From assembly GCA_946060685.1 (NCBI GenBank), contig CAMGOT010000002.1:1-52548 (forward strand): DNA of 52,548 nt. Direction: 5' to 3'. Under the pieces are notes generated by a model, which had not been told where the DNA came from, ran no database searches, and was given only the letters and a program-made list of their open reading frames with translations. Positions 1-52,548 of this stretch are shown in pieces. Source of the DNA: an uncultured Bacteroidales bacterium. GTDB taxonomy: Bacteria; Bacteroidota; Bacteroidia; Bacteroidales; Bacteroidaceae. The number at the start of each line of letters is the position of its first letter. The stretch's first letter is position 1. The position numbers and the translations under genes were made by a program.

Positions 1-2
1 AA

Positions 3-110
3 GAAAAAATAGAGAACGCCAAGCAAATGATTGCCATCGGCATGACTGACGAACAAATCTGTATGGTCACCAAACTTTCCATCAGTGAGGTGGGGGCTTT
101 AAGGCAATGA
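3..110 (+). CDS. C-terminal end of an Rpn-family PD-(D/E)XK nuclease/putative transposase (5' truncated by window edge)
   Basis: Frame 3 from the window edge reads as a 35-residue C-terminal tail ending at TGA. It contains AKQMIAIGMTDEQICMVTKL followed by SISEV. This 'do not move on, helix-turn-helix-like' tail is typical of the Rpn/PDDEXK_2 family (recombination-promoting nuclease/putative transposase), whose members end with a short 'G.s.eeIa..TgLs.eei' segment. The catalytic domain lies outside the window, so the family call rests on the tail alone. It is too short for the ORF track. It runs towards the minus-strand lipoprotein locus, with about 500 bp of non-coding DNA between them. Confidence 0.55.
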   Translation, partial: EKIENAKQMIAIGMTDEQICMVTKLSISEVGALRQ

Positions 111-330
111 GAAGCTGCATCTCCACCTCTTTGAGCAGAAACTGAAAGCATTCCCGGGCAGTTCCAAGCGATACCCGTGAGAAGGAGACAGACGTTATAG
201 AGCATACTCTTGCCTTTACAGGGCGAAGAGACGGCAGTTCATCTACCATAGGGGTGTTGACTTCTTCTTCCTTCTTCCCGCTCGGTATAGCAGGGGCAAG
301 TTCCGTTCTGTCCTCACTCCGTCGTCGATT

Positions 331-364
331 GCCTTGGGCTATGTACTTGTTACCCCTTCGGGGC
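331..364 (+). repeat. Divergent REP-like unit
   Basis: The stretch GCCTTGGGCTATGTACTTGT followed by TACCCCTTCGGGGC resembles the reverse complement of the unit at 11459-11508 (GCCTGGGCTATGTACTTGC, then TGCCCTTTCAGGGC). The terminal small palindrome has changed from CCCTTTCAGGG to CCCCTTCGGGG, so pairing is kept. It is probably an outlying, older member of the repeat family clustered at 11459-11763. Confidence 0.45.
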
Positions 365-476
365 ATACACAAAACGATGGATTCCCCCGACCCTGCCGCA
401 AATCTTTCATTTGGCTAAGGCTTCACACACCACTTCCCCACCCGATTTTCATTCTTGTCACCATAGAAAATACAGT

Positions 477-515
477 GTGCCCATCCCGTTGGACTTTAGT
501 CTACGGGATGGGCAC
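477..515 (-). terminator. Hairpin downstream of the DUF4493 locus
   Basis: GTGCCCATCCCGT (477-489) pairs perfectly with ACGGGATGGGCAC (503-515) across a 13-nt loop. It sits about 100 nt past the stop of the last minus-strand gene (616). The minus-strand downstream flank is only moderately T-rich (ACTGTATTTTCT). It is therefore a plausible but weak intrinsic terminator, or an RNA 3'-end stabiliser. Confidence 0.45.
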
Positions 516-615
516 TACCGTTACCTACGACTTCTTCTCAGGAACTATTCATATCCTTGCCCGCCAGCACTCTGCCGCAGCATTGTACAAGCAGCTTTGC
601 TTTTTCCGAAACCGA

Positions 616-1305
616 TCAAGGCACGGTGTTTTCCACTACACTCACCGAAGCCGTGTTGTTGTAGCCATAGCACACATTGTAGAACTTTCCGGCGGCCACT
701 TCGGTATAACTTACTACAGCGTGCTCATTGGCCACTCCGTCGGTGTTCGTGGCTTTCAGCTGATAGGTAAAGCCTGCCGAAGGATCGAGATAGGCTTTCT
801 GGCCGTCCCTCAAGGTCATCGTACGACTACCACTGCTGACGCTGAAGGTATAGGAGGAGAAGAGGGTGGAAAAACTGGGAGGGAGTGTCAGGCCTACAGC
901 GTAGTTCAACATCGGCACCGCGTACACGCAGTAGACCGTTTCGTCCTCGCCCACACTCACGGTAGTCTCGCCCCAAAAGCATCCTTCGCCCAGTCCGCCG
1001 TTTGCCGACTGCCATGTACTTTGATTGTCGGTATATGCCCGTACGGTATAGAGGACATTGGCCTCCAGCTCTATCTTTGAAGGTGCTGTACCCGGAGCAT
1101 AACTCTTGTAGATATTGCCGTCGGGCTTGCGAATTTCCAAGGTAAGGTCGGCATCTACGGCACGCGTAAGCATCTGCGGCACGCCGGAACGCACCAGACT
1201 GAGCGACAAGATACCATGCCCCGTACCTCCTGCCTCCATCTCATCCTGCTGGCAGGAAGCCAGGAAAAGGAGGGAGAGTATGATAAAGAAGATGTTGCGT
1301 TTCAT
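616..1305 (-). CDS. DUF4493-like surface lipoprotein (229 aa)
   Basis: The N-terminus is a lipoprotein signal peptide with lipobox LASC (Cys18). It is followed by QQDE, and acidic residues there are the type of lipoprotein export signal that sends Bacteroidota lipoproteins to the cell surface. The mature part is short and beta-rich. It has the DUF4493 pattern: an 'F.V.I..pdG......' strand, an aromatic-G-x-T-x-V segment (CFWGETTVSVGED), then 'YCVYAVPMLNYAV' before a V-rich strand. The function of DUF4493 is unknown. The start codon overlaps the stop of the upstream gene by one base (TAATG), which points to translational coupling and the same operon. It is the last and smallest gene of the locus, and no PCMD domain follows. 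Confidence 0.75.
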   Translation of the reverse strand: MKRNIFFIILSLLFLASCQQDEMEAGGTGHGILSLSLVRSGVPQMLTRAVDADLTLEIRKPDGNIYKSYAPGTAPSKIELEANVLYTVRAYTDNQSTWQSANGGLGEGCFWGETTVSVGEDETVYCVYAVPMLNYAVGLTLPPSFSTLFSSYTFSVSSGSRTMTLRDGQKAYLDPSAGFTYQLKATNTDGVANEHAVVSYTEVAAGKFYNVCYGYNNTASVSVVENTVP

Positions 1306-3113
1306 TATTGGCCGTATTTATAGGAAAGGATATAGACTCGGCTGCATGTCTGTCCCGAACCGTAACTGTTGTTTGCCTTCGCCTCCTGAACCAACGAGGA
1401 GGTCGTGAAATACTCCGTACCCTCATAATAGTGGTCCTTGCTGTTAAGTGCACCACTTGAGGACTTTGCACTGAAATAGGTATAATCCCCGAAAAGAAGC
1501 GAGAGCGTAGTAGCCACCGTGGCTCCATGGGACATACAGTTGTAGTAGGCCTCGACCTTCACGCCAGCGGGCACATAGAACATGGCAGTCGTGATATATT
1601 GCGGCTGGCTGGTGGTATTCTGACCAAGTCGCACAAACTCATCTGTCCAGTTGGTGGTTCCATAGGAACTCCAAGCCTCCTGCGTAGGCGGTGCAAAACT
1701 TACGGGCATACCCGTTACGGTCATCGCCTTGTTCGTGGAAAGCGATACCTTGTCGAATACGGCACTGGCCGTCAAGGCATAGGCATTGGGGGGTACCCCC
1801 GTGGCATCCTCATAGACGGTGACGGCATCGTCCTCTTCCTTCACGGGAAGATCCTGCCCATTCACGTTGCAAGCCAGCGCTCTGGTATAGCGGCTGTCGG
1901 CCATCAGCGAGGGATCGACATTGAAGCTCAGTGTCGGATGGTAGATGGTGTAAGGGTCGCAACTGTTGGCACCGTCCACATCGCCTTTCAGATATACATC
2001 GTAGGAAGTATAGGCATCCAGAATCTTCAGTTCCAACGCAGGATTTTCCACCTTAAAGGAGCGCGAGCCCGTACGCTCTGCTACTCCATTCTGCATCAGA
2101 TAATAGGTGGCGGTATATGTTCCTGCCGGCATATATTTCCAACCTTCAGCATTGGCCTTATAGGAAGAAGACAGCTCACCTGTACCCTGCACCGTGCGGT
2201 AAACGTTTCCGTCAGCATCGGCCACTTCGGCCTTCCATTCCATACCAGGATAGCAGTCGGTAAAGGTCAGGTCGGTACCTATCAAATTGCCGCCAGTCGT
2301 AAAGCGGTGGGTGGCACTGACCTGCGGCAAAGGCAACCAGGAAAGGGGGATATTCTCGCCCAGCGTGGCTTCCTCCACCTGCACCTTACTGATATCCACC
2401 GCCGCCACATTCTCCGGGTCGGGAAGTGCAAGGGTGACAATGGCATGGATGCCGGCCTTAAACACATCAGGGAAGAGGGTACCATTAGTATTCAACGGCA
2501 TGCTCACCGTACGCCCGTCGGCCCTCAATTTTCCAAAGAACACTGGGTTCACCGTACTGCCCGCACGGACATATACGCTGAGGTCTGGCCGGAGATTCGT
2601 CACCTCACCATAGTATTCGCCGATATAGAGGCGAAGGGAATAGCTTTCGTAGAACTTGTCGAAGCGGGCGGTCTCCTCCTCATTGCGTCCGAAGATGGCA
2701 GACACCAAGGCATTGCCCACCCCGCAGGTGATGCTCGCCTGGCTCACCTGTCCGTCAGCCACCTGCACCGTAGTGCTTCCCGTATAATAAGGAGCATCAA
2801 TGGCTATCAAAGAATTCTCGCCGTAGGATGCCGACACCGTATACTCTCCTGCTCCGAGGGGAATGCGCACATCGGCATAGGGCTCACGATACACCTCCAC
2901 CCCCCTGGCATTCTTCACGCTTACCGTGAAACGCTCTACTGCCGGTACACCAATCTGTCCGGGAACAGTGCGCACCTTCACGCTGGGGGAGATATTCTCC
3001 AATGATACCTGGAGCAATCCTTCCCCCATCACATGCTCTGGCTCATCGCTGCACGACACAGAAAACATGGCACCGGCAAGGCAGAGAAATAGGGCTAAGC
3101 AATAGTTTCTCAT
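1305..3113 (-). CDS. DUF4493 domain lipoprotein with Ig-like C-terminal region (602 aa)
   Basis: Lipoprotein signal with lipobox SVSC (Cys21) followed by SDEPE, an acidic run consistent with surface export. Residues about 30-250 match the DUF4493 layout: GLLQVSLENISP, F-x-V-x-V-K-N, a GAGEYTVSASYG strand and the characteristic APYYTGSTTVQV then QASITCGVGNALV. The rest (about 260-600) is beta-rich with no motif that I recognise; it looks like two or three Ig/fibronectin-like modules. It overlaps the upstream PCMD gene by 4 nt (ATGA) and the downstream gene by 1 nt, so three genes are tightly coupled. No catalytic motif is visible. It is probably a structural or binding component on the cell surface. 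Confidence 0.8.
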   Translation of the reverse strand: MRNYCLALFLCLAGAMFSVSCSDEPEHVMGEGLLQVSLENISPSVKVRTVPGQIGVPAVERFTVSVKNARGVEVYREPYADVRIPLGAGEYTVSASYGENSLIAIDAPYYTGSTTVQVADGQVSQASITCGVGNALVSAIFGRNEEETARFDKFYESYSLRLYIGEYYGEVTNLRPDLSVYVRAGSTVNPVFFGKLRADGRTVSMPLNTNGTLFPDVFKAGIHAIVTLALPDPENVAAVDISKVQVEEATLGENIPLSWLPLPQVSATHRFTTGGNLIGTDLTFTDCYPGMEWKAEVADADGNVYRTVQGTGELSSSYKANAEGWKYMPAGTYTATYYLMQNGVAERTGSRSFKVENPALELKILDAYTSYDVYLKGDVDGANSCDPYTIYHPTLSFNVDPSLMADSRYTRALACNVNGQDLPVKEEDDAVTVYEDATGVPPNAYALTASAVFDKVSLSTNKAMTVTGMPVSFAPPTQEAWSSYGTTNWTDEFVRLGQNTTSQPQYITTAMFYVPAGVKVEAYYNCMSHGATVATTLSLLFGDYTYFSAKSSSGALNSKDHYYEGTEYFTTSSLVQEAKANNSYGSGQTCSRVYILSYKYGQ

Positions 3114-4819
3114 TCGTATAAAAGTTTCAGATTATCGACTTTCAGGAGGGTCTCACTGCCTCCGATGAAATAATCGCCGAACTTGCTGCTCGCTGCCACC
3201 ACGACGATGTATTTGGGCTTACGGTCGGTGTGCCTGTAATTGAGGGTGATGGTTTCGGTGGTCCATGCAGGCACATCGGCCCCTTTCGTCATCTGGCCGT
3301 AGGCTATCACATTGTCGCTGTTGGGATTGAAGAGTTTCAGCGTGCTGGGACGTGTGCGTACGACGAAGGGGTAGGTCACGTCCTTATAGACCTCCTCGTC
3401 CTTGTCGCCGATCAGGGCAACGAACACCTGGCAGGTGTCGGGCTGTCCGAGGAGATTGTCGTAGGTGTTGCGGCTGATGTACTTGCCGTAGCTGTCGTCC
3501 CACTTGCCGCCACCCTTGTTGATGGTAGAAGTCTTGAAGGAATAGTCAAACTGCAGTTTCGTGGGGTAGCTGCTGAAGGGCTGTCCGAAACTCAGGATGC
3601 CGTTTGTGCCATCGGTCTCCAGGTACTTTCCTGCGAAGATGTTTCCGGCGGCAAACTTGATGACGATATATTTCGACTGCAGGTTGGCAAAGATGCGGTC
3701 GCCTTCCGTTCCCATCGTGGAATTGCTCTGCCCCACGGTAGTGGCTCCACGGTTGCCAGTGTCCCAAAAGGGCGTGTCGCCAGCCTTCCAAGGCTGATAG
3801 AGGTCCCGGCCACCCACATCAGAGGTGGACCACTCGTCAAAACTGCTGTTGGGCAGCTGCAGAGGGTCGGCGGTATGGAAAGCACATACCGGCGAGGTCA
3901 CACCATCGGCGGTAGTGCGGCAGAGATAGTCTGCACCTGCCGTCAGACCATCGATGACCGCCTTATAGTCTGATTTTCCGATGATGACATTCTCTCCTAC
4001 CACTACACGCCAGTTGTCGGAGCCTGCCTCACAGTATTCCACTACAGGAATCGTACCATTCTGCATCACTCCGCTCACGTAGGCTCTGACGGAATGGGGA
4101 AACACCTCGCACGTGGTGGTCTGTGTAGAAGCGGCATTATAGACGAATATCGTCCATTCCTGTGCAGTCTCATTGTTGTACTCAAACACGGCATACGTCC
4201 TTCCACGGGTGAAATCCACCTCCGTGCCAGTAGGATCAGGATATACTCTGCCATGCTGACCTCCGAGCATGAACTTCAACACCTTCACACTGTTGAGTTT
4301 CTGTTCCGGAGTGACATAGGCGACAACGTTGCAGTTCACGGGGTCAATCACCGCCTCGCCCACTTGGTTTTCCAGCACGACCTCACGCTGCACAATGCGC
4401 TCCACATTCACCTTCCAGCGGAATTCCTGGTAGGTTTTGAGGAGGAGGTTGGCACTTCCCTTGCTGCAATCAAGTACTGGGAGCGTATGCGTTACCTCCA
4501 CGAGTCCTCCATCAGCTATCTCCTTATACACGAAAGCATTGTTGCTTACGCCGAACTTCTTGAGTTTCACCCTTGCGAGATCCACCTGATCGTTCACATA
4601 CAGTGAAATTTCACGATTCTCCTTATCGATCTGTGCTTCGGCAAACTCATTGCCGGTGGCATCACATTGTCCCTCCACTTCGAAAGTCGTAATCTCCGAC
4701 TTCACCCAGGGCAGGGGCAGGCTCTCCTCCTCGAGGCACGAGGTCAGCAGCAGGGCCGCCGCCACAATAATCTTTATGAAACTGAAATGATAAGAATGGG
4801 TCATATTACGATAACTCAT
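3110..4819 (-). CDS. PCMD-domain lipoprotein (569 aa)
   Basis: Lipobox LTSC (Cys28 from this start, or Cys23 if Met6 is used) followed by LEEES. The N-terminal half has two beta-sandwich-like segments (about 35-240) of the type often found before PCMD domains, then a linker with a fibronectin-like 'GLTAGADYLCRTTADG'. The C-terminal quarter (about 325-569) is a PCMD (putative carbohydrate metabolism domain, PF13201). It has NSSFDEW, QSKYIVIKFAAGNIFAGKY, FGQPFSS, TCQVFVALIGDK, NVIAYGQM and the end motif VVVAASSKFGDYFIGGSETL. PCMD is thought to bind carbohydrate, but this is not proven. Unlike the 6219..8018 protein it has no DUF4493 domain. It follows the beta-barrel gene after 56 nt. Confidence 0.82.
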   Translation of the reverse strand: MSYRNMTHSYHFSFIKIIVAAALLLTSCLEEESLPLPWVKSEITTFEVEGQCDATGNEFAEAQIDKENREISLYVNDQVDLARVKLKKFGVSNNAFVYKEIADGGLVEVTHTLPVLDCSKGSANLLLKTYQEFRWKVNVERIVQREVVLENQVGEAVIDPVNCNVVAYVTPEQKLNSVKVLKFMLGGQHGRVYPDPTGTEVDFTRGRTYAVFEYNNETAQEWTIFVYNAASTQTTTCEVFPHSVRAYVSGVMQNGTIPVVEYCEAGSDNWRVVVGENVIIGKSDYKAVIDGLTAGADYLCRTTADGVTSPVCAFHTADPLQLPNSSFDEWSTSDVGGRDLYQPWKAGDTPFWDTGNRGATTVGQSNSTMGTEGDRIFANLQSKYIVIKFAAGNIFAGKYLETDGTNGILSFGQPFSSYPTKLQFDYSFKTSTINKGGGKWDDSYGKYISRNTYDNLLGQPDTCQVFVALIGDKDEEVYKDVTYPFVVRTRPSTLKLFNPNSDNVIAYGQMTKGADVPAWTTETITLNYRHTDRKPKYIVVVAASSKFGDYFIGGSETLLKVDNLKLLYE

Positions 4820-4875
4820 AAGGGTAGATTCACCTATATTTGGGATGTATAAGCCATGTGCATAACCCGGCAGTA

Positions 4876-5898
4876 TCAGAGATAGAACGTCATGCCGATG
4901 TTGATGCTGAAGAGGTTGAAGCGGAAGTTGGCTCCTCCTCCCTTTCTCTTTCCATATTCATACTTGAGGTCGCCGGGATGGAGGTTCTTGAACTTTCCCC
5001 ACTGGTAGTCCACTCCGAGCACACCGATGGAGGTTTCCACGGCAGCATAGTCGGTGACGAAGACGCAGATACCCGGCGAGAATCCAAGCTGCACGGTGTT
5101 GATGCGCTCATAGGTACCGTCGAGCGTGTTGAGCCCGGCAGCCTCATCGCGGCGGCCCGTGGTGTTCATTCCCGTAGTATGGATATAGGAGGCACGGATT
5201 TCGCTGAAACATCCCAGGATTTTGCTGCCGAAGAGCGACATATAGTTTCTGATGAAGAAGCTGCCCGTATGCCTGTGTTCCATATAGTAGAGGTCTTCCA
5301 GACTGATATTGAAGTCCTCCCCGAGGTTGAGGTCCATATTGCCAAGGAAGAAATAGTTTCGCCCGTAGTTGTAGCGCAGACCGATAGCCACATTGTTCTT
5401 AACGAAAAATCCCACGGCAGGCGACACGGAAAGGGAATGCCCGTCCATGTTGAGGTCCTTGAGCACGAGCAGGTTTTCGCTCTCGTTGTCCCACTGCCTG
5501 TAGTTGACGGTAGCTCCCATCATCCAGAGTCCCTTCGGCACGAACACCGCCTTGACGGCACTGCGGTCCACACGCTGTATGTGGCGTTTGTTCGTCAGTT
5601 TCTCCTGATAGTAAGGCGCACGTCGGCCATAATACAGCGAGTCGCGGTAGGCATCCGTCCCGAAGCCATAGCGGCTGGCATTATCGTAAACTGCCATACC
5701 CTGTCCTCGCGACTCACCTTCCGGTGTATACACCCTGACGCGTTGCACTTTCTTGTCCTCTTCGCTGATGCTTTTCACAGCCAGCACATCAGGATTTCGT
5801 ATGTCACCGCGCTGGGCGAAGACGGCTGCCGATGAAGAGAACAGCAGCGCAGTCAGCAACATACTCAGCAACATACTATGTTTGAAATAGACTTTCAT
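4876..5898 (-). CDS. Outer-membrane beta-barrel protein of the DUF4493/PCMD locus (340 aa)
   Basis: A signal peptide ends near SSAAVFAQ. Residues about 22-110 are a charged, Tyr-rich periplasmic or plug-like segment. From about 120 on there are alternating amphipathic strands with aromatic girdles (WMMGATVNYRQW, NVAIGLRYNYGRNYFF, FNLFSINIGMTFYL). The protein ends in the strand-terminal aromatic pattern (F-x-L) expected of an outer-membrane barrel, probably of 8 to 10 strands. No TonB box, plug domain or OmpA domain is present. It is the only non-lipoprotein in the locus and so the natural membrane anchor or conduit for the surrounding surface lipoproteins; that role is inference. A candidate promoter lies at 5968-5976. 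Confidence 0.72.
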   Translation of the reverse strand: MKVYFKHSMLLSMLLTALLFSSSAAVFAQRGDIRNPDVLAVKSISEEDKKVQRVRVYTPEGESRGQGMAVYDNASRYGFGTDAYRDSLYYGRRAPYYQEKLTNKRHIQRVDRSAVKAVFVPKGLWMMGATVNYRQWDNESENLLVLKDLNMDGHSLSVSPAVGFFVKNNVAIGLRYNYGRNYFFLGNMDLNLGEDFNISLEDLYYMEHRHTGSFFIRNYMSLFGSKILGCFSEIRASYIHTTGMNTTGRRDEAAGLNTLDGTYERINTVQLGFSPGICVFVTDYAAVETSIGVLGVDYQWGKFKNLHPGDLKYEYGKRKGGGANFRFNLFSINIGMTFYL

Positions 5899-5967
5899 TA
5901 AGAAATGGTATTAAGATGGTGTACTTTTACGGTAGGAAAACCTACAGGCCCCATTCGGGTTTCAATT

Positions 5968-5976
5968 GCAAAAGTA
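5968..5976 (-). promoter_or_regulatory. Candidate -7 element for the beta-barrel gene
   Basis: On the minus strand the sequence reads TACTTTTGC, a match to the Bacteroidota -7 element TAnnTTTGC. The nearest TTTG (5991-5994) is only 14 bp upstream, shorter than the usual 19-21, so the -33 part is poor. A small inverted repeat (GTAGG AAAA CCTAC, about 5932-5945) lies between the predicted start of transcription and the ATG at 5898. Confidence 0.45.
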
Positions 5977-6218
5977 CGCTTTTTCTTAGACAAAAGGGTT
6001 AAAAAAGAACAATAATTCTTTCTTAAAAGCCATATTTCCTTATCGCACACAGATTTTTGACCTCGGGTATGGAAAAACTCCGCGCCACAAAGTCAAAAAT
6101 CCGTCGTTGCGAAAAGCAATAATGCAAGCCCGAAGGCATAAACTGTCGGGATAGGGCATGCCGACTTCCATAGGTTCAGGAAGCCGTCATGCCTTTTCCT
6201 GTTATGATTGGTCAGCTA
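5977..6218. other. Intergenic spacer splitting the lipoprotein locus
   Basis: The AT-rich spacer between the fusion lipoprotein (ends 6219) and the beta-barrel gene contains an inverted repeat GATTTTTGAC (6052-6061) / GTCAAAAATC (6092-6101). No T-run follows on the minus strand, so termination is uncertain. No ORF is credible here. The spacer suggests that the locus is two transcription units: 6219-10211 and 616-5898. Confidence 0.5.
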
Positions 6219-8018
6219 CTATTGTCTGGTCGGCTGTCCCCATTCGAAGGAGAACTCGTCGAGGAGGAGATTAGAAGAATCTGAACCGTAGAAGAAATCT
6301 CCCCACTTGCTCGAAGCGCAAACTATAAGCAGGTGTGTAGGCTTGGCTGTTGTATTATGATACACGAGAGGTATGCTAAACTGCTTCCAGTTTGCATCCG
6401 TCGTATTCTGCGACAATTCACCATAGGCAATGACGCGCGGATCAGTCTGCCAGTTGATGGCTGTCGACAATTCGTAGCCTGATGTGGAAGTATTCGCAAC
6501 CTTAAGTTGCTCTGTAAGTAGCGCGCAGAAGATTTGACAATGGTCATTCTCGCCCGATGAAGCAGTAGCACTTTCTGGTTTAGAACCCCTATTGATAGGT
6601 CCTGGAGTATACTTCATATAACCCTTCAAAGCAGAAGGCCGTGAAGTAAAAGGAACACCCCAGTTGAGTTTTGCACCCTTAGTACCTACAAGTCCTACAA
6701 AATCACCCGTAAAGAGGCTAGCAGCAGCAAACTTGATAACGACATATTGCGATGTCAACTGCGCAGAGGTGCCGCTATAAGCACCATTAGTGATTGGGAC
6801 TGTCAGATTATAGCCAAAACTTGCAGAACCTGGATTACTGGTACTCCAGTATGATACACCTGCCATACCAGGAACATCCGCATCACCATCCTTATACCAT
6901 TTCTCGAAATCACCATTGTAGATAGCCGTCTGAGCCTCAGTAGTAAACTTGGTCTCGTTGCTGTTGACAGTCGATACACCGTCATCATAGCGCAGACGAT
7001 AGACGTAGGCCGTGTTGGGGGCAAGCCCTGTCAAGCGTGTGGTGTAAGTATCGTTGGAGCCTGCCGTAAGCTGGCTGTTGGCTATGGTCGCCCACTCTGC
7101 ATCGCTCTGCTTCTTATATTGGAAGGTCAACTTCGAAGCATCGAAATCCGAGGTCTTTGACATCACGCCGGCAGAAAGGTCGGCAAAAGTGCTCCAAGTG
7201 TTTGGAGTAGAAGTCTGCAACGAGATGGCACTCTTTCGGGGAATGGAGATGATGAAATCATACTGATGCGTAGTCTCGTCGACCGTGACGGTGACACCAC
7301 CCATATGACCAATTTCTGCCAGTTTGTAGGTGATTTTGTAGTAGTCGCGGGCACTCACTTCCGTCACATCCTGAGTCATGACATTAGTGTTATTGCTGTT
7401 GTTGGTAGCGACCAGCTGGAAATGCAAGGGTGCTACAGGAAAATACGCTGCACTGCTGGAAGCGTTGCCCATGTAGAAGTTACAGGGAGCCACATCGGCT
7501 ATATCAGAGGTGACGATGCTGTTTGCAGACTTGAAATAAGGTTTGAGATTATCGTCGAACGTGACACTCACCTTCACATTGGCCTGTGTGAGGGTAAGGG
7601 TTGCACGGGTCAGACTCTTGGTGAGTACGGTGACTTTGGTACTGCCCACATAATAGGGGGCATCGAAACCAGAGCCGGAGCCATCCCATCCTGCCGACGA
7701 ACCACTGACGGTATAGGTATCTGGAGCCAGCGCGATATTGCTCTTGAGGCGCTCATCGTTCACGGCATCGCTACTTTCAAACACCACCGTGCCTGCACTG
7801 TTGGTTATCTTCAGGGCAATGGTCTTGGGGTCATAGCCCGAAGGAGCAGAGGTGGCAGCACGCATATCCTTGTCGTTGGTGGAGACCAGCGTGGAGAGGT
7901 CCAACTTGAGATAGCCCTGCGTCATCTCCTCCTCACTCATGGTATCACTGCAGGACAGTGCAAGGAGCGACAGGCAGAAAACGGCCATCCATGTCAGGAT
8001 TGAATATATTGTTTTCAT
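6219..8018 (-). CDS. DUF4493-PCMD fusion lipoprotein (599 aa)
   Basis: Lipobox ALSC (Cys23) followed by SDTMSEEE. Domain order is DUF4493 (about 30-250, with APYYVGSTKVTVLTKS and LTQANVKVSVTFDDN), a fibronectin type III-like module (about 265-360, with LTGLAPNTAYVYRLRYDDG), and a C-terminal PCMD domain (about 365-595, starting IYNGDFEKWY and containing TSQYVVIKFAAASLFTGDF, HCQIFCALL, RVIAYGEL and CASSKWGDFFYGSDSSNLLL). The fusion shows that DUF4493 and PCMD work on one polypeptide. The neighbouring 3110..4819 protein carries PCMD alone and others carry DUF4493 alone, so the locus contains split and fused versions of the same parts. It lies 16 nt after the gene at 8035-9312, in the same operon. 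Confidence 0.85.
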   Translation of the reverse strand: MKTIYSILTWMAVFCLSLLALSCSDTMSEEEMTQGYLKLDLSTLVSTNDKDMRAATSAPSGYDPKTIALKITNSAGTVVFESSDAVNDERLKSNIALAPDTYTVSGSSAGWDGSGSGFDAPYYVGSTKVTVLTKSLTRATLTLTQANVKVSVTFDDNLKPYFKSANSIVTSDIADVAPCNFYMGNASSSAAYFPVAPLHFQLVATNNSNNTNVMTQDVTEVSARDYYKITYKLAEIGHMGGVTVTVDETTHQYDFIISIPRKSAISLQTSTPNTWSTFADLSAGVMSKTSDFDASKLTFQYKKQSDAEWATIANSQLTAGSNDTYTTRLTGLAPNTAYVYRLRYDDGVSTVNSNETKFTTEAQTAIYNGDFEKWYKDGDADVPGMAGVSYWSTSNPGSASFGYNLTVPITNGAYSGTSAQLTSQYVVIKFAAASLFTGDFVGLVGTKGAKLNWGVPFTSRPSALKGYMKYTPGPINRGSKPESATASSGENDHCQIFCALLTEQLKVANTSTSGYELSTAINWQTDPRVIAYGELSQNTTDANWKQFSIPLVYHNTTAKPTHLLIVCASSKWGDFFYGSDSSNLLLDEFSFEWGQPTRQ

Positions 8019-8034
8019 TTCTATTTCGATTTGA

Positions 8035-9312
8035 TCACTCTACTACTTTTATAAGGATTGTTCCAGACTTGGTATTATCGTCCATATCCGTTACAGTCAT
8101 ATTAAAGCGATGATTACCCACAAGTACCTGAAGAAGAGTAAAGAAATTTCCAACGGGGAAAGTATATTCTCTATCACCCCTTGCTGGAACACTTATAGTT
8201 TTACCCAAGCTTCTAAACAAGGCCACTAAATTTTGGTTATCCACGACCTCTGCACCTGCAAGAAAATCCACCGCAAAGTTTGTATTCAAATCAGCAAGAG
8301 ATTCGTTCATTTCTTGACTGTCAGAAATAATGGTTACCTTAATACTCTTTATTCCTGCACTTGCAGCAATGTACGTATCACCCTTTGACGCATCAGGAAT
8401 ATTTCCTGGGGACATTGTTATGTCATTCGGCAAATTGAGCGTGATACTTCCTTCTTCGCCAGAACCGCCGCCAGAACCGCCGCCTTGGTTAGGATCGTCA
8501 AGTCCAGGTACGTCAATGACATCAACCGTAATATTTTCAGTAGTCTCATCGAACACCACACTGGCAGAGATATTGATACCCGTGATTTTTCCTTCGGTAC
8601 TCTCCGTGGGAGCAAAATTCATCGTAATCAGGTCGCCACCGGTGAAGTTTTCTTCGTCGTCATCATAACCGCCCTGGCTGCTCTGGTTCTTGGTCAGCAC
8701 ATTGCGTGCGGCAATGGTATTGCCGGAAGCGGTGGTACCACGGAAGTTCACCACAATCTGCTTCACACCGCCATCACCAAAATACCAATATACCGTGCTG
8801 GACTGATTGGCAGTGGTCTTGAAACTCATGACCGTATTGCTGCCATCCTCGATGGTGATTTCCCACTCGCTGAAAACATTGCGGAATTCATTGTCATAGT
8901 TGACCGTCACCTGGCTGTTCTCCATCTTGCAGACCACCTCGACGGGCGAATTCACATCCTTGACAATCTCCACATCGGCAGCACCCTTATAATAAGGGCT
9001 GGGCATACTTTTGGCAATATTTCCCGGAGTGTGCGACTCTACCGTATAGTTTCCTACCGACATCTGGATGGAACTCGGCACTTCGCCTACCGTGGCATAT
9101 TCCTTCACCACAGTACCGCTGGCATCCTTGATGACTACGGGAAAATCCGTGGTGCTGACATCGCGGCGCGCAGGCTGGAGCACCTCAACGTTCAGCTCCA
9201 GCGTACCCTCGTCGCCTCCGGCCGTGAACTTGGACTCCAGGTCCTCGTTCATACAAGAGGAGAAAGCCATCAGGGCTATCGCTCCCGCAAAGATTTTATT
9301 GTAGAATTTCAT
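8035..9312 (-). CDS. DUF4493 domain lipoprotein with Gly-rich linker (425 aa)
   Basis: Lipobox FSSC (Cys20) followed by MNEDLES, acidic as in the other members. The DUF4493 domain spans about residues 35-280: GTLELNVEVLQP, FPVVIKDASG, the SPYYKGAADVEIV strand, CKMENSQVTVNYDNEF. A flexible linker (GGGSGGGSGEEG, about 285-297) leads to a separate beta-rich C-terminal domain (about 298-425) that differs from the PCMD domain and that I do not recognise. Small DUF4493 proteins with such an added domain commonly sit beside PCMD proteins. It is 16 nt upstream of the fusion gene and 65 nt downstream of the first gene of the operon. Confidence 0.8.
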   Translation of the reverse strand: MKFYNKIFAGAIALMAFSSCMNEDLESKFTAGGDEGTLELNVEVLQPARRDVSTTDFPVVIKDASGTVVKEYATVGEVPSSIQMSVGNYTVESHTPGNIAKSMPSPYYKGAADVEIVKDVNSPVEVVCKMENSQVTVNYDNEFRNVFSEWEITIEDGSNTVMSFKTTANQSSTVYWYFGDGGVKQIVVNFRGTTASGNTIAARNVLTKNQSSQGGYDDDEENFTGGDLITMNFAPTESTEGKITGINISASVVFDETTENITVDVIDVPGLDDPNQGGGSGGGSGEEGSITLNLPNDITMSPGNIPDASKGDTYIAASAGIKSIKVTIISDSQEMNESLADLNTNFAVDFLAGAEVVDNQNLVALFRSLGKTISVPARGDREYTFPVGNFFTLLQVLVGNHRFNMTVTDMDDNTKSGTILIKVVE

Positions 9313-9377
9313 ATCTTTGTCTGATTTGTCTGTAATCTAATTGAAAAACTATTTGCATTCACTGGGATTCAAGACGC

Positions 9378-10211
9378 TTAAATCCAGGTGACGGGCACCT
9401 CCCAGGTGATTTCCTTGTCGTTGGTGCTCTCGTCGATGGTGATGGTGAGGCTGATGCCGCCCTCTGTGCTCGGCTTATAGTTAGGAGCGATGGTCAGCTT
9501 GTGCGCCTTGTTGCGCAGCAGCTGGATTGTACCCGTCACCTCTGCCGTGTTCGTGGTGCTTCCCTCCGGCAGATAATCGGCCTTTGCCGTCATCTTGATG
9601 GTATAGTTCACAGTCTCACCGTTCGCGGCAAGTGCGACATACCAAGGTGCAGTGTCTGCCTTTGCCCAGGTGCAGGTCTGCGAGCCCATAGCCTGCGTAC
9701 CCGCGTAAGTCACGCTGTAATCGTCGAAATAGGTAGCCATCGCAGCATCAAAATCCACGGAAAGCTTTCCACAAGTGGGGGAGCAACTCACACTCACCGT
9801 CTGCTCCGTATTGGCATTGACGGTCACGGTGGTCTCACCCCTCACCAGGAATTCATCGCGGGAGAAGGGATGCTCCGCACCATAGGATGCTATAATGGTA
9901 TACGAACCTATTTCCAACGCTTTGGGCAGATAGTCGTTCATAGAAGCGTATGCAAATTCCATCACATCGCTGCCGGACTTCATATCAACAACCCTGACTG
10001 TATAATTGCCTGTATTTCTATAGTCAGCCTCCGAGAGCGCACGAGTCAGAGGGTCGAACTCCGAGTCGACCGTCAAGGTTCCCAGATTCAACGTGCCATA
10101 CACCTTGTCGGAGCCGACACCGAAATCAAACCCTGGGTCTTCAGACATACATGAGGACAGTGCCACCGCAGCACCGAGGCTCACGCAAGAAATTAGATGT
10201 TTCAGTTTCAT
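9378..10211 (-). CDS. DUF4493 domain lipoprotein, first gene of the locus (277 aa)
   Basis: The ORF track extends to 10475, but the real start is most likely the internal Met89 (ATG at 10209-10211). That gives a clean lipoprotein signal MKLKHLISC...ALSSC (Cys21) followed by MSEDPGF. The upstream 88 codons read through two poly-C tracts and a tandem repeat and look non-coding. The mature protein is essentially one DUF4493 domain: YGTLNLGTLTVDSEFDP, YTVRVVDMKSG, IGSYTIIASYG, FSRDEFLVRGETTVTVN, VSCSPTCGKLSVDFD. It is the promoter-proximal gene of the unit. Because its leader carries homopolymer tracts, its expression could vary (see findings). Confidence 0.8.
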   Translation of the reverse strand: MKLKHLISCVSLGAAVALSSCMSEDPGFDFGVGSDKVYGTLNLGTLTVDSEFDPLTRALSEADYRNTGNYTVRVVDMKSGSDVMEFAYASMNDYLPKALEIGSYTIIASYGAEHPFSRDEFLVRGETTVTVNANTEQTVSVSCSPTCGKLSVDFDAAMATYFDDYSVTYAGTQAMGSQTCTWAKADTAPWYVALAANGETVNYTIKMTAKADYLPEGSTTNTAEVTGTIQLLRNKAHKLTIAPNYKPSTEGGISLTITIDESTNDKEITWEVPVTWI

Positions 10212-10310
10212 TTGCGTTTTGGTTATTTGTCGATTTTTTAATTGGCGTTTGTTTTCAATAGTCGTTTGTTTTGTTGGTCGTGATTTAATGCATAATGAAA
10301 TTTGTGAATA

Positions 10311-10358
10311 GGGGGGGGGTGAAATATAAAAGTGGCATGGAAATAGCAGGGGGGGGGG
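10311..10358 (-). repeat. Two homopolymeric G/C tracts in the lipoprotein operon leader
   Basis: Nine consecutive G at 10311-10319 and ten at 10349-10358 on the plus strand (poly-C on the transcribed minus strand), 29 bp apart. They lie about 100-150 bp upstream of the ATG at 10211 and inside the predicted transcript. Tracts of this length are prone to slipped-strand length change. Confidence 0.85.
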
Positions 10359-10403
10359 AAATTCCTGATGCGCATGAGCATTTTTCGTGCCGCATGCAAA
10401 CCC

Positions 10404-10445
10404 CATGAAAACACTTGGCTTCGCCATGAAAGCACTTGGCTTCGC
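10404..10445. repeat. 21-bp direct tandem repeat
   Basis: CATGAAAACACTTGGCTTCGC (10404-10424) is followed at once by CATGAAAGCACTTGGCTTCGC (10425-10445), with one mismatch. It lies in the long leader of the DUF4493 operon, upstream of the poly-G tracts on the transcript. It could be a regulator site pair or simple slippage product. Confidence 0.85.
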
Positions 10446-10590
10446 AAGGAGGGATAAAAGAAAAAAACAGGGCAAAAAGCATATTCATGCAGCAACCTGC
10501 ACAATGCCATTACCACCAAGCCTTTTTACAAAAGGCACACACTAAAGTGTGTAGTTTTCAAATCTTTAGCATTTGTCTTGTTTTCCGAGT

Positions 10591-10599
10591 GCAAAATTA
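10591..10599 (-). promoter_or_regulatory. Candidate -7 element for the DUF4493 operon
   Basis: The minus strand reads TAATTTTGC, a full match to TAnnTTTGC. A TTTG lies 16 bp upstream (10616-10619 on the plus strand as CAAA), slightly closer than the usual 19 bp. If used, the transcript has a leader of about 370 nt that includes the 21-bp repeat and both poly-C tracts. Confidence 0.5.
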
Positions 10600-11133
10600 G
10601 GGTAAAAACCCGAAACAAAAATATATTTTTTGGTAGATTCCATATTTTTACCAATTCTACACCGACAACTGACATATTGGAAAAGCATAAAACAACAAGG
10701 GCTACACACCCCCCTCACTTTGCGCAAAAGGGGAATTTCAACGATGAAACCGCCGGAAATCACCGCTGAAGATGAGGAAAATCACCCCGGATGTTTATTT
10801 TTTGCAAGCGGTAGTTTCAGGAAACCACCGCTTGACATCTCCCCCCCCTTTCACACGGTAGAACCGAAAACACCCATTTTGGAAGCACAGAGAAAGCGGA
10901 AAACCAAAGAAAACACCGAAAACCGAGTGGTGAGCACCGTACCTACGCGTTTCCAAACATCAGGACAGTGCGACATCCCAAAGCAGCAGAAGCGACGGCA
11001 CATGTACGCCCATGGGAACAAAGCGCAGGGAGATGGGCCAGGGGGCATCTACCTGCATTGCTTCATGAAGCACAGCCTTTCACTTTCCCATGGCATAAAC
11101 CCAAGCGGGACTCGTGCGCGCCTTTGACATTTG

Positions 11134-11219
11134 CGTTCAGCCATGGCTGAACGGCCGAGTATGTCAACATCATCGGCCACAGAAGTAAACATAAATCACC
11201 GTTCAGCCTTGGCTGAACG
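11134..11219. repeat. Pair of 20-bp palindromes
   Basis: CGTTCAGCCATGGCTGAACG (11134-11153) is a perfect palindrome, and CGTTCAGCCTTGGCTGAACG (11200-11219) is the same arm pair with a TT centre. The two lie 46 bp apart. They could form cruciforms or bind a dimeric regulator, but no gene start is close by. Confidence 0.85.
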
Positions 11220-11280
11220 CAAAACCTTAAGCATAGGCCGAAACATGCTGACAATAAGCCTATGCAAAACTAATAGATAT

Positions 11281-11866
11281 TCGGGGGTATTCTAAAAATA
11301 ATGCGCGTACGATCATGTATCACTCGTCATCGTCAAGCACTACTACTGATATTTCAGAGAAGATATACTTCATCGGCAAAGTAAGTACTACTTCTCAGGC
11401 AAAGTAAATATACTCAACTTTCGCAAGTTCAAATAGCTTGTGTTTCAGAAGTAACGGTACGCCCTGAAAGGGCAGCAAGTACATAGCCCAGGCGGGCGCC
11501 CTGGGTGGTTTGACCGCTGCAAATGCGCCCTGAAAGGGCAAAAGTATAAGCATACAGGTGATGAAGAAACCCAGGGCGTTGCCCTGGGCTATAGACTTTT
11601 GCCCTTTCAGGGCGATGATGCGCGGCATATACATACACCCAGGGCGCCTGCCTGGGCTATGGAAACCATTGGGCTTTCAGCCCGTTCATACAAACCAATA
11701 CGACCCGCATGAGCACGCCCTGAAAGGGCAATTCCCTCCTTAGACCAAGGCAACACCCTGGGCATTCACAACCAAATAGAACCCAGCGAAACTTGAATAA
11801 GTATATCTTCTCTGAAATAAAGTTTCAACTGAAATTCTATCAAGATTCATTTATAGAACACCCCCT
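11281..11866. mobile_element. Possible MITE-like element enclosing the REP array
   Basis: The right end ATTTATAGAACACCCCCTTT (11847-11866 or so) closely matches the right terminal repeat of the MITE at 41436-41627 (AATTTATAGAACATCCCTT). A weaker inverted match, GGGGGTATTCTAAAAATAA, occurs near 11284. If both are real ends the element is about 585 bp. The right end abuts the stop codon TAA of the DPP-IV gene, as for the MITE at 20685. Confidence 0.3.
11459..11763. repeat. Array of REP-like palindromic repeats
   Basis: At least five units or half units built from GCCCTGAAAGGGC and CCCAGGGCG...GCCCTGGGCTAT occur in both orientations: about 11459-11508, 11524-11545, 11568-11618, 11638-11690, 11714-11732 and a fragment at 11746-11763. 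The consensus in one direction is CCCAGGGCGNNGCCCTGGGC, TATNNACTT, TGCCCTTTCAGGGC. Interspersed repeats of this look are common between Bacteroidota genes; their role is unknown. Confidence 0.8.
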
Positions 11867-14080
11867 TTATTTCAGATAGTCGTCGAAATAGCGGGTGATG
11901 CGCTCATGGAGATGAATCATGTCCTTGCCCATCATGTTGTGGTCCTGACCGGGATATACGAAATAGTCGGGCTGGACATCGGCATCCTCACAGGCACGGA
12001 GGAAGGCCAGGGAGTGCTGGAGCAGACAGGTACGGTCGTTCAGTCCGACGATGACCTGCAGACGTCCCTTGAGATTCTTCGCCTTGTTCAGCAGACTGCT
12101 GGAGGCATAGCCTTCGGGATTCTCCTGGGGGGTGTCCATATAGCGTTCGCCATACATCACTTCATAGAAGCGCCAGTCGATGACGGGACCTCCGGCAACT
12201 CCGACCTTGAAGACGTCGGGATGTGAACACATGAGATTGGTGGTCATAAAGCCACCGAAACTCCAGCCATGAACTCCGATACGGTCGGTATCGACGTAGG
12301 GAAGCGACTTGAGATAGGCCACGCCCTGCATCTGATCCTGCATCTCCACATCTCCGAGATGACGGAAGGTGCAGCTTTCGAAGTCGAAACCACGGTCGCC
12401 ACTGCCACGGCCATCCATCACAAAGAGGATATAGCCACGGTTGGCCATATAATACTCCCAGGGACGGGTAGTATAGTTCCAGCCTTCCTTGACGTTGGTG
12501 GCATGGGGGCCTCCATAGACGTAGACCACTGTGGGATATTTCTTCGAAGGATCGAAACCTACGGGAAGAACGATGCGATAGTAGAGCGGCGTGCAGCCAT
12601 CGGCTGCAGTGAGGGTGCCGCCTTTCACTTCGGGCATGGAATAGTCCTTCCACGGACTTTCACACTCCTGGAAAGTGGCGAGGAGTGCAGGACGTGATGT
12701 GGAACGGAGGTCGAACTGACGGAACACATCGGGCTTTGACCAGCGGTCAGTGAAGAGGGTGCCTGCGGGCGAGAGGGAGGGACGGTGTATGCCCACGCCA
12801 TTGTCGAGCAGTGTACGCTTGCCGGTAGCGAAATCCACGGCATAGACATTCTCGCGGATATGTCCGTTCTCGTTGGTCTTGAGGATGACGCTGCGACGGG
12901 CGGTATTGAAACCCATAAGGTCCAAATCCTCATATTCGCCAGCGGTGAGCTGACGCTCCTCCTGCACTTGCAGCTTGCCCTCCTTCATCTCCATGCGGAA
13001 CACATAAAGATGGTTGAAGCCATCGCGCTCGCTCTGATAGAGGAAGCGGCTGGAATCCCAGGGCAGGAAGGTGAGCGGATGCTGCGGCTCCACGAAGCGG
13101 GCATTGGTCTCGGTATAGAAGACTCCGATACGCTCGCCCGTGGCAGCACAGTAGGCTACGAGGTCGCAACGATCCTGACTACGGGGAAGTTCCATCAGGA
13201 AAATGATTTTGCTGTCGGGACTCCAGGAGACATTGGTGAAATAGCGGTCGGTGGGGTCGCCGGCCTGCAGGTAGACGCTCTTGCCTGTGGCAGGATTGAA
13301 CACGCCCACCGTGACTTTATGGCTCGTCATTCCTGCCATGGGATATTTCTCGGGAGCAGGCTGTGCCATCTGCGTGGTGCTGTCGACCTCGATATCGAGG
13401 AGGGGGAAATCGGTGACCATGCTCTGGTCCATGCGATAGAAGGCAAGAAGGCTGCCGTCGGGGCTCCAGAAGGTGCCTTTATAGATGCCGAACTCATTGC
13501 GATGCACAGAGGTGCCATAGAGCACATCGCGGCTGGCATCGGTGCTCACCTGAAGGTCACTGCCATCGGCAGTACGCACATAGAGGTTATAGTCCTTGAC
13601 GTAGGCCGTACTGTGGGAAGCCTCGCAGAAATCGGTCTCCGACACTCCTTTCAGCCGTGGCTGATGCCATACGATGGTATGCTTCGTCCAATCGTACTCC
13701 ACCACATTGGCATCGGAACTGAGCCGCACGATGTGACGTTCGGCATCGGAGAAGACGGCATACTGGAGGGTACGGATGCTGTCGGCAGGGAAAAGCACAT
13801 GAAGGGCGGCATTGGCTTCCTGACGGGAGAAGAGGAAAGCTTTCTTGCCCGACACCGTTTTGCCACGATGGTCGGACATCAGAGAGCAGGTGTCAACACC
13901 CGTGCGCACCAGATTCTCTCCCCACCATGCCGTGGAGATATTCTCCGGCTGGAGGGTCCAGTATTTATTGCCTCCCCACATCAGTTCGTCGAGCGTGGGG
14001 CTTTTCAGTGTCTGTGCCATAAGGACTGCTGGGAAAAGCAGCATGAGGACTGCGAAGAATGAGCGTTTCATAAATTGCAT
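11867..14080 (-). CDS. S9 family prolyl oligopeptidase, dipeptidyl peptidase IV type (737 aa)
   Basis: A signal peptide (MKRSFF...VLMAQ) makes this a periplasmic or outer-membrane-associated peptidase. Initiation at Met4 (14071) is as likely as at Met1. The N-terminal two thirds form the DPP-IV beta-propeller (SPDGSLLAFYRMDQS, SWSPDSKIIFLMEL). The C-terminal third is the alpha/beta hydrolase: nucleophile motif GWSFGG with Ser607, Asp682 in GLNDRT and His714 in GQDHN, a complete triad. VYGGPHA earlier in the domain fits the oxyanion region. The enzyme should cleave X-Pro dipeptides from peptide N-termini, suiting peptide-fermenting metabolism. It lies 9 nt after the rlmL-like gene, so the two are co-transcribed. 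Its stop codon touches a MITE-like end. Confidence 0.9.
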   Translation of the reverse strand: MQFMKRSFFAVLMLLFPAVLMAQTLKSPTLDELMWGGNKYWTLQPENISTAWWGENLVRTGVDTCSLMSDHRGKTVSGKKAFLFSRQEANAALHVLFPADSIRTLQYAVFSDAERHIVRLSSDANVVEYDWTKHTIVWHQPRLKGVSETDFCEASHSTAYVKDYNLYVRTADGSDLQVSTDASRDVLYGTSVHRNEFGIYKGTFWSPDGSLLAFYRMDQSMVTDFPLLDIEVDSTTQMAQPAPEKYPMAGMTSHKVTVGVFNPATGKSVYLQAGDPTDRYFTNVSWSPDSKIIFLMELPRSQDRCDLVAYCAATGERIGVFYTETNARFVEPQHPLTFLPWDSSRFLYQSERDGFNHLYVFRMEMKEGKLQVQEERQLTAGEYEDLDLMGFNTARRSVILKTNENGHIRENVYAVDFATGKRTLLDNGVGIHRPSLSPAGTLFTDRWSKPDVFRQFDLRSTSRPALLATFQECESPWKDYSMPEVKGGTLTAADGCTPLYYRIVLPVGFDPSKKYPTVVYVYGGPHATNVKEGWNYTTRPWEYYMANRGYILFVMDGRGSGDRGFDFESCTFRHLGDVEMQDQMQGVAYLKSLPYVDTDRIGVHGWSFGGFMTTNLMCSHPDVFKVGVAGGPVIDWRFYEVMYGERYMDTPQENPEGYASSSLLNKAKNLKGRLQVIVGLNDRTCLLQHSLAFLRACEDADVQPDYFVYPGQDHNMMGKDMIHLHERITRYFDDYLK

Positions 14081-14089
14081 GATTACAGA

Positions 14090-15688
14090 TTATCTTTTGC
14101 TACCACCACGGCCGCCCTTGAAACCATCCCGGCCGCCTTTAAAGCCTTCTCTTCCGCCTTGACGACGGTCGCGACCTACACGGTTGTCGCGACTGTCGCG
14201 GCCTTCGCGACCTTCGCGACGCTCCTTGCCACCACTCTTCTGTCCGCGCTCACGGGCTTGCGACTCCTCGAAACTGCGGTGACGATTGCGGAGGGCACGG
14301 TACTGTTCTGCCATCTCCTCATCCTCAAAGAGGTCTTCAGGACGGGGAGCACGACGGGGACGCTCGCCATCGGCATCATCATGACGGCGACGGTTCTTGA
14401 AGTCAGGGTCGTACTTACGGCTGAACTCTCGCTCACGGCCATCGCGGAAACGGCGCTTCTCGCCCATACGGCTCAGTTCGTCACGGGACTTTACAGCACC
14501 TCCCTCGGCACGGAACTGGTCGAGCTTGCCTGCAAAGGTGACGAACTTGCGCACCTCGCAGTCGAGGGAACCATTTTGCAAAGGCACCTTCAACGACGGA
14601 CGCAGACCGATGGCATCGAACAGTTCTTCCTTGCTGGAGATGACCCATGCCTCCCCTCCCGTGAACTCTTGCTTGAGCTTCTTGCCCAGCGTCTTGTAGA
14701 GTACGGTGATGTCCTCGGGATGCAGGCGCTCGCCATAGGGCGGATTGGTAAACATCAGACGATGAGGGGCTTTGCCGTCGTCAGCGGAAGCGGCTTCCTG
14801 GGCTTCCGACATCTTGAAATCACGGATGTCGCGCTGCTCCACACTGACGATGTCATCCACACGTGCCGCCTTGAGATTGGCGAGTGCTGCACGAACGGCA
14901 TTGTTGTTGAGGTCGAAACCATAGATATGATGATGGAACTCGCGCTCCTGAGAATCGTCCTCGAAGATTTCGCCGAGCAGTTCGGGGTCGAAGTCTTTCC
15001 AGTTCTCAAAGCCGAATTTCTTGCGGAACACACCGGGATAGATATTGCGGGCCATAAGGGCGGCCTCGACGAGGAAGGTACCGCTGCCGCAGAAGGGGTC
15101 GACGATGTCGCAATCGAACTGCCAGCCACTCATCTTGATGATGGCTGCTGCCAGAACCTCATTGATGGGAGCCTCCACACTCGCCTCGCGATAGCCGCGC
15201 AGATGAAGGCTCTCGCCGCTGGAGTCGAGGGAAAGGGTGCAGACATCCTCGGCAATATGGATATTCAGTCGAAGCTGGGGATTGCTGACGCTGACATTGG
15301 GACGCTTTCCCTCATGCTCCACGAAATAATCCACGATGGCATCCTTCACCTTGTACGTGACGAAGCGCGAATTGCGGAATGTCGTGCTATAGACGGTGGT
15401 ATCGACGGAGAACGAGGTGGTGAGGTCGAGATATTCTGACCATTCTATCCCTTTGACGGCCTGATAGACATCAACGGCATCATGCGCAGTGAAGTGCTTG
15501 ATGGGTTTGAGAATGCGCACGGCAGTGCGAAGGCAGAAATTGGCGCGATACATCATGCGCTTGTCCCCGGAAAAGGAGACCATACGGCGGCCTATCTGCA
15601 CGTCGTCAGCGCCCAATTCAATAAGTTCTTGCGCCAACACCTCCTCAAGTCCCTGAAAGGTCTTGGCTACGAGTTCAAAATTTTCCAT
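14090..15688 (-). CDS. rlmL: THUMP-domain class I SAM-dependent RNA methyltransferase, RlmL/YcbY N-terminal type (532 aa)
   Basis: Residues about 45-160 form a THUMP RNA-binding domain. Residues 170-385 are a Rossmann methyltransferase with the SAM motif DPFCGSG (197-203) and the catalytic NPPY (315-318). This is COG0116; the E. coli homologue makes m2G2445 in 23S rRNA. The protein lacks the RlmK half of the E. coli fusion, as is usual in Bacteroidota. Residues 401-532 are an added low-complexity tail rich in Arg, Gly, Asp and Glu. It ends in GGREGFKGGRDGFKGGRGGS, like an RGG-type RNA-binding tail. The gene has a near-consensus promoter and is followed after 9 nt by the DPP-IV gene. The gene symbol reflects homology, not proven specificity. 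Confidence 0.85.
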   Translation of the reverse strand: MENFELVAKTFQGLEEVLAQELIELGADDVQIGRRMVSFSGDKRMMYRANFCLRTAVRILKPIKHFTAHDAVDVYQAVKGIEWSEYLDLTTSFSVDTTVYSTTFRNSRFVTYKVKDAIVDYFVEHEGKRPNVSVSNPQLRLNIHIAEDVCTLSLDSSGESLHLRGYREASVEAPINEVLAAAIIKMSGWQFDCDIVDPFCGSGTFLVEAALMARNIYPGVFRKKFGFENWKDFDPELLGEIFEDDSQEREFHHHIYGFDLNNNAVRAALANLKAARVDDIVSVEQRDIRDFKMSEAQEAASADDGKAPHRLMFTNPPYGERLHPEDITVLYKTLGKKLKQEFTGGEAWVISSKEELFDAIGLRPSLKVPLQNGSLDCEVRKFVTFAGKLDQFRAEGGAVKSRDELSRMGEKRRFRDGREREFSRKYDPDFKNRRRHDDADGERPRRAPRPEDLFEDEEMAEQYRALRNRHRSFEESQARERGQKSGGKERREGREGRDSRDNRVGRDRRQGGREGFKGGRDGFKGGRGGSKR

Positions 15689-15852
15689 TCAATGATATAG
15701 GAATATGGAGAAAGATATGCAGGGCAAAGTGTCGGTGCCCCTCCTTATATAATATTATATATATTATGAATAAACGTGCGTGAACTACGGCTTACAGCAC
15801 CTGCCGCGCAGATTTCTTTTTGCCTGCAGAAATCTATTTGGCAAATCAAAGA

Positions 15853-15883
15853 CAAAGGTACGGCAAAAGGCTGAAAAGCCAAA
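15853..15883 (-). promoter_or_regulatory. Promoter of the rlmL-like/DPP-IV operon
   Basis: On the minus strand TTTG (15880-15883) is followed after exactly 19 bp by TACCTTTG (15853-15860). This is the standard Bacteroidota arrangement. Transcription should start near 15846, giving a leader of about 155 nt. Confidence 0.75.
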
Positions 15884-15913
15884 ACTTTAAGGAGTATTTC
15901 TGAAAAAAAACAC

Positions 15914-15921
15914 TAACTTTG
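15914..15921 (+). promoter_or_regulatory. Candidate -7 element for the TauE/SafE gene
   Basis: TAACTTTGC on the plus strand fits TAnnTTTGC and lies about 105 bp before the chosen ATG. No TTTG is found 19-21 bp upstream, so the -33 element is missing or degenerate. It stands back to back with the minus-strand rlmL promoter. Confidence 0.5.
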
Positions 15922-16025
15922 CCCAAATTTCTGCATGATTTTACGCACACACTCGGCTGAAAGGCAACATTTGACAGGAAAGCCAGGATATAGTGCAAAC
16001 AACCCCCAAAAAAACAACTGACAAC

Positions 16026-16862
16026 ATGGATATTCTAACCTTTACGCTCATCATGCTCCTCGCTGCCTACGGTGCAGGACTTTTGGGGAGCCTGACGGGA
16101 CTTGGCGGCGGAGTCGTCGTCATCCCTGTATTGACGCTCTGCTTCGGCGTCGACTTTCACTATGCGGTAGGTGCTGCACTTGTGGCTTCCATCGCCACTT
16201 CAAGCGGCTCAGGCTCTGCCTACGTCAAAGAGGGCATCACGAACATCCGATTGGGAATGTTTCTTGAAATTGCCACCACGCTGGGAGCCGTGGCAGGTGC
16301 CTTCATCGCGGTATGGCTGAACAACAATGTGATAGCCGTGATTTATGGTCTGGTACTCATCCTGACGGGAACGATGCAGTTCGTCAAGAAGCAGGACCAC
16401 ACGGGCATCAGAGGCTCGGAGGCTGCCCGACGGCTGAAACTCTTCGGCACATGGCCCCAGAAGGACGGCTCGCTGAAGGCCTACGAACTGAGGAATGTGG
16501 GACGCGGATTCAGCGTGATGGGAATAGCCGGAATGCTGAGCGGCATTCTCGGTATCGGCTCGGGCGTGCTGAAGGTGATTGCTATGGACAACATGATGAA
16601 GGTGCCGTTCAAGGTGAGCACCACCACCTCCAACTTCATGATGGGTGTGACAGCATGTGCCTCGGCCGTGGTATATGTGCAGCGCGGAAATATCGTGCCG
16701 GGCATTGCATGTCCGGTGCTCATCGGTGTGCTGCTGGGAGCCCTCACGGGAGCCCGGATGCTGAAAAGACTCGACGTAAGGGTACTGCGGAAGGTGTTTG
16801 CCATCGCAGTATTCATGGTGGCAGCGAACATGATCTATATGGGGGTCACGGGCAAGTTCTGA
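16026..16862 (+). CDS. Sulfite exporter TauE/SafE family membrane protein (278 aa)
   Basis: The ORF track starts at a GTG (15993), but the ATG at 16026 (MDILTFTLIM) begins directly with a membrane segment and is the likelier start. The protein has about eight hydrophobic helices in two related halves, each with the Gly-rich family motif: GLLGSLTGLGGGVVVIPVLTL near the N-terminus and GMLSGILGIGSGVLKV in the middle. A 40-residue cytoplasmic loop separates the halves. TauE/SafE proteins export small sulfur or carboxylic anions such as sulfite, sulfoacetate or sulfolactate. The substrate cannot be read from sequence. The DUF1634 gene follows after 87 nt; this pairing recurs in many bacteria and suggests a joint membrane complex. 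Confidence 0.88.
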   Translation: MDILTFTLIMLLAAYGAGLLGSLTGLGGGVVVIPVLTLCFGVDFHYAVGAALVASIATSSGSGSAYVKEGITNIRLGMFLEIATTLGAVAGAFIAVWLNNNVIAVIYGLVLILTGTMQFVKKQDHTGIRGSEAARRLKLFGTWPQKDGSLKAYELRNVGRGFSVMGIAGMLSGILGIGSGVLKVIAMDNMMKVPFKVSTTTSNFMMGVTACASAVVYVQRGNIVPGIACPVLIGVLLGALTGARMLKRLDVRVLRKVFAIAVFMVAANMIYMGVTGKF

Positions 16863-16949
16863 CTCCCACCGATTTTCCATCAGGGTGTCGTTGGCATAAC
16901 CCGTTTACCATCCGCCCTTTCAACCTTTAACCCTTAACCGCCAAACATT

Positions 16950-17339
16950 ATGGCCCAAAACAATACCGACCTTCAGATGCTCATCGCCCGCACCCTCCGC
17001 TTTGGTGTGGCAGCGGCAGCCATCATCGCTGCCATAGGAGGCATCATCTATCTCTGGCAGCACGGCAGTGAGCCCATGCCGGACTATTCCCAATTCAACT
17101 ATACCGACGCGACCTATCATCCTGCCGACTATACCACTCTGGAAGGAATCATCGCCGGCATTCTCGACATGAACTCCCGCTCATGGGTGCAACTGGGTGT
17201 ACTGGTACTGATTCTTACGCCCATCATCCGCGTAGTGCTCTCCTTGGCCGACTTTCTCCGCGAGCGCGACTGGCTCTACAGCATCATCACCGCCATCGTG
17301 CTTGCTGTGATTATCAGCAATTCCATAGGAGGATTTTAA
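16950..17339 (+). CDS. DUF1634 membrane protein, partner of the TauE/SafE exporter (129 aa)
   Basis: Three predicted membrane helices: LRFGVAAAAIIAAIGGIIYLW (about 16-37), WVQLGVLVLILTPIIRVVLSL (about 79-99) and YSIITAIVLAVIISNS (about 109-125). They are separated by a Tyr/Asp-rich extracytoplasmic loop. The helix-2 motif GVLVLILTPIxRVxLS is diagnostic for DUF1634. Members are nearly always found beside a TauE/SafE gene, as here, and probably act as an accessory subunit; the mechanism is unknown. A strong terminator lies about 150 nt downstream. Confidence 0.88.
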   Translation: MAQNNTDLQMLIARTLRFGVAAAAIIAAIGGIIYLWQHGSEPMPDYSQFNYTDATYHPADYTTLEGIIAGILDMNSRSWVQLGVLVLILTPIIRVVLSLADFLRERDWLYSIITAIVLAVIISNSIGGF

Positions 17340-17369
17340 GCTGCACAGATAAGGGCTTTCAAAATTCCT

Positions 17370-17428
17370 GACCTCTACGGCTGGAAGCCTTCAACGAAGG
17401 GCATGGATGGCCATTCAGTGTCTTCAGG
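17370..17428 (+). repeat. Copy A of a post-gene repeat
   Basis: GACCTCTACGGCTGGAAGC to TCAGTGTCTTCAGG resembles the stretch at 34860-34919, about 75 percent identical by eye with one gap. Both lie 19-31 nt after the stop codon of a plus-strand gene. It is not a recognised RNA family. Confidence 0.4.
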
Positions 17429-17487
17429 CGTTCAGCGGTTGGTCCCGGCCGACGCATCAGGACAAAGCGTACTATCCATATAGCAGA

Positions 17488-17527
17488 GCCGCCGCAGCAC
17501 CGAAAGGGTGCTGCGGCGGCTTTATTT
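17488..17527 (+). terminator. Rho-independent terminator of the TauE/DUF1634 unit
   Basis: GCCGCCGCAGCAC (17488-17500) pairs perfectly with GTGCTGCGGCGGC (17508-17520) around CGAAAGG and is followed by TTTATTTC. On the minus strand no T-run follows, so it serves the plus-strand genes and also separates the convergent DUF5686 gene. Confidence 0.85.
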
Positions 17528-17543
17528 CATCAACTCAATTGGC

Positions 17544-20246
17544 TTAGAAGGTGGCGCGGAGCATGAAGCGGATGCCCCATTTCTGCGTATCGCCGTAGAT
17601 GCTGGAGGCATCGTTGACGTAGGTGATGCGGTGGACATACTGAATCCACAGCAGCTTGAAAATATTATGAATGCCGACATAGGCCTCCACATAGGGCTTC
17701 TTGAACTCCATCACCTGGGTCTGCTGCTGGTAGGCACCTGTCAGCGGATTGAAGCGGGAGGGGAAATAGAAGATGTCCGTACGGTTCTGGTTCTTGGCAA
17801 GATAGGGATTGTTCTGGTCGGTCAGATGTCCCCAAAGGCAGTTCACACCGAAATACTCGCGCCACTTGAGCCGACGGATGAGGGGTATGCGGTTGAGAAG
17901 CTTGCCGTTCAGGTCCCACTGCGCCATCAGACTGATATAGCGGTCGTTGAGGAACTCCATATTCTTAATCAGGCTGAACATATTGTCCTCGCGGATATAG
18001 CTGGTGTTTGCCCAGGGGATGCAGAGGAGGGGGAAGGGCACCTTGTTCCATTGTGCTCCCGCCTTCACGCGTGTGTCGATCTTTCCCCACGACTTCACCC
18101 ACCAACGCTTGTAGAGTTCTATCTCGGTGAGATTGTAGGTATAGTCGCTCCATACTCCCTTCACTCCTACGGTATGTGAAATGCCAATGAGCGGTGCTTC
18201 CTTGTTGAGGAGGATGCGACGTTGCTTCGTGTTCAGATACTCTACGCCGGGCTGCCACTGGAAAGAGAAGGTGAAATCGGTGGTGGTGAGATAACGCCGG
18301 TTCAGCTGGCCCAAGGTCTGATTGCCTGCAGCAGGCACAAAGGGAGTGCCGGACTCGCAGTCGATGACCCCGAAGGGACGGGTGAAATAGCTGCCGTCCT
18401 CGTTCATCTGGTGCAGACCATTTGCCACGGGCTGATAGAAGAGCGAAGAAGTGGGCTCGTTGCGGTCGTGGCTGAGTTTCCACGTAGCACGCATACCGTT
18501 CTCCCATTCCGAATCATAGAACAGCTTGAAGTTCTCATTGTACATCATGTGGTCGACTTTCGACCATTTCAGTGCCACGAAGACATTGTCCTTGTCGGTG
18601 GGGAGATGCACATCGGAAGGCGACATCACATCGTTTGAATAGGAGAAGGTGAGATTGCGCATGGGATACTCGCGCGGCAGATACTTCTTCTTGTTGAACG
18701 AATAGGTCACCTCGCCCATACCTTTCCACCGCTCATCCTTGAAACCGTAGGCGGCATATCCCCGGAAGAAGAGGTGGGGATGGAGATTGGCAGTGGTCAG
18801 CAAGGATGCACGGAGTCGCAGACCGTCGACATCGCTGTGGGAGATGGTCGTGTTGACGGGACCATAGTCCACCTTGCTGCCTTTCTTGGGGTCGAGGGTT
18901 GTCTCCACGAAGTTCTCGATGAATGCCTTGCCCACCCAAATGATGGGCTTGAAGCCTTTCAACTGCTGCAAGCGGTCGAGGAAAAGGCTGACACGGGTCT
19001 CGCTCTGTGTGAGATTCTCCTTACGGTGCCGCTCCCAGAACACCTCGTCCTTCATCTGCGCGTCGGCCATGAGTTTCGTCTTGCCCTTAATCTTGAAACT
19101 GATATCAGGGATGGGGTCGAAGTTGAAATTGGAATACTCCGTAATGCGTCGCGCCTGCAACTTCAAGCCTTTCTTCACGACTTTCATGACGAGCAGCATG
19201 CGGTCGGAGGTCAGCACCTGCTCGCCGCTGGGCAACTGCTCATAGTCCTGCTCCACGCGCATCAGGTCGACAAAGTTGACTCCTGTGTGGACAGGTACGC
19301 CCATCGACACGCGCTTTACACGATAGGTGGAATCGGCAGTGACGAAGAGTTCTCCGCTGAAGCCAAAATCCTGGCTGTTGTTGGGGGTAAACTGCACTTC
19401 GATGCACTTTGTGCCTTCAATGAAGAGGGTATCGGCCAGGAAATAGCGATAGAAGGCTATACCATCCTTCGAGGAAAGGGGGGAAATGAACTGATACTGC
19501 AGCAGGCGGATATTGTCTTCATAAAGATTGATTTCCGTGAAGAAATCGTTCAGCAGCTGCGTCATGATGTCGCCGGTATTGAAGAGCTCGGTTATGCCGT
19601 CCTCACGCTTGCCGATGACGATGCTCTTTTCCGTATCGTCCGACTTTCGGTAGATGATGTTCGACACCGTTTCCTCGACGATGAGGGGCAGAATCAGTTT
19701 TCCCGATTCCGGCGAAAGCTCCACATGCTCCTTGAGGAAAGGCATCCGCTTGAACTTGCCCTCCTCAAACACCTTCGGTGTCACATCGGCGAGGGCAAAG
19801 TTCAGCTTGTTGTACTGCTCAATATTATAGTATTCATGCTGCTTGAGGTTCTGGAATTTCTTTGCCTCAATCACTTTTCGCATGAACTCCACGGCGGGAT
19901 TGTTCTTGCGGCTGTACTTTGTTTTCTTTCCCACCACCTTTGCCTCCCCAAAACTCAGGTCGAGCGGTTCGAGCTTGATGTCGAGTGCTGCTCCTGCCGT
20001 AGGCTTTACGGTGAAGGTTTCATAGCCCACACACGAAACGGTGAGTTTTTTGCCGGAACGGAAAGGTAGGGAGAAATTACCGTCGAGGTCGGTCTGCACA
20101 CCCTCACGCGTTCCCTCATAGAACACATTGACAAAGGGAGCGGCCTCGCCCGTCTTAGCATCTGTCACATGGCCGGAGATGCGCTGCGCTGCCATCTGCA
20201 GCACGACGGAAAGGGAGAGGAGGATAATACTGAGTATACGTTTCAT
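17544..20246 (-). CDS. DUF5686 outer-membrane protein with carboxypeptidase-regulatory-like domain (900 aa)
   Basis: Signal peptide (MKRILS...LQMAAQ), then a CarboxypepD_reg-like beta-sandwich at about 22-110 (ISGHVTDAKTGEAAPFVNV, GTREGVQTDLDGNFSLPF). The long remainder fits DUF5686: FMRKVIEAKK, YYNIEQYNKLNFALADVTP, a central beta-helix-like part, and a C-terminal barrel (about 480-900) ending in WGIRFMLRATF with a terminal Phe. The first domain matches that of SusC-type receptors, but no TonB plug is present. Members are Bacteroidota-specific and of unknown function, probably outer-membrane assembly or transport. The gene is monocistronic with its own promoter about 130 nt upstream. Confidence 0.85.
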   Translation of the reverse strand: MKRILSIILLSLSVVLQMAAQRISGHVTDAKTGEAAPFVNVFYEGTREGVQTDLDGNFSLPFRSGKKLTVSCVGYETFTVKPTAGAALDIKLEPLDLSFGEAKVVGKKTKYSRKNNPAVEFMRKVIEAKKFQNLKQHEYYNIEQYNKLNFALADVTPKVFEEGKFKRMPFLKEHVELSPESGKLILPLIVEETVSNIIYRKSDDTEKSIVIGKREDGITELFNTGDIMTQLLNDFFTEINLYEDNIRLLQYQFISPLSSKDGIAFYRYFLADTLFIEGTKCIEVQFTPNNSQDFGFSGELFVTADSTYRVKRVSMGVPVHTGVNFVDLMRVEQDYEQLPSGEQVLTSDRMLLVMKVVKKGLKLQARRITEYSNFNFDPIPDISFKIKGKTKLMADAQMKDEVFWERHRKENLTQSETRVSLFLDRLQQLKGFKPIIWVGKAFIENFVETTLDPKKGSKVDYGPVNTTISHSDVDGLRLRASLLTTANLHPHLFFRGYAAYGFKDERWKGMGEVTYSFNKKKYLPREYPMRNLTFSYSNDVMSPSDVHLPTDKDNVFVALKWSKVDHMMYNENFKLFYDSEWENGMRATWKLSHDRNEPTSSLFYQPVANGLHQMNEDGSYFTRPFGVIDCESGTPFVPAAGNQTLGQLNRRYLTTTDFTFSFQWQPGVEYLNTKQRRILLNKEAPLIGISHTVGVKGVWSDYTYNLTEIELYKRWWVKSWGKIDTRVKAGAQWNKVPFPLLCIPWANTSYIREDNMFSLIKNMEFLNDRYISLMAQWDLNGKLLNRIPLIRRLKWREYFGVNCLWGHLTDQNNPYLAKNQNRTDIFYFPSRFNPLTGAYQQQTQVMEFKKPYVEAYVGIHNIFKLLWIQYVHRITYVNDASSIYGDTQKWGIRFMLRATF

Positions 20247-20385
20247 GAAACAGGGAATGGGCTTCTAAAGGGGGTGGTTCGACACATCTATAAAACATGC
20301 GCACGCATGCGCACGAGAACAGCAACAAAAAGGGGAAGGGAAGATGTTCTGTGGACAACGAAAGAGCAATGCGCACAAATCCGCT

Positions 20386-20417
20386 GCAAAACTACGAAAA
20401 CATGAATGGTTTTCAAT
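20386..20417 (-). promoter_or_regulatory. Promoter of the DUF5686 gene
   Basis: The minus strand reads ATTG (20414-20417), 19 bp, then TAGTTTTGC (20386-20394). One base differs from the -33 consensus and the -7 element is a full match. Predicted leader about 130 nt. Confidence 0.6.
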
Positions 20418-20576
20418 AATGCTGCTTTCATTTTCCGCTGAAAATTATTGCTTTAGACCTTTATTTGCCATTCGGAGACACGAAAAGCTGCATCAAATTA
20501 TCAGGAGCGGAACGGGAATGGAAAAGGCAGAAAAGAACACGGGAAAGCGGACTGTATCGAGGCATTGGAAAAGCAA

Positions 20577-20683
20577 GCGCCGCAGGCCACCCCCTACAGA
20601 AAGGGGAGCCTGCGGCGCAGTGTCTTATCGTCCTACCGTGCCGTCACATTGCACGACAGCAGGGAAGAACAAGTTTTCGGATT
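20577..20683 (-). ncRNA. Structured RNA candidate, copy 1, ending in a terminator-like hairpin
   Basis: On the minus strand a 58-nt block (20610-20667) beginning CTTCCCTGC and containing GACGGCACGGTAGGACGATA matches copy 2 (25179-25236) at 55 of 58 positions. It runs into a hairpin with an 11-bp perfect stem GCGCCGCAGGC/GCCTGCGGCGC and an inner AGGGG/CCCCT pairing, then TTGCTTTTC. At the third stem pair G-C replaces the A-U of copy 2, a compensatory change. The 5' end is unmapped; TAATTTTGA of the adjacent MITE end could supply a -7 element. It could be a stand-alone small RNA or a 3'UTR module of the gene ending at 20867. Confidence 0.55.
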
Positions 20684-20684
20684 T

Positions 20685-20868
20685 AAGTAGGTGTTCAAAA
20701 TTAGTTTTATGTTTGAATGCTCTATTTGGATGCAGATTTTAGTCTTGAAATAAAGGAGCATAGCGGGCTATGTGACTGTTTTCAAGGCTGAAAGATGCGC
20801 CAAAGAGAGTGTGCAAACATAAGTGGCATAATTAAATCTTAGTATAAACTAATTTTGAATACCTACTT
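20685..20868. mobile_element. MITE, 184 bp, copy A
   Basis: Terminal inverted repeats AAGTAGGTGTTCAAAATTAGTTT (left) and AAACTAATTTTGAATACCTACTT (right) are near-perfect and the element is flanked by ATTT on both sides, a likely 4-bp target duplication. The interior carries the palindrome CATAGCGGGCTATG and no coding capacity. It shares the layout, ends and palindrome with the element at 41436-41627. The right end and duplication form the TAA stop codon of the discoidin protein (20867-20869), so insertion may have trimmed or fixed its C-terminus. Confidence 0.75.
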
Positions 20869-23800
20869 ATTTCACCAGATACTTCTTGCCGTTGATGATA
20901 TAGAGACCTGCGGGGAGGTTCTTCAGGCTGTTCATGCGTACACCGGAGATGGTGTAGATGCGGTTGTCAGCCTTCTGGTCGAAGATGATATTGGTGATAC
21001 CGGTGATGGTACCCTCGGCGGGGATGAAAGCAGCACCCGTCTCGGTGGTGGCAGGAAGGTCGAGGAAGTAACCCGTGTTGGGAGCCACAACGTCGCTCTT
21101 GGAACCCTCGGAGAGGAGGAGCTTGGTGTGAGCGGCATCGAAGAGACCGGCACCCGTGGGAACCACGGTCTGCTCGAATACAGGAACAAGTCCGTTCACG
21201 GCAGCAGCAGGAGTGTGGGTGGGCACGAAGTCCTCAAGCTTCGCAGCCTCGGTGTAGAGCGTGAAGGTGGACTGTCCGGCAATCTTCTCGCCCGGAACAA
21301 ATACGTAAGCCTGTCCGGCGGTAAGTATGCCAGTCTCTTCCTTCAGCTGTACATTGTTGGAAGCATCCTGACCGATGACGCTATAGAAAGCACCACCCTC
21401 AAAGATTTCGGGATCAGCCGTTGCATTTACAGGGAAGGTCATCACCTGAGGAGCATCCTTCACCTGGAGGTTCAGCAACATACCATTGTTATAGATATCC
21501 TCCCAAGCGGCATTGATGTCCTGAGCCACAAATTCCCATGCGCTGTTGTCGCGGCCCTCGGCAGAATTCCAGGATACCACGCCACCGTTGGGCTGTGCGT
21601 TGACATAGAGATAGTTGCCGTTGTAGGCATCCTCCTCATTGATGACGAGGTTGAAGCAGCCTTCGGTATTGGCAAAGCGGAGCTTGAACACATAAGGCTC
21701 GGGAGTCTGCACGATGGCATCGGTCTCAGTAGCGGGAGCGAGATAGAGACCCGTGTAGAGGTTCTTGTAGGTGTATCCACCCTCTACCTTCTCCACGTAC
21801 CAGTAGGCACCGGGACGCTGGGTGCGGTTAGGCTCGTCGGTATAGTTGTCGCCTGCCTTCACGCGGCCGCCCTTGTCGACGCGAACCTTTGCAGAAGAAT
21901 TCATGGCGATGATGATCTGACCTTCGTTGGAGGCATTCGAGCTCTTGCTGCGAATCATATAGTAGCCGTCAGCGGGCTTGATGAGTGCATCCTGGAAGGC
22001 ATCGATGGCAGCCTGGAGAGCAGCCATTGTCTCGCGGATTTCATCGACGGACATACCGCCCTTGTAAGCAGCCTTGGCAGCATCGATAGCAGCCTGGAAG
22101 GCATCGATAGCGGTCTGGGGGAAGTAGCCCGGAGTCGTACCGGCAACGGCAGCATCGTGGGCAGCCTGTGCGGCGGTAATCAGATCCTGAAGTGCCTGAG
22201 GATTGGGGATGGCAGCCTTCAGGGCATCGATGGCAGCACGGAGAGCATCGATGGTCTCCTGGGTAGCGAGTTCGTCGGCAAGTTCCTCATTGGCCTGCTC
22301 TACGAGATCGTCGACAGCCTTGCGGAGAGCCTCGTCGGTGCAGTAGTAGGGCGACTGGGGATCCTCAACGATAGCCCAAGGCTTCTCGCCTTCATAAACG
22401 CGAAGCTCGGAGAGGTTGAAGTACATACCTGCACTGCCGAGGTCGGAGTAGGTGTGGAACACATCGAAGCGGAGGTGGCTATAACCGAGTTTGGTGGTGA
22501 ACCATCCGGCGAAGCTTTCGCTGTTCTCGTCAGTACCCTTATCGTAAGCGTTTAAGTACCAGTTCACCTCCGTAGAATCGCTGATAAGCGTCCAAGATTC
22601 GCCATCGTTGGAACCGTAAATCTTGATAGAATAAGGAATACCGTTATAATTCTTATGACGGGAAGCAAGCTTCACGGTCACGGCATCAGCCTTCTTGAGA
22701 AGGTCGAGTTGGAGGTTATGGAGCGACCATACTTCCTCTCCGGTTTCAGGGTCAATCTCCTTGGGAGAATCGCCCGTGTGCCATGAAGAGTGCCAGAGAT
22801 TCTTCACCTGACCGTCTACGAGAACACCAAGGTCCTTGCCTTCCTCAGAGTCGGAGGCGTTCGACTTAATCTGGTCAGCAGAAGTCACGAGACCATCGAC
22901 CTCGCTGAAGTCGAGCCACTGCTGTACTTCATCAGAGGTAGCGTAGGACACGGTCTTGCCGTCGAGGGCCATTTCATTATTAATATTGTCCTCCTTCAGA
23001 GTCTCAGCCTCGTCAACGAGCTTCTCCAGCTTGTTGTTGAGCTCAGGCTGGAGAGCGTTCTCCTCGATGAGCTTGAGGTCTTCCTCCGTCACGGTGCGGA
23101 TGGTCCAGCAGGAAGCCGAAGCACTCTTGGCCCATGCCACGGTGTTGGCATAGTCGCCGGCAGCATGAATACCGGAAACCTCACCATTGCATACCCAGTT
23201 GTTATCGTTGAAGAGGGTCCAGAATCCGGGATTCTCGGGGCTGGGCTCCATGGTGTAGAGGTCAATCTCCTTGTCGAGGTCAGCCTCAGCCACGGAAGGC
23301 ACCTGCTTGTTGTTGATGTCGATCACGTGGATGTAGCGGCCGGTAGCATAGTTCTTGAAGTAGTAGCGGTTCTTCACGGGCGAGTCGATCACCTGCCAAA
23401 CCATATACTTCAGACCACGCTGCTTGTACCAGTCGTCGCCCTCAAGATCGCCATTGTATACGAAGGTGTCGTTGACGTTCGTGCCGTTCTTGGAAGAGAA
23501 GCACCACTTCAGACCGTTCTTCGTGGCGTTGGCATACGTCTTGGTATCACCGTCGACATTGTCGAAGTTCTCATAGAGGGCACCACCCTGCGGATCGCGC
23601 CAGCTGGTGAAGATGTAGTAGCCGGCCTGGAAGGGCACGAAGCTGTCGAGCAGTGCCTGCCATGCCTCCAGCAGAGCATCGGCGAGAGCCTCGGCATTGC
23701 CTTCATTGGCATCCTGGGCAGCCTCGTAAGCGGCAATCAGGGCTTCCAGTGCTTCTTCGCTGTACTGTCCGGGATTGATACCGGTCTCATAGTTCTCTGC

Positions 23801-24538
23801 ATCGAAACCATTGGGGAAGAGATCCTGCATCACGGAGTCAAGATAGCTGAGTGCATCCTGCTGGTGTACGGGATGGATGAGCCAGGTGTTGGTGTTGTAG
23901 TTCGTACCGCGCGAAACATTGCCGACGGTAGCGCCGGCACCAAGACCGAGCAGATAAGTATAGGTGCTATACTGGTCGGTGGCATCATCGGCATTGGCCG
24001 ATACGATGACTACAGCACCGTCAGCATTGCAGTAGGACACGCAAGAGAGATCAAAGGCTTCGCCTGCAGCCTTTGCCTCTGCCACCATGGCAGCCACACC
24101 GGTCAGGTCTTCCTCAGCATCCTCAGGAGTATAAGTGTAGTCGGGGTCAACCCACTCCACGGTCTTCACGCAGACTTTCCATGCACGGCTGGAGGAAGTG
24201 CCATAGAAATTGTCGTTGCCCGGACCATAGAGATAGTTGCCCGCGCTGTCCTTAATGAGGTAAACGGGCGAGCCGTCAGCGGCTTTCTCGCCAGTGGCCT
24301 CAAAGGTATACAGGCTGGCAGAAGTCAAATGGCTGGAAAAATTGAAGCCATTTCCGGTCAGGAACGCATAGGATCCTGCAAGCTGTGCCTGTCCACCTTG
24401 GAACGCATACTGCACGCCAACTTCAACTTCCGATGCACTGACGGCATCGTCGGTCTCGTAATAGCGCTCGGCAGAAGCGGTCAGACTTCCTACAGCAAAC
24501 AAGGATGCTGCAGCAAGGATTTGTAGACTTTTCTTCAT
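20867..24538 (-). CDS. Large secreted protein with F5/8-type C (discoidin) and FIVAR-like domains (1223 aa)
   Basis: The start is set at the second Met of the ORF (24536-24538, MKKSLQILAAASLFAVGSL), which opens a clean signal peptide. A FIVAR-like helical module sits at about 255-310 (SEEALEALIAAYEAAQDANEG). A discoidin/F5-8C beta-jelly roll follows at about 610-715 (ASRHKNYNGIPYSIKIYGSNDGESW). A second, longer helical stretch at about 730-860 is rich in Ala and Asp (FQAAIDAAKAAYKGGMS). Two or three beta-rich regions resemble ricin-like or lectin-type modules (YYMIRSKSSN, GYYIFTSWRD). The C-terminus, YTISGVR then LPAGLYIINGKKYLVK, looks like a short T9SS sorting tail. It is probably a surface glycan-binding protein; no enzyme motif was seen. 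The stop codon comes from the MITE. Confidence 0.75.
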   Translation of the reverse strand: MKKSLQILAAASLFAVGSLTASAERYYETDDAVSASEVEVGVQYAFQGGQAQLAGSYAFLTGNGFNFSSHLTSASLYTFEATGEKAADGSPVYLIKDSAGNYLYGPGNDNFYGTSSSRAWKVCVKTVEWVDPDYTYTPEDAEEDLTGVAAMVAEAKAAGEAFDLSCVSYCNADGAVVIVSANADDATDQYSTYTYLLGLGAGATVGNVSRGTNYNTNTWLIHPVHQQDALSYLDSVMQDLFPNGFDAENYETGINPGQYSEEALEALIAAYEAAQDANEGNAEALADALLEAWQALLDSFVPFQAGYYIFTSWRDPQGGALYENFDNVDGDTKTYANATKNGLKWCFSSKNGTNVNDTFVYNGDLEGDDWYKQRGLKYMVWQVIDSPVKNRYYFKNYATGRYIHVIDINNKQVPSVAEADLDKEIDLYTMEPSPENPGFWTLFNDNNWVCNGEVSGIHAAGDYANTVAWAKSASASCWTIRTVTEEDLKLIEENALQPELNNKLEKLVDEAETLKEDNINNEMALDGKTVSYATSDEVQQWLDFSEVDGLVTSADQIKSNASDSEEGKDLGVLVDGQVKNLWHSSWHTGDSPKEIDPETGEEVWSLHNLQLDLLKKADAVTVKLASRHKNYNGIPYSIKIYGSNDGESWTLISDSTEVNWYLNAYDKGTDENSESFAGWFTTKLGYSHLRFDVFHTYSDLGSAGMYFNLSELRVYEGEKPWAIVEDPQSPYYCTDEALRKAVDDLVEQANEELADELATQETIDALRAAIDALKAAIPNPQALQDLITAAQAAHDAAVAGTTPGYFPQTAIDAFQAAIDAAKAAYKGGMSVDEIRETMAALQAAIDAFQDALIKPADGYYMIRSKSSNASNEGQIIIAMNSSAKVRVDKGGRVKAGDNYTDEPNRTQRPGAYWYVEKVEGGYTYKNLYTGLYLAPATETDAIVQTPEPYVFKLRFANTEGCFNLVINEEDAYNGNYLYVNAQPNGGVVSWNSAEGRDNSAWEFVAQDINAAWEDIYNNGMLLNLQVKDAPQVMTFPVNATADPEIFEGGAFYSVIGQDASNNVQLKEETGILTAGQAYVFVPGEKIAGQSTFTLYTEAAKLEDFVPTHTPAAAVNGLVPVFEQTVVPTGAGLFDAAHTKLLLSEGSKSDVVAPNTGYFLDLPATTETGAAFIPAEGTITGITNIIFDQKADNRIYTISGVRMNSLKNLPAGLYIINGKKYLVK

Positions 24539-24667
24539 AGAACAAGAATTAAAATAAAACAAATAAATTAGACTTTGATGGTTTTAAGGTTTGAATCATC
24601 TAAGGTTGTTGTCGGCTCAGGCATGAACGGCAACTTGTGCATTCAGGCCGCCTGGTGAGTATGTGCC

Positions 24668-24723
24668 AACTTGTGAGTAAACACTGATTTTGTGAGTAAA
24701 TACCAATTTGTGAGCGAACGTCA
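24668..24723. repeat. Three 18-19-bp direct repeats
   Basis: AACTTGTGAGTAAACACTG (24668-24686), ATTTTGTGAGTAAATACCA (24687-24705) and ATTTGTGAGCGAACGTCA (24706-24723) share TTGTGAGYRAA. They lie in the predicted leader of the discoidin gene, 130-190 bp before its ATG. Their near-two-turn spacing would suit a regulator that binds one face of the helix, or an RNA-level signal. Confidence 0.65.
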
Positions 24724-24875
24724 AGGATTGTGTTTTTCTTTTCAGAAGCCGTGCGACTACAGACTCTGCCGGTTCGGCGAAGCGTATGGGCTAAAGAATC
24801 GTACACCTCCCCAAAGGGGCGATACCGATTCACGAAGGAAAGACTACAACTTGACTCCTATGATAATTTCTCCGT

Positions 24876-24884
24876 GCAAATATA
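24876..24884 (-). promoter_or_regulatory. Candidate -7 element for the discoidin protein gene
   Basis: The minus strand reads TATATTTGC, fitting TAnnTTTGC. No TTTG is present at the expected -33 position. Predicted leader about 330 nt, including the three direct repeats. Confidence 0.45.
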
Positions 24885-25140
24885 CAGAAAAGAAATAACT
24901 TCGCATATTTTTCTACGAATTTTCAAAGAAAAAAAAACATTCATCCCTTAAAATCGACTTTTTAGAGCCTTGAAAATGCCACAAAAAATGAGAAGACAGC
25001 AACTGAGAGGATGCAGGAAGAAGGAAAACATCGGAAAGTCCTAATTAAAGAAAATACATGGCCGACAGGCCTGACTGCAGATTTGCCGCATGGAAGGCTT
25101 GTCAGCCTGCCCTGTGGAAACGCAGCATATAACTGGGAAG

Positions 25141-25260
25141 AAAAAAGCACCGCAGGATCCCCCTATGGAAGGGAAAGTCTGCGGTGCAGTGTCTTATCGT
25201 CCTACCGTGCCGTCACATTGCGCGACTGCAGGGAAGAGCTTTCTGTGCAGCACTTTTCAA
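25141..25260 (-). ncRNA. Structured RNA candidate, copy 2, with strong terminator
   Basis: Minus-strand block 25179-25236 is the second copy of the 58-nt sequence described at 20610-20667. It leads into the hairpin GCACCGCAG/CTGCGGTGC (25179-25187 with 25147-25155) followed by TTTTTT, a clear intrinsic terminator. Since the gene at 25453 already has its own terminator (25351-25400), this copy is more likely an independent small RNA of about 100-120 nt than a 3'UTR. A -7-like TAGTATTGA occurs near 25262 on the minus strand. The 5' end is unmapped. Confidence 0.55.
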
Positions 25261-25350
25261 TACTATATTTTTTTTGAAGGGGGGAACGCTCTTAACGATT
25301 TTACGATGGAGCAGCGAGCGGAGAGGCAGCACGTCTTGTTGCCAACACAC

Positions 25351-25400
25351 AAAAAGCCAGGAGCGGAGTCTTACTGCTAAAGGAATAGACTCCGCTCCTG
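25351..25400 (-). terminator. Terminator of the RlpA-like gene
   Basis: On the minus strand CAGGAGCGGAGTCT (25387-25400) pairs perfectly with AGACTCCGCTCCTG (25358-25371) and is followed by GCTTTTTG. It lies about 55 nt after the stop codon. Confidence 0.85.
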
Positions 25401-25452
25401 AGCGAATATCAAAAGGTGGCATCCACAGCCACCGTCATTATTTATCGGTCCA

Positions 25453-26154
25453 TTATTTATCAGCCTGCTCTGCCTTGGCCATATTCGACTGCCCCACGAC
25501 ACGGTATCTGGGTTGTGCCTTGGCAGTAAAGTTTTCCGGGTTCTTGGCGGCATTGGTCTTGGCAATCTCCTTGCGGGTAGCCTCACGCTGCTGCCATTCG
25601 GTCATGGTGTAGTAGTTTCCGGTCACAGGATCCAGCAACTGCAGTTCGGGGAGCACCAGCTCTTCCTTTCCCTTGGCGTAAGGCACTCCACCATTCAGCA
25701 TGCTGGGGTCGGCCATGGAAATCTCTACAGGGCAAACGCCATCCCGCACCATATCAATATGCTTGGCGGCTGCCATCGAAAGGTCGATGACGGCCCCCTT
25801 GCGGAAAGGCCCGCGGTCGGTAACCGTGACGTACACTTCCTTACCGTTACGCTTGTTCTTCACCTTGAGTACCGTTCCGAAAGGCAACGTGCGATGGGCA
25901 CACGTCAACGAGTCACGGTGATACACTGTTCCAGAACTCGTGCGGCGACCATGCGACCTGTTGCCATAAAAAGTGGCATTCCCGCTCTTCACCACATCTT
26001 TACCACCATCGGCAAGCATCTCTGCATTTGCCAAGGCGAACACTGCAATGAGCGTCAGAACGACTGCCTTGTAGAAGGAGCGTACGGAGCATTTCGCCGC
26101 AACGTGAAGGATGCGGTGTGCTGCTTTCTGACTTGTTGTCTTGATTTTTTGCAT
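25453..26154 (-). CDS. rlpA: RlpA-like septal ring lytic transglycosylase, double-psi beta-barrel (233 aa)
   Basis: The start chosen is the internal ATG at 26152-26154 (MQKIKTTSQK), because the 18 codons before it add nothing to a basic N-terminal region and membrane segment (AVVLTLIAVFALANAEML). Residues about 55-145 form the double-psi beta-barrel of RlpA: ATFYGNRSHGRRTSSG, SLTCAHRTLPFGTVLKV and VTDRGPFRKGAVIDLS with the catalytic-type Asp. This family cleaves peptidoglycan strands, often naked glycans at division sites. No SPOR domain follows. The last 75 residues are a charged tail. The gene stands alone, with a candidate promoter at 26432-26464 and its own terminator. Confidence 0.85.
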   Translation of the reverse strand: MQKIKTTSQKAAHRILHVAAKCSVRSFYKAVVLTLIAVFALANAEMLADGGKDVVKSGNATFYGNRSHGRRTSSGTVYHRDSLTCAHRTLPFGTVLKVKNKRNGKEVYVTVTDRGPFRKGAVIDLSMAAAKHIDMVRDGVCPVEISMADPSMLNGGVPYAKGKEELVLPELQLLDPVTGNYYTMTEWQQREATRKEIAKTNAAKNPENFTAKAQPRYRVVGQSNMAKAEQADK

Positions 26155-26431
26155 AACAAATCCGGACGCTCTGAGAATATATTTAGAATGAGAAATGGAT
26201 AAAAACAATATCGATAGAATAGTATATAAGAATACTCTGACCCATCAGGCCTGACGAAGCAAAAGACTCCAGTTGCGCAAGCTGCAGTCGTCCGCACCTT
26301 GCAGGAATCTTCTGACGGGAGCGTCCCACCGTCGGATGCAACGGAAAACAACGTCTCAACCGCTGTGAATCAGCCTTTAAGCCGGCCTTTTCACCCCGTT
26401 TTCCGATTGTTGATGGCTCTGTCAGACGGGT

Positions 26432-26464
26432 GCAAAGGTACGGATTATGCCCTTTGCAGGCAAT
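26432..26464 (-). promoter_or_regulatory. Candidate promoter of the RlpA-like gene
   Basis: The minus strand reads ATTG (26461-26464), 20 bp, then TACCTTTGC (26432-26440). The leader would be about 270 nt. The interval 26155-26430 holds no credible ORF. Confidence 0.5.
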
Positions 26465-26550
26465 ATTTCTGCAAGATAATCAGCACATTAACATTTGTTT
26501 TGTGCATTTTAACTATTCTGAGATGGCAAAAAAGCTGGCATTTCTTTCTG

Positions 26551-26600
26551 TAAAAAGACTTTTCGGAGATGCCGGAAATACCGACATCTCCGAAAAGTCT
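26551..26600 (-). terminator. Terminator of the alpha-2-macroglobulin-like gene
   Basis: AGACTTTTCGGAGATG pairs with CATCTCCGAAAAGTCT (26556-26571 with 26585-26600), 16 bp without mismatch. On the minus strand it is followed by TTTTTAC and lies about 30 nt after the stop codon at 26631. Confidence 0.88.
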
Positions 26601-26630
26601 ACAATCTGCAAACTACCATACTGCCATTCT

Positions 26631-29600
26631 TCATTCCCGTCCCGACGATATGCTCACAGCCGGCGCATAGCCGGAAAACTCGGGAGCAAAGGCGCAGGAT
26701 ATATGCAGCAAGCCCGTGGAATAGCGTCCGGAACGCGCCACAAAATATTCTTCGGCAAACTCCATGGTGCCTTTCGGGAAATGCTCGAAATAGAAGTCAT
26801 TGCGGGTATCGCGCACCATGCGGTAGGCCAGATTTCCGGATGTCCATACAGTGCCGCTCAGCGGACTCACGGGTTCAAGGTTGGCAGGACGACCGGCTTC
26901 AAGGCGCACGAAATCAAAATCGCGGGCTGCCTTGACGGTAAACACTTGACGTACGCGTACACCGGGAACCAGCCATTTGGCCTGCTGGCCATCACTGTCA
27001 GGAAGGTCGGCCCATCTTCCTTCATGCCACACCTGCCAGCGACGGGCCACCGTCAGCTCTGCCCCTGCCTGCTGCACCAGGGCTGCAGGAAGCGTATAGC
27101 GTGCGCGGACGCATCCCCACGACAGGCCTTCCGACTCCTTATTAATATTATAGCCGCTTGTGCGCAAGGCTTTCGCCGTCTCGTCGGGAGTCAGCATCCT
27201 CACGCTATGGTCTTCGTTGCCAAGATGCTGGAATGCCGATGCCTGAGCGTCATAGCCCAACAGGAGGGCATAGGTGGCATCTGCCGTGGCACGCGTACTC
27301 TCCCACTGCTGCGTGCGCTTGCTCTGAAGCAGCCAAAGCCGCATCTCCTGCTGCAAGGCCGGACGATCCTGCTGCGTCATCCAGTTGTCAGCCTCCTTGC
27401 CCAAATGGGGATTTGCAAGGGCCTCCAGTGTCATCGTCTGTGTCGGGATGCGGTAACTTCCCCACCCCACCTGAGCACGCTGGGTGTCGAAATATCTTCC
27501 CATCACAGGAGAAAGCACCGTATGCTCCACCAGGCTCTGCACCGACTCGTCCGCTGCCACCAAACACTCTGCCGTCAGATGCCGCGAGAGTACACCCGTA
27601 GCAGCCGACTCTGCCAGCACCTGTGCCACCACACCCTTGCCGTACATCGTCAGGCTTTTCTTCTGCTGGCAGGCACGCTCTATCAGACGGGATGCCACGG
27701 CATCAGGCTCCAGCCCACACAACGTGCGCACATAGAGATAACGCAACAGTGTCTCTGACAGGCCATTGCCGGAAGGATGTTTGCGCATCTCCTCCCAGGC
27801 CGCAGCGGCTTCCTTCTCCATATAGTCCATAGCACGCTCCAGCACTCCGTCGGCGAAGGTGCTACCCGTCAGGTGCTTCATGCGGCCGAGCAGGATTCCC
27901 ACATCGGCAGTCACCCAGAAGGACGAGGGGAAACCTGGCATCCAGGAGAAACCGCCATCGCTGCACTGCCTGTCGCGCAACTGGTCCAAGGCAGCATAGC
28001 GCAAGGCACCGACGACCGCAGAGGAAGGCATCTCATCGCGAACTTCCTGAATCTGCTCCGACAGACAGCGCGCCACTTCTACGATGTACAGGCGTACAGC
28101 AGCATCGTTGGCACTCAAGGCTTCCATTTCCAGCAAGGCCGGCACTGTACGTACCACGCTCCATAGCGGATTGCCCGTATATTCCACACTCAGCTCCGGC
28201 TGGCACAGGGCATCATTGCGCATCAGCTGCTTCAAGCCAAGACTACTGAGGTCCACACGCTGCTGCCCTGCTTCGGTGAAGGAGAATGGTACGGCGGTCT
28301 CTACCACCACCCTTCCGCTCAACAAAGGTATGGCTCGCTGTTCACCGTCGCGGAACACCTGGCCCTCGGCATCAGGTTCTGTCTGTGCCACCACTTTCAC
28401 CGCCAGCTGTGCCAATGCCTCTGCCAGACCATCGGTGGGGTCGGTGCTGGAGGCCGGAACACCCATTGCCCGCAGATTGGCTTTCACGGTAAAGTGGAAG
28501 GTGACGGAGGCACCGGCTTCCAAGGCAAACGTCTGCCGCTCCTGGCGCAAGGGCTTTCCCCCGTCGGCATCGGAAAGCAGGAAGGCGAGCGTTCCGCACT
28601 GACGCGTCGAACTTACATTTCGAACCGTGACGGGCACATCCGCCACATCGCCGTCACGCAGGAAACGGGGAGCCGCCACTTCTGCCATAATCTCCTTGCG
28701 CGCCACAATGGTATCATGGAGGATGCCATAATTCATCTGACGGTCGTGGGCAAAGGCACTGAAGTTCCACTGTGTCAGGCTTTCCGGGAGGGTGAACGTC
28801 ATCGTCACCTCTCCCTCTGCATCTGTTCGGAGAGCAGGCATGAAAAAGGCGGTCTCACCGAAATGTTCACGAACGGGAACATCCGCCATCTCCGCACCCG
28901 CGGAAGCATCTTCCTCCGCCACTTCTTCTGCAGGAGCCGCATCCTCCATTTTGGCCGACATATTGGCGGTCATCATCAATTCATCTGCCATGGCATACTT
29001 TGAACTGCCTTTGGCCCGTACGGTCCGTTCCTGCAGCATCGATCCTGCCACAGGCATCGGACGCATCATATCCGACACCATGCCATGTGTTCCTGCAAAG
29101 GAGAACATCGAGCTTCGCCAGTGCGACAACCGCCAACTGCCCCACGAATCCACCGGTTCGTTATAGTATAGCCACAACGAAGCAGTGCGTCCCGGGCGCC
29201 ACATGGAAGGATGATGGATATAGCGCGGGAAATAAATGTCGAATGTCCACTCGCCCTTGCTGATGGCATCGAGCGAAGCATCGTACAGGCGTGCCATGAC
29301 CAGAGCATCGGCAGGCGCACCGTCGGGTTTGCGTACCGTCAGCGACCAGGTCTCTTCCTGACCGGGCTGTAGCTTGTTGCGGAAGGTGCTCCAGGAGAGC
29401 AAAAGGCGCTTGTCGGGACGCGGACGCTCCACCCGACAACTGATGCTGTGGAACGTGCCATCCTGCATCCATCCCAGATAAGCCACGGCAGCATCGCCAT
29501 AAGCGGGCTGCCAGTCGAGCGTGCGTACAAGGCTGTCGGTCACCTGTACGGTCTGCTCAGCCACATGCTCCCCTTGGGCGGTCACCACATCATAATATGC

Positions 29601-31829
29601 CCATGCTCCGGGAAGTGTCAGCACCATACGTGCCTTTGAGCAGTCGTCGGATGTCGCTATCCGCCACGGCTCCTTCCTTTCTGCCTCCTTCTTCTGCCAT
29701 TCTTCCGGAACAGGCTGGCGTGCCACTACCGTAGCTGTCGCCGTGACACTTTCTCCATTCGGAGCCGTCACGTCACACTGTGTCGTGAAACGATAGAAGA
29801 GCCAAGGAGCAGCTATGCTCTTTTCGACGTCTTCATCGGAAATTCCGCGCAGGCGGACAACGATTTCAAACGTTCCGTCAGGACCACTTGTGGTTTCACC
29901 CGTCACCTTGGCATCCTCAGTTCCTGCCATTCGCCAGAAACTGACGCTACGCTCCGTCGACCAGCACACCTTTGCTTCTGCCACGGATATGCCGGAATAG
30001 GTTTTCACCGTACCGCGAAGAGTCAGGCTGTCGCCCAGTTCCCACGCATCGCGCCCATAGCATGCTTGGGGGGTGGGAACATCCATCTCCACCATAAACG
30101 TCGGGCGCTTGTATTCCTCCACACGTAAGCTGACACTTCGGGAAAGTCCGTTGCCGGTAAGTCGCAGTTGGTAAAGCCCTGGCATCAAAGGTTCCGGGAG
30201 CACGAAACTACCGTTGAAATCGCCCATATCGCTCGTACAAACGGTGGTATCGGAAAGTGTCTTTCGCTGAGGGTCGAGGAGCACTACTTTTCCATTCCAT
30301 CCCTGAACGGACTGGACATCATCCTGCTGCTGCTGATAGACAACGCCTCCGAAATGCACCGTCTGACCAGGACGGTACACAGCACGATCCGTAAACATGC
30401 GGCCGGACGTGACTTTCTGCTGCACGGGATGGAAACCCTGGCCGACGGTGGCATAGAAGGGTGGAAGAAACACATCGTCGCCCACTTGTGCCGACACCAG
30501 CAACTGTTCGTCCGCATCGTCCAACCAGCAGATACCGCCGACGATACCCGCTGCGGCATTCCAATGGACAGCCTGCCGTTCTTCTGCCCGTCGGCCCCAT
30601 CCGTAATGCTGGATTTTTGCAGACTGCACAGCCACACCGGCACGGAAAGGCTCTCCATCCCGGGCATCCACAAGCATCAGCCGCAAACGATAGTCCCCGC
30701 CTTCATCATAACTAAATAGTACGGGACAAATGCGTGTACAGGGAACCACGGTGAAATCGCGTATTTTTCCATTCTCGCGCAATTCCACCCTATAGAGTCC
30801 GGGAGCATCGAACTGTATCTGAAGCGTATCAGTATGACCGACGTGGGCGGGCGCATCGTGGGCAGGCACACGGTGGGTGCTGCACAGCGTCAAGCCTGCA
30901 CGCTTGCACAACCGTGTCAGGTCGGCATCATCCATGGCATCGGGCATCAGGTCGCTTCCGGCTGCTTTCTTCAAGCGGTAAATCCGCAATTCCGCATGGG
31001 AGACATTGCGGGTGTCTACACTGACAGCATAGGACTTTCCGGGATAGAACAGCGATTCCGAGGCCTCGAAGGAGGCACGGATATAGCCGCTCTCCTCACC
31101 TGCGATGTAAGCCGACAGCACTTTCTGTGCATGACTTCCCTTAAAACGAGGCAGCATACTGCGTATTTTTGCGATAAAACCGCCTTTTTCATCATCCAAA
31201 AGCTGCTTCTGCACCATTTCATCGTACTCCATCATCAGCAAGGCTTCCTCATACCCTTTCTGTTCATACACCCTCCGCATCCGGCTACGGGCATCCTGGG
31301 CCTGGGCCTTGCTGATACCCCTGTACCCTTCACGGTCAAGCACCACGCGCGTGAGGAGTGCGAGCAGGTCATCATGAGTCCATCGGCTGTCTTCCCCCAT
31401 TTCGAACAATGTGGCATAGTCAGCCGTACGGGCATCGGCCAGCACCTCCGGCTGGGCGATGGAGGCCAGCAGACTGTCAGCGTTGCCCGTCAGCTGTCCG
31501 TAGGCCGAAAGCCAAAGGGCACGCTCCACAGGCCGATGTTCTTGGGCCATCGCACGCTCTATCTGCTGCAGAACGACATTGCCACTATCAGGAGAAATCT
31601 CACGTGCTACGGCACATTCCGTGACCAATGCCCGCAGCAACTGGGCATCGGCCCTCTCGTGGGCAGCTTTCTTCCTGATTTCGAAAAGCACATCGCGGGC
31701 AGAGGCTGGCAAATCCTTCTGATAGGCTGCGTCGAACTGTGCCCAAAGCGCATCAAACGTCTGTGCCTTTGCTGCGAAAGGCAACAGGGAAAGCAGGGCT
31801 CCAAGGAGCATCAATAATTGTCTTCGCAT
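26631..31829 (-). CDS. Alpha-2-macroglobulin family protein without thioester motif (about 1732 aa)
   Basis: The track ORF opens at 31979, upstream of the predicted transcription start, so a later Met is needed. MRRQLLMLLGALLSLLPFAAKAQ (ATG at 31827-31829) is a good signal peptide; Met at 31847 is the alternative. The order fits bacterial A2M: N-terminal helical region, MG2-like strand TDRAVYRPGQTVHFGG near 480, bait/MG region, the A2M core FFMPALRTDAEGEVTMTFTLPESLTQWNF near 995, the TED-like alpha barrel (about 1240-1560) and a receptor-binding-like end. No C-x-E-Q thioester was found in the TED. It probably traps or inhibits proteases, or supports envelope integrity, non-covalently. Short TM or lipobox is absent. 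Terminated by a strong hairpin. Confidence 0.85.
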   Translation of the reverse strand: MRRQLLMLLGALLSLLPFAAKAQTFDALWAQFDAAYQKDLPASARDVLFEIRKKAAHERADAQLLRALVTECAVAREISPDSGNVVLQQIERAMAQEHRPVERALWLSAYGQLTGNADSLLASIAQPEVLADARTADYATLFEMGEDSRWTHDDLLALLTRVVLDREGYRGISKAQAQDARSRMRRVYEQKGYEEALLMMEYDEMVQKQLLDDEKGGFIAKIRSMLPRFKGSHAQKVLSAYIAGEESGYIRASFEASESLFYPGKSYAVSVDTRNVSHAELRIYRLKKAAGSDLMPDAMDDADLTRLCKRAGLTLCSTHRVPAHDAPAHVGHTDTLQIQFDAPGLYRVELRENGKIRDFTVVPCTRICPVLFSYDEGGDYRLRLMLVDARDGEPFRAGVAVQSAKIQHYGWGRRAEERQAVHWNAAAGIVGGICWLDDADEQLLVSAQVGDDVFLPPFYATVGQGFHPVQQKVTSGRMFTDRAVYRPGQTVHFGGVVYQQQQDDVQSVQGWNGKVVLLDPQRKTLSDTTVCTSDMGDFNGSFVLPEPLMPGLYQLRLTGNGLSRSVSLRVEEYKRPTFMVEMDVPTPQACYGRDAWELGDSLTLRGTVKTYSGISVAEAKVCWSTERSVSFWRMAGTEDAKVTGETTSGPDGTFEIVVRLRGISDEDVEKSIAAPWLFYRFTTQCDVTAPNGESVTATATVVARQPVPEEWQKKEAERKEPWRIATSDDCSKARMVLTLPGAWAYYDVVTAQGEHVAEQTVQVTDSLVRTLDWQPAYGDAAVAYLGWMQDGTFHSISCRVERPRPDKRLLLSWSTFRNKLQPGQEETWSLTVRKPDGAPADALVMARLYDASLDAISKGEWTFDIYFPRYIHHPSMWRPGRTASLWLYYNEPVDSWGSWRLSHWRSSMFSFAGTHGMVSDMMRPMPVAGSMLQERTVRAKGSSKYAMADELMMTANMSAKMEDAAPAEEVAEEDASAGAEMADVPVREHFGETAFFMPALRTDAEGEVTMTFTLPESLTQWNFSAFAHDRQMNYGILHDTIVARKEIMAEVAAPRFLRDGDVADVPVTVRNVSSTRQCGTLAFLLSDADGGKPLRQERQTFALEAGASVTFHFTVKANLRAMGVPASSTDPTDGLAEALAQLAVKVVAQTEPDAEGQVFRDGEQRAIPLLSGRVVVETAVPFSFTEAGQQRVDLSSLGLKQLMRNDALCQPELSVEYTGNPLWSVVRTVPALLEMEALSANDAAVRLYIVEVARCLSEQIQEVRDEMPSSAVVGALRYAALDQLRDRQCSDGGFSWMPGFPSSFWVTADVGILLGRMKHLTGSTFADGVLERAMDYMEKEAAAAWEEMRKHPSGNGLSETLLRYLYVRTLCGLEPDAVASRLIERACQQKKSLTMYGKGVVAQVLAESAATGVLSRHLTAECLVAADESVQSLVEHTVLSPVMGRYFDTQRAQVGWGSYRIPTQTMTLEALANPHLGKEADNWMTQQDRPALQQEMRLWLLQSKRTQQWESTRATADATYALLLGYDAQASAFQHLGNEDHSVRMLTPDETAKALRTSGYNINKESEGLSWGCVRARYTLPAALVQQAGAELTVARRWQVWHEGRWADLPDSDGQQAKWLVPGVRVRQVFTVKAARDFDFVRLEAGRPANLEPVSPLSGTVWTSGNLAYRMVRDTRNDFYFEHFPKGTMEFAEEYFVARSGRYSTGLLHISCAFAPEFSGYAPAVSISSGRE

Positions 31830-31960
31830 CTTTTCGGTTATAATCATATCGTTAATACTCATATCGTTAATCCTCATATCGCTTGTCATTAGTGAAGTGG
31901 ACGGACAGTGAAGTGGATGGACAGTGAAGGATGTCTGCCCATAATGAATATCTTTAGAAT

Positions 31961-31990
31961 GCAAAAATAAACAATTCATTGCAAAGCAAA
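31961..31990 (-). promoter_or_regulatory. Promoter of the alpha-2-macroglobulin-like gene
   Basis: The minus strand reads TTTG (31987-31990), 17 bp, then TATTTTTGC (31961-31969). Transcription would begin near 31954, which excludes the ORF-track start at 31979. Two 15-bp direct repeats (CATATCGTTAAT units, 31847-31882) follow in the leader. Confidence 0.6.
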
Positions 31991-32357
31991 GCGAAAAGAT
32001 GGAGGGAATTAGCGGCTTTTTAACTTGATTTGGCTATTTTCAAGCCAATCACATAAGAATATAGCGAGAATCCGTCCTCACCGTGACCGAGCACACCATC
32101 CACCGCCTCCGAATCCTGCCTTATTCCCGCAGCCGTTTTTCAGCAGAGGAGCGAAGCTCTTATAGATGTGGAAACAGCTACGGATTTTCCCGCTCATTTT
32201 AGCATAGGCTTGTCTTATGCTATCTTCTCCCATGTTCTGCCCATCCGGCTCCCATCCTTGTCTGCAGAAAAATGGGACTTACTTGGGACTCACTGGGGAC
32301 TCATCCACCTACGTTTATGATGAAAACTTGTATGGCGTACAAAACGAATTGACAGCA

Positions 32358-32402
32358 CCCACTTTAAACCTGCCCACCTTAAACCTGCCTACCTTAAACC
32401 TG
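32358..32402. repeat. 15-bp tandem repeat, three copies
   Basis: CCCACTTTAAACCTG, CCCACCTTAAACCTG and CCTACCTTAAACCTG follow without gaps. The period is a multiple of three but the surrounding ORF is not convincing. Confidence 0.88.
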
Positions 32403-32474
32403 TATGAGACAAGATTAAGCTAATCGAGGAAGTATATTTGCAGCTCTGCCGATGTATGTTAACTTCATTGCCGA

Positions 32475-32542
32475 CAAGGTTAATAACCTTGCAGCCGTAA
32501 GGTTATTAATCTTAAGCCTGTAAGGTTATTAACCTTACAGGC
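32475..32542. repeat. Cluster of palindromes built on AAGGTTA/TAACCTT
   Basis: CAAGGTTAATAACCTTG (32475-32491), a degenerate GTAAGGTTATTAATCTTA in the middle, and GCCTGTAAGGTTATTAACCTTACAGGC (32516-32542, 13-bp arms, one central base) occur within 70 bp. They resemble stacked binding sites or a small REP cluster. Confidence 0.85.
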
Positions 32543-32569
32543 AATAAAGTTATAGTCCTTGACTTCCTT

Positions 32570-32868
32570 TTATGTATTAGGGTGTTCCATAAAGTAGCTT
32601 AGCTTCGTCTTCCTCTTTGGCTTTGCCTTCCTCCTTGATGCCTCAGGATAGTCCAAACTTGCCTCTCCATTCGGTTTGTCGTCGGCAGATGCGAAAAGTT
32701 TAAAAGCCCTCCATCGTGCAGCAGGCTTCTTTTGCAAGCACAAGGCCAATAGTAGAAGATGTGGGCTATGAGTGTTATGCCTGATATGCAGACTTTGTCC
32801 AGGATGCAGTCCTGCGACTCTTTTTGCCGTGTCAAAACTGCGAGGGGAGGAAACCGCAAGAGAGGAAA
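32570..32868 (-). pseudogene. Possible insertion-sequence remnant
   Basis: A minus-strand frame is open for about 98 codons (stop TAA at 32570-32572) with a basic end (RRKAKPKRKTKLSYFMEHP) but no start codon in a sensible place. Its end coincides with AGGGTGTTCCATAAAGTAGC, which resembles the terminal repeat of the two MITEs. I do not recognise the protein. It may be the decayed end of the IS that drives the MITE family. The overlapping track ORF 32599..32859 is in another frame. Confidence 0.3.
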
Positions 32869-32882
32869 TATTCTACAAATTA

Positions 32883-32914
32883 TTTGGAGAATTGGAAAAT
32901 TTAGCTAATTTTGC
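32883..32914 (+). promoter_or_regulatory. Promoter of the WG-repeat lipoprotein gene
   Basis: TTTG (32883-32886), 19 bp, TAATTTTGC (32906-32914): a full match to the Bacteroidota consensus. Transcription should start near 32921, with a 250-nt leader to the ATG at 33171. Confidence 0.75.
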
Positions 32915-33170
32915 AGCGGGTAATCTTGATGGGCATCAGCTTGTGATGACTTTGAGATGGCATCCGCCAATTATGTGAAAGCGTTTATCATGCGCTGTAT
33001 CCTGGCATTCCGAGACGAGAGTCAAGCAGGTGAGGTGGCTTTTAATTTGGGGACAGGAGATGGGTAGCAAGGTCAGGCTCTCACGTTTTCCATAGTTGGC
33101 AGAATCAGTTACAGGAATGCTAACAGCCGAATTTTGGGAGCCAATAGGCAATGATACTATTGTTAGTTTT

Positions 33171-34841
33171 ATGAAACGACAGAGAAAGGTTTGGAACGTT
33201 CTGGCGATGATGGGTGTACTGGCCATCACCGCATTATTTGCATCTTGCGGTTCTTCAGAGAGCAAGAAAGACGAGCAGAAGGTGGACTATCTGGCAGTCC
33301 AGATTGACAAGGACGACAGTTGGAGTATCATTGACGCGAATGGCAACGTGGTCGTCGATCGGGAATACGACAAGGATAATGTCCTGTCGAGCGTCTATGA
33401 CGGTGGAATTTATTGGGTGCAGTCCAATGGCAAGTTCCGCCTGTTCTCCATCGATTCGCCCAAGAAGTCGCTTACGGATGATGAATATGACAAGGTGACT
33501 ATTTTCCGGGAAGGCAGGGCATTTGCATCTGTTACAGGCCAGCCCATTCTGATGCTCGACGAGAAAGGCAATCACCTCAAGACGCTCAGCAAGGATGTGG
33601 CAAGGGCATTCGCATTCTTTGACGGCATGGCACCCTATCAGGACCAGGAAGGAAAATGGGGCTTTCTGAACAAGTCGGGCGACATACAGATTCCAGCAAC
33701 TTATAGTGCCATACATAATTTCGGTTCCGGGGTGTGTTGTGTGTATGCAGATGCAGAAATGACTGCTGTTACGCTGATTGACAAGAAAGGCAATGCCATA
33801 AATTCATGGAGCAAGCAGAAGTACAATCCGCGCCAATTGCCGTCGGAAGGAAAAATTGGAGTGGAGGTTGATGGAGATTCAGAACATCCTTCGGTCGCTT
33901 ACCTGGATGTCAAGGGGAACGAGTTGTTCGGAAAATTTGCAGGCTACAGCACCCCGGAATGCTATTATGGAGGCTATGCCGTTCTCAGAAACTTTATGAC
34001 GGAAGAATATACCGTCATAAACGATAAGGGCGAGAAGATGATAAGAAGCGGCAAGTATAAATCTATCGATAATATGGGCAATGCCACCTTTGGCGTGAAG
34101 AAAGGCGAAAAGTATGGAGTAGTAGACGCCGAGGACAATGCCTTGGTGGATTTTGACTATGATGGCATCTGTCCTCTTCGCCTGGGCGAGAACTACATCA
34201 TGATATCAGGCAATTATTTTGTGGTGGTTACTCCCAAAGGAGAAGAAATCAAGAAAGCCGAATTTAGGAATTTTAATTTAGGAGGCACTTCGGGATATGC
34301 AGAATATGTTGATTTACAGGCAATTGCCGATACGTTTACGCAGGATGTAAGTACAAAGGGAGTGGTGTGTTGCAACGGACAAGAAGACATGGCATCCATA
34401 GCCAAGAGCCTGAAACTTGAATTGGATTCCGTGTCACCCTACGCGTCGTCCGTTTCAACTTCTTTCCATACATCCTGGTGTACCATGGAACGAATTCTGC
34501 ATTTCACAGGAATACTGAAGAATGAATTATTCCATGAAGAAACATCCAATGATGGCTGGTTTGAATATACGACGCAAGTGTCGGACGGATTTGAATGGAA
34601 TCCTGACGCCAAACTTGAGCGGATGGTCGTGTCGGTGAATATCCCGAAAGAGTATAACGAGGCTTTTATTTCGTGCGTGAAGAAAAGCATTCTTGCCAAA
34701 GGGTTCACTCAAAGTGACTACGATGGCGAGTTTCTCTGCGGTTCGGGCGACAATGCAAAGCGTATCATCATTAACAGTGAATATGACACGGATGAGGTCA
34801 GCATGGATTTTTTCATCCACAACAATACCGATGACGAATAA
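33171..34841 (+). CDS. WG-repeat lipoprotein (556 aa)
   Basis: The track ORF begins at 33096, but ATG 33171 (MKRQRKVWNVLAMMGVLAIT) starts a lipoprotein signal with lipobox FASC (Cys26). At least five WG-type beta repeats follow in the first 380 residues, for example DDSWSIIDANGNVVVDREYD, KWGFLNKSGDIQIPATYS and KYGVVDAEDNALVDFDYDG. Such repeats build a beta-propeller or solenoid-like surface protein for binding, with no catalytic motif. The final 170 residues are a separate alpha/beta domain that I do not recognise. The gene has a consensus promoter and is followed after 103 nt by a Sel1-repeat gene on the same strand, without a terminator between them; they are probably co-transcribed. Confidence 0.82.
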   Translation: MKRQRKVWNVLAMMGVLAITALFASCGSSESKKDEQKVDYLAVQIDKDDSWSIIDANGNVVVDREYDKDNVLSSVYDGGIYWVQSNGKFRLFSIDSPKKSLTDDEYDKVTIFREGRAFASVTGQPILMLDEKGNHLKTLSKDVARAFAFFDGMAPYQDQEGKWGFLNKSGDIQIPATYSAIHNFGSGVCCVYADAEMTAVTLIDKKGNAINSWSKQKYNPRQLPSEGKIGVEVDGDSEHPSVAYLDVKGNELFGKFAGYSTPECYYGGYAVLRNFMTEEYTVINDKGEKMIRSGKYKSIDNMGNATFGVKKGEKYGVVDAEDNALVDFDYDGICPLRLGENYIMISGNYFVVVTPKGEEIKKAEFRNFNLGGTSGYAEYVDLQAIADTFTQDVSTKGVVCCNGQEDMASIAKSLKLELDSVSPYASSVSTSFHTSWCTMERILHFTGILKNELFHEETSNDGWFEYTTQVSDGFEWNPDAKLERMVVSVNIPKEYNEAFISCVKKSILAKGFTQSDYDGEFLCGSGDNAKRIIINSEYDTDEVSMDFFIHNNTDDE

Positions 34842-34859
34842 TTAAAGTTCAGGAAAATC

Positions 34860-34919
34860 GACCTGCACGGTTGGAAGCATTCCATGAACGACACGGTTTT
34901 TCCACTCTGTGTCTTTAGG
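34860..34919 (+). repeat. Copy B of a post-gene repeat
   Basis: GACCTGCACGGTTGGAAGC to CTGTGTCTTTAGG lies 19 nt after the WG gene stop and resembles 17370-17428. See the first copy. Confidence 0.4.
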
Positions 34920-34944
34920 TAACGTCTAAAAAAAATACAAAATC

Positions 34945-36339
34945 ATGAAAATACGACAATTTATCATGCTGCTGGCAGTCGTCATGTCGGCCACTGCTGC
35001 CTATGCCCAAGGATATGAGCTGAGCAGGGCTAAAATTCTGATAGATGCAGGCGACTATAAGGAAGCCGCCATTACCCTGCGTCCTCTGGCCGACAACGGC
35101 AATGCCGAAGCGCAGTACCTGGCCTCTCAACTGTTTGCGGAAGGAAAGGGAGTGATGAAGAGCGAGGAGCAGGCAGAGCGCTATATGCTCTTGTCGGCAA
35201 AGAACGGATATGTTCCTGCCATGGAGGAGTATAGCGATATGGCGTATAAGAAACAGGACTATCCTGCCGCCTACAAATGGATGAAGGCCGCCAACGACCA
35301 GGATTCAACCACCTATCGGAAATTCTGCATCGGATTGTACACCTACCGCGGACAAGGGGTGGAGAGCGATAAAGTGAAGGGATGGAAGATGATGTACAAG
35401 AACAAGGAAACGGTGGAATGGAGGAATGAGGCGGTGGAAAACTGTCACGAAGAGTTCTATCGCCACATCATCGACACTTCGCTTGAGCATCCGCAAGATA
35501 TGCGAACGAACCTTGAGACAGTATATGCCGAAGGACTGGGAAAGCCGGAATGGGTGGACGAAGTGAGCGATTACTTCTTTGAGCAACTTGCCACGCTACC
35601 GTTTGAACAGCAAACAGCCCATTTTAATGTATGGAAGGCCAAGTTCGGATCCTATATTTCTGTGTATGTGTATGCCATGATGAACGAGAAAGGCATCGGC
35701 ACAGATCGAAATCACAATGAGGCCTACGTTTACGCCAGTCTGCTGTTCAGCCGCGACCTCAACCAGTTTCCCTTGATGAAAAAGGGTACGGAAAGCATTG
35801 TCTATGCTTATGAGGCAGGGCAGCGCGTCATGGACAACTATAAGGTGACATCCGTAGAAAATGGCCAGGTGACGCTTGACAGCACATGCGACGGGGAGAA
35901 CACCTTCACCCCGCAGCAGTTGGCTGACAAGGAGGTGAAACTATGGTTGGCGAAGGACAGATATGCCAAGAAGAAACGCAATATCAAGGTGGCTTCCCGC
36001 GCTCCGCAGATAGAAGTCCTGGAAGCTACCACATCCTTTTCTGAAGAAACACTTGAAGTGAAATTACAGGTCAGGCTGAAGGCTATGAACAAGTGCCAGT
36101 TCGATGCAAGCAATGCGCAACTTCTCACGGCATCCGGCAGGAAAATCAATGGCCGAGTAAGCGTGTGGGGCCTAAACACCATAGGTTCCCAGAATAATAT
36201 TCTCATGCCAGGAACTATAGCTTACGTAACCCTCCGTTTCCCTGGATTGCGGAATAGACAAGAGATACAGGAAGCCTCATGTTTCGTGAAGACCAACTAT
36301 GGCTATGGCAAGATTATGGCTTTGGATTTCGCCTTTTGA
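34945..36339 (+). CDS. Sel1-repeat secreted protein (464 aa)
   Basis: Signal peptide MKIRQFIMLLAVVMSATAAYAQ. Residues about 23-130 contain Sel1-like/TPR-type helical repeats (AAITLRPLADNGNAEAQYLASQLFAEGKGV, AERYMLLSAKNGYVPAMEEYSDMAY, AAYKWMKAANDQD). More degenerate helical repeats continue to about 290. The last 150 residues form a beta-rich domain (VKLQVRLKAMNKCQFDASN, NILMPGTIAYVTLRFPG) resembling an Ig fold. Sel1 repeats usually make protein-binding scaffolds, so this periplasmic protein probably works with the preceding WG lipoprotein. That partnership is inferred from order and spacing only. A good terminator follows. Confidence 0.8.
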   Translation: MKIRQFIMLLAVVMSATAAYAQGYELSRAKILIDAGDYKEAAITLRPLADNGNAEAQYLASQLFAEGKGVMKSEEQAERYMLLSAKNGYVPAMEEYSDMAYKKQDYPAAYKWMKAANDQDSTTYRKFCIGLYTYRGQGVESDKVKGWKMMYKNKETVEWRNEAVENCHEEFYRHIIDTSLEHPQDMRTNLETVYAEGLGKPEWVDEVSDYFFEQLATLPFEQQTAHFNVWKAKFGSYISVYVYAMMNEKGIGTDRNHNEAYVYASLLFSRDLNQFPLMKKGTESIVYAYEAGQRVMDNYKVTSVENGQVTLDSTCDGENTFTPQQLADKEVKLWLAKDRYAKKKRNIKVASRAPQIEVLEATTSFSEETLEVKLQVRLKAMNKCQFDASNAQLLTASGRKINGRVSVWGLNTIGSQNNILMPGTIAYVTLRFPGLRNRQEIQEASCFVKTNYGYGKIMALDFAF

Positions 36340-36404
36340 TGTTGCACTGTTGACGATAGCAAGTTAGCATCCTCCTGCAGGACGCTTATTCACTATCGCT
36401 GTTT

Positions 36405-36464
36405 TGCCTGGAAAGCAGTAGGCCGCATGCTTCGGCACACTGCCTTCCAGGCATTGTTTTTTCC
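36405..36464 (+). terminator. Terminator of the WG/Sel1 unit
   Basis: TGCCTGGAAAGCAGT (36405-36419) pairs with ACTGCCTTCCAGGCA (36439-36453), with one A-C-type mismatch, and is followed by TTGTTTTTTCC. It is about 65 nt downstream of the Sel1 stop. Confidence 0.82.
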
Positions 36465-36670
36465 GGTCTACGGTTGCCGAAGGGAAAGGTGATGCCAAGC
36501 AACACACTGGACAACACATTACACCACCACAGCTGCCCCTACTAGGGCGTGCCTTTAATGCACATTATCAACAGCGGTAACAACTTGCGAAACGAGACTA
36601 ATATTATAAAGAGGAGTTGTATGGCATCAACGCGTGGTTGCATGAACGCTTGCATTTGGATGGCCTACAC
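36465..36670. other. Spacer between convergent units
   Basis: No gene, repeat or conserved motif is visible between the two terminators. Confidence 0.6.
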
Positions 36671-36717
36671 AAAAAAATCAGCTCCGCATCATCCGACGGT
36701 CGGATGATGCGGAGCTG
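36671..36717 (-). terminator. Terminator of the OB-repeat secreted protein gene
   Basis: CAGCTCCGCATCATCCGA pairs with TCGGATGATGCGGAGCTG (36679-36717), an 18-bp perfect stem. On the minus strand it is followed by ATTTTTTT. It lies 35 nt past the stop codon. Confidence 0.9.
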
Positions 36718-36752
36718 TTATGACGAGACATCACTAAAGGATGCCGGTGCTT

Positions 36753-39512
36753 TTAGAAGAGCACTTTTTTGCCGTTTACGATGTAGAGTCCCTGAGTAGC
36801 ACGACTCACGCGACGTCCTGCGAGGTCGAAGATCGGAGTCTGGCTGGACTGGCCGAGAACATTGTTGATGCCAACGGGCTTCGTTTGGCCGTTGAGGGAG
36901 TAGATATAGTTGCCCTTGTTCAGCTCGTGCGTGCCGTTGAAGTCGCAAAGTTCACCGTATACCACCACTTCATCGCCAAGTTTCAGATAGTCCTCGACAG
37001 TGATATCCTCGCCGTTGATACCATAACCCTGGTAGACCTCCAGCTGGTTTTCCTCAGTGCCATCATCGCTGATGAAATAGATGGCGTTGGTATATTTTCC
37101 TGCGATGGACTGAATCTTGCTGACCTTACCCACGACGAATACCTTCTTGCTGAGGTCGCTGAGGGGATCGACAATCAGTTCATGAGCCTGTGCCACGGTG
37201 TAAGCCGTCTCGGGGGTGTTGCTGATGTCCTTCAGTTCAACTTCGCTGCCCACGAGTTCAACGTCGGTGACGATGACATTCACGTACTTGCCGCTGCTGG
37301 CATACATGGCAAAGCCCGTGATATCATAGGTGCTGCCATTGGAGAGGAGGGCCTTCAGTTCGTCGGCGGGATAGACGATGGAGCCGATGGCGGTTTCGGC
37401 ACCTTCCACCGTGACGTTGTAATAGTTGCCGGAGATATTGAGCGTTCCGCGGAACTTGATGAAGTCGATTTCAGGACTTGCCACCCAATCGTCGAGATCA
37501 GCACCCGTCATGACGGTAGGTGAGGGGTAGTTGACAGTCTCCTCGCCCAGTTTGGTCAGCGTAGCACTGCTGAACTGGTTGAAGCCTGCATAGGTGGAGA
37601 GTGCGCCCTCTACCTTCACCTTGTCGCCCACGGCGGCAGAGCCCTCGGTGTATGCCAGGGTCTTGAAGCAATAGATATAGCCGGTGGCATCTCCCAATAC
37701 GATGCTGGAACTGTTGGCGGCCACTACGGTGCCTTCCACCACGGCCTCTGTTCCGGCCTCGGCAGCCAGAGCCTCTGCTACGGTCATGGTCTTGATGTCG
37801 CCAGGCTCGTCGCCGCCTGCAGCTTCCACATTGGTGACAATGACATTCACATACTTCCCGCTGCTGACATACATGGCAAAGCCCGTGATATCATAGGTGC
37901 TGCCATTCGTCAGCTGAGCCTTCAGTTCGTCGGCGGGATAGACGATGGAGCCGATAGCGGTCTCGGCACCTTCCACCGTGACGTTGTAATAGTTGCCGGA
38001 GACGTTGAGCGTTCCGCGGAACTTGATAAAGTCGATCTTGGGACTTGCCACCCATGCGTCGAGATCAGCACCTGCCATGACGGTTGGTGTGGGGTATGCG
38101 ACAGTCTCCTCGCCCAGTTTGGTCAGCGTAGCACTGCTGAACTGGTTGAAGCCTGCATAGGTGGAGAGTGCGCCCTCTACCTTCACCTTGTCGCCCACGG
38201 CGGCAGAGCCCTCGGTGTATGCCAGGGTCTTGAAGCAATAGATATAGCCGGTGGCATCTCCCAATACGATGCTGGAACTGTTGGTGGCCACTACGGTGCC
38301 TTCCACCACGGCCTCTGTTCCAGCCTCGGCAGCCAAAGCCTCTGCTACGGTCATGGTCTTGCTGTCGCCAGGCTCATCGCCACCACCAGGCTCGTCGCCG
38401 CCTGCAGCCTCCACGTTGGTGACAATGACATTCACGTACTTCCCGCTGCTGGCATACATGGCAAAGCCCGTGATATCATAGGTGCTGCCATTCGTCAGCT
38501 GAGCCTTCAGTTCGTCGGCGGGATAGACGATGGAGCCGATAGCGGTCTCGGCACCTTCCACCGTGACGTTGTAATAGTTGCCGGAGACGTTGAGCGTTCC
38601 GCGGAACTTGATAAAGTCGATCTTGGGACTTGCCACCCATGCGTCGAGATCAGCACCTGCCATGACGGTTGGTGTGGGGTATGCGACAGTCTCCTCGCCC
38701 AGTTTGGTCAGCGTAGCACTGCTGAACTGGTTGAAGCCTGCATAGGTGGAGAGTGCGCCCTCTACCTTCACCTTGTCGCCCACGGCGGCAGAGCCCTCGG
38801 TGTATGCCAGGGTCTTGAAGCAATAGATATAGCCGGTGGCATCTCCCAATACGATGCTGGAACTGTTGGTGGCCACTACGGTGCCTTCCACCACGGCCTC
38901 TGTTCCAGCCTCGGCAGCGAGTGCCTCTGCTACGGTCATGGTCTTGATGTCGCCAGGTTCGTCGCCGCCACCAGGCTCTTCTCCACTCTGCGTCTTGACT
39001 AACGAGGCATCATCGATGATGGCGTTGGCCTTTGCTTTTTTTGATACCATGACAAGGATGGCAAGGCGTCCCTGCTGCTCAAGGGTGAAGGAGTACTCCA
39101 CCTTTGTCCATTCATTGCCGACGCTGCATTCGGTACCATAAATGTAAGAATTGGAGTCAGCCTTGTCGTTCTCGTCGACAGGCACGTAGCCCGGCCTTAC
39201 GTTTGTGGCCGCCTCTGCGTCGGCACTCTTTACATAGAAAGTGAAGAGGTAGGTTCCGGCCTCCAAGGTGAGTTCCTTATACGCCATGCGCTTGTTGCTG
39301 CTGGCTTTCGCAGCCTCCACGGCGTATTGTCCGTCATGGGCATCGGTGCTTTGTGTGAGAGTAGCACTGGATGCCGAAGAGGCAGACTTCCAGTTGACGG
39401 GCAGACCATCATCGGTCCAACTCTCGAAATCGCCGTTCTCCAGCAGGTTGCTCTGGGCACTCATGGAAAGAGCGGAGAGCACTGTGGCAAGAAAGAGTAG
39501 AAATTTCTTCAT
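36753..39512 (-). CDS. Secreted protein with CBM-like N-domain and tandem OB-fold-like repeats (919 aa)
   Basis: Signal peptide MKKFLLFLATVLSALSMSAQ. Residues 21-175 resemble a carbohydrate-binding jelly roll (NLLENGDFESWTDDG... LVKTQSG). Then three repeats of about 185 residues, starting KTMTVAEALAAEAGTEAVVEGTV near 190, 385 and 574. They are nearly identical and joined by EPGGGDEP-like linkers. A further OB-fold-like domain follows at about 760-885 (TVAQAHELIVDPLSDL, KVFVVGKVSKIQSIAG; DUF6359-like). The C-terminus IFDLAGRRVSRATQGLYIVNGKKVLF is a short T9SS-type sorting tail. The repeats share the pattern of bacterial OB-fold domains of secreted nucleases, but no nuclease motif is present. 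The protein is probably exported to the surface and binds a polymer. Confidence 0.8.
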   Translation of the reverse strand: MKKFLLFLATVLSALSMSAQSNLLENGDFESWTDDGLPVNWKSASSASSATLTQSTDAHDGQYAVEAAKASSNKRMAYKELTLEAGTYLFTFYVKSADAEAATNVRPGYVPVDENDKADSNSYIYGTECSVGNEWTKVEYSFTLEQQGRLAILVMVSKKAKANAIIDDASLVKTQSGEEPGGGDEPGDIKTMTVAEALAAEAGTEAVVEGTVVATNSSSIVLGDATGYIYCFKTLAYTEGSAAVGDKVKVEGALSTYAGFNQFSSATLTKLGEETVAYPTPTVMAGADLDAWVASPKIDFIKFRGTLNVSGNYYNVTVEGAETAIGSIVYPADELKAQLTNGSTYDITGFAMYASSGKYVNVIVTNVEAAGGDEPGGGDEPGDSKTMTVAEALAAEAGTEAVVEGTVVATNSSSIVLGDATGYIYCFKTLAYTEGSAAVGDKVKVEGALSTYAGFNQFSSATLTKLGEETVAYPTPTVMAGADLDAWVASPKIDFIKFRGTLNVSGNYYNVTVEGAETAIGSIVYPADELKAQLTNGSTYDITGFAMYVSSGKYVNVIVTNVEAAGGDEPGDIKTMTVAEALAAEAGTEAVVEGTVVAANSSSIVLGDATGYIYCFKTLAYTEGSAAVGDKVKVEGALSTYAGFNQFSSATLTKLGEETVNYPSPTVMTGADLDDWVASPEIDFIKFRGTLNISGNYYNVTVEGAETAIGSIVYPADELKALLSNGSTYDITGFAMYASSGKYVNVIVTDVELVGSEVELKDISNTPETAYTVAQAHELIVDPLSDLSKKVFVVGKVSKIQSIAGKYTNAIYFISDDGTEENQLEVYQGYGINGEDITVEDYLKLGDEVVVYGELCDFNGTHELNKGNYIYSLNGQTKPVGINNVLGQSSQTPIFDLAGRRVSRATQGLYIVNGKKVLF
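37240..38950 (-). repeat. Three tandem in-gene repeats
   Basis: The unit marker GCCTCTGCTACGGTCATGG begins at 37771, 38338 and 38923, spacing 567 and 585 bp; the 18-bp difference is an extra linker (six codons, PGGGDE). Units 1 and 2 are nearly identical at DNA level, while unit 3 (promoter-distal) has more changes (VAANSSS, NYPSPTVMTG). This indicates recent duplication or gene conversion and possible copy-number variation. Confidence 0.88.
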
Positions 39513-39586
39513 AGTGTAAAAAAAGTGGTTTTATTATGGGTTGTTGGTTTTGTTGCCGATGTTTCCTCGTTTTAGGATTTCCAACT

Positions 39587-39595
39587 GCAAAATTA
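39587..39595 (-). promoter_or_regulatory. Candidate -7 element for the OB-repeat gene
   Basis: TAATTTTGC on the minus strand, about 75 bp before the ATG at 39512. No clear TTTG at -33. Confidence 0.5.
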
Positions 39596-39714
39596 AGGTT
39601 TTATTTTCAGTTATGGCCATTCTGACATGAAGAAAACATGAAATCTTGCAACATGGGCATGGGTTTTGCCTGATGTTACGGCTCGAAATAGAAGGAGAGT
39701 GCATTGACTACGCT

Positions 39715-39764
39715 TGACAGCCCGCTTCCAAATGGCTTTCCGGCCAATTGGAAACGGGCTGTCA
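39715..39764. terminator. Stable hairpin after the POT transporter gene
   Basis: TGACAGCCCGCTTCCAA pairs with TTGGAAACGGGCTGTCA (39715-39731 with 39748-39764), with one mismatch. It lies 55 nt after the transporter stop on the minus strand, but no T-run follows; it may stop transcription weakly or protect the mRNA end. The interval 39513-39819 has no other feature besides the promoter element at 39587. Confidence 0.5.
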
Positions 39765-39819
39765 GTTCACTCCCCCTGCATTATGGGGAGGGGGCATTTT
39801 CAATTCATGCTATAGGATA

Positions 39820-41358
39820 TCAGGACACCTTCTCCAGCTTCTTGAGAATGGAGAAGATGAAAATGGCAGATACAAGACAGATGCCTGCCAGTACACTCCA
39901 GATAACGAAGAGAGGCATATTGGCACCCCACATCAGACCAGGAATCATCACGAGCTGGTTGCCGATAGCGGTAGCGGCAAACCACAGACCCATCATCAGA
40001 CCGGCATACTTGGGAGGAGCCACCTTGCTGACGAAGCTGATGCCGATGGGCGAAAGGAGCAGCTCGGCGAAAGTCAGCACGAGATAGGTGGTGATGAGCC
40101 AGTTGGCATCCACGCGTGCAACTTGCTCTCCAGCCTTGATGGCCTCTGCCTGGTCAACGGGAAGTGCCAGCCCCAGGGAGCCTACTGCCATAAGGCAGAA
40201 AGCGGAGGCTGCCACGAGCATGCCGATACCTATCTTCTTCGGACTGGAAGGCTCCATGCCCTTTCTGCCAAGCCAGGCGAAGAGGGCCACACTCACGGGA
40301 GTGAGGGCCACGACATAGCAGGGATTGAACTGCTGGAAGATGGGGGCCTTTACTTCTGTAGGACCGCTGAGCATACCATATTTCACGTAAAGGAAAGCTG
40401 CGGCAGCAATGATGACAAGTGCAGAAATGCCACGGCCCTTGGAAGTGGAACTTTGGAAAATGCCGAAAAGACCATAGACGATGAAGATGCACGCCACAAG
40501 ATTCGTCACATCGAAGGCCATAGCCTGAACCCCTTCGGAGGTGGTGGCGGTGAAGTCGCGGGCGAAGAGCGTCAGCGTGTTGCCGTTCTGATGGAATGCC
40601 ATCCAGAAGAAGATGACAACGGCAAACACGAGACAAAGGCAGATGATGCGTTCCTTGGTCTCTGCTGCTGACAGTTCAGGCTGGTTGGCATCTGCCTTTT
40701 TCGCTTTGTCGGCCTTCTTGCCTTCCTGTGCGATGACATGCTTATAGGTACCGCTGAAGGCATAATAAATGGCGATGGAGACGATAAGGCTGATGCAGGC
40801 TACGGCAAAGGCAAAATGGTAGGAGTCGGCCTCGCTGATGCCAAGATTTGTCTGTGCATATTCCATCACCTTGATGGCAGCCGTGGGGGCAAACATGGCA
40901 CCGATGTTGATGGCCATATAGAAGAGCGAGAAGCCGCTGTCGCGCTTGTCGGCAAACTTCGGGTCGTCGTACAGACGGCCTACCATAACCTGGAGGTTGC
41001 CCTTGAAAAGACCCGTACCAAGGCTGACGAGAATCAGTGCCAGACCCATGGAAGAGGCGGCAATGAGGTCGCTGCCAAGAGGGAGGGAGAGAATGAGATA
41101 ACCGATGAACATGATGAAAATACCCGTGGTCACCATACGGCCAAAACCGAAGCGGTCAGCAGCGATACCGCCAATGACGGGCAAAAAATAGACCATCATG
41201 AGGAATGTAGAATAAACACCACTGGCGAAACCCGTCTCCCAGCCGAAATTAGCCTGGAGGAAGAGGAGGAATACAGCCAGCATGGTGTAATAGCCAAAAC
41301 GCTCGCCCGTATTGGCCAGCGCGAGAGCCCATAAGCCCTTTGGTTGTCCTTCAAACAT
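39820..41358 (-). CDS. POT/PTR2 family proton-dependent oligopeptide transporter (512 aa)
   Basis: Twelve or more hydrophobic helices with the family signatures: GERFGYY near residue 18, GGIAADRFGFGRMVTTG in the first half, FSLFYMAINIGAMFAPT (PTR2 signature) and FAELLLSPIGISFVSKVAPPKYAGLMMGLW near the end. Typical ExxERF at the start is altered: the first Glu is replaced (ANTGERF), while the second Glu and Arg remain; this may change proton coupling. It imports di- and tripeptides across the inner membrane and so pairs logically with the DPP-IV peptidase elsewhere in the window. The gene stands alone. The region upstream holds a MITE at 41436-41627, and no promoter was identified between them. 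Confidence 0.9.
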   Translation of the reverse strand: MFEGQPKGLWALALANTGERFGYYTMLAVFLLFLQANFGWETGFASGVYSTFLMMVYFLPVIGGIAADRFGFGRMVTTGIFIMFIGYLILSLPLGSDLIAASSMGLALILVSLGTGLFKGNLQVMVGRLYDDPKFADKRDSGFSLFYMAINIGAMFAPTAAIKVMEYAQTNLGISEADSYHFAFAVACISLIVSIAIYYAFSGTYKHVIAQEGKKADKAKKADANQPELSAAETKERIICLCLVFAVVIFFWMAFHQNGNTLTLFARDFTATTSEGVQAMAFDVTNLVACIFIVYGLFGIFQSSTSKGRGISALVIIAAAAFLYVKYGMLSGPTEVKAPIFQQFNPCYVVALTPVSVALFAWLGRKGMEPSSPKKIGIGMLVAASAFCLMAVGSLGLALPVDQAEAIKAGEQVARVDANWLITTYLVLTFAELLLSPIGISFVSKVAPPKYAGLMMGLWFAATAIGNQLVMIPGLMWGANMPLFVIWSVLAGICLVSAIFIFSILKKLEKVS

Positions 41359-41435
41359 AGATTTGTGTGTTTTGGGGGATTGTTAGTGATTGTTTGTTGT
41401 ATTATTGTGTGTTTTTTTATGCGGGGATAATATTT

Positions 41436-41627
41436 AAGGGATGTTCTATAAATTAGTTTTTTATTCATTTAGAAAGTTTTATTATGCTTGGCCACTTTTC
41501 AGCCTCTCGCTTGTATCTTCCTATCCTTCAAACACTTACATAGCCCGCTATGTGCGCGTTTAAAGGATAGGAATCTACTGTGCGATAGTTCGAAAATTGT
41601 CTCAAGCTAATTTATAGAACATCCCTT
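41436..41627. mobile_element. MITE, 192 bp, copy B
   Basis: Terminal inverted repeats AAGGGATGTTCTATAAATTAGTTT (left) and AAGCTAATTTATAGAACATCCCTT (right), 22 of 24 complementary. The interior has the palindrome CATAGCCCGCTATG, the same motif in reverse orientation as copy A, and no coding capacity. Flanking it are ATGCGGGGATAATAT on the left and ATGCGGAGATGATAT on the right, a 15-bp near-direct repeat. No short target duplication as clear as that of copy A is seen. Confidence 0.75.
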
Positions 41628-41788
41628 AATGCGGAGATGATATGCCGGAGGGCTCCACGAAAAAAGAGCGTAGGGGGAACAGTGGCATATGCGCCCCCCC
41701 TTTTTATTGCAAATGGCAAGGTACTTTTTTTTGAGAGGGTTAATTCCTGCGGAGATTTCCCGTCAGGAAATGAAAACCGGGAGTATTC

Positions 41789-44650
41789 TCATTTTTTACA
41801 TGAGCAAAGTTCCGGCTTGAGGAATTTAGCCGTAAAACCCTTGTCCTGAGCCGCCACCTCCTCTGGAGTACCCTGTGCCACCACCTGCCCACCGCCACGT
41901 CCGCCTTCCGGCCCGATGTCGATGATATGGTCGGCCACCTTCACCACATCAAGGTTATGCTCGATGACGATGACGGTATTGCCTTTTTCCACCAAACGCT
42001 GCAACACGCCGAGCAGGATGCGGATATCCTCAAAATGCAAGCCCGTGGTAGGCTCATCGAGGATAAACACGGTTCTGCCCGTGTCGCGCTTCGAGAGTTC
42101 CGTCGCCAACTTCACACGTTGGCTCTCGCCACCCGACAGCGTGGTGGACGATTGTCCGAGGCGTATATAGCCCAGTCCCACTTCCTGAAGGGTCTTGATT
42201 TTCTGGAGGATGACGGGTACATGCTCAAAGAACTCTACCGCCTGATTGATGGTCATATCCAGCACGTCGGCGATACTCTTCCCCTTATAGCGCACCTCCA
42301 GCGTTTCGCGGTTATAGCGCCGGCCACGGCAAGCCTCACATAACACATAGACATCGGGCAGGAAGTTCATTTCGATGGTCTTGTAGCCATTGCCCTTGCA
42401 CGTTTCGCAACGCCCGCCTTTGACATTGAAAGAAAAGCGCCCGGGCTTGTATGCCCGCATCTTCGATTCCGGCAAGGCAGAGAAGAGATTGCGGATGTCA
42501 TTGAATACACCCGTATAGGTGGCAGGATTGGAACGAGGCATACGCCCGATGGGGCTTTGGTCGACGGCCACCACCTTGTCGATATGCTCCAGACCTTCGA
42601 TGGAATCGTAGGAAAGCGGCTCGCGCAAAGAGCGGTAGAAGTGCTGGCTGAGGATAGGAAGCAGGGTGTCGTTGATTAGGGTCGACTTGCCGCTGCCGGA
42701 CACTCCCGTGACGCAGGTCAGTGTACCGAGGGGGAAACTAACGCTGATATTGCGCAAGTTGTTGCCCTTACACCCCTTCAGCGTGAGGAAGTTGCCGTTG
42801 CCCTTGCGCCGGACAGCAGGCACTTCGATGCTGTGGGTACCGTTCAGATAGCCGGAGGTCAGCGTGTCATGGCGCAGCATTTCCTGGGGTGTGCCTTGAA
42901 ACACCACTTCACCACCCTTGCGGCCTGCCCTCGGGCCGATGTCCACGATATAGTCGGCAGCCAGCATCATATCGCGGTCATGTTCTACGACGACGACCGT
43001 ATTTCCACCATCGCGCAGTTGCTTCAGACTGTCAATCAGACGGACATTGTCGCGTTGGTGCAGTCCGATGCTGGGCTCGTCAAGGATATAGAGTACATTC
43101 ACCAACTGCGATCCAATCTGAGTGGCAAGCCGAATGCGCTGGCTCTCACCGCCCGAAAGCGTCATCGTGGCACGCGACAGACTGAGATAGTCCAGTCCGA
43201 CATTCAGCAGAAAACGCAGTCGAGTGCGGATTTCCTTCAGTATCTCGGTGGCCACGGCACGCTCTCGCGTCTCCAATTTTTCCTCGATACCATCGAAGAA
43301 ATCATACAGTTCGCCCAAATCCATCGCGCTCAGTTCCCCGATATTCTTTCCCCCGAAACGATAGGACAAGGCTTCGCGGTTCAGACGGGTGCCATGGCAG
43401 TGCGGACAAGTCACTTCCTTCGAGAACTGCTCTGCCCAGCGTTGTGCGGCAGCCGACATCTCCACATCAGCCATCTGCTGCACATACTTCGCCAGGCCAT
43501 CGTAACTGACGTAATAGTCCTCGTCGGCTCCGGTGGCGGAGGCAGGAATCCGCACGGCCTCATTGCTGCCGTTGATAATCTCGTCGATCGCTTCCTCCGG
43601 CAATTCGCTCACGGGCGTGTCGCGGTCGGCATCATATTTCTGCAGCACAGCCTCGATTTTCCAGAATATCAGGTTGTTTCGCCATTTTCCCAAAGGTTCC
43701 ATAGCCCCTTCCCGAATGCTCTTTGAAGGGTCAGGACACACCTTCTGGATGTCCATGGCATGAAGAAATCCCAATCCCTTACATTTAGGACATGCCCCCA
43801 GCGTTGAGTTGAAGGAAAAGATATTGGGTGCAGGTTCGCGATAGGCGATTCCTGTGACGGGACACATGAGCCTTCGGCTGTAATAGCGTACTGCCTGCGT
43901 TTCCGCATCCAGGATAAGCAGCAGTCCGTCGCCCTGGTCGAGGGTTTTCGTCACGGATTGCTGCAAGCGTTCGCCATCCTTGGCGTGAACGCGGAGTTTG
44001 TCGATCACCACCTCTATATCGTGCGTCCTGTAGCGGTCCAGTTTCATCCCGCGTTCCACCATCTTCAGTTCTCCGTCCACACGCACGTGAATGAAGCCTT
44101 TGCGAAGTATCGTTTCGAACATTTCACGATAGTGACCCTTGCGATTCTGCACCAAAGGAGCCAGGAGATAGATGCGCCGGTCGGCATAGTCGCGCAAAAT
44201 CATGTCGACGATTTTCTCCTCCGTATATTTCACCATGCGCTCTCCGCTGAGGTAGGAGTAGGCTGTTCCTGCACGGGCAAAGAGCAATCGGAGGAAATCA
44301 TAGACTTCCGTGACGGTGCCCACCGTGGAGCGGGGATTCTTGTTGGTGGTCTTCTGCTCGATACTGATGACGGGCGAGAGTCCTGTGATCTTGTCCACAT
44401 CCGGCCGCTCCAAGTTTCCGAGAAAATTGCGGGCATAGGCGGAAAAGGTCTCGATATATCTGCGCTGTCCTTCGGCATACAAAGTGTCGAAGGCAAGACT
44501 GGACTTTCCACTGCCTGAGAGTCCGGTGATGACGGTGAGTTGTCGGCGTGGAAGTGTCACGTCGATGTTCTTGAGATTGTGAACGCGTGCGCCCCACACC
44601 TCAATGTTGCCGTAATTATGCGGGTTGTTATGCTTGTTGTCTTCTGCCAT
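41789..44650 (-). CDS. uvrA: Excinuclease ABC subunit A (953 aa)
   Basis: Two ABC ATPase halves: Walker [10 protein letters not shown] (43-51) and [12 protein letters not shown], signatures [17 protein letters not shown] and [16 protein letters not shown], and Walker B regions [13 protein letters not shown] and [13 protein letters not shown]. The damage-recognition zinc module [11 protein letters not shown]...[10 protein letters not shown] is present in the second half. In the first half the zinc ligands are incomplete: CPVTG stands where CPxCG is expected, though [10 protein letters not shown] is intact. I believe this is usual in Bacteroidota UvrA. It scans DNA for bulky damage and loads UvrB in nucleotide excision repair. 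Its length is normal. No repair gene is adjacent. Confidence 0.93.
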
Positions 44651-44733
44651 GAGATATTCTGCTATGATGAAAAAAACAGCGTTTTCATCGTCGGCAAACA
44701 GGTGTTTGGAAATCAGAACACCCCTTAATAGCC

Positions 44734-45456
44734 TTACATGCCTCCACCTGTAGTCCCCTCCTTGTACCCTCGGAGCAGGTTGATGGTTTTCTTATAATTG
44801 TATTTCAGTCCGTCGGCACCTCTTGCATTGATGATGAGATAGTAGGCTCCATCTGGTGCCTGGTGTCCTCCCTTCCCGTTCATCGTCCCGTCCCATCCGT
44901 CGGCAGGGTCGTCCCATTCATAGAGCTTACGTCCGCTCCGGCTGAACACTGCGGCATGAAATTCCACGATACTCTCATAGCCCTCTTTCACCCTGAACAC
45001 ATCGTTGATGCCATCGCCATTTGGCGTGAAGGCATTCGGCACTTCCAGTTTGCTCTCCGCAATGTTGATGACAAAGGGCTCGTCCATCTCGTATTCCAGC
45101 GTATCGCCGTCGGCAGAGAACGTCACATAAAGGTTCACGTAGGATGTACCGCTTTTCAAAAAGCGGTATTCCGTGTTCTCCTCAAAGCGCGTCAGATAGG
45201 GTGTGGCACTGCCATCGGTCAGGAATCTCCACTCATAGCGTGCCTCATAGCGCCCCAGATGTTCGGGACGCGCCTCAAAACGAACGGCAAAGGGAGCACC
45301 TCCTGAATAACTGGTGGCATCCTCCACCTCCTGCCCATCCTCATCTATATATATCATTACGGGCGACACCGTGGGGTATTCCTCATCGTCCGCAGCCCGG
45401 AGGACGACAGACAACGAAGTCAAGAACAATAGCAACAGCAGACGTAGTTTTGACAT
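44734..45456 (-). CDS. T9SS type B cargo protein with CHU_C C-terminal domain (240 aa)
   Basis: Signal peptide (MSKLRLLLLLFLTSLSVVLRA), a PKD/Ig-like region (about 30-130, with FEARPEHLGRYEARYEWRF), then the gliding-motility/T9SS type B domain from about 138 to 235. The diagnostic VPNAFTPNGDGINDVFRV, VFSRSGRKLYEWDD, WDGT and APDGAYYLIINARG are all present. It is exported by the type IX system and anchored or released at the surface. This is evidence that the organism has a T9SS. It has an excellent promoter with a leader of only about 14 nt. The short size suggests a binding or structural cargo, not an enzyme. Confidence 0.88.
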   Translation of the reverse strand: MSKLRLLLLLFLTSLSVVLRAADDEEYPTVSPVMIYIDEDGQEVEDATSYSGGAPFAVRFEARPEHLGRYEARYEWRFLTDGSATPYLTRFEENTEYRFLKSGTSYVNLYVTFSADGDTLEYEMDEPFVINIAESKLEVPNAFTPNGDGINDVFRVKEGYESIVEFHAAVFSRSGRKLYEWDDPADGWDGTMNGKGGHQAPDGAYYLIINARGADGLKYNYKKTINLLRGYKEGTTGGGM

Positions 45457-45476
45457 AATTCATGGAATTTCGAACC

Positions 45477-45508
45477 GCAAAAGTACGACAATAACGACGA
45501 AATACAAA
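45477..45508 (-). promoter_or_regulatory. Promoter of the T9SS cargo gene
   Basis: Minus-strand TTTG (45505-45508), 19 bp, TACTTTTGC (45477-45485): a full consensus. It lies back to back with the tRNA promoter. Confidence 0.8.
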
Positions 45509-45525
45509 AAATATGGGGTCATTTC

Positions 45526-45557
45526 TTTGGTTTTAACATCCTATTTGCTAAATTTGC
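45526..45557 (+). promoter_or_regulatory. Promoter of tRNA-Leu
   Basis: TTTG (45526-45529), 19 bp, TAAATTTGC (45549-45557): a full consensus. The predicted start of transcription is at or just before the first base of the tRNA, so there is almost no 5' leader to trim. Confidence 0.75.
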
Positions 45558-45566
45558 ACCCAAAAT

Positions 45567-45647
45567 GCGCTTGTGGCGAAATGGTAGACGCGCCAGACTT
45601 AGGATCTGGTGTCTCGCGACGTAGGGGTTCGAGTCCCCTCAAGCGCA
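45567..45647 (+). tRNA. tRNA-Leu (anticodon TAG)
   Basis: Acceptor arms GCGCTTG and CAAGCGC pair perfectly. D-arm GCG...CGC, anticodon stem CCAGA/TCTGG with loop CTTAGGA (anticodon TAG, reading CUA and probably CUN), a 13-nt variable arm (class II) and T-arm AGGGG TTCGAGT CCCCT. The discriminator is A, as required for Leu. The CCA end is not encoded. Confidence 0.95.
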
Positions 45648-45658
45648 CGACTCCTGCG

Positions 45659-45700
45659 AGGTAACTGCCGGTTCTTCAAGTGCCCGCGGTTACCTTTTTT
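45659..45700 (+). terminator. Terminator after tRNA-Leu
   Basis: AGGTAAC (45659-45665) pairs with GTTACCT (45689-45695), with further weak pairing inside, and the second arm runs into TTTTTT. It ends the tRNA transcript about 50 nt past the mature 3' end. Confidence 0.8.
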
Positions 45701-45867
45701 CGTTTGACGAAAAGGGCTTCATAAAAAAGAGAAGCGGGCATCGCACGCCCCCCTGCCTGCCGTCCTCCCTTCTATGCAGGATATGAGATTTTCCCAATAG
45801 GACTTGCCGCACCTGCGACTCTCCGTTCTATTGGCCACCCTACCTTCCATACTATGACTTCCCGTCT

Positions 45868-47115
45868 ATGAATCAGAACAGTTTATATGAGGTTATGGCT
45901 CCCGTCGGTTCTCGCGAATGTCTGGCGGCAGCATTGAAAGCCGGTGCCGACTCGGTATACTTCGGTATCGAGGCACTCAATATGCGTGCCCATTCTGCCA
46001 GCCGCTTCACAAAGGCTGATTTGGCAGAGATTGCTGCCCAGTGCCGTGAACAAGGCGTGAAGACCTACCTTACCGTCAACACCATCATCTATGGTGAGGA
46101 TCTGGACCAGATGCGCGACATCTGCGATGCGGCCAAGGCGGCAGGCATCAGTGCCGTCATTGCCGCCGATGTGGCGGTTTTGGCCTATTGCAGAACGATA
46201 GGGCAGGAAGTACATCTCTCCACCCAACTGAACATCTCCAATGCCGAGGCTTTAAAGTTTTATGCCGAATATGCCGATGTGGTGGTGCTGGCTCGCGAGC
46301 TTCGCCTGCAGCAGGTGCGCGATATTGCCGACGTCATTGAACGGGAGAACATCTGTGGCCCCTCCGGCGAGCGGGTACGCATCGAGATGTTCTGTCATGG
46401 TGCCCTCTGCATGGCGGTGAGCGGAAAGTGCTATCTCTCGCTCGACAATGCCGGACGCTCGGCCAATCGTGGGGAGTGCATGCAAATTTGCAGGAGAGGA
46501 TATACCGTGCGCGATCGGGAGACGGGCATGGAACTCGACATTGACGGCAAGTACATCATGTCGCCCAAGGATTTGAAAACTATCGGTTTCATCGATAAAA
46601 TGATGCGCGCTGGCGTTACGGTCTTCAAGATTGAAGGGCGTGCGCGCAGCGCGGAATACGTTTACACCGTAGTGAAGTGCTATAAGGAGGCTATCGCCAG
46701 TGTGCTCGACGGAACATTCTCCAAGGAGAAGATAGCAGCTTGGGACGAGCGGCTGTCGCGCGTATTCAACCGCGGATTCTGGGACGGCTACTATCTGGGG
46801 CAGCGACTGGGCGAGTGGAGCCAGCAGTATGGCAGCAGTGCGACGGAGAAGAAGGTATATATCGGCAAGGGGCAGAAATACTTCTCGAAACTTGGTGTGG
46901 CAGAATTCTACATCGAAACGGGAGAATTCCGTCCCGGCGACCGCCTGCTCATCATCGGTCCTACCACAGGTGCTCTTTATGTAAGTCCTGAGAGCGTGCA
47001 TGCCGACAGCGGACCTGTGGAAGTGGCACGAAAGGGGATGCGCGTGGCCATTCCCGTCCCCGAAAAAGTGCGCCCCTCCGACAAGCTGTACAAACTCGTG
47101 CCCAGCGAGTTCTAA
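45868..47115 (+). CDS. U32 family peptidase-like protein, RlhA/TrhP type (415 aa)
   Basis: The U32 signature EMFCHGALCMAVSGKCYLS lies at 173-191, preceded by a TIM-barrel-like first part (APVGSRECLAAALKAGADSVYFG, QEVHLSTQLNISN). Conserved Cys at 176, 181, 188, 204 and 208 fit the metal or iron-sulfur site of this group. Although called peptidases, E. coli members act with prephenate or iron to hydroxylate tRNA U34 (TrhP/YegQ) or 23S rRNA C2501 (RlhA). The KFEGR-type KIEGRARSAEYVYTVVKCY helps define the family. RNA hydroxylation is therefore the likely role; which RNA cannot be told. The ribF gene follows after 26 nt, so they are probably co-transcribed. Confidence 0.87.
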   Translation: MNQNSLYEVMAPVGSRECLAAALKAGADSVYFGIEALNMRAHSASRFTKADLAEIAAQCREQGVKTYLTVNTIIYGEDLDQMRDICDAAKAAGISAVIAADVAVLAYCRTIGQEVHLSTQLNISNAEALKFYAEYADVVVLARELRLQQVRDIADVIERENICGPSGERVRIEMFCHGALCMAVSGKCYLSLDNAGRSANRGECMQICRRGYTVRDRETGMELDIDGKYIMSPKDLKTIGFIDKMMRAGVTVFKIEGRARSAEYVYTVVKCYKEAIASVLDGTFSKEKIAAWDERLSRVFNRGFWDGYYLGQRLGEWSQQYGSSATEKKVYIGKGQKYFSKLGVAEFYIETGEFRPGDRLLIIGPTTGALYVSPESVHADSGPVEVARKGMRVAIPVPEKVRPSDKLYKLVPSEF

Positions 47116-47141
47116 CATGAAAAATTTACTATACCATAAAC

Positions 47142-48059
47142 ATGAAACGAGTAGCAACCATCGGATTCTTTGATGGTGTCCACCGAGGGCATCAGTATCT
47201 CTGCCAGCAGTTGCGTGAGGTGGCAGGCGAGGAAGGAACAGCCATTATCCTGACCTTTGCCAAGCATCCGCAGCGTGTGCTCGGACGGCAGGACCCTCCT
47301 CCATTACTCACGACGAAGGACGAGAAAATGCGTCTCCTTCGCGGACTATGCCAAATCAACCAGATTGAAGTGCTGGAATTTGACCAGCGGATGGCAGGAC
47401 TGACGGCAGAAGACTTCATGAACCATTATCTTCACAGCACCTTTGGTGTCACCCATTTGCTCGTGGGCTACGACCATCACTTCGGCCGTCCGCGTTGGGG
47501 GGAAGGTATTGAGAACTATTGCGAATACGGCAAGGAGACTGGTATTGAGGTGGTGTCGGCACGACAATTACCGGAAATCAAGATTTCTTCTTCCAAAATC
47601 CGCAGGATGATTGCTGCGGGCGAGATGGAAGAGGCCAACAATTTGCTCGGGCACACCTATTTGCTCGGTGGAACCGTGGTAAAAGGCCAAAAGTTGGGAC
47701 GCAAGTTTGGCATCCCCACAGCCAATCTGGCGGTAGGCGATGCCTTGAAGATGATTCCCGCTACGGGTGTCTACGTCACGACAGTGAAAGCTGACGGACA
47801 GTTGTATCAGGCGGTGACGAACATCGGCAAGTGCCCGACGCTGAAGAAGGGCGACACTATCTCCATAGAATCGCACATCCTCGACCCCTCTTGTCCTAAC
47901 CTCTATGAGAAAGCGGTAGAGGTGTATTTCCATAAGCGGTTGCGGGATGAAGTGGCATTCGATGACCCGGAGGCATTGCTGGAGCAGGTGAATGCCGATG
48001 CCGAAGTGGCACAGGAGTATCATCGAGAGCATCCCTTTACGCCCGATATGGCTTTATAG
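47142..48059 (+). CDS. ribF: Bifunctional riboflavin kinase/FAD synthetase (305 aa)
   Basis: FAD synthetase N-domain: nucleotidyltransferase motif GFFDGVHRGH (8-17), VGYDHHFGRPRWG (108-120) and the SSSKIR motif (149-154). Riboflavin kinase C-domain from about 172: GTVVKGQKLGRKFGIPTANL with the conserved PTAN, and SHILD plus a closing helix with RLRDEVAFDDPEALLEQ. It phosphorylates riboflavin to FMN and adenylates it to FAD in the cytoplasm. The length is normal. The gene follows the U32 gene after 26 nt; FMN/FAD supply has no obvious link to U32. Confidence 0.95.
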   Translation: MKRVATIGFFDGVHRGHQYLCQQLREVAGEEGTAIILTFAKHPQRVLGRQDPPPLLTTKDEKMRLLRGLCQINQIEVLEFDQRMAGLTAEDFMNHYLHSTFGVTHLLVGYDHHFGRPRWGEGIENYCEYGKETGIEVVSARQLPEIKISSSKIRRMIAAGEMEEANNLLGHTYLLGGTVVKGQKLGRKFGIPTANLAVGDALKMIPATGVYVTTVKADGQLYQAVTNIGKCPTLKKGDTISIESHILDPSCPNLYEKAVEVYFHKRLRDEVAFDDPEALLEQVNADAEVAQEYHREHPFTPDMAL

Positions 48060-48169
48060 CACAAAAAGGACTTTCGGCAAAAGAGCAGGGAGCTGCGGTT
48101 GACTGCCAGTTGCAGGCCTCACTGCCCTCCTCTCCTTGCATGCCATAAAATCCTGTATTCCCACCCGTG

Positions 48170-48220
48170 AAATCCGTCGTTCTTCTGCTCTCAATGAGAT
48201 TGTGGAAAAACGACGGATTT
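48170..48220. repeat. Inverted repeat before the CPBP gene
   Basis: AAATCCGTCGTT (48170-48181) and AACGACGGATTT (48209-48220) are perfectly complementary, with a 27-nt loop. It may end the ribF transcript (no T-run) or regulate the CPBP gene that starts 41 nt later. The half-site AAATCCGTCGTT also occurs once in the spacer near 6096. Confidence 0.6.
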
Positions 48221-48261
48221 ATCGTATACTTTTATCACGAACCTTGTAAGACAGATTTTTT

Positions 48262-49065
48262 ATGAAAGATTTATGGACCACCGTAAAGGTGCTTCTTCTT
48301 TTCTTCCTTTCCCAAATGCTGGGAATTGTCGGCACCTTTCTCATTATGGCATTCCGGCCAGGATTTGACATAGCCGGCCCCGATGCCTTCGACAAACTTC
48401 GGGCAGATATGGATCCTGTGCTGTATGGCATGGTGAGTCTTGTCTGTACGCTTCTGCTCATCTGGCTCCTTTGCGCCACACGTCTGACCAGCCCCCGTCC
48501 GTTGCGATCGTTTGCCAAGGGTATGCCCAAAGGGTGGGGATGGAGTATTGTGGGTTTTATGCTGGTATCATTCGGCCTAAGCATGATACTCGACCCCTTT
48601 TCATTGGAAAATGAGGAAGTGATGCAGACTTTGCTGGCAATGAAGGGCAATCTGTGGTGCGCATTGCTGCTGGTTGTTGCAGGTCCTGTGGTGGAAGAAC
48701 TGATATTCCGCGATTGCATCACTCGTGTGCTGCATCGCAGTGGCACCATCCTCGCCGTCGTGTGCAGTGCCTTCGCCTTTGCCGTCATCCATGGCAACTT
48801 GATGCAAGGCATTCCCGCCTTTTTCATGGGAGTCGTACTTGCCCTGCTGTATCTCCATACGGGCGACGTGCGCCTCTGCATACCTGCCCACATATGCAAT
48901 AACCTCACGAGCTATCTGCAGATGTACCTCGATGCAGATTCCCGGTTCCTTTCGTCGTGGTCCGATTCCATACTTATCATTGCGGGTGTTCTGCTCCTTG
49001 CAGCAGGCGGCTTCACGCTCTATGCCTTCCTGCATCCGGAAAAGCCCTTGCAGAACAAAATATAA
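48262..49065 (+). CDS. CPBP family intramembrane glutamic endopeptidase (267 aa)
   Basis: About eight membrane helices with the three CPBP/Abi motifs: EELIFR (145-150), AFAFAVIHGN with His177, and PAHICNN with His210 and Asn213. These residues line the active site of Rce1-type glutamic proteases. Bacterial members process membrane peptides, affect bacteriocin immunity or tune signalling. The substrate is unknown. It follows ribF after about 200 nt with an inverted repeat between, so it may have its own promoter. The gene is complete. Confidence 0.9.
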   Translation: MKDLWTTVKVLLLFFLSQMLGIVGTFLIMAFRPGFDIAGPDAFDKLRADMDPVLYGMVSLVCTLLLIWLLCATRLTSPRPLRSFAKGMPKGWGWSIVGFMLVSFGLSMILDPFSLENEEVMQTLLAMKGNLWCALLLVVAGPVVEELIFRDCITRVLHRSGTILAVVCSAFAFAVIHGNLMQGIPAFFMGVVLALLYLHTGDVRLCIPAHICNNLTSYLQMYLDADSRFLSSWSDSILIIAGVLLLAAGGFTLYAFLHPEKPLQNKI

Positions 49066-49118
49066 ACCCTTCCCCCCTCCTCCTCCTCCTTAAATCTTTT
49101 CTTGCCAAATGCCTGCTT
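49066..49118 (+). repeat. Pyrimidine-rich tract
   Basis: After the CPBP stop the sequence reads CCCTTCCCCCCTCCTCCTCCTCCTT (six C plus four CTC/TCC repeats). This simple tract lies in front of the tiny reading frame below and could change length. Confidence 0.6.
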
Positions 49119-49274
49119 ATGGCAGGCTGCATCGGAGCCTTACAAGGTGAGGCACAGACAGTCCCTGAAATCCACATCCCCGACACCTATCATCCCTCGG
49201 GGAAGAAAATTTATCACAAAGGATGGAATGCCGACATTGCCGACGTGAGGATGCCGGAAATCATGGTCAAATAG
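49119..49274 (+). CDS. Possible tiny secreted protein (about 51 aa)
   Basis: The frame reads an uninterrupted signal-like segment (LKSFLAKCLLMAGCIGALQGEAQ) and then TVPEIHIPDTYHPSGKKIYHKGWNA and an end at TAG. ATG at 49119 is the first Met close to the hydrophobic stretch, but the basic SFLAK part before it looks like the true n-region, so initiation could be at a non-ATG codon or after a frameshift in the pyrimidine tract. No family is recognised. It follows CPBP by 53 nt, which could indicate a peptide processed by that protease, but this is conjecture. Confidence 0.35.
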   Translation: MAGCIGALQGEAQTVPEIHIPDTYHPSGKKIYHKGWNADIADVRMPEIMVK

Positions 49275-49280
49275 TCCTGC

Positions 49281-49335
49281 GTCAAAGAAAACAGCATTGG
49301 GGCTCCTGCGGTATGTTTCGCAAGAGCCCCAATGG
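49281..49335 (-). terminator. Terminator of the acyltransferase gene
   Basis: GCATTGGGGCTC (49294-49305) pairs with GAGCCCCAATGGC (49324-49335) plus inner TGCG/CGCA. On the minus strand it is followed by TGTTTTCTTTG. It is 43 nt past the stop at 49378 and may also stop plus-strand transcripts. Confidence 0.78.
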
Positions 49336-49377
49336 CAATTAGACACGGGCGGACCAATCCGGCATGGCATCTCCTCA

Positions 49378-50448
49378 TCATATCTTCACAAACACCTGAT
49401 GCCTGTACATCCACCGGAGGATGAAAAAGAGGATGAGGAAGTTGCCGAACGTCAGCCAAGTATCGTACTGACAGCCCAATATCGGCTGAAGACCGTAACT
49501 GACGCTATGCACGATGGAACGGAAACTGACCACCTCACCCAACATATACGCCACGATGGAGTTCATGCCATAGAACTTCAGCCATTCCAGCCCACGATGA
49601 TGCCCCAGGACATCTATCCACCCATAAAAGGCTGCCATGAGCAGAAAACAGTAGCCGGCGGAGAGAAGCGTCATGCTGCACGTCCAGATGCGTTTGATGA
49701 TGGGCATGTGAAATCCCCACAGCCATCCTGCGAGCACCAGGGCAATGCCCACGAGAGCCAGTGTCAGACACATCCGGCCACGATGCTTCCCCTGCCGGAT
49801 CATCTGTCCTGCCACCGCTCCCAGCGTCACAGTGACGCCAAAGGTGAGGCTGGGCAGCACCCAGGCATAAGTGGGATCCCCCTGGAAGCGTCCGAGAATC
49901 ATGCCGTCGATGCGGCATGCCAGGTTGCCCTCCAAGGTGAAGTCGCCCCAGAGCGTCATAGGGATGGCATATCCCAGGAGCAGGAGCAGTATGCCCAGGA
50001 TTTGCCCCCGCCAGCTGAAATGGAGCAGGAGGATAGCGGCAATGAGATAGCCCGTGGCGATAGCCTGCAAGGTGTTGGTATAAATGTAGATGGCAGAGCA
50101 GTTGAGCCCCAGCAAGTTGCCCTGTACCACCATGCCCAGCAGGAAAAGAATGACAAAACGTCGCAACACCTTCCTGTAGGCTGCTGATTTAGGGGCTTCG
50201 CCACGCAGGAAGCGCGAAAAGGCAAATGGCATGGAGATGCCGCTCATGAAGAGGAAGAGCGGCATGACGAGATCCCAAAAGCGGAAGCCCTCCCACACTT
50301 CATGATCGAAATGATAGAGCAGCGCAGAAGCGACGGGCGAATCGATATGGGAGAGGAACTGCAAGAGAACGGGCTGGAAGAATACGAGAAGGAAAAGGTC
50401 GAATCCGCGCAGGACATCGAGCGAAGACAGGCGTTGCTGGGGCTTCAT
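49378..50448 (-). CDS. DUF5009/HGSNAT-like membrane acyltransferase (356 aa)
   Basis: The ORF is open to 50763, but the family start is MKPQQRLSSLDVLRGFDLFLLVF (ATG at 50446-50448); the upstream codons include a tandem repeat and look non-coding. About ten membrane helices. The motif SLDVLRGFDL in helix 1, DLVMPLFLFMSGISMPFAFSRF, and YGMNSIVAYMLGEVV near the end place it in the heparan-alpha-glucosaminide N-acetyltransferase-like family (COG4299/DUF5009). Members in Bacteroidota often sit in polysaccharide-utilisation loci and may acetylate sugars across the inner membrane. A SusC-like receptor lies nearby but on the other strand. The catalytic His is not assigned. Confidence 0.83.
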   Translation of the reverse strand: MKPQQRLSSLDVLRGFDLFLLVFFQPVLLQFLSHIDSPVASALLYHFDHEVWEGFRFWDLVMPLFLFMSGISMPFAFSRFLRGEAPKSAAYRKVLRRFVILFLLGMVVQGNLLGLNCSAIYIYTNTLQAIATGYLIAAILLLHFSWRGQILGILLLLLGYAIPMTLWGDFTLEGNLACRIDGMILGRFQGDPTYAWVLPSLTFGVTVTLGAVAGQMIRQGKHRGRMCLTLALVGIALVLAGWLWGFHMPIIKRIWTCSMTLLSAGYCFLLMAAFYGWIDVLGHHRGLEWLKFYGMNSIVAYMLGEVVSFRSIVHSVSYGLQPILGCQYDTWLTFGNFLILFFILRWMYRHQVFVKI

Positions 50449-50470
50449 GGAAAAATGGAGAATGGATAAG

Positions 50471-50508
50471 GAGTGAAATGGAAAATGAGTGAAATGGAAA
50501 ATGAGTGA
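50471..50508. repeat. 16-bp tandem repeat
   Basis: GAGTGAAATGGAAAAT occurs twice in tandem (50471-50486, 50487-50502), followed by GAGTGA. It lies 25-60 bp upstream of the acyltransferase ATG. Confidence 0.85.
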
Positions 50509-50790
50509 TAGGCAGAACATGCTTTTGGGCCTATGGATATTCCACCGGCTACTGATGTGGTCCATCGAATTTCGGGGGCAAAGGTAAAGATTATAATTGA
50601 TATAGAACGAAATGGCACTGTAAAAAAGCATAACGATGCCGCGGGATTTTTTGAGGAACCAGCAGGGCTGGCACTGGTGTGCAAGAATTGCCAGTGACAC
50701 CGAAGCCTGTGAAAAACAATCACTTTGGGACTTGAATAGAGCAAAAAACGCGCAAAGTGTCACTTAATTGTGTAAATTTTGTAATATTTA

Positions 50791-50822
50791 TTTGCCCCTA
50801 TTGGCTAAACCCTTAATTTTGC
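50791..50822 (+). promoter_or_regulatory. Promoter of the SusC-like receptor
   Basis: TTTG (50791-50794), 19 bp, TAATTTTGC (50814-50822): a full consensus. Transcription should start near 50828, which leaves a leader of about 345 nt before the receptor ATG. Confidence 0.75.
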
Positions 50823-50828
50823 ACAACA

Positions 50829-51173
50829 TAGCGTAATCTTCTATAAAGAGAAGATGGGTTCCGACGCGAAAAAAGGAGCAGTCGAAGTGGTTCTGATGCG
50901 AATCAGTAGCCGCAGGTGCGGAATTAGACCTACGCTATCATCATCCCCGCCAGGGGGAGGTACGCTTGCCAGGCGCAGCGGGTCTGCGTCGGGAGATTTT
51001 GCGCAGAGTACAGCCAAGGGGCATGTCCGGTGCAACAAGACAATAGCCCCCCTCTGGTACTGCAGATCTGAAAAAACTAAACAGAACGGACTTACTGAAC
51101 TGGTGAAAATACAGATTTAGGAGTAGTTCAAGTCAACATCAGCATAAAGCACAACAAGCAAAACAGGTATACT
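50829..51173 (+). other. Long untranslated leader of the SusC-like gene
   Basis: About 345 nt without an ORF of known type (50854..51120 gives 88 aa of low complexity). The GC-rich centre (about 50940-51000) contains CCCCGCCAGGGGG and CTTGCCAGGCGCAGC, which can form local hairpins. No TPP, cobalamin, SAM or other riboswitch core was recognised. It is a candidate regulatory leader. Confidence 0.5.
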
Positions 51174-52548
51174 ATGTCAAGAAAAATGACGCTTCTGCTG
51201 GCCGGAATGGCACTGTCAGCCGGGACGGCCTTTGCACAGAAGCAAGTCACAGGTACAGTCGTCGATACAGACGGCGAGCCCGTTATCGGTGCGAACGTCA
51301 TCGTTGAAGGCACGGGTATCGGTGCGACGACGGACAACAAAGGCCATTTCGTCATTAAAAATGTTCCTGCCAAGGCCAAACGCCTCAGCGTCACCTATAT
51401 TGGTATGGAGAAGAAGACGGTCAATGTGTCCGCCAACGTCAAGATTGTGATGTCCATGTCCGATAATTCTTTCGGCGAGGTCGTTGTGACGGGTATGCAG
51501 AAGACGGACCGCCGCCTCTTTACCGGTGCCACCTCAAAGGTGGATGCCGAGAAGGTGAAGTTGGATGGTGTGCCTGATATCAGCCGCGCCCTTGAGGGTC
51601 GTGTGGCTGGTGTAAGCCTGCAGAATGTCTCCTCGACCTTTGGTACTGCTCCGAAAATTCGTGTGCGTGGTGCAACGTCAATCTATGGTAGTTCCAGCCC
51701 GCTTTGGGTGGTGGACGGTGTCATCATGGAGGATGCCGTGAGCGTCAGTGCCGACGATCTTTCCTCCGGCGATGCCGAGACGCTGATCTCCAATGCCATT
51801 GCCGGTCTGAACCCCGACGACATCGAGAGTTTCCAGGTGCTCAAGGATGGTAGTGCCACCTCTATCTATGGTGCCCGTGCCATGGCTGGTGTGATTGTCA
51901 TCACCACGAAGAAGGGACGCGCCGGACACAGCTCCATCAACTATACGGGAGAATACACCTACCGTCGCAAGCCCAACTACAACGAGTACAACATCTGTAA
52001 CTCCCAGGAGCAGATGGGTATCTATCGTGAGATGGAACAGAAGGGATGGCTGGAACTGGCATCGCTCGCCAACAGCTCGTCGTCGGGTCTGTACGGCCAG
52101 ATGTATACCCTCATTGACCAGTACAACAAGACGAACGGACAGTTTGGACTCCCCTATACGGAGTCGGCCATGAACGCCTATCTGCAGCAGGCAGAGTTCC
52201 GCAACACCGACTGGTTCGACCTCCTTTTTAATAATAATATTATGCACAACCACTCCGTCAGCATCGCTACGGGTGGTGACAAGGCCAACCTCTATGCTTC
52301 TCTCTCTGCCATGGTCGATCCGGGCTGGACGAAGGACAGCGAGGTGAACCGTTATACCGCAAATGTCAACGCCACCTTCAACATCTCGAAGTGGGTGTCG
52401 CTGACCATGCGCACCAATGCCAGCTATCGTAAGCAGAAGGCTCCCGGTACGCTCAACAAGAGTGTCGACGTGGTGAGCGGAGAGGTGAGTCGCGACTTCG
52501 ACATCAACCCCTTCAGCTACGCCCTCAACACTTCGCGTACGCTCGACC
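51174..52548 (+). CDS. SusC/RagA family TonB-dependent outer-membrane receptor (3' truncated by window edge)
   Basis: 458 codons are present and the frame stays open. It is not in the ORF track because it runs off the window. Signal peptide MSRKMTLLLAGMALSAGTAFAQ, then a CarboxypepD_reg-like domain at about 23-100 (VTGTVVDTDGEPVIGANVIV, TDNKGHFVIKNVP), then the TonB plug at about 110-250: the SusC/RagA signature pieces FGEVVVTGMQ, ALEGRVAGVSLQN, PLWVVDGVIMED and SIYGARAMAGVIVITTKKG. The barrel begins near 255. Such receptors import large glycans or peptides with a SusD lipoprotein, which should lie just beyond the window. A strong promoter and a long leader precede it. Confidence 0.95.
   Translation, partial: MSRKMTLLLAGMALSAGTAFAQKQVTGTVVDTDGEPVIGANVIVEGTGIGATTDNKGHFVIKNVPAKAKRLSVTYIGMEKKTVNVSANVKIVMSMSDNSFGEVVVTGMQKTDRRLFTGATSKVDAEKVKLDGVPDISRALEGRVAGVSLQNVSSTFGTAPKIRVRGATSIYGSSSPLWVVDGVIMEDAVSVSADDLSSGDAETLISNAIAGLNPDDIESFQVLKDGSATSIYGARAMAGVIVITTKKGRAGHSSINYTGEYTYRRKPNYNEYNICNSQEQMGIYREMEQKGWLELASLANSSSSGLYGQMYTLIDQYNKTNGQFGLPYTESAMNAYLQQAEFRNTDWFDLLFNNNIMHNHSVSIATGGDKANLYASLSAMVDPGWTKDSEVNRYTANVNATFNISKWVSLTMRTNASYRKQKAPGTLNKSVDVVSGEVSRDFDINPFSYALNTSRTLD

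Follow-up and report, generated by a model that had tools for sequence, protein, structure and literature searches.

The window analysed here, a stretch of 52,548 nucleotides from an uncultured Bacteroidales bacterium, carries on its minus strand an element of about 95 nt that is present twice, at 20668-20570 (copy 1) and at 25237-25140 (copy 2), about 4.6 kb apart. The question that this locus raises is whether the pair represents a small RNA family, the remains of a mobile element or something more ordinary. The preliminary description had counted by hand 55 identical positions between 20610-20667 and 25179-25236, and alignment confirms this: 55 of 58 positions are identical, the 3 differences lie in alignment columns 14, 19 and 56, and the wider element matches at 86% over about 91 nt with an E value of 1.3e-23 in the own genome, which is far above chance. 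The minus-strand sense given to the element also holds, because on that strand each copy has a G+C-rich stem at its end and then a T-rich tail. Equally correct was the account of a terminator stem with a compensatory change at its third pair (G-C in copy 1, A-U in copy 2) and with a diverged loop; the inner stem has diverged as well. There is no sign of coding, as had been said, and the peptide CGAVSYRPTVPSHC that the stretch would give was set aside: relatives do not have this sequence, and a terminator region on the opposite strand accounts for the stretch.

When the two copies were folded, the 5' part, which had been called unstructured-looking, formed a hairpin in both at minimum free energy. 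All parts lie on the minus strand. In copy 1 the predicted hairpin (UUCUUCC.UGC.GUCGU...), assigned here to a 3'UTR, occupies 20631-20668 and is followed by a predicted single-stranded linker of 12 nt, CGATAAGACACT, at 20619-20630, by the stem-loop of a putative intrinsic terminator, GCGCCGCAGGC...GCCTGCGGCGC, at 20577-20618, which was assigned from the fold and from synteny in relatives, and by the T-rich tail TTGCTTT at 20570-20576. In copy 2 the duplicate hairpin is predicted at 25200-25237, the same 12-nt linker CGATAAGACACT at 25188-25199, and the terminator stem-loop GCACCGCAG...CTGCGGTGC, with the third pair A-U in what is probably the derived state, at 25147-25187, before the T tail TTTTTTC at 25140-25146. 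The 5' hairpin alone was only modestly more stable than shuffled sequences (z of -2.0 in copy 1 and -0.6 in copy 2), whereas the GC-rich hairpin reached -38.0 and -27.8 kcal/mol in copies 1 and 2, with z of -5.9 and -6.6, as is expected of an intrinsic terminator. The strong signal in these predictions is that of the terminator stem and not that of the 5' hairpin. As in an intrinsic (Rho-independent) terminator, the GC-rich stem runs straight into a T-rich tail, it stands where a gene ends, and a compensatory change has preserved it. Unlike the usual form, the stem is long and contains an inner second stem, the T tract after it is an unbroken TTTTTT in copy 2 but is interrupted (TTGCTTTT) in copy 1, and there is one extra copy, copy 2, that has no gene of its own.

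The order on the minus strand is an rlpA-like gene, its own terminator, copy 2, a promoter, a surface-protein gene, a MITE, copy 1, a second promoter and a DUF5686 gene. The rlpA-like gene has a DPBB domain and its stop at 25453, and its separate terminator, CAGGAGCGGAGTC...GACTCCGCTCCTG and then CTTTTT, was read from the sequence at 25349-25400, upstream of copy 2. Downstream of copy 2 lies the putative sigma-ABfr-like promoter of the large surface-type protein gene (20867-24538), with its -7 box TATATTTG at 24877-24884. This gene, to which we assign copy 1 as the 3'UTR, encodes an F5/8 type C-like domain that scores just under the Pfam cut-off, and by eye the C-terminus of its product is like a type IX sorting tail. 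The second putative promoter, TAGTTTTG, is at 20394, between copy 1 and the DUF5686 gene (20246-17544). With the consensus TTTG/TAnnTTTG (PMC7366714), no promoter was found upstream of copy 2, whereas both neighbouring genes have one, and upstream of copy 1 there was only a weak match, inside the MITE. Two other repeats were seen in the window: three direct repeats of 300 nt (37234-38685; 85-99% alike, with spacings of 567 and 585) within the minus-strand ORF 36753-39512, and a 46-nt inverted repeat with a 1-nt spacer (32460-32552) in the gap that precedes the alpha-2-macroglobulin-like gene at 26631-31979.

The gene order around the surface-protein gene is kept in three relatives, G045, G048 and G008, and partly in G034. 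After the orthologous gene in the first three there is again a hairpin, a short linker and a terminator, GCCGCAGG...CCTGCGG, the hairpins giving z of -2.3, -3.9 and -1.3, respectively, against shuffles. A covariance model made from both copies in the window matched G045 with 32.6 bits (E 9.7e-6), G048 with 26.0 bits (E 3.9e-4) and G008 with 19.8 bits (E 0.013). These matches lie exactly in the gap 3' of the orthologous gene; for G045 the whole genome was scanned, and this terminator was the sole match at E up to 10. The covariance-model search that had been proposed did find relatives of the element, in the form of syntenic terminators. Because a related terminator stands at the same place in syntenic relatives and is matched by the model, copy 1 is read as the 3'UTR and intrinsic terminator of gene 20867-24538, and not as an independent small RNA carrying a conserved seed, as had been proposed. 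Copy 1 has a same-strand gene upstream of it, an arrangement kept for the orthologues in G045, G048 and G008, whereas copy 2 has no gene of its own; copy 2 is absent from these relatives, no model match lying between rlpA and the surface-protein gene in G045, G048 or G008. We have good confidence in the assignment of copy 1 to this gene, as 3'UTR and terminator, and in the reading of copy 2 as a local duplicate specific to this lineage.

The direction of the duplication can be read from the differences between the copies. Only copy 2 has A-U as its third stem pair; copy 1 and the three relatives all have G-C there. They also agree in the second G of CAGG, where copy 2 alone has A; pair counts on the five sequences (43/500 shuffles) are not significant on their own. 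A further indication comes from the MITE, a mobile element of 187 bp separate from copy 1 (20684-20870; ends TAAGTAGGT/ACCTACTTA, with TA at both ends). It is a young insertion that entered gene 20867-24538 at its stop codon and now separates copy 1 from that codon. When the flanks are joined and one TA is removed, the empty site GTGAAATAAATCCG parallels GTGAAGTAAATCCCG after the G048 gene, and what directly follows the stop codon is therefore taken as orthologous sequence. From the third pair, the CAGG state and this empty site we infer that copy 1 is ancestral and in place and that copy 2 is probably derived from it. Beyond the element, the likeness of the flanks was no better than that of shuffles (the joined flank in this test was without one A). 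Elsewhere in the own genome the MITE occurs as three nearly identical full copies and two diverged copies, besides many partial ones, several of which lie at contig ends; G045 has one copy at 85%. A second MITE-like element, at 41434-41629, has 26-bp inverted ends TTAAGGGATGTTCTATAAATTAGTTT; it has the inner CATAGC(GG)GCTATG motif in common with the 187-bp MITE, and its end sequence also adjoins two copies of that MITE elsewhere.

A palindromic element near a MITE could belong to a transposable element, as its end or its body, or be a REP-like repeat, and the preliminary description had named genome-wide matches as the sign of this. We regard this as very improbable, as there are only two copies in 2.44 Mb and not many, the MITE stops short of the element, at 20684, and none lies beside copy 2. 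No third copy turned up in the own genome (2.44 Mb), in 57 congeners or in plasmids, phages and viral contigs. Searches of genome contigs and viral contigs with exact and degenerate patterns of the core gave nothing, and distant blastn gave one short chance-level match each in plasmids and in phages. A model scan of a family sample of 301 genomes returned only the two copies, a negative that is incomplete because its strict filters missed the G045 match. In the own genome the model also matched at C193 (23.2 bits, E 0.02), but there the neighbouring gene is another one, a transporter-like ORF, and the match, which was rejected, is at most a similar terminator. The suggested Rfam scan for 6S and known Bacteroidota RNAs, at the gathering score, gave no match in the window except a tRNA.

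An alternative is a 3'UTR-derived small RNA. Copy 1 would then be such an RNA and copy 2 its stand-alone sibling, with the exposed linker CGAUAAGACACU as seed. The linker is identical in both copies and the 5' part is less diverged than the terminator, with differences at 2/50 positions in the hairpin and linker and at 11/42 in the terminator stem-loop (Fisher p 0.005, post hoc). RNAs of this kind have been described in Bacteroides thetaiotaomicron (PMC7366714, PMC10994844), and, as in the element, they follow a stop codon, share the terminator and have a hairpin upstream. Unlike them, the element has no sequence conservation in relatives. The sequence of the 5' part was not found in 57 congeners and could not be aligned in the syntenic gaps of the relatives; across species the terminator core is conserved but the hairpin sequence is not. 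The likeness of the 5' parts, which had been taken as functional, is explained by a recent local duplication, and their lower divergence is compatible with such a duplication if the loop and inner stem have changed faster since; there is a slight chance that selection acts on the hairpin and linker. Considering also that no promoter was found before copy 2, that copy 1 has only the weak match in the MITE and that the 5' hairpin of copy 2 hardly exceeds shuffles, we think this reading unlikely. To the more elaborate version, in which a duplicated structured 3'UTR was freed as an independent small RNA, so that one sibling is tied to an mRNA and the other is not, they share the exposed 12-nt linker and selection keeps the hairpin and linker, we give an even slighter chance.

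A variant of the duplication reading, differing only as to origin, is that the surface-protein gene once had a tandem paralogue, since lost, whose terminator survives as copy 2. Tandem paralogues occur in several congeners, as neighbours in G033 and G039, and a terminator upstream of the gene would be accounted for. However, a right-anchored alignment detected no coding remnant on the upstream side of copy 2 (p 0.38), and we consider this origin rather doubtful. In G034 (L092:3724-3834) a perfect 37-nt direct repeat in the corresponding gap, 74 nt apart, covers the last codons and stop of the orthologous gene, and therefore duplications of this gene's end happened elsewhere too.

In the explanation that we prefer, copy 1 would be a structured 3'UTR with an intrinsic terminator where the surface-protein mRNA should end, its hairpin, 12-nt linker, GC-rich stem and T-rich tail serving to stop RNA polymerase and to protect the 3' end of the mRNA. 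About 95 bp of this region would have been duplicated into the space between the rlpA terminator and the promoter of the surface-protein gene, where copy 2 would most likely act as a second, back-up terminator (an insulator) or be neutral. Both copies are predicted to terminate transcription, and a separate small-RNA role is probably absent; nothing that was found requires a new regulatory RNA. Beyond this locus the finding has little consequence. It does show that, to a reader of only a single genome, a duplicated terminator can pass for a family of covarying small RNAs, and that comparison with syntenic loci of relatives decides the question. Should the element prove to be transcribed as an RNA of its own, it would illustrate clearly how a small RNA can arise from a 3'UTR.
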